Shown: positions 1 to 23,325, counted from the stretch's first letter. The stretch: DNA of 23,325 bases from Candidatus Fermentibacterota bacterium (GCA_030620115.1 JAUXFG010000053.1:1-23325); one strand, 5' to 3'. The notes: generated by a model from the sequence alone, not told the origin. Translations and numbers: made by a program.

Positions 1-93
1 GAAGAAACAGACGTCAAAGCTTTGCTTCTAACGCAGTTTTGGAAAATGATCATGGCTCATTCCGAGGCGGTATCAGTTCAAGCAAGAATGTAA
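1..93 (+). CDS. 3' end of an unidentified gene (partial)
   Basis: The first 30 codons of frame 1 are open and end in TAA at 91-93. The tail reads ...ALLLTQFWKMIMAHSEAVSVQARM. The composition looks protein-like, and the frame runs off the left edge of the window, so this could be the C-terminus of a gene that starts upstream. I do not recognise it. It is only 30 residues, so an open frame of this length by chance cannot be excluded. It would converge on the minus-strand gene that ends at 345, with two hairpins between them. Confidence 0.35.
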   Translation, partial: EETDVKALLLTQFWKMIMAHSEAVSVQARM

Positions 94-130
94 AGTTATT
101 TCTGCGCGAACCCTAAGCCAGCAAATACGG

Positions 131-156
131 GAAGGGGATCCGCGTGGATCCCCTTC
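131..156. terminator. perfect 11-bp hairpin, possible bidirectional terminator
   Basis: GAAGGGGATCC, loop GCGT, GGATCCCCTTC: an 11-bp perfect stem with a 4-nt loop, lying between two convergent coding regions. Neither side has a clear U-tract, so it may be a factor-dependent end or simply an intergenic palindrome. Confidence 0.4.
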
Positions 157-201
157 TACATGTCAACACTCGATGGCGCCAGGATTACGGGAATGAAGTA
201 T

Positions 202-226
202 TGCTTTGCTTCGTGAAAGCAAAGCA
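202..226. repeat. second intergenic hairpin
   Basis: TGCTTTGCTT and AAGCAAAGCA form a 10-bp stem around the loop CGTGA. It lies in the same 94-344 spacer as the GC-rich hairpin at 131-156. Otherwise I see no gene in this spacer. Confidence 0.4.
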
Positions 227-344
227 TAGATCCCGGCACAAACCACCAATCGCGTGGATTATCGTGGGTTATCTTCGACCGCTCACACCATCCAACGGGT
301 CAATCAGAAGCCAGTGAAATCAATCAGGCCGCCTTAGGACCGTG

Positions 345-782
345 CTATGAAATCTGACTCATAGCCTCCTTCAGCTTGTTCTGAAGTTCTTCCATCTCCT
401 TGGTCTTCGCCGCGTAACCTTCCTTCGCCTTCCGGATCTCAGCACGGGTCTTCACCAGCACCACGCCCAGCTCATGGACCTTCTCGACGATGGCGGAAAG
501 CTGATCATCCTTGACTTCTTCGGTCTTCGCTTCACCCTCTTCCTTGGGCTTCTCGACTGCTTCTTCCTTCACCTCTCCCTTTTCTTCCTGTTTCTCTTGC
601 GATTCGGCCACTGGCTTTGCCTCCTCCTGCTCCTTGTTCATGGTTGGTTCTTCGGGCACAAGATCCTCAAGAAGCTTCTCAGCCATTTGCGCCTCTTTGG
701 CGAGCAAATCCTCGGGAGCCTTGTTGCCTTGATCGACCTGCAGACTCTCTTCCTCATCTGGTCGTTTTCTGGTTCGAAACAT
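345..782 (-). CDS. small charged coiled-coil protein, function unknown
   Basis: 145 residues, starting MFRTRKRPDEEE. The ATG at 782-780 follows GAGGGGG about five bases upstream, which is why I prefer it to the frame opening at 908. The middle (about residues 15-100) is almost entirely E, K, P and A and is probably disordered. The last ~45 residues (VEKVHELGVVLVKTRAEIRKAK..., KEMEELQNKLKEAM) have heptad-like spacing and should form a helix or coiled coil. There is no signal peptide, membrane segment or catalytic motif. I do not recognise a family. The charged arm plus helical tail would suit a scaffold or binding protein, but that is a guess. It is divergent from the CBS-domain gene. Confidence 0.65.
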   Translation of the reverse strand: MFRTRKRPDEEESLQVDQGNKAPEDLLAKEAQMAEKLLEDLVPEEPTMNKEQEEAKPVAESQEKQEEKGEVKEEAVEKPKEEGEAKTEEVKDDQLSAIVEKVHELGVVLVKTRAEIRKAKEGYAAKTKEMEELQNKLKEAMSQIS

Positions 783-1044
783 CTGTCCCCCTCGAAATGA
801 GCTTTGCTCATTCTCTGTTGGTTTTTCATTGGCACACCAAGACGAGCAATCATGATAAATGAAGCTCACAATGCGGTCTCTGTCAACGGTCAAATTCAGG
901 CAACTCAAGGAAACCCCTCATCTTTTTCACAAAGACCGCAGTCCAAATCCCACATTCATCACGGGTTTGGACAGGGATGCAAGGAAACGGTAGCCATAAC
1001 CGGGTAGGCAACCTATATTGGGGAGGAATAAAGGAGGTAGAGAA
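783..1044. other. divergent intergenic region
   Basis: About 260 bases separate the start of the minus-strand charged protein from the GTG of the CBS protein, so promoters for both should lie here. I see no convincing -35/-10 pair and no repeat. The short open frames inside it do not look like proteins. Confidence 0.4.
1031..1038 (+). promoter_or_regulatory. strong Shine-Dalgarno that fixes a GTG start
   Basis: AAGGAGGT lies 6 nt before GTG at 1045. The longer frame could begin at TTG 1018, but that codon has no ribosome site and would put this sequence inside the gene. Confidence 0.75.
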
Positions 1045-1974
1045 GTGCTCCCGAATCCAAGAGTATCACAGATAATGACCAGCCAACCACCGGTCATCGC
1101 TTCTGATGAGAGGTTGAGCAGAGTAATCCAACTGTTCGACGACCTCCATCTGCGCCAAGTCCCCATCTGTGAGGGTAAGAAACTGGTGGCACTCCTCAGC
1201 GACGGCGATCTCAAGGATTTCTCTCTTTCCGTCGCGTTCCAAGACAGGCCCAATGTGAATGCGGTCTTCCTCGACCATTTCGTTGGTCTCGATGCGGTAT
1301 CCAGGAAGGATTATTGCCCTTTGTCGGCCGACGCGACTCTTCTTGATGCATTGGAGGGGATGGAAACCCTCGGCCATTTCTGTGTTCCAATTGTGGACTG
1401 CAACCATGAGCTGCTTGGGACCGTCACCGTTTTCGATGCCCTCAGATACCTTGCCGATGTTCCCGGCAGCAAAGACAAATTTGGCCGCCACCAGAAAATG
1501 ACGCTGGCCAAGAAAAACCTTGCCGTATCCAGCATCATGACCAAGGAACCCACTACTGTGGACGTGTTCTCCAGTATCACCAATGCCATGGAGCTCATGG
1601 AAAGCGGTGGGTTCCGCCATCTCCCGGTTCTTCGGAACGATATCCCTATAGGCGTGCTCACCCGCCGGGCCATTCTCAAGTTCACCTATTCTTCGGCCTT
1701 TGGGATGGAGGCTTTAGACGAACGGCATCTACTCGATGATATCATTGACATCGAATCCGTGATGACGCCAGACCCAGATACCGTGGTCCCGAGTACGTCA
1801 ATCCCCGAGGCGGCTCGGATTCTTCTGAGAAACCGAACAGGATGCCTCCTGGCCACAAGCCGAGGCGGCGAGAGACTGGAAGGCATCGCAACCGAGAAAG
1901 ACTTCATGCGCCTGCTCCGCAAGGAGCTCCACGCCTACTGGAATCCCCCCCAGCGCGGGAAAGCAAGCAGTTAG
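1045..1974 (+). CDS. four-CBS-domain protein (nucleotide-sensing regulator)
   Basis: 309 residues from GTG 1045. The protein is four CBS modules in tandem. Two contain the usual opening 'V..IMT..PPVI..DE.L..V' (about residues 8-25) and 'V.SIMTKEPTTVD' (about 160-172). A third of this type, 'IESVMTPDPDTVVPSTSI', begins near 238. The second module is more divergent ('YCPLSADATLLDALEGM'). Each module ends in a G-x-(L/V)-T/S-x-x-D/R type turn. CBS pairs bind adenine nucleotides or SAM and control attached domains; here there is no attached enzyme, transporter or HPP domain, so it would act in trans or as a sensor. The target is unknown. The next gene (barrel protein) is about 90 bases downstream and may not be co-regulated. 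Confidence 0.85.
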   Translation: MLPNPRVSQIMTSQPPVIASDERLSRVIQLFDDLHLRQVPICEGKKLVALLSDGDLKDFSLSVAFQDRPNVNAVFLDHFVGLDAVSRKDYCPLSADATLLDALEGMETLGHFCVPIVDCNHELLGTVTVFDALRYLADVPGSKDKFGRHQKMTLAKKNLAVSSIMTKEPTTVDVFSSITNAMELMESGGFRHLPVLRNDIPIGVLTRRAILKFTYSSAFGMEALDERHLLDDIIDIESVMTPDPDTVVPSTSIPEAARILLRNRTGCLLATSRGGERLEGIATEKDFMRLLRKELHAYWNPPQRGKASS

Positions 1975-2064
1975 ACCGCGGATTCCTCAGTAGATCCTTC
2001 CAATGGCAGAGAGCAAGGTCGCTCGCGTGGCGAGCTTCCCCTTTTCCCCTCTCCGGCTCCCTTG

Positions 2065-2739
2065 ATGATGTCTACCTTATTACGAACGGAAATATATCCT
2101 GTCCCGTATAGGCGGGCAGAGATAGTGCAATGGCTTTTTGTCCTCCTGTCAGCGCTCTTCATGACTACGGAAGCCCCAGCGGCGCAAACCAAGCTTGGAT
2201 TGTATGCTGGTTATGGCCGCTCCCAGTTCGACAACTGCTTCCCCTTGGGCCTCAAGAAGCATCAAGCTACCGGCTATGTGCCCATGGGAGTCATGGTGCT
2301 AAGGCATGTGCTTCCGGGATTCCTGATTGGGCTGGAGCTCAACCACTCGGTGATCCCATTCACCTGGGAGCAGCGCGTAGGCGGCCAGAAACAAGCAGAT
2401 GAAAAGGTGACTCAGACGATCCTCGGTGCGGTTGCCAGATATGAATTCGGCATACGCCCAGTGAGCCCCCATGTGGTGGGAGGAATCGGTCTGCATGTGG
2501 ATCGGTGGATCGTCGACTACGTGGATGATGTTGGCTTTGCGGATCAGACGTACGACTTCAAGCCCGTTGCGGGGTTGCATCTAGGCGGAGGAATATCCAC
2601 GGCAGTGGATCCCTTTCGATTCCTATTCGCAGAACTCGTGTATCACCATGTCAACAAGAGACTGGATAGCGATGACGCGAAGGGATTCTCGTACGACAAT
2701 TGGGCCTTCAGATTCGGCGTCATCGGTCCCATTCGGTAA
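2065..2739 (+). CDS. probable outer-membrane beta-barrel-like protein
   Basis: About 224 residues. A signal-peptide-like core (IVQWLFVLLSALFM) is followed by TEAPAAQ, with likely cleavage after an Ala. The mature part is rich in alternating hydrophobic/aromatic strands with glycine ('KLGLYAGYGRSQF', 'AGLHLGGGISTAV', 'FLFAELVYHHV') and closes with 'WAFRFGVIGPIR', the pattern of small 8-strand OmpA/OmpW-like barrels. Family assignment is by pattern only. The start is uncertain: ATG 2065, ATG 2068 and GTG 2125 are in frame and none has a good ribosome site. The upstream starts give an unusually long N-region but supply the Arg pair expected of a signal peptide. It converges on the FG-GAP gene. 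Confidence 0.7.
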   Translation: MMSTLLRTEIYPVPYRRAEIVQWLFVLLSALFMTTEAPAAQTKLGLYAGYGRSQFDNCFPLGLKKHQATGYVPMGVMVLRHVLPGFLIGLELNHSVIPFTWEQRVGGQKQADEKVTQTILGAVARYEFGIRPVSPHVVGGIGLHVDRWIVDYVDDVGFADQTYDFKPVAGLHLGGGISTAVDPFRFLFAELVYHHVNKRLDSDDAKGFSYDNWAFRFGVIGPIR

Positions 2740-2775
2740 GGCTTCCGGGCCTCCTGAGACTATCCAACACTCAGA

Positions 2776-2806
2776 GTTCAGGAGGGACGCTCTCCCTGTC
2801 CTGAAC
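2776..2806. terminator. hairpin between convergent genes
   Basis: GTTCAGGA-GGGA pairs with TCCC-(TG)-TCCTGAAC around the loop CGCTC. It lies between the stops of the barrel protein (+) and the FG-GAP protein (-), where a shared terminator would be expected. There is no U-tract. It belongs to the GTTCAG/GTGAAC-rich sequence also seen in the other spacers. Confidence 0.45.
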
Positions 2807-2857
2807 CCTGAACTCCCGTAACGTCTATAGCTTGCAATGCCCAATCGATCTTGATTA

Positions 2858-2877
2858 ACTCATTCACTCAAACAATC
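2858..2877 (-). repeat. 20-nt motif near stop codon, copy 1
   Basis: On the + strand this reads actcattcactcaaacaatc. It matches 18 of 20 bases with 14735-14754, which lies 13 nt downstream of the stop of the other secreted Fn3-type protein in this window. The stop codon of the unshifted FG-GAP frame falls inside it; the frame-restored stop (2892-2890) would lie 12 nt upstream. Confidence 0.4.
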
Positions 2878-4715
2878 GAACCCTCAGCCCTAACGAAACT
2901 CGGTGACATCGACATTGCCACAAACGACAAACTCCCTATCCCACTCGCCAACCGGGTTCGTTGGGGCCGAGGTCTGCCCCCCTGGGCCTGTCCCACCAGC
3001 CGGTAGAAGGCATTCACCCCTTCTACGCCCAGAAGGCCCGATGCAGGATCCGAATAAACGCTTTGCGCGCCTGGAAGCACGCCGAGGAGGTTCGATCTAT
3101 TCGGCACGAAGAAAGGCGCCTGGTCGCGGTACAGAAACCATGATGACACTGCCGGATCCACGTGGCTCCAGGAGAGCTCAATGCTTGCCTGCCCAAGTAC
3201 GGCACGGAGTACCGGGGATCCGATCTCGGACCATGCCTCGATCTTTCCACCATGGCTCACGATAAGTTCATCCATGCCGTCCCCGTCAAGATCACCAAGG
3301 GCCATGCCTCTACGCCATCCAGCCCCCTCCCCCCAGAGCTCCCAGACCAGATCGCCAGTGAGACCATCGAGTGCATAGAGGTAGCCGTCATTGGCGCCAA
3401 CGATGACCAGCGTACCATTCGCGTAGTGACATCCTATTGGCTCTCTCGTCTCTCCACGGCCAAAAACATCGAGCGAAACATGGGGCGCCTCGAACTCCCA
3501 GAGCAGCCTCCCATCGATCCCACTCCGGGCTCGTAGGCCACTCCGGTACACCACCTCAGTCACTTCTAGGGATGACGGGTCACCCTCTCGCATGTGCCCC
3601 CACCAGTCGCTGATGACATTGTACACCACGTCGACAGCTCCATCTTGATCAAGATCAGCCACCAGCGCATCGTAGATCTGATAATGGTGATCTCGGAATG
3701 ATAGCGTATCTCCATGCACATTGAGGAGAGCCGTAAAACCATTCCCGAGAATGCCCGTGGGCTCCTTCCAAGAAAGCTCTCCACTCTCTTCCAATACATA
3801 GTAGTTCATATCAGTGCCAAATCCCACCTCGGCTACGCCATCGCCATCAAAATCAGCGATGGCCGCTGACACATAGCCGAAGTCGGGCAGGTAGCCCAAT
3901 TCGTCCGGAATAAGCTCTAACTGCTCCTCACTCGGAGATGCGGTATAGTGCCATATCTCATCCCCGTCAGGATCAACAAAATAGAGTCGTTCTCTGACCT
4001 CAGGCGCATGCGCGGTGAAAAGAACACCGCGACGAGTACCCAGCACACCAATTGCGGGGATGTTATAGGTGGTCCCGCTTGTCTGGAATTCCCAATCAAC
4101 ATGCCCATGGATCCCCACAGAGCGTACTTTTCGCGGATTCTGATAGTCGGCCACCACGATCTCGGGTAGACCGTCACCATCAAGATCACCCGCGTTCATG
4201 CCCACCTGTGCGAGACCATCAAGCGCCACCCATAGCGTGTCACCATCCAAGCCCCGGAAGGCGTAGAGAGATGACCACCATGACCCGCCGATGACTACAT
4301 CTCGAAGCCCATCTCCGTCCACGTCGACCAGCACAGGAGATGCCCACTTCACATAGCCGTCTATGCGGGAAAACCACTTCAGGGAACCATCGTGTTCCAG
4401 CAGATAGACAAGCGCGTACTGTTGGTCCCCCTCATAGAGGGGACCAGATCCGCCCACGATTTCGGGAAACCCATCACCGTCCACATCTCCCACCGCAATG
4501 TAGGACCACGAAATACTCCCCTCCTGGGGCTCAAAAACCCACCTCAGGACGGGAGCACGGTTCAATGCCGCAAGAGCTGGCGAAAAAGCCCCGTTATGAG
4601 AAGACTGTCTTGGATTGGGCCACTCACCACAGGCGGCGTCACACGCAGGGAGCCCGAGAAAAATCAATAGGGCAAGTTCACGTCGTATTGCGAATCTATG
4701 ATACCCAACGTTCAT
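2868..4715 (-). CDS. secreted FG-GAP/VCBS beta-propeller protein with C-terminal Fn3-like domain; probable frameshift near 3' end
   Basis: 615 residues from ATG 4715 (MNVGYHRFAIRRELALL...); the frame opens at 4781, but this start gives a proper signal sequence ending LPAC (Cys25), so it is probably a lipoprotein. Six calcium-binding D-x-D-x-D-G loops lie near residues 77, 131, 177, 288, 354 and 475, the repeat of integrin-like FG-GAP propellers. Blades such as 'GYLYALDGLTGDLVWEL' resemble PQQ-type propellers. Residues ~500-578 resemble a fibronectin III domain ending 'AFYRLVGQAQGG'. After the G6 run at 2982-2977 the sequence turns into implausible Arg/Pro/Ser text. One extra G would continue as QTSAPTNPVGEWDREF... 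and stop at 2890. Likely surface-exposed, binding or structural. It diverges from the sulfatase-fold gene, with ~108 bases between starts. Confidence 0.85.
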   Translation of the reverse strand: MNVGYHRFAIRRELALLIFLGLPACDAACGEWPNPRQSSHNGAFSPALAALNRAPVLRWVFEPQEGSISWSYIAVGDVDGDGFPEIVGGSGPLYEGDQQYALVYLLEHDGSLKWFSRIDGYVKWASPVLVDVDGDGLRDVVIGGSWWSSLYAFRGLDGDTLWVALDGLAQVGMNAGDLDGDGLPEIVVADYQNPRKVRSVGIHGHVDWEFQTSGTTYNIPAIGVLGTRRGVLFTAHAPEVRERLYFVDPDGDEIWHYTASPSEEQLELIPDELGYLPDFGYVSAAIADFDGDGVAEVGFGTDMNYYVLEESGELSWKEPTGILGNGFTALLNVHGDTLSFRDHHYQIYDALVADLDQDGAVDVVYNVISDWWGHMREGDPSSLEVTEVVYRSGLRARSGIDGRLLWEFEAPHVSLDVFGRGETREPIGCHYANGTLVIVGANDGYLYALDGLTGDLVWELWGEGAGWRRGMALGDLDGDGMDELIVSHGGKIEAWSEIGSPVLRAVLGQASIELSWSHVDPAVSSWFLYRDQAPFFVPNRSNLLGVLPGAQSVYSDPASGLLGVEGVNAFYRLVGQAQGGRPRPQRTRLASGIGSLSFVAMSMSPSFVRAEGSIV

Positions 4716-4823
4716 TATCCCGCTGACACTGTCCAGAGTAATGAGCTGATTCAACCACGAAGAGACGCCATAGTCCGGCACTCAATCAGATCCATTGAAT
4801 CAATATCAAGGATGGCAGATACA

Positions 4824-6965
4824 ATGTCTACTCTAAAAGGCGATCTCAAGGCAGCGATCACGGTCGGGTATTTGGGAGGTCTCCTGCTTGCAGGTTTTGA
4901 GGGTCTCCATGCCTTGATCTCGACACACATTGGCCCAAGCAGCAAGACCATACGATCGGCCCAGGATCTGGCAGCAATCCTGGGCGCACCCGTGGCGGCA
5001 TATCCTGTGATCAGCGCCCTGAGCGCTTGTCTTCTCATCCTGATTGTGCATCCCTTATGGAAGCGACGTGCTGATACGGAAAACCGTGACACACGTGTTT
5101 CCCAGATCATCGGGCTGATCGCCGTGTTCGGTCTGATGATCTGGTCTATCTTCACGACGAACCCTTCCCTCAACAAGATGGTCATCCGGTCGGCGGTGCG
5201 GCTGCTGGTAAATGCGCAGATGATTGCCATAGCAGCTCTCGCAGGGTTAGGCATCGCGTGGCTGTGCCAAAGACTCTTCCTCAGGTTCTCCGTCCGAAGT
5301 GTGGCTCTTACAATTGCTGCCATATGGCCTGCAGTCATAGCATCCAGTCTCACCCTTCTTTGGGTCAAGCGCAACCTCACTTTCTGGCGCTCAACCTTGG
5401 CGGGAATCGCCGCCGGAGCCGGTCTCGTGCTTCTCCTCTTCGCACTTGTGGTAATCTCCAGGGTCTTGCTCAACCGCTTGTACAAATCCGGCGGAAACCT
5501 CGTACGATCACTGATTGTGCCGGTCGTTCTCTTCGTTCTCTCCATATGCTCGGTAGTCTATTGCCTGACGCCACGAGTGCCGACCCTTCATGGAGGAGAG
5601 AATGGCGCCGGACGAAAGATCATTCTCTTCACCATCGACACGCTCCGGTCTGACCGACTTGGATGCTATGGATATCAGCGCGATACCTCTCCAATCATGG
5701 ACGCCATGGCAAGGGAAGGCGTTCGATTTGTCAGGGCGCGTACCCAGTCGCCATGGACATTGTCTTCATTGGCCAGCATCATGACCAGCACCTATCCCAC
5801 GGTATGCTCCGTGATGACTGGGAACAATCGCCTCGATGAAGCAAGAACGACCATTGCTGAAAGCATGCGAGATGCGGGCCTCCTGACCCACGCAATCGTC
5901 TCCAATGGTTGGCTCCAGGATACATTTGGGCTCTCCCAGGGATTTATCGGCTTCCACCATTCTTCCGACGTGTTCAACTGGACCAGATACGGGAGGATGA
6001 TCTGGTTGCGAATAGCCAAGAGGTTTTTCCCGGGATTGTTCCCCGTGGGTCAGAATTTCCTTGCCACTGACCTTGTCGACCGGGCCAACGAATGGCTCCA
6101 GGAGTATGGCGACAGGGATTTCTTCCTCTGGATCCATGCGATTGACCCCCATGACCCATACCTCACTCCGGATGGCTATGAGGACGTGTTCGAAGACAGC
6201 ACATACAAGGGCCGATTCAAGAGAATGTCGGGTCTGCTCTATACTCTGCGTTATGGAACACGCTTGCGCCCCGAGGACAAGGCCCAACTGGAGAATCTGT
6301 ACGATAGGGAAGTCCGCTACACCGATGACCATCTCGGTCGCCTCGTCCAGACCCTACGTGATCTTGGCATCTACGACGAGACACTCCTCATCGTGAGTTC
6401 CGACCACGGGGAGGAGTTCTGGGAACATGACGGCCTTATGCATGGCCACAGCCTCTATGAAGATCAGCTCTTGGTTCCTCTCATCATGCGGTATCCATCC
6501 AGGCTCCCGAAAGGGCTGGCAATCGAGGAACCGGTTCGCCTTCTTGATCTCATGCCCACCCTGCTGGATCTATTCGACCTCCGGTTTCCGGACGAGGTCC
6601 AGGGAAGAAGCCTGCTGCCCTTGCTATTTGGGCGACCAAGCTCGTGGATGGAGGAGCCCGCTTATGCCGAGGCATTACTGTACTTCGATGAGCTCAAGTC
6701 AGTGAGCCGCAATGGCTACAAGCTCATCCTGAACCCTTCCAATGACAAGACAATGCTCTTTGACATCAACGCCGATCCGCTCGAACGATGGGATCTTGCA
6801 CAAGCGGAGCCCGAACTACTGAAGCGTCTTGAGGAGGACCTCAGGGGTTGGATGAGACGATCGGAACAGACTGCGGAGAATCTTCCGAAAAGCATAGGCG
6901 GCAGTAAGGCACGAATCGATCCGGAAACCGAAGCGCAACTCCGCGCACTGGGATACCTCCACTGA
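4824..6965 (+). CDS. membrane-anchored sulfatase-fold (alkaline phosphatase superfamily) enzyme
   Basis: 713 residues from ATG 4824 (AAGGA 11 nt upstream; ATG 4812 is also possible). About seven transmembrane helices occupy the first ~250 residues. The rest is a sulfatase-type domain: KIILFTIDTLRSDRLG (metal Asp272), SPWTLSSLASIMTS, HAIDPHDPY (~438), SSDHGEEFWEHDGLMHGHS (Asp527, His528) and the common tail LRALGYLH. The sulfatase C/S-x-P-x-R formylglycine site is not present: Thr312 aligns with the modified Cys, as in LTA-synthase and phosphoethanolamine-transferase-like members that use Thr as nucleophile. A phospho-transfer or phosphodiester reaction on envelope polymers or lipids is therefore more likely than sulfate removal. 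The substrate is unknown. Four bases separate it from the downstream methyltransferase, so the two are probably co-transcribed. Confidence 0.88.
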   Translation: MSTLKGDLKAAITVGYLGGLLLAGFEGLHALISTHIGPSSKTIRSAQDLAAILGAPVAAYPVISALSACLLILIVHPLWKRRADTENRDTRVSQIIGLIAVFGLMIWSIFTTNPSLNKMVIRSAVRLLVNAQMIAIAALAGLGIAWLCQRLFLRFSVRSVALTIAAIWPAVIASSLTLLWVKRNLTFWRSTLAGIAAGAGLVLLLFALVVISRVLLNRLYKSGGNLVRSLIVPVVLFVLSICSVVYCLTPRVPTLHGGENGAGRKIILFTIDTLRSDRLGCYGYQRDTSPIMDAMAREGVRFVRARTQSPWTLSSLASIMTSTYPTVCSVMTGNNRLDEARTTIAESMRDAGLLTHAIVSNGWLQDTFGLSQGFIGFHHSSDVFNWTRYGRMIWLRIAKRFFPGLFPVGQNFLATDLVDRANEWLQEYGDRDFFLWIHAIDPHDPYLTPDGYEDVFEDSTYKGRFKRMSGLLYTLRYGTRLRPEDKAQLENLYDREVRYTDDHLGRLVQTLRDLGIYDETLLIVSSDHGEEFWEHDGLMHGHSLYEDQLLVPLIMRYPSRLPKGLAIEEPVRLLDLMPTLLDLFDLRFPDEVQGRSLLPLLFGRPSSWMEEPAYAEALLYFDELKSVSRNGYKLILNPSNDKTMLFDINADPLERWDLAQAEPELLKRLEEDLRGWMRRSEQTAENLPKSIGGSKARIDPETEAQLRALGYLH

Positions 6966-6969
6966 TCCC

Positions 6970-8091
6970 ATGAAACAATCCGCCCTCGCCTACCTTCGGT
7001 GTCCCGCATCAAGCGCTGAGACCGGCGCACTCTGTCTGGGAAAACTGTCCGTGGCAGCCAGCCCTTCTCCCCGATTCTCATCTCATGACGATGAAATCAC
7101 CGAAGGATGTCTCCGGTGCACATGCTGTGAGGCGATTTATCCTATCATTGCCGGTGTTGCCGTGCTTGTGCCAAGACCCTTCCGCTATGTGCGGAGCTTC
7201 TTCCCCTTCCTCAAGGGACTTGTTTCAGATATAGGAGGGATCGGAAAAGATCTCACGATCTGGCTCCACAAACATATGCTTGCTGACCTCGATGAGAAGC
7301 ACGAGAAGCTCTTTCCACGGACCACGCCATATAACGAAAAGAGCACGCTGCCCATGCACAAGTGGTTGGGGACCTATGTGCTGACCCATTACCTCAATCC
7401 AATGCCGTCAGGGAACGGGACGCTGGATGCCCTTCTCAATGCCGCCCATACGGAAGGGCCTCTGGCTCTTCTCGCAGACATGGGTCGGCGATTCCTGCAG
7501 ACAAAACCAAAACTCGCAGTTGATCTCGGATGTTCTGTGGGTGGCCTCACCACGCGATGCGCGGAGCTTGCTCATTTCGCCATTGGCGTGGATCTCAGCT
7601 TTGAGAAGATCCTGACGGCCCGCCGTATCGTTCTGGCTGAACCCCGAGAGCCCGATCCTCTTCGCTTGTATCGTGAAGGATCAAGTTACGATGCGATCCC
7701 AATTCCCGAGGTGGATGTATCCAATATCGAGTTTATCGTCGCATCTGGAACGGAAATCCCGCTGGCCCATGAGGCCACCGGTCTCGTCAGCAGCTGCAAC
7801 TTGGTTGACGTTGTCGCAGATCCACTCAAACTCCTGCAAGAAATGGAGCGGATTCTTTCCTCCGCCGGTCTCCTCCTTGTCGCCACACCTTATCTTGACC
7901 ATACACCCGCAGTAGTCAATCACCTGGAGGCGGGAACAGGCAAGCCGAAAGTCACCATCAAGGAGCACCTTTCGGCGTTTGACATTTTAGAAGAAAGGGA
8001 CCGCGTGCCCTGGCTCCTTAGAGCAAGCGATCGTCATTACGACCTGTATTTGGATCACTGTTTCGCGGCGATTCGGCGAGCAAAGAACTGA
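6970..8091 (+). CDS. SAM-dependent methyltransferase with Trm112-like N-terminal zinc domain
   Basis: 373 residues. The N-terminus has the Trm112/YcaR layout (LRCP at 9-12, then CLRCTCCEAIYPIIAGVAVLVP at about 47-68), followed by ~110 residues of linker and a class I methyltransferase: motif I AVDLGCSVGG (183-192), the acidic end of strand 2 in GVDLS (206-210), and a later 'SSCNLVDVVADPLKLLQEM' typical of the methyltransf_11/25 group. The usual CPxC pair has only its first Cys (Cys11), so the zinc site looks partly degraded, with Cys50 and Cys53 remaining. The target is unknown; small-molecule, lipid or glycan methylation would fit the partner gene. Start ATG is 4 nt after the previous stop, with no strong ribosome site, suggesting translational coupling. 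Its last 74 bases overlap the converging peptidase gene. Confidence 0.85.
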   Translation: MKQSALAYLRCPASSAETGALCLGKLSVAASPSPRFSSHDDEITEGCLRCTCCEAIYPIIAGVAVLVPRPFRYVRSFFPFLKGLVSDIGGIGKDLTIWLHKHMLADLDEKHEKLFPRTTPYNEKSTLPMHKWLGTYVLTHYLNPMPSGNGTLDALLNAAHTEGPLALLADMGRRFLQTKPKLAVDLGCSVGGLTTRCAELAHFAIGVDLSFEKILTARRIVLAEPREPDPLRLYREGSSYDAIPIPEVDVSNIEFIVASGTEIPLAHEATGLVSSCNLVDVVADPLKLLQEMERILSSAGLLLVATPYLDHTPAVVNHLEAGTGKPKVTIKEHLSAFDILEERDRVPWLLRASDRHYDLYLDHCFAAIRRAKN

Positions 8092-8614
8092 GGAATACGA
8101 GCATGGCGGCCATGAGCCACCCGGGGACCCGCGTGCATCGGGCCACGAATCGAGGGAGTGGTGTGTCTACTGATGGCGGAGTGAAGAGCTTGCTGAATTG
8201 GCTCGATAAGAAAAACGAAAAAAAGGACAAAGCTGCAACGAGGGGGCCTGCCCACAACATGACGCCCCGATCAAGACGCACACGTTTGCCTCGGTAGGTA
8301 AACCACACCACCTTTCCGAGAAGACTCTCGGGACCCGCTGGAGGATCCAGAGCATCCAAACTGTCACCCTTTGTCCAAATCATGGAAATCCGTGTGTCTT
8401 TCCGTACGATCCGGTGGATGAGGTAGAAGTCGTCCTGGTGTACGGCCATCACCACATCGCCGAATCTCACATTGCGCAACTGTGCGGGTTCGATCTCCAA
8501 TACTGCGGCATCGGGGATAGCCGGCATCATGCTGCCTCCGCGTGCCTTGAGCCTGAATCGACCATGCAGGCGCAATGCCTCTTGCACCAAGGTCTTGTCC
8601 ACCTTGGCATTCAT
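8018..8614 (-). CDS. S26-type (signal peptidase I-like) membrane serine peptidase
   Basis: 198 residues from ATG 8614, which has GAGGAG 4 nt upstream; the frame itself opens at 8740. GGSMMPAI holds the nucleophile Ser28 and LIHRIV the general base His67; GDVVMAV (~52-58) and WTKGDSLDALDPP (~80-92) are the other conserved blocks. His instead of Lys marks the SipW/archaeal/ER-type Ser-His subgroup. Unlike ordinary signal peptidase I, the N-terminus has no membrane anchor. Instead a C-terminal half carries one long hydrophobic stretch (~118-145) and a second (~164-181). It may process a particular secreted substrate or be an S24/S26-like protein without classic signal-peptidase function. The 3' end overlaps the methyltransferase gene on the other strand by 74 bases. 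Confidence 0.8.
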   Translation of the reverse strand: MNAKVDKTLVQEALRLHGRFRLKARGGSMMPAIPDAAVLEIEPAQLRNVRFGDVVMAVHQDDFYLIHRIVRKDTRISMIWTKGDSLDALDPPAGPESLLGKVVWFTYRGKRVRLDRGVMLWAGPLVAALSFFSFFLSSQFSKLFTPPSVDTPLPRFVARCTRVPGWLMAAMLVFLSSLLAESPRNSDPNTGRNDDRLL

Positions 8615-8966
8615 CGTTCTCCTCTGAATCCGTGGACCTGCTGCGAATATCCTGCCAATGAAACATCGAATACCCATGGCTACTCCTAAGGCGGCCTGTA
8701 ACCGTTCACGGATTGGAAGGTTCAGAGGTTCAGGGTTCACCGGAAATCTGAACCGTTGATTCGTGCGATCGATGCGATCGAAAGGTAATCTTGTACAGTG
8801 AACTCGGAACCTGTGAATGCCTACACATAGCCAAAGCTGACTTCAGGCAACCCTGCCTCCGGCCCATAGGGCCTACGGCCCGGCGGGAACGGTGAACTCT
8901 GAACCCGTGAACGGCTACGAAGAATACGGGGCGTATGACGACGCCGACTCAGGAAGCCGTCCCGAT
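8615..8966. repeat. intergenic spacer with degenerate GTGAAC/GTTCAG repeats
   Basis: No gene is visible in 352 bases. Two 26-nt copies (8798-8823 and 8892-8917) share 22 bases, beginning gtgaactc and ending g(c/g)cta. A GTTCAG run (ggttcagaggttcagggtt) starts near 8719. A GC-rich inverted segment, ggcccatagggcctacggcc, lies at 8861-8880. The promoter of the S26 gene should be here, but I see no clear one. Confidence 0.55.
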
Positions 8967-9821
8967 CTACTCGCCCGGCGGTGAGAAAAAACGCAGGACC
9001 TTGTGCAGTGCGGATTTGAGCTCCTTCCGTGGGACCACCATATCCACCATGCCATGATCAAGGAAGAATTCCGCCCGTTGAAAACCATCGGGCAGCTCTT
9101 GTCCGATAGTCCTTTGGATTACCCGGGGACCTGCAAACCCCAAGAGCGCTTTGGGTTCTGCAATCATGATGTCGCCAAGGCTCGCATAAGAGGCAAGCAC
9201 GCCGGCCGTTGAAGGATGGGTAAGGATTGAAACGAAGGGAACCCGATCTCGAACGAGTCTGGCTACCGCACCCGCAGTCTTCGCCATCTGCATCAGCGAG
9301 AGGATTCCCTCCTGCATGCGAGCCCCCCCAGTGGAGGTGATGGTCACCACCGCCATCCTATGCTCCCTCCCATGATCCATGATTCGTGCAATCTTCTCCC
9401 CCACCACGCTGCCCATGCTCCCGCCCATGAATGAGAACTCCAGCGCACCAATGGCAATCGGGATCCCTTCGACACTACCTGTACCCACGATCGCTGCGTC
9501 TTTGAGCCCAGTCTTTTTCTGACTTGCATTGAGCCGGTCGACATACGATTTGGTATCCCGGAAACCAAGAGGATCCGCCGGTGATAAATCTTGATACAGC
9601 TCTCCGAAGCTCCCCTGGTCAAGGAGTATCTCAAAATACTGCTTCGCGGGAATGCGGAAATGGTAGTTGCATTTGCTGCAGACCCAGAGCGCCCGCCTCA
9701 GCTGCCCCTCATAGAGGACTTCCCCACAGTCTTTGCACTTCAACCATACCCCCTTTGGGATATCCCTTTTCTTCTGCCGGGAAGGCCCCTTCGTGATCCG
9801 CCTATACCATGGAACGCTCAT
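8967..9821 (-). CDS. accD: acetyl-CoA carboxylase carboxyltransferase subunit beta
   Basis: 284 residues, full length for AccD (about 280-300). A zinc ribbon C29-x2-C32-x15-C48-x2-C51 lies at the N-terminus, as in bacterial AccD. Crotonase-fold blocks follow: FMGGSMGSVVGEKI (~131-144), STGGARMQEG (~163-172), HPSTAGVLASYASLGD (~202-217) and LLGFAGPRVIQRTI (~227-239), which build the oxyanion and CoA site. With AccA it transfers CO2 from carboxybiotin to acetyl-CoA in the first step of fatty-acid synthesis; the accA partner is not in this window. ATG 9821 has GAGGGAG about 8 nt upstream. It is not closely coupled to either neighbour: ~350 bases lie downstream and ~440 upstream. Confidence 0.97.
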   Translation of the reverse strand: MSVPWYRRITKGPSRQKKRDIPKGVWLKCKDCGEVLYEGQLRRALWVCSKCNYHFRIPAKQYFEILLDQGSFGELYQDLSPADPLGFRDTKSYVDRLNASQKKTGLKDAAIVGTGSVEGIPIAIGALEFSFMGGSMGSVVGEKIARIMDHGREHRMAVVTITSTGGARMQEGILSLMQMAKTAGAVARLVRDRVPFVSILTHPSTAGVLASYASLGDIMIAEPKALLGFAGPRVIQRTIGQELPDGFQRAEFFLDHGMVDMVVPRKELKSALHKVLRFFSPPGE

Positions 9822-9840
9822 AGTCGTGCTCCCTCTTCAC

Positions 9841-10267
9841 CTAACCCGAACTTCTCACCAATCCCGCGTCCGACGCGGGACTTCGTTATGCTCCATCAGC
9901 CTCCAGATACTTCGCTGACGCTCAGCACAGGCTTCTCGCAGAGGATACGCCTGCGGGCTACGCCACGGCGGAGCCAGGCTACGCCCTGACAGAGCCGGGG
10001 TCTTCAGTCGCAAGCCTCGCATTCAGAACCATTTCGGCGGTTTCGCTTCGAAAGCCGGCGAGAAGTCCGGGCTATTCCTGTTTCCAATCCACGGATCCAA
10101 GAGCAACAGAACCACACGAAGGAAACGCTCGCGCTCAGTCGAAGAGCAAAATCGCCGCGTCCCAGATTCCATGCGGATCATAGGATGATCGCGCAATTGA
10201 GCAATGAAAGAAATGCCGCCGCCTGGCTTTATCAAATCACAATCTCGCCTAGCCCGGACTTCTCACC
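9841..10267. repeat. ~0.4 kb spacer element bounded by direct repeats
   Basis: Direct repeats ctaacccgaacttctcacc (9841-9859) and ctagcccggacttctcacc (10249-10267) match at 17 of 19 bases, 408 bases apart. An inverted copy lies between them at 10057-10074 (ggcgagaagtccgggcta). An internal 9-bp palindrome is at 9862-9880 (tcccgcgtc-c-gacgcggga). The segment fills nearly the whole accD-porX gap. A 70-codon frame inside it (10023-10235, -) has no ribosome site or recognisable fold and I do not call it a gene. The right repeat includes the porX stop codon. A fourth relative of the motif follows the glycosyltransferase stop at 22790. Confidence 0.6.
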
Positions 10268-11825
10268 GCGGTTCCATGATCGCAAGAGGCACAATCATTT
10301 CCTCTAACGATATACCTCCGTGCTGGAAGCCTCCATAATATTGCTTCTCGAACTCGCGATATCTTGTCGGATATACGAAATAGTAATCCTCTTTCGCAAT
10401 GATATAATCTGTGATGAGGTTGTCGGTTGGTAAACGATAATCCCTTGGATATTTCAGATGAATGGCGTGCCTGTCGTTGCATCCCAAGTTCCTGCCATAT
10501 TTATATCTTACATTTGTTGAGGTATCTCGATTGCCATAGACGCGAGTTGCCCGAAGAGACAGTATTGATCCATGATCAGAAGTCACAATCACGAGGTTAT
10601 CCTGATCCGATAGATCCTTCAGGAGCTCAAGCAGGGCGGAGTGGCTGAACCAGGATTTCGTGAGACCGCGCAGGGCCGCCTCGTCAGGAACTATCTCCTT
10701 CAGAATGTCGGAATGGGAACGACCATGGGTAAGGATATCCACAAAACTGTACACCACAGCCGAAAGATCATGGGTAATCATCTGACCCCTCGCCCGCCGA
10801 GCTGACTCGGCCTCAGAGGCGTTGAAAACCTTCTGGTAGTAGACACCCTTCCGAAGCTTGAGGCCAAGACGTCGTAACAATTCAATCAGGAATTCTTTTT
10901 CGTGTCGATTCCTCGAGGTCTCCTCTGCCGATGCGGCTGACCAGAATGCGGGATATCGAACAGCCATCTCTGAGGGATACAAGCCCGAGAAAATGGCGTT
11001 CCTGGAATAGGGAGTCGCCGTAGGGAGAATCGCATAGTGATCCTCTCGTCTTATATTGTAGTAGGGCCGGACAAGCGGCTCCACTGCCATCCATTGATCC
11101 AACCTCATTCCATCGATAATGAGGAATACGACATTTCGTCCCGCCCGCAGATGTGGCGCGATGTGGGTTCGGACCACATCAACGGACATGAGTGGAGCAT
11201 CCTTGCCCTTCACCCATGTATGGTAATTCTCTTCAACAAAATGCGCGAAATCCACGTTGCAGGCGCTCCTGTGATCCCGATGCGATTGCTTCATTGCTTC
11301 ATCACTGCTGCCGTCCAATCGCAGATCCCACTCGCAGAGTTGGGTTGCGAGTCGAATCCAATCGGAGGCAGTCGAGGCACTCTGTCTCCCGCGATCGAGT
11401 TCAGCATACGATCGTGCAAACTCCCCGGCCAGACTAGTCTCACGTATGCGCGCCTTCTCAAGGATCCTCCGGCAAGCTGAATAGACCTGAACGGGGTTCA
11501 ATGGTTTGATGAGGAAGTCGTCGATTCTCTTTGCAATGGCCTGATCCATCAGGCTCTCATCTTCGCTCTTGGTGATCATGATCACGGGAAGCTCCGAGTT
11601 GATGGTCTTGATCTCCTCCAGCGTGCTCAGCCCGTCTCTCCCCGCCATCATTTCGTCAAGAAGCACCAAATCATACGATTCTCTTTGCACGTAATGAATG
11701 GCATCGCCGCCATTGCTCGCAGGTCTGACGACACACCCCTTCTTTTCTAAAAAGATGATATGCGGGCGGAGCATGTCTATCTCATCGTCCACCCAGAGAA
11801 TACGGTACGATCTCGGTGCTTTCAT
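10263..11825 (-). CDS. porX: PorX-type response regulator with PglZ/alkaline-phosphatase-fold output domain
   Basis: 520 residues, the size of Bacteroidota PorX. The receiver domain (~5-125) has Asp13/Asp14, phospho-acceptor Asp57 (YDLVLLDEMM), Thr85 and Lys107. A helical linker follows. The PglZ-type domain (~230-520) has LIIDGMRLDQW (Asp238), PTATPYSRNAIFSGL with candidate nucleophile Thr271, FVDILTHGRSHSD (~361-373) and VTSDHGS (Asp417, His418), the metal and catalytic residues of the alkaline phosphatase superfamily. In Porphyromonas and Flavobacterium PorX regulates type IX secretion, and the domain has been reported to cleave cyclic/linear oligonucleotides. ATG 11825 overlaps the kinase stop as ATGA; the longer frame to 11963 lies within the kinase gene. 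No T9SS genes are in the window, so its output here is open. Confidence 0.93.
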   Translation of the reverse strand: MKAPRSYRILWVDDEIDMLRPHIIFLEKKGCVVRPASNGGDAIHYVQRESYDLVLLDEMMAGRDGLSTLEEIKTINSELPVIMITKSEDESLMDQAIAKRIDDFLIKPLNPVQVYSACRRILEKARIRETSLAGEFARSYAELDRGRQSASTASDWIRLATQLCEWDLRLDGSSDEAMKQSHRDHRSACNVDFAHFVEENYHTWVKGKDAPLMSVDVVRTHIAPHLRAGRNVVFLIIDGMRLDQWMAVEPLVRPYYNIRREDHYAILPTATPYSRNAIFSGLYPSEMAVRYPAFWSAASAEETSRNRHEKEFLIELLRRLGLKLRKGVYYQKVFNASEAESARRARGQMITHDLSAVVYSFVDILTHGRSHSDILKEIVPDEAALRGLTKSWFSHSALLELLKDLSDQDNLVIVTSDHGSILSLRATRVYGNRDTSTNVRYKYGRNLGCNDRHAIHLKYPRDYRLPTDNLITDYIIAKEDYYFVYPTRYREFEKQYYGGFQHGGISLEEMIVPLAIMEPR

Positions 11826-13087
11826 CGCTTCTTTTCCCTCACTGCAGCGGGGAGGACAATCGCAACAAGAGTGCCTTGGGTGGGCCGACTCCGGACAATC
11901 TTGAGCTTCCCGCCATGATATTCCTCCACAATCCGCCGTGCCATGGCCAGACCAAGCCCCCACCCTCTCTCTTTGGTTGAGAACCCTGGCCGGAAGGCCC
12001 TGCTTTGCACGCGCCCCGTCATGCCATGACCAGTGTCCTCAATCTGGATACAGACCCCCCTGTCATTCGGTTCCATGGAAGCACGGAATACAATCTCCCC
12101 CGTGCCGCCGAGCGCCTCCAGACTATTCCTGACAAGATTCTCGAGAACCCAGGTCAGCAAGTCCCGGTTCGCCATCACCGGCGCTAGTTGCGCATATTCC
12201 TCCCGGATTGCCACCTTTTCGCCTTGTCTCGGCAGACGGGCACGAAAATACATGGCGGTCTCTTCAAGCAATGGATGCACATCCATGATCTCCAGATGCG
12301 GCGGATGCCCAATCCTCTCGAATCTCCTGGCGATCTTGGCCAAGCGATCGATATCCTGTTCCATCTCCTGTGCGATATCTTCGACGCCGACCGTCGTATC
12401 GGAATCTTCTTCGTGTTCCTTGAGCAGCTGAACCCACCCCAGCAACGATGTGATTGGGGTTCCGAGTTGGTGTGCCGCCTCCCGTGCCATTCCAAACCAC
12501 AATGATCGTTGTTCTACCGCCTTCAACCGCCTGAGTCCCAGCAGTCCAATCAGAACAAAAAGCCCCACTATGGCCACCTCGAGCGGTGGAATCCATCTCA
12601 GTTCCCGCAAGACCTTGTGTTCGCCCCAGTGAAGGTATCCCAACACCTGTCCATCCGTCTGAGATCGCAACGGAATCGCCCCATGCATCCGGTCCATCGC
12701 CTTGACAGCAGCTATTACATGCGCTGGCTGCTCTGCCAGAAGGCTGCCCATTGCTGCCGGCACACCGACAGTGAATAACACATGCCCATCTTGATCAGTC
12801 ACGACAACCGGCAGATTCGTCTGCAGGATGGCACATATCTCTCGAAAAAGAGGCGCAAGATTGGATATCTCTGCTTGGGTCGTGTCTGCCGCTTCGCTCT
12901 CCAACAATCGTCGCAGTATGCGCACCACGGCGTTGCCCTGACGTTCGACTCGATTCACCACTGATTGCGTGTACACCAAGAAACCAAATGCCAGAATTAA
13001 TGATCCTATGACCAGATACCCTCGAAGCAGGCCCCATGGCCAGAACCAGGATGGCTCCTTCTGCTTCCCGGTCATCCCGCGCCGCAC
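11822..13087 (-). CDS. membrane sensor histidine kinase, partner of PorX-type regulator
   Basis: 421 residues from GTG 13087, which has TAGAGG five bases upstream overlapping the serS stop; ATG 13075 is the alternative. TM1 is ~21-41 and TM2 ~168-187, enclosing a ~125-residue extracytoplasmic sensor region of no recognised family. The dimerisation box is AREAAHQLGTPITSLLGW with phospho-acceptor His206. ATPase motifs: N-box ENLVRNSLEAL (~316-326), G1 DTGHGM (351-356), F-box FRPGFST and G2 GWGLGL (375-380). The H-x-(L/I)-GTP-x-SSLLGW form of the H-box is common among FCB-group kinases. It overlaps porX by ATGA and starts ~8 nt after serS, so the three genes should share a transcript. It is very likely the kinase for the adjacent regulator, as PorY is for PorX, but orthology with PorY is not shown. 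Confidence 0.93.
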   Translation of the reverse strand: MRRGMTGKQKEPSWFWPWGLLRGYLVIGSLILAFGFLVYTQSVVNRVERQGNAVVRILRRLLESEAADTTQAEISNLAPLFREICAILQTNLPVVVTDQDGHVLFTVGVPAAMGSLLAEQPAHVIAAVKAMDRMHGAIPLRSQTDGQVLGYLHWGEHKVLRELRWIPPLEVAIVGLFVLIGLLGLRRLKAVEQRSLWFGMAREAAHQLGTPITSLLGWVQLLKEHEEDSDTTVGVEDIAQEMEQDIDRLAKIARRFERIGHPPHLEIMDVHPLLEETAMYFRARLPRQGEKVAIREEYAQLAPVMANRDLLTWVLENLVRNSLEALGGTGEIVFRASMEPNDRGVCIQIEDTGHGMTGRVQSRAFRPGFSTKERGWGLGLAMARRIVEEYHGGKLKIVRSRPTQGTLVAIVLPAAVREKKR

Positions 13088-13095
13088 TGTGGCCT

Positions 13096-14376
13096 CTACG
13101 TCGTCCCGGTCAGAAACGCTCGCCCTCCGAGATAGGGGCGCAGAGCCTCCGGAATGGCGACAGTACCCTCCGCGGTCTGATTGTTCTCGAGAAGGGCCGC
13201 AATTACCCTGGGAAGAGCAAGCCCGGAGCCATTGATGGTATGCAGAAAACATGGCTTGACGCCCGAGGATGGGCGATATCTGATCCCGGTCCTGCGGGCC
13301 TGAAAATCCTCGAAATTGCTGCATGAAGACACTTCGAGCCACCGCTCCTGCCCTGCTGCCCACACTTCAAGATCATAACATTTGGCAGCCGCGAAACTGA
13401 GATCACCGGTACAGAGGCTAAGCACGCGATAGGGCAGCTCCAGGAGTTGAAGCACCTCCTCCGCATCAGCAAGCAGGCTTTCAAGTTCGTCATAGGATCG
13501 CTCCGGCTCGGCTATTCTTACCAGTTCCACCTTGCCGAACTGGTGGACCCGGTTGAGTCCCCGAGTGTCTTTTCCATAAGCTCCCGCTTCCCTTCTGAAA
13601 CATGAAGTGAAGGCCACCAATCGAAGTGGAAGCTGATCGCTCCGAAGGATCTCGCCCCGGAAGATATTGGTCAGCGGGACTTCGCCCGTGGGGATGAGGA
13701 ACAACTCGGGGCTCACGCACACGTACATGTCATCTTCGAGCTTCGGAAGCTGTCCCGTTCCCACCATCGCTTGCCGAGTGGCGAGGAATGGGGGCCAATA
13801 CTCCGTGTAACCATGCTCTCTCGTATGCAGATCAAGCATGAAATTGATCAACCCACGGACGAGAAGAGCCCCATGCCCGGAATAGAGTGAGAAATTGCTT
13901 CCCGCCAGCTTCGCAGCCCGCTCCTGGTCAAGCAAGCTCAGAGCCGAGCCAAGATCCCAGTGTGGCGCAGGATCGAAGCTGAATTCCGGTTTCTCCCCCC
14001 ATGTACGGTCAACGACATTCTCGCCGGGGCCTCCTCCCACGGGTACCGAGACATGGGGGACATTCGGGAGCCAGAGGAGGAGATCGTGGAGCTCCTCTTT
14101 TGGGGGCTTCAATTCGTCTTCGATCTGCTTGATGGCGGCATTGATCCCGCGAACGCGTTCCCGCATCTGTGGTGCATCGGCGGCTTGTCCCCGGCTCTTT
14201 GCAAGCATTCCGGATAGCTTGTTCTTCTCCGCTCGCAGCTGATCGATTTCGAAAGCGGCCTTTCGAACTTCCTGATCCAACGCCAGAATCCTCTCCACAG
14301 AGACATCCACGTGCTTGGCACGCACAGCCTCACGTATGAGGTCCGGCTCCTCCCTGATACGCCGCAAATCAAGCAT
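13096..14376 (-). CDS. serS: seryl-tRNA synthetase
   Basis: 426 residues, the normal length. The N-terminal coiled-coil arm (~30-100; LDQEVRKAAFEIDQLRAEKNKLS) binds the long variable arm of tRNA-Ser. The class II core has the TGEVPLTN loop (~230-237), motif 2 (FRREAGAYGKDTRGLNRVHQF, ~260-280, split here as FRREAGAYGKD and TRGLNRVHQF), and motif 3 NGSGLALPRVIAALLENNQ (382-400). It charges tRNA-Ser with serine in the cytoplasm. ATG 14376 has GGGGAG 5 nt upstream. It is the first gene of a block that continues into the histidine kinase with an 8-nt gap. Co-transcription of an essential synthetase with a two-component system would give the regulator steady expression. Confidence 0.97.
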   Translation of the reverse strand: MLDLRRIREEPDLIREAVRAKHVDVSVERILALDQEVRKAAFEIDQLRAEKNKLSGMLAKSRGQAADAPQMRERVRGINAAIKQIEDELKPPKEELHDLLLWLPNVPHVSVPVGGGPGENVVDRTWGEKPEFSFDPAPHWDLGSALSLLDQERAAKLAGSNFSLYSGHGALLVRGLINFMLDLHTREHGYTEYWPPFLATRQAMVGTGQLPKLEDDMYVCVSPELFLIPTGEVPLTNIFRGEILRSDQLPLRLVAFTSCFRREAGAYGKDTRGLNRVHQFGKVELVRIAEPERSYDELESLLADAEEVLQLLELPYRVLSLCTGDLSFAAAKCYDLEVWAAGQERWLEVSSCSNFEDFQARRTGIRYRPSSGVKPCFLHTINGSGLALPRVIAALLENNQTAEGTVAIPEALRPYLGGRAFLTGTT

Positions 14377-14767
14377 ACTGACTCCCCATAGTGGACTAAT
14401 ACTCCGACGCTTCAGGTTGTGCGAGTGTTCAGGGGTTCAGCGTTCAGAGTTCAGTGCGGCCTCTGATCGCTGTGCAATCAGTTTTTTCGGGGTAGAGAGT
14501 ACCGAATGTCAGTCTTCACTCCCTCCAAACCCGGTGAACGATTACGGGATACAATTTCGGTCAATCTCCCTCGTTATCCGTAATCGTCGCCGTAATCGTC
14601 AACCGATTCCCCGGTTTCAGAGTTGTCACAAAACTTCTGACAGTACCAAGCCACATGAATCAGGTACTCTCAAACAAGGAAAAAACCTGGTCCATAGCCG
14701 CTGACCCCCCGAACACCGAACACCGATTTGTCTGACTCATCTACTCAAACAATCAAAATGTAAGGAG
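14377..14767. repeat. intergenic spacer with GTTCAG-type degenerate repeats
   Basis: No gene is visible in ~390 bases. The serS-proximal part is a run of gttcag units (gttcaggggttcagcgttca starting near 14428, then gagttcag), like the spacers at 2776 and 8719. Another run, accgaacaccgaacaccga, lies near 14707-14726. The serS promoter should lie close to 14400, but I see no convincing one. Confidence 0.5.
14735..14754 (-). repeat. 20-nt motif near stop codon, copy 2
   Basis: On the + strand actcatctactcaaacaatc, 18 of 20 identical to 2858-2877. It sits 13 nt beyond the TAG of the Fn3-type lipoprotein. Whether it is a 3'-UTR signal or a fragment of an interspersed repeat cannot be told from two copies. 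Confidence 0.4.
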
Positions 14768-15646
14768 CTAAGGAGCGGGAACGAGCTCGGGCCGTCCCGG
14801 CGTTGGCTGGTAGGCCCATTGAAACACCAGCGTACGTTCAGGCTCGTCACCTTCGACGCGCATGAAATAGAGCTTTGCATAGTTGGATACCGCGTGCTCA
14901 TCAGTGATCTTCACCGCGATGACACTTCCCGCGGTCACGGCCACGTGATCCAGGAAAGTCGTTCCATCCGGCACCCGGGTCAGATCATCAAATGATGAAG
15001 TCATCCCGGCAAAACCCGTGGTATTCTGGTAGTCGGATGAGGCTCTCTTGGGGCTCCAGAGGTAGAGAGCTCCCCCGCCGGTGATCCCGTCGGCATAGCC
15101 CAAGAAAAAATCGGTCTTATCGTGCCGATCCGAGTTCGTAAGGGCCATGCTCACCGCAACACCTTCGGACAGATCGTATCCGCTCGGATTTCCTGCCTGC
15201 GTCGCGAACTCATACACCACGGCTCCTTCATCCTCCGGCCGAGCAATCAAAAAAATCTCGTTGGACGCACGTGAGAGCTCACCTTCATCGGTCACCGCGC
15301 GCACATGGACATAATAGTAGGTGTACGAATCACCAAGGTTCAACACCGTGTTCTGCACCGCGGAACCCACCTCTTTTTTCTCGTAGGATGCAAGCTCCTG
15401 GGCATTATCCAAGCTCTGAATGCTCTGCGTATGCGCGTAGAGTCTGTATCCGACATACGTCACATCCACACTGACGGCGCCATCCCACTGAAGCTCTACT
15501 TGGCCTCCGGATAAGGGGATATCCATAATTCTGAGATTGCTTGGTGGCGTAAGCTCCGTAGGGCTCACCACCTCATCACTGGAACACGCCATCAGCACGA
15601 TGAGCGGCAATCCAAGAAACGAGAGTAACCTGATTCGACGTCGCAC
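14768..15646 (-). CDS. lipoprotein with fibronectin type III-like domain
   Basis: 292 residues from GTG 15646, giving MRRRIRLLSFLGLPLIVLMAC: a textbook lipoprotein signal with lipobox LMAC (Cys21). Residues ~30-130 look like a fibronectin III domain (PPSNLRIMDIPL... QVELQWD... YYYVHVRAVTDEGELSRASN). The remaining ~160 residues form a second, probably beta-rich domain I do not recognise; it includes SGGGALYLW-like and 'TTFLDHVAVTAGSVIAVKI' segments. Anchored in the outer or cytoplasmic membrane; with Ser at +2 there is no inner-membrane retention Asp. Function unknown; likely a surface or periplasmic structural/binding protein, in the same general class as the FG-GAP protein at 2868-4715. Confidence 0.82.
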   Translation of the reverse strand: MRRRIRLLSFLGLPLIVLMACSSDEVVSPTELTPPSNLRIMDIPLSGGQVELQWDGAVSVDVTYVGYRLYAHTQSIQSLDNAQELASYEKKEVGSAVQNTVLNLGDSYTYYYVHVRAVTDEGELSRASNEIFLIARPEDEGAVVYEFATQAGNPSGYDLSEGVAVSMALTNSDRHDKTDFFLGYADGITGGGALYLWSPKRASSDYQNTTGFAGMTSSFDDLTRVPDGTTFLDHVAVTAGSVIAVKITDEHAVSNYAKLYFMRVEGDEPERTLVFQWAYQPTPGRPELVPAP

Positions 15647-15652
15647 GATTGT

Positions 15653-15660
15653 CCTCCTTT
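15653..15660 (-). promoter_or_regulatory. strong Shine-Dalgarno that fixes a GTG start
   Basis: AAAGGAGG on the minus strand lies 6 nt before GTG 15646. The earlier in-frame ATG codons at 15670 and 15667 have no ribosome site and would place this sequence inside the gene, ahead of the signal peptide. Confidence 0.75.
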
Positions 15661-15721
15661 TTGACATCATGACAAGTCCGCTACTTCTCCACCGGCTGAG
15701 ATGCCGGTAGGCAACAATACA

Positions 15722-16291
15722 TCAACCCACCAATTTGGGCTTTCCCCTTCGTTCGCGCCACCTCAGCCTCTGTTCACCCCCCTCCAACTCCAAGAGCGCT
15801 CCCTTCCAGACCAACCCTGCGGTGAAGCCCCCCCTACGTCCCGATTCCTCAATCACCCGATGGCAGGGAAAAACCACGGGGACTGGATTCCTCGATAGGG
15901 CTTGGCCCACGGCCCGGGCACAGCCACCATCTCCCATCTGGCGTGAAACCCACCCATAGGACCGGACGCTGCCGTACGGAATCGCCCATGTCAGGTCCCA
16001 GACGCGTCTCTGGAATTCGGTTGCGCCACCCAGATCCAGAGGAAAAACCGAAAAATCCACCTTTCTCCCCGAAAAGTAACGCTTCATGGCGTGACGAAGA
16101 TCCCCAAGCAAACGCCCCTTCTTTCTCCCCACAATGTAGGGTGCCGCCATGGAAAGCCGCTCAAGCTCCCGCACGGTCTCCTCTGGTGGACCAAGTATCA
16201 CTCTCGCAAGCCCTCGCCTGGTCGCCAGCAGGAGAATCCTTCCCTGTGGTGGCTCCACCACCGCGTATCGGAGCAACGGAGTAACAGGCAC
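15722..16291 (-). CDS. ogt: methylated-DNA--[protein]-cysteine S-methyltransferase
   Basis: 189 residues, typical length. The C-terminal DNA-binding/methyltransferase domain has FQRRVWDLTWAIPYGSVRSY (~93-112), the Arg finger in CARAVGQALSRNP (Arg126) and the suicide site FPCHRVI with Cys143, all diagnostic of the Ada-C/Ogt/MGMT family. The N-terminal domain (~1-85) is the less conserved RNase H-like part. It removes O6-methyl from guanine by irreversible transfer to Cys143. There is no Ada-N zinc domain, so it is the stand-alone repair form. GTG 16291 lies 3 nt after the uvrC stop, with GAGGAG inside the end of uvrC, so it is in an operon with another DNA-repair gene. Confidence 0.95.
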   Translation of the reverse strand: MPVTPLLRYAVVEPPQGRILLLATRRGLARVILGPPEETVRELERLSMAAPYIVGRKKGRLLGDLRHAMKRYFSGRKVDFSVFPLDLGGATEFQRRVWDLTWAIPYGSVRSYGWVSRQMGDGGCARAVGQALSRNPVPVVFPCHRVIEESGRRGGFTAGLVWKGALLELEGGEQRLRWRERRGKPKLVG

Positions 16292-16294
16292 GAT

Positions 16295-18154
16295 TCAACT
16301 CCTCTCAATGGACTCCTTGATCTTTGCAGCGAGCTTACGCCCAAAGCCGGAGAGCTTGAGAATATCATCTTCACTCGCCGAGCGCAATCCTTCTATGCCT
16401 CCGAACCTGGCCAAAAGCGCCGCGGCTCGAACTGATCCCAGTCCGGGAATCTCTTCGATGCTGCTCCGAAGAAGCTTCTTCCGGCGCACCGTCCGGTGAT
16501 ATTTCACGCCAAAGCGGTGTGCTTCATCTCTGACGCGCTGCACCATCTGCAATGCGGGATCATGGCTCTGCAATCGCAGTGGCGTCTGGGGAGGCAGTCG
16601 GTGGATAAGCTCCTCCCGCTTGGCCAGCCCGACTACGGTAACCCCCTCATACATTCCTTGTTCGTCCAAGGCCCGTCTCACCGCACTCAATTGCGTCTCT
16701 CCGCCATCGACCACAATGAGATCGGGAACAGGAATCTCTCCGGTAACCACTCGAGCGGCCCATCGACGCGCCATCTCCAGAATCATGCCCGGATCATCCG
16801 GCGAACTGCCTGAGAGCTTGTACCGCCGGTATGCGTTCTTCCAAGGCGAACCATCTTTGAAGCAGACCACCGAACCAACGGTCTCTCTGCCTGCCAGGTT
16901 GGAAACATCCATCCCAACCGTCAATCTGGGGGTATTCCTCATCCCCAGCAGTCTCCCAAGTCTGATAACACCTTCCGGCACCCGTTTCTCCCAATGATGA
17001 AGACGCGCCAGTTCTTCCTCCAGAGCGCGCGCCGCATTCGCGCACGCCCCTGCGACTATCGCCGCTCCGATACCTGACTTCGGCGCCATCATTCCTATGC
17101 GTGTCGAGCTTTTCGATCCAAGCCATTCAGTCAGGCTGTCTGATTCTGACGGAAGAGTCGACATGAGGACCTTACCTGGCAATGGATGTGCGGAAAGATA
17201 GTACTGCGCAAGAACAGCACTAAGGATATGGGCATCGTCTGCCTCCATGTCAACGCCATGCACAGGCATCATACGTTGCCCCGTCAGCCGCCCCTCGCGA
17301 ATCTGCTGCACCACCACCACAGCCAAGCTACCCGCTGTTGAGAGACCGATCACATCCATATCCACCTTTCGACGGAGAACCACACGCTGTTTCTCGGTGA
17401 GCTTGGTGAGCCCCGCGATATGATCCCGCATAACCGCGGCTTTTTCGAAACGTAGCTCCTCGGCCAACTCTCTCATCCTTTCCTGCATCTCGCGGACCGC
17501 TGATGTAACTCGGCCTTGGAGTATCCGCGATGCCCGATCAACGAGGCGGCGATACTCTTCAGATACCTCTGGAAAGACACACGGCGCAAGACATCTCTTC
17601 ATCTGATGGAGCACGCAAGGCCGCCTCCTGGCCCGGAACTCAGCATCACTACACGAACGGAGCGGCACGCCGGCACGCATGAGCTTGAGCACGTCTCGAA
17701 GTGATCGCACATCTGTGTAAGGGCCAAAACAAGGGCCGGGTTGGCTTTCGGGCATACGTGTGACGATGAGTCGCGGGAAATCTCCCCCCGTGAAACAGAC
17801 ATATGGATAGTGCTCGCTCTCTTTGAGCGTGACGTTGTACTTGGGGCGATGTTTCCGGATGAAGGTTGCCTCGAGGACCAGCGCCTCTCGCCTTCCGGAG
17901 GTCACCACGGTCTCCAATGAAGCGATTCTCTCCACCAATTGCTTTGTGCGGGGATGCACATGCCCCTTGTCGCTGAAGTAGCTCCGAACTCTTTGACGCA
18001 GGTGGTCTGCCTTGCCGATGTAAAGCACAACCCCTTTGTCGTCCCGAAAGAGATAGACCCCCGGCGTGTTGGGGAGCCGCCGGATCTCTGCCAAGAGTTG
18101 AGCTCGGCTAGCCCGCACTTGGCTCCAATTCGCGTAACTCCTCAATAGGTCCAT
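16295..18154 (-). CDS. uvrC: UvrABC system excision nuclease subunit C
   Basis: 619 residues from ATG 18154. GIY-YIG nuclease: PGVYLFRDDKGVVLYIGKA (~31-49). A four-cysteine cluster Cys168-x11-Cys180-x7-Cys188-x3-Cys192 has the 12/8/4 spacing of the UvrC iron-sulfur site. A UVR domain is at ~218-250, the RNase H-like 5'-nuclease has Asp416 (GMDVSN), Asp483 (VVDGG) and His546, and tandem helix-hairpin-helix motifs lie at the end (IPGLGSVRAAALLARFGG, LSGFGRKLAAKI). It cuts both sides of UvrB-bound lesions. The start is doubtful: the region 18136-18183 is an interspersed repeat that also occurs at 22797, where this ATG reads ACG. GTG 18118 (GGAG 4 nt upstream) would begin just beyond the repeat and still leaves ~20 residues before the nuclease. 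Confidence 0.96.
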   Translation of the reverse strand: MDLLRSYANWSQVRASRAQLLAEIRRLPNTPGVYLFRDDKGVVLYIGKADHLRQRVRSYFSDKGHVHPRTKQLVERIASLETVVTSGRREALVLEATFIRKHRPKYNVTLKESEHYPYVCFTGGDFPRLIVTRMPESQPGPCFGPYTDVRSLRDVLKLMRAGVPLRSCSDAEFRARRRPCVLHQMKRCLAPCVFPEVSEEYRRLVDRASRILQGRVTSAVREMQERMRELAEELRFEKAAVMRDHIAGLTKLTEKQRVVLRRKVDMDVIGLSTAGSLAVVVVQQIREGRLTGQRMMPVHGVDMEADDAHILSAVLAQYYLSAHPLPGKVLMSTLPSESDSLTEWLGSKSSTRIGMMAPKSGIGAAIVAGACANAARALEEELARLHHWEKRVPEGVIRLGRLLGMRNTPRLTVGMDVSNLAGRETVGSVVCFKDGSPWKNAYRRYKLSGSSPDDPGMILEMARRWAARVVTGEIPVPDLIVVDGGETQLSAVRRALDEQGMYEGVTVVGLAKREELIHRLPPQTPLRLQSHDPALQMVQRVRDEAHRFGVKYHRTVRRKKLLRSSIEEIPGLGSVRAAALLARFGGIEGLRSASEDDILKLSGFGRKLAAKIKESIERS

Positions 18155-18183
18155 GCATCCAACCTTCTCCCCCTTTCGCAAAG
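18136..18183 (-). repeat. interspersed repeat covering the uvrC 5' end, copy 1
   Basis: It aligns with 22797-22842: aactYctcaaYaRgtccR..., tgcatccaRccttctcc and ctttcgcaaag, with about five substitutions and a 2-nt gap. Beyond 18183 it continues as ggggattgagggggatt, a pattern familiar from multicopy repeats that, translated, give NPPLRKGE-like text. It lies upstream of and slightly into the uvrC frame. Confidence 0.65.
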
Positions 18184-18204
18184 GGGGATTGAGGGGGATT
18201 TCTC

Positions 18205-18445
18205 CGATATCGCACGGACTTATTGACAAGTTGCCGATTCGCTATCTGCCTGCCGGCAGGCAGGCGCAATTGAGGGTTTAGAATGATTGATTGGAAATGA
18301 ATTGCGAAATGCTGAAGTGCATAGAGATTCTTCGCTTCTTTCAGTCGCTCAGAATGACAGGGATAGTGTGCAGAAGAACGCGGTATTACGAGTGTCATTC
18401 TGAGAGAGCGGAGTGAGCACCGGGCTTGAAGTGGGGCCCGCTGGG
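18205..18445. repeat. repeat-rich spacer between bamD and uvrC
   Basis: This holds an 18-bp perfect palindrome ctgcctgccggcaggcag (18246-18263). Downstream, ctcagaatgaca (18348-18359) and tgtcattctgag (18393-18404) form a 12-bp inverted repeat around sequence that translates to 'HSERLKEAKNL'-like text, a pattern I associate with widespread intergenic repeats in environmental genomes. The open frame across it (18108-18398, -) is judged non-coding. Confidence 0.55.
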
Positions 18446-19213
18446 CTAACTCTCTTTCGACAATTTCTTCCTTATCTCGCGCAAGCTCTTCGCCACCTCT
18501 TCACTCAGTGGATCGTTTTCGTCCAGCGCATCAAGAAGCTCGGCGTATTCCACGGCAGCTCGTTCCAGTTCTCCCTGTTTCTCCTCGCATTTCGCCTCAA
18601 GGAATCTCGCCTCAATTGCCGATTTCGTCGATGGATACGTCGCACGAACTTCGTCCAAGTAGAGTCTCGCGGAATCGTATCGTTTGCGCTTGAAGTAATG
18701 GCGCGCCGTGTCAAGCAGCTTCAGTGCCAAACGCTCTCGACAATCATAAAGCTCTGCCCGCGCAGTTGGCAGAAGTGGACTACGAGGATTGTCCTCCATG
18801 AATCGTTCGAGGGCTCGCACCGCGGATCCAGTGGCCGTCTGATCAAGCTGATAACGGGATGCCTGTCGTGCAAAACAGATCGCGATGCCCAATTCCGCAT
18901 CATCTCGATAGGGGCTGCCGGGATACGAGTTGAGCAGCATTCGAAAAGCGCTTTCAGCAAGGATGAATTCCTTCATGGCCATATGCGCTTCTCCGAGCAA
19001 ATACTGGGCCTCGCCGGAAAATTCGCGATCCGGGAAGTTGAGCACTAGTTTATCCAGCTCATCAGCTGCCGCCCGGTAGTGGCCGGAAGTCATGATAGAC
19101 CGTGCCCATTCCACCGTCTCTGCACCATCGCCAGCCGGCGGTTGAGGAGTGGAGCCACACGAAACCAGATACACTAGTGGCACAAACCACGGAGAGAGAA
19201 GCCGTATTCTCAT
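18446..19213 (-). CDS. bamD: outer-membrane assembly lipoprotein, BamD/YfiO-like TPR protein
   Basis: 255 residues (E. coli BamD is about 245). Signal peptide MRIRLLSPWFVPLVYLVSC with lipobox LVSC, Cys19. Tetratricopeptide repeats run through the mature protein: ARSIMTSGHYRAAADELDKL, YLLGEAHMAMKEFILAESAF, then the BamD-like segment 'ASRYQLDQTATGSAVRALERFMEDNP' and 'ARHYFKRKRYDSARLYLDEV'. BamD is the essential lipoprotein partner of BamA in inserting outer-membrane barrels, which implies a diderm cell. Orthology rests on architecture; other TPR lipoproteins are possible. ATG 19213 overlaps the upstream DUF1844 stop as ATGA, with GAGGG just before it, so translation is coupled. Confidence 0.88.
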   Translation of the reverse strand: MRIRLLSPWFVPLVYLVSCGSTPQPPAGDGAETVEWARSIMTSGHYRAAADELDKLVLNFPDREFSGEAQYLLGEAHMAMKEFILAESAFRMLLNSYPGSPYRDDAELGIAICFARQASRYQLDQTATGSAVRALERFMEDNPRSPLLPTARAELYDCRERLALKLLDTARHYFKRKRYDSARLYLDEVRATYPSTKSAIEARFLEAKCEEKQGELERAAVEYAELLDALDENDPLSEEVAKSLREIRKKLSKES

Positions 19214-19575
19214 GATCCCTCGTCGGGGGCTCCCACCTCAGTCTGATCAGTCTCAACATCTGGCGGACTGCTCTTGCTTTCTTCCTTGTCGGCCTCTTCT
19301 TTGCCCTCGCCCTTGCCTACCTCGTCGATATAGTTCATCTGAGCTTCAAAAAGCACGTGTTCAAGAAGCTTCTCCTCTCCCTCTGTTCTATTCCCAGCCG
19401 TCTTCTCCTGAAGCATGCGCAGTGTATCTATGGTGGCCTTGGCGGCCTCGAGATTTACGGCTGCTTTCCCGGCGCTTGGATCTTCTAGTTTCCCAAGATG
19501 AATGAAAACCGAAACGTGAAGATTCTGCACAAGTGCCAGGAAATGGGGATCCCCCATCTTCTCGGCTTCAGTCAT
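19210..19575 (-). CDS. DUF1844 family protein
   Basis: 121 residues from ATG 19575 (GGAG ~9 nt upstream), not from the frame opening at 19611. The core FLALVQNLHVSVFIHLGKLEDP..GKAAVNLEAAKATIDTLRMLQEKTAGNRTEGEEKLLEHVLFEAQMNYI (~12-85, split here) matches the DUF1844 pattern: hydrophobic helix, NL..A...ID.L..L..KT.GN, then a terminal helix. The last ~35 residues are an acidic, disordered tail. Family function is unknown. It lies between a zinc-ribbon gene and bamD and overlaps bamD by 4 nt, which ties it to envelope biogenesis by context only. Confidence 0.85.
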   Translation of the reverse strand: MTEAEKMGDPHFLALVQNLHVSVFIHLGKLEDPSAGKAAVNLEAAKATIDTLRMLQEKTAGNRTEGEEKLLEHVLFEAQMNYIDEVGKGEGKEEADKEESKSSPPDVETDQTEVGAPDEGS

Positions 19576-19646
19576 TTTTCTTTCTCCATCCCTTGAAAGC
19601 CATCCCGCCACAACTGCGGGGCCGCACTGTCGACATCGGCCATCTT

Positions 19647-19847
19647 CTACAGGCCAAATTCGTCCTTATTGCATCCACAGATTTTCACGTGAGTCTTCTT
19701 GAATCGCCATGATCCCGACCTCTCCGACTTCATGGCGCGAACCACCATATACGGCTGTTGATCCTTGTGGCAGACGGGGCACTCCATCACGTGCTTCACG
19801 CCTGCGTGCGCCAGTTTTGCAGCAAAGCTTCGATCTTTCCTTGCCAA
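19647..19847 (-). CDS. small zinc-ribbon protein, function unknown
   Basis: 66 residues from TTG 19847, start fixed by TAGGAGG 6 nt upstream. A basic N-terminus (MARKDRSFAAKLAHAG) is followed by a CPVC knuckle (23-26), a basic middle (MKSERSGSWRFKKTHV) and a CGC motif at the end (~58-60), a probable four-cysteine zinc ribbon. Small size, net positive charge and zinc site suggest nucleic-acid or ribosome binding; this is inference. I recall similar short proteins in environmental genomes, without a named function. It is first in the cluster before DUF1844 (71-nt gap) and bamD, and divergent from the methyltransferase gene. Confidence 0.8.
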   Translation of the reverse strand: MARKDRSFAAKLAHAGVKHVMECPVCHKDQQPYMVVRAMKSERSGSWRFKKTHVKICGCNKDEFGL

Positions 19848-19853
19848 CGTAAT

Positions 19854-19860
19854 CCTCCTA
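19854..19860 (-). promoter_or_regulatory. Shine-Dalgarno of the TTG-started zinc-ribbon gene
   Basis: TAGGAGG on the minus strand, 6 nt before TTG 19847. No ATG or GTG alternative has comparable support. Confidence 0.7.
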
Positions 19861-19950
19861 CTCGTGTCGCAGATAACTCTTGATTTTGCGAGCGGTTAAT
19901 ACCACTTGGTGGGTAAAACAGCATATTTACATGAATGGTTCCGTCGGGTC

Positions 19951-19957
19951 AAGGAGG
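19951..19957 (+). promoter_or_regulatory. Shine-Dalgarno that favours a TTG start
   Basis: AAGGAGG lies 4 nt before TTG 19962. The in-frame ATG 19935 lies upstream of it, lacks a ribosome site and would put this sequence inside the gene. Confidence 0.65.
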
Positions 19958-19961
19958 GCCA

Positions 19962-20795
19962 TTGTTTACCATATGGATCGATCGCAATCTCGCAGAGAGA
20001 CTTGGCAAGGCAGACATTGGTGACCTCGTGGCGACTCTGGATCTTGGCCTCTCAACAGAATCCGTCCGCCGAGTGCCCCATGGAGTCATCTGCCGTGGCA
20101 TCGTCCTGTCAAACTCACTTCTGGGGCGGATCGCGTCATCAAGGGGCTTGATCTATATGCTCGACCTCTTCACCATGCAAGGCGCATTTCTGACAGTCAC
20201 CTGCGGAGGCCGCCACTACAGCCTTCTCCCCACAGGAGGGGCGCCAACAATCATGATATCAGGTGTGCAAATGCATAGACGCGATGATCCGTGGAAAGAT
20301 TCATTGACAAAGGCGCGAGCAGTGGTTCGTCCCGGGGACTGGGTTCTTGACACCTGCGGAGGACTCCATTATACGGCACTGGGTGCTCTCCAACTCGGAG
20401 CAGGTCTCGTACTCACTACTGAACCCGACAAGTGCGTCCGAGGCCTGAGACAGAGAAATCCGTGGTCCAGACCCCATGGGAGAACCGGTATGGTTTCCTT
20501 CTCATTCACTGCCCAGGAGCTGGTCGGCAATCTACCCAAGGCTTCCATTGACTCGGTAATCCATGATCCGCCCCGATTCTCACTGGCTGGGGAACTCTAT
20601 GGGATTGCTTTCTATGACGCACTGCGAAGGATCATGAAGCCTGGCGCCAAGATATTTCATTACACAGGAGTTCCATATGAGAAACGACGCGGTCGAGGCT
20701 TCGTCAGAGGTGTGGGCAGGCGCTTGATGGATGCCGGCTTCACCGTATCCTGGGACGAGCAGACCAAGGGATTTATGGGGAGAATGCCCCGATGA
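19962..20795 (+). CDS. archaeal-type SAM-dependent methyltransferase (COG2521-like)
   Basis: 277 residues from TTG 19962. The N-terminal ~95 residues are a beta-rich domain; the catalytic part opens with the hallmark SGVQMHR (100-106), then motif I VLDTCGGLHYTALGAL (128-143), the acidic strand-2 end TTEPD (152-156), NPWSR (166-170), motif IV HDPPRFSLAGELYG (201-214) and post-motif KPGAKIFHYTGVP (226-238). This block order and wording match what I know as 'predicted archaeal methyltransferase' COG2521. The DPPR motif in the NPPY position hints at amino-group methylation of nucleic acid or protein, but the substrate is unknown. Its TGA overlaps the glycosyltransferase ATG (ATGA), so the two are translated together. 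It is divergent from the zinc-ribbon gene. Confidence 0.85.
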   Translation: MFTIWIDRNLAERLGKADIGDLVATLDLGLSTESVRRVPHGVICRGIVLSNSLLGRIASSRGLIYMLDLFTMQGAFLTVTCGGRHYSLLPTGGAPTIMISGVQMHRRDDPWKDSLTKARAVVRPGDWVLDTCGGLHYTALGALQLGAGLVLTTEPDKCVRGLRQRNPWSRPHGRTGMVSFSFTAQELVGNLPKASIDSVIHDPPRFSLAGELYGIAFYDALRRIMKPGAKIFHYTGVPYEKRRGRGFVRGVGRRLMDAGFTVSWDEQTKGFMGRMPR

Positions 20796-22792
20796 AGAGG
20801 TGGTTCATCCTCCTGCTCTTCGTTGCCGCTGCACTCATGACCATCCAGCTCTCGGCCCACAAAACACCATGGCTCATGGCCGATGAAACCATGTACGCGA
20901 GAGGGGCCTGGAGCCTGCTTCATAAGGGATTCATCTTTCCTCAAGTGCCGGGAGCCATGAACTACCCCCCCCTCTACCCCCTATTGCTCTCCCCCGCAAG
21001 CATAATTGGAGATCTGCGGATGGCCCATGCGGCCTATCAGGGGATCAATCTCCTCCTTTTCCTGGCAGGGGCGACCTTGGTCTTCTATGCGGTCCGTCAA
21101 TCACGACGCAAAGATGCGGCATTGCCAATCGCGGCGCTCTACTTGGCGTGCCCCTCGATCACGGCATATGTACCACTGGTGATGAGCGAGAACCTCATGA
21201 CCCTGCTCATGTTGTGCGTCGCCGTTTCATTGCACAGGTGGGGCCGCACGGGGTCGGGACATTGGCTTATCGCGGGATGGGCCGCCGCGCTGCTTGCACC
21301 ATTTTGTAGAGGTACCGGTATCGTGGTCCCCGTGGCCTTTCTGTTCTCTATCGGGGGATTGAACCATACAAACCGGCACACGGCTATCTGGATACGGAGA
21401 GCTGCATTGGGAATCGGTCTTTTGGCCATGATTCTCCTTCTTGTACTGCCCACATCCATTCTGCGCCTCTACCACCCATTGCACACTGCGGCGGTGGTGT
21501 TCCGTTCACTTCTCTCACCAGACGGATGGGTTATTCTTGCCCGGAACATGCTCACGGAATCCCTCCTTCTGCTCGCAGGATCCGCCGGCCTGATATTGCT
21601 CTTGTTCTCCCCGGGGCTCGAGGATGAGCAGCCCGTACGCAGGTATCTGGTGATCTTGCTTGTCGGACTGTTGGCCGTAACGGTGGGCTATATGCAGTAC
21701 GGATCTCAGGGTCCCCACTCTGAGTTCTATCAAGCAATCCAGCGCTATCTTGACCCTGGGATCGGGGCAGTGTTGCCGTGGGTATTCATACTCCATCATC
21801 GGCCGAGACGGAGAATCTCGGTCATCTTGACAATCGCCGCCGGCATTGTCGCTCTGCTTCTCTGGCCCCATGCGGGATTCAAGCCTGGTCAGACTCTGGC
21901 GTCAGCCAGTGTTGGCCTTGCAACCGTTCCATTCCCTTCGCTCCTCTCCGGCATTCCGCCGAAGATGCTCGCAGCATTTCTGGTGATCGTGCCCGGGCTT
22001 GTTTCCCTCTTCTTCGTGTCGCGCCGCCCCGGTTTGGTAGCTCTGTATTGCATCCTGATCTTTCTACCGCTGACCCATGGCTCCCTCATGCATAGTAGAG
22101 CCATGAGCGCGGCACGTGAGAGAGCGGAACCGGCATTGTGGGAATTGAGCACACAAGTGCCCCCCAATGCAGAAATCGTGCTGCAGGAGCGTGACCTGAA
22201 CGACGAGTCCCTGGGAGCCCTCTACTCCGGTATCTTTTGGTTGCCTGCGAATCGCGTACGAGTCCTCGAAAACGTGCCGGTTCAGACAATTCAGGGGGAT
22301 CCAGTGATTCAGCTGACAAAACGTTGGCTCCCGGAAGAGCTGGTCCATGCAGGCTGTCACAAATGGTATATGCGCGGCCGTTCACGTATGCCGGTGGAGG
22401 CGTCCAGGCTCTTCTACGATTTCGGTTGGGGAGACAATGACATTCTGTTCTCCGCCCCACCCGCTGATTTCGGTGATGCCCGTTGGTCGGGGGAATCTCC
22501 GCTCATCGAGCTCCATCTCGCACCAAGAGATTATGTGCTCCATGTCGGGAACTCGTCTTTGCAGGGATATGGGTACTGCCAGGTCACCACATCAGTGAAT
22601 GATCATCGGATCGGAAGTCACACCACTGCTGATACGACGGCCACGATGATTCTGCCGAAAGCCTTTCTCAGATCCGATGGCCGACAGTTGCTCTCCTTTC
22701 GGGTCAGCCCGCGTGGCCCCCAACGGGATACAGGCCCCTGGGCCCTCGGTTTCCGCCTCGATTGGATATACTGTGAACCCGCTAACCTATAG
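20792..22792 (+). CDS. GT-C family membrane glycosyltransferase (GT39/PMT/ArnT-like)
   Basis: 666 residues. TM1 (MKRWFILLLFVAAALMTIQL) is followed by a first external loop with the GT-C acidic motif MADETMYARGAW (Asp31-Glu32) and NYPPLYPLLLSPAS, characteristic of the polyprenyl-phosphate-sugar-using family 39-like enzymes. About eleven further hydrophobic helices run to near residue 430; the last ~230 residues are a soluble, strand-rich domain on the outer side. It should move a sugar from a polyprenyl-phosphate donor to a protein, lipid or polymer in the periplasm; the acceptor is unknown. It overlaps the COG2521-like gene by 4 nt. Its stop codon TAG touches the interspersed repeat motif that also ends porX. 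Confidence 0.88.
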   Translation: MKRWFILLLFVAAALMTIQLSAHKTPWLMADETMYARGAWSLLHKGFIFPQVPGAMNYPPLYPLLLSPASIIGDLRMAHAAYQGINLLLFLAGATLVFYAVRQSRRKDAALPIAALYLACPSITAYVPLVMSENLMTLLMLCVAVSLHRWGRTGSGHWLIAGWAAALLAPFCRGTGIVVPVAFLFSIGGLNHTNRHTAIWIRRAALGIGLLAMILLLVLPTSILRLYHPLHTAAVVFRSLLSPDGWVILARNMLTESLLLLAGSAGLILLLFSPGLEDEQPVRRYLVILLVGLLAVTVGYMQYGSQGPHSEFYQAIQRYLDPGIGAVLPWVFILHHRPRRRISVILTIAAGIVALLLWPHAGFKPGQTLASASVGLATVPFPSLLSGIPPKMLAAFLVIVPGLVSLFFVSRRPGLVALYCILIFLPLTHGSLMHSRAMSAARERAEPALWELSTQVPPNAEIVLQERDLNDESLGALYSGIFWLPANRVRVLENVPVQTIQGDPVIQLTKRWLPEELVHAGCHKWYMRGRSRMPVEASRLFYDFGWGDNDILFSAPPADFGDARWSGESPLIELHLAPRDYVLHVGNSSLQGYGYCQVTTSVNDHRIGSHTTADTTATMILPKAFLRSDGRQLLSFRVSPRGPQRDTGPWALGFRLDWIYCEPANL

Positions 22793-22842
22793 CCCGAACT
22801 TCTCAACAAGTCCGTGCATCCAGCCTTCTCCCTTTCGCAAAG
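22790..22842. repeat. interspersed repeat, copy 2 (also end of glycosyltransferase gene)
   Basis: tagcccgaacttctcaacaa starts at the stop codon and is related to the direct repeats at 9841 and 10249. From 22797 the sequence aligns with the uvrC 5' repeat (18136-18183). This copy therefore links the two repeat families into one composite element. Confidence 0.6.
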
Positions 22843-23325
22843 CTGTCACTCGGACACACCTGACACCGGGGAGCAATTTGAAGCGAAACCCAACGCTTTG
22901 ATATTCTGAAAATGAGCTGCCATTGTGCCCCGAAGGGGCGTGACATACCAGCCCAGGGCAAGCCCGATAGGGCGTAACCCTGGGGCAGGGTAACAAAATG
23001 CCCTCAGCCCTGACAGGGCGAGACATGAAGGAGAAAATCGGATTCGCTTTGTCCAAACATCCAACATCCCCTCGCCTACGCTCGGGGCAAGCTCACTGCA
23101 TTCAACATTCAACGTCGAAGTGAGGATGATGGAGGGCCATGCTCCGTCATGGCCGTTGATGCTCGATACGGTGACACAAAAGGTGTCTTTATCCTTCATC
23201 GGAATCGGAATCGAATTGAGGAATGATCACATGGCCCTCAGTCACGTGAATCCGGATGTTTGATGAAGGCGAGCGATAGGGAGTGGATGATTCCGATCCC
23301 GATCCCGATGATACTGTGGAGGAGA
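22843..23325. repeat. non-coding repeat region at right end
   Basis: No gene is visible. Short hairpins: gccccgaaggggc (22927-22939), gccct-gac-agggc (23007-23019) and gacac-aaaag-gtgtc (23173-23187, followed by ttt). A GC-rich block (~22920-23030) resembles multicopy intergenic elements of environmental bacteria. Near the end, tcatcggaatcggaatcg (23197 onward) is partly inverted in gattccgatcccgatcccga (from 23289). The window closes with tggaggaga, a possible ribosome site for a gene just outside. Confidence 0.5.

Follow-up and report, generated by a model that had tools for sequence, protein, structure and literature searches.

A predicted porY-porX operon in a Candidatus Fermentibacterota genome with SprA and without recognisable PorL/M

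Gene content of the locus

The window, i.e., the whole stretch of 23,325 nucleotides analyzed here, corresponds to contig C185 in the assembly (4.1 Mb, 98% complete) of a Candidatus Fermentibacterota bacterium. On its minus strand lie, in this order, serS, a sensor histidine kinase gene, porX, a gap of 441 bases, and accD (Table 1). The stop codon of the kinase gene and the start codon of porX share an ATGA, as had been read from the DNA in a first-pass annotation, which also placed the pair, correctly, in a housekeeping block; serS and accD are identified by TIGRFAM models. Depending on whether the kinase gene starts with GTG at 13087 or with the alternative ATG at 13075, it begins 8 or 20 bases past the serS stop codon. 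The PorY-PorX pair has until now been known as the regulator of the type IX secretion system (T9SS) of Bacteroidota.

Table 1. Features of the porY-porX locus (window coordinates)
Feature	Position	Strand	Basis or remark
accD, downstream end of conserved block	8967..9821	-	TIGRFAM models
porX: receiver, helical linker, and PglZ/alkaline-phosphatase-superfamily domain, 520 aa	10263..11825	-	model scores, PDB matches, tree
PglZ domain (Pfam stretch) of PorX	10560..11135	-	six ligand/catalytic residues inside; His502 outside
Codon of PorX phospho-acceptor Asp57	11655..11657	-	invariant in 111 sequences
ATGA overlap, porY stop/porX start	11822..11825	-	kinase TGA 11824-11822; porX ATG at 11825
Predicted porY orthologue: sensor histidine kinase, two TM, His206, HATPase	11822..13087	-	profile, topology, tree
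Periplasmic sensor domain of kinase, PAS/CACHE-like in model	12602..12958	-	structure match
serS, directly upstream of kinase; member of conserved block	13096..14376	-	TIGRFAM models

A scan for RNA families returned none in the window. Promoter-like matches were at chance level, and the six terminator-like matches, compared with 3.8 (sd 2.0) in shuffled sequences, were not clearly above it. A BamD-like TPR lipoprotein encoded in the window reaches only 25.6 bits with the PorW/SprE model, whose cut-off is 250. Short imperfect direct repeats of two families also occur in the window, either between genes or where genes end, one of 25 nt (9842-9866 and 22790-22814) and one of 30 nt (2851-2880 and 14728-14757). 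At 4698-8091, a gene for a membrane-anchored sulfatase-family protein is followed by one for a methyltransferase with a Trm112-like N-terminus, and the sister loci L002 and L003 each keep this gene pair near accD.

PorX is full-length and keeps its phospho-acceptor and zinc site

The regulator scores 623 bits against the NCBIfam model NF052313 (T9SS_RR_PorX; curated cut-off 300) over model positions 2-513 of 513, and its receiver and PglZ domains score 83 and 56 bits, respectively. Its best PDB matches are the PorX structures 8p6f, 8ted, 7pv7, and 7pvk, which align over the full length with E values down to 5e-122. The first-pass annotation had named the protein PorX and had listed Asp57, Asp238, Thr271, Asp417, and His418 as intact; these scores uphold the name, and all five residues are present. 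The two-zinc/catalytic set as defined by PMC11320123 is complete (Asp238, Thr271, Asp363, His367, Asp417, His418, and His502), and the receiver residues Asp13, Asp14, Asp57, Thr85, and Lys107 are all in place. All seven zinc/catalytic and all five receiver residues are invariant across 111 aligned PorX proteins; as judged from the sequence, the output domain would have kept its entire metal-binding and catalytic outfit. At receiver position 104 the window protein has Phe, whereas 80 of the 111 proteins have Tyr. A BREX-type PglZ identity was rejected, with 105 bits for the BREX_PglZ_3 model against a cut-off of 250.

The nearest public PorX records stem from metagenome bins labelled 'Fermentibacteria' (75% identity) and 'Eisenbacteria' (73%). 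In the PorX tree, these two records and the window protein form one group (100), which is nested in a 31-row FCB clade (SH-aLRT 98) with Eisenbacteria, Krumholzibacteria, and Poribacteria, and the kinase gene adjoins porX in all but one member of this clade. Since the tree contained PorX proteins only and had no outgroup, membership in the family is judged from the score with the equivalog model and from homology over the full length.

The adjacent kinase is a predicted PorY orthologue

The kinase encoded upstream of porX has two transmembrane segments, seen as hydropathy maxima close to residues 18-44 and 163-191, with some 115 aa of periplasmic loop between them; an H-box with the phospho-acceptor His206 follows approximately 20 residues after the second segment and precedes the HATPase domain. 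Published PorY has 395 aa, transmembrane segments at 14-36 and 149-173, and its phospho-acceptor at His193. In most rows of the Bacteroidia homologues the H-box His is at 184-204 and the motif is the same. The modelled periplasmic domain matched the WalK extracellular domain best (rmsd 3.3, 109 aligned), with a Z of 9.5 that is only moderately above the common background, and its fold class is likely that of an extracytoplasmic PAS/CACHE-like sensor.

A kinase profile (A1) built from 26 FCB kinases was run against 60 genomes. Every PorX-bearing genome of the Bacteroidota-side sample contains one kinase of approximately 313 bits or more, with the next one at 135 bits or below, and in the eight PorX-less genomes of that sample no kinase exceeds 108 bits. 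In a tree of profile-aligned catalytic cores, all 69 top kinases fall on one side of a branch that separates them from 14 second-best kinases (SH-aLRT 99.4). Because the window kinase forms one clade with the unlinked kinase of PorX-bearing Bacteroidota and has the architecture of PorY, it is, on these sequence criteria, a PorY orthologue. It is highly improbable that an unrelated kinase has come to lie beside porX by chance in these phyla. Such a reading could appeal to the unlinked positions of porX and the kinase gene in Bacteroidota and to the fact that P. gingivalis PorY (PGN_2001) is not among the rows of the tree, but it would have to account for the single clade set against the second-best kinases, for a presence/absence pattern identical to that of PorX, and for a topology and H-box that are the same as in PorY.

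The pair belongs to an old chromosomal block

Gene order around porX was compared across 77 informative loci. The kinase gene lies directly upstream of porX in 43 of them, sprA does so in seven, and the remaining 27 have neither; serS precedes the kinase gene in 30 of the 43 kinase-porX loci. This recurrence argues that the arrangement is not due to chance. The first-pass annotation was right in regarding the kinase as coupled to the regulator. In Zixibacteria RBG-1 the block reads serS-porY-porX-tsaE-tsaB-rimI-accD-folC, and the same order, whole or in parts, is found in Eisenbacteria, Latescibacteria, Krumholzibacteria, and Gemmatimonadota, while in Poribacteria kinase-porX is retained and serS is not next to it. 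In Ignavibacteria-type loci the order is sprA-porX-tsaE-tsaB-accD, with sprA directly upstream of porX in seven loci and an overlap of the two genes by 4 nt in L034 and L063. The block serS-porY-porX(-tsaE-tsaB-rimI-)accD is old and common to several candidate phyla. The housekeeping setting of the pair hence reflects an old chromosomal arrangement and does not signal a housekeeping function.

Most FCB relatives have tsaE, tsaB, and rimI downstream of porX, but the stretch from porX to accD in the window (9821-10263) contains none of the three. The phylum sample available for comparison consists of three genomes. In the sister locus L002 (11548-12063), compared with L017:11546-13143, only rimI lies between porX and accD.

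The genome encodes the outer-membrane half of a T9SS

None of the T9SS component families scanned by profile occurs within the window, so that the first-pass remark that no T9SS genes lie nearby holds for the window, but it misled as a hint, since SprA/Sov, PorV-family proteins, and sorting tails are encoded elsewhere in the same genome. The genome search recommended in that annotation thus recovered sprA/sov and sorting tails, but did not detect GldL, GldM, or GldN (PorL/M/N). SprA/Sov matches with 370 bits in one frame on contig C28 (cut-off 200), and the rest of the protein is encoded on contig C277. Because the ends of the two contigs overlap by 556 bp at 96.4% identity, these matches are most simply explained by a single sprA gene that is divided between them, possibly along with strain variation; two SprA paralogues, considered in view of two contigs with overlapping model positions, were set aside on the same ground. 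There are 14 PorV-family matches (best 217 bits, cut-off 90) to a model that spans PorV and PorQ relatives and does not single out PorV proper, and 39 T9SS C-terminal sorting tails (TIGR04183) at E <1e-5. Taken together, SprA, the PorV family, and the sorting tails rule out that the genome lacks a T9SS. The lineage had been described as one where T9SS is uncertain; given that the outer-membrane half of the system is present, there is no need to separate PorX from secretion.

Directly upstream of sprA lies a second two-component pair, consisting of a HisKA kinase and a 249-aa REC protein, together with a gene for an FHA-domain protein. The same order is seen at L205:3614-6003 on contig C28 and at L207:6908-9405 in a sister genome. 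This second pair possibly provides a second control of SprA.

Motor and ring proteins are not recognised

GldL (PorL) did not exceed the cut-off in any of 35 non-control FCB genomes, including the one studied here, and was detected in four of four positive controls. GldN (PorN), which stands for the PorK/N ring, was likewise found in none of these 35 genomes, again with responding positive controls; among 56 genomes, only the nine that are positive for GldL contain it. The profile search for GldM (PorM) returned no match in this genome, did not detect the protein in the other FCB-group genomes covered, and was run without positive controls, which makes this negative weaker than those for GldL and GldN.

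Canonical T9SS control would require that the PorL/M motor and the PorK/N ring are present, too divergent for Bacteroidia-trained models, and that phospho-PorX, as it does in P. gingivalis and F. johnsoniae, binds a protein resembling PorL. Binding of PorX to PorL/GldL has been described for two Bacteroidia (PMC5005315, PMC10951265), and a partial, sub-threshold GldM match of 62.9 bits in a Rhodothermales genome indicates that divergent forms occur. We nevertheless consider this explanation unlikely, as genomes in which SprA, PorX, and PorV are easily recognised yield no GldL, GldM, or GldN, including those of Ignavibacteria, in which SprA scores above 800 bits, and as the same absence is described for the Incertae sedis class (Emrizal 2020, PMC7323717).

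PorX, the kinase, and SprA occur together

The Bacteroidota-side sample comprises 43 genomes. The presence of PorX agrees with that of the kinase in all of them (35 with both, eight with neither) and with that of SprA in 42 (34 with both, eight with neither), whereas GldL is found in only nine of the 35 PorX-positive genomes. Three of the 43 genomes were reached through PorX, and leaving them aside gives 32 PorX-positive and eight PorX-negative genomes. The Fisher values of 6e-8 and 7e-9 are indicative only, as related genomes are non-independent and the values overstate the case. The discordant genome (G039) encodes GldL, GldN, PorX, and a PorY-type kinase and has no SprA match at all. As the FCB genomes were found through PorX, SprA in these genomes represents co-presence and not dependence. 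Poribacteria gave weak SprA matches only, and in three PorX-positive genomes, two of Latescibacterota (G006, G007) and one of Zixibacteria (SM1_73, G009), SprA was not over the cut-off. All three have sorting tails and PorV-family proteins as well as serS-kinase-porX (L010, L012, and L016). They may be incomplete bins or use a different channel.

These distributions also bear on the proposal that PorX is a general nucleotide-signal phosphodiesterase apart from secretion, with the serS-tsaE-accD setting reflecting a housekeeping role. The intact active site, the old and conserved block of translation and lipid genes, and the three PorX-positive genomes without recognisable SprA would all suit such a role. 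We regard it as quite improbable in view of the joint absence of PorX, kinase, and SprA from eight of eight PorX-less Bacteroidota-side genomes, the adjacency of sprA and porX in Ignavibacteria, and the SprA, PorV family, and sorting tails of the genome studied here. Regulation through degradation of a nucleotide signal, as put forward in the first-pass annotation, may nonetheless take place; this notion draws on the published in vitro activity of Bacteroidota PorX and on the conserved residues.

Discussion

The pair at this locus is probably an ordinary, active PorY and PorX of a type IX-like (SprA-type) secretion system without recognisable PorL/M, kept as an operon. In such a system, the periplasmic PAS/CACHE-like domain of PorY would sense an envelope signal, as its predicted fold implies. 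PorY would then autophosphorylate on His206 and pass the phosphate to Asp57 of PorX, by analogy with the P. gingivalis pair and in keeping with the conserved residues. Phosphorylation and zinc would promote dimerisation of PorX, whose PglZ domain would act as a zinc phosphodiesterase on oligonucleotides, as others have shown for PorX of Bacteroidota. Judging from co-occurrence and gene order, the output may adjust the production or activity of SprA/PorV export for cargo with sorting tails. Because GldL/PorL was not found in the genome, this last step probably does not proceed via binding to the PorL motor, barring a motor too divergent to recognise. We infer that SprA-dependent export in this organism is under the control of the pair and that PorL has no part in it. 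The presence of the channel, its partner proteins, and cargo tags without a detectable rotary motor points to a regulator that goes with the secretion channel and not with the motor.

A broader and more tentative idea is that control of the SprA/PorV channel by PorXY is ancestral across the FCB group, predating PorL/M and not depending on it. The CheY-like binding to PorL would then have been acquired later, in Bacteroidia, and in many candidate phyla SprA might work without the motor, drawing on a different source of energy.

Previous work on PorXY has described phosphotransfer from PorY to PorX, interactions of PorX with SigP and with PorL, and a zinc-dependent phosphodiesterase activity (PMC4800418, PMC5005315, PMC10951265, PMC11320123). 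The target of PorX is disputed between SigP and transcription, the PorL motor, and an oligonucleotide signal. Lineages with PorX, PorY, and SprA but no recognisable PorL/M/N offer a natural test of these models, since PorL binding cannot account for PorX in them, and the mechanistic interest of the present locus lies in a PorX without its proposed target PorL. An earlier survey restricted T9SS to Bacteroidetes (PMC4793230), whereas a later suggestion extends it to groups that include Gemmatimonadetes and Ignavibacteriota (PMC11285876). On T9SS in the candidate phyla considered here, the literature searched holds brief statements only; neither a porY-porX operon in these phyla nor co-inheritance of PorX, PorY, and SprA beyond Bacteroidota was found stated in the searchable literature. 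The operon supports the suggestion that T9SS-type export reaches past Bacteroidota.

Comparison with known systems

The PglZ domain-containing proteins of BREX phage defence share the phosphodiesterase/nuclease fold of the PorX output domain, but have no receiver domain and other partners, and the match at this locus is far below the model cut-off. F. johnsoniae PorX (Fjoh_2906; PDB 8ted, 8p6f) can be aligned with the window protein over residues 7-520 without large gaps, and its zinc ligands Asp237, Thr271, Asp360, His364, Asp414, His415, and His499 all have counterparts here. The F. johnsoniae protein binds GldL, whereas no GldL was found in the genome that contains the window. P. gingivalis PorX and PorY (PGN_1019 and PGN_2001) agree with the window pair in full-length architecture, in the phospho-acceptor Asp and His, and in all zinc ligands, and PorY shares with the window kinase two transmembrane segments around a periplasmic loop of approximately 115 aa and the lack of a HAMP domain. 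P. gingivalis has a PorK/L/M/N complex, and its two genes are not linked to each other, whereas in the window they form an overlapping operon after serS, in a genome in which GldL, GldM, and GldN were not detected; the operon thus provides genetic support, absent in P. gingivalis, for PorY and PorX as cognate partners.

PorX without PorK/L/M/N has a precedent in the reduced T9SS gene set that Emrizal and Nor Muhammad (2020; PMC7323717) reported for the Incertae sedis class of Bacteroidetes. As in the genome studied here, Sov, PorV, PorX, and PorY are present and the motor and ring are absent, which in our case was judged by GldL, GldM, and GldN. That case lies within Bacteroidetes, whereas the present one comes from a candidate phylum and has the kinase and the regulator in one operon.
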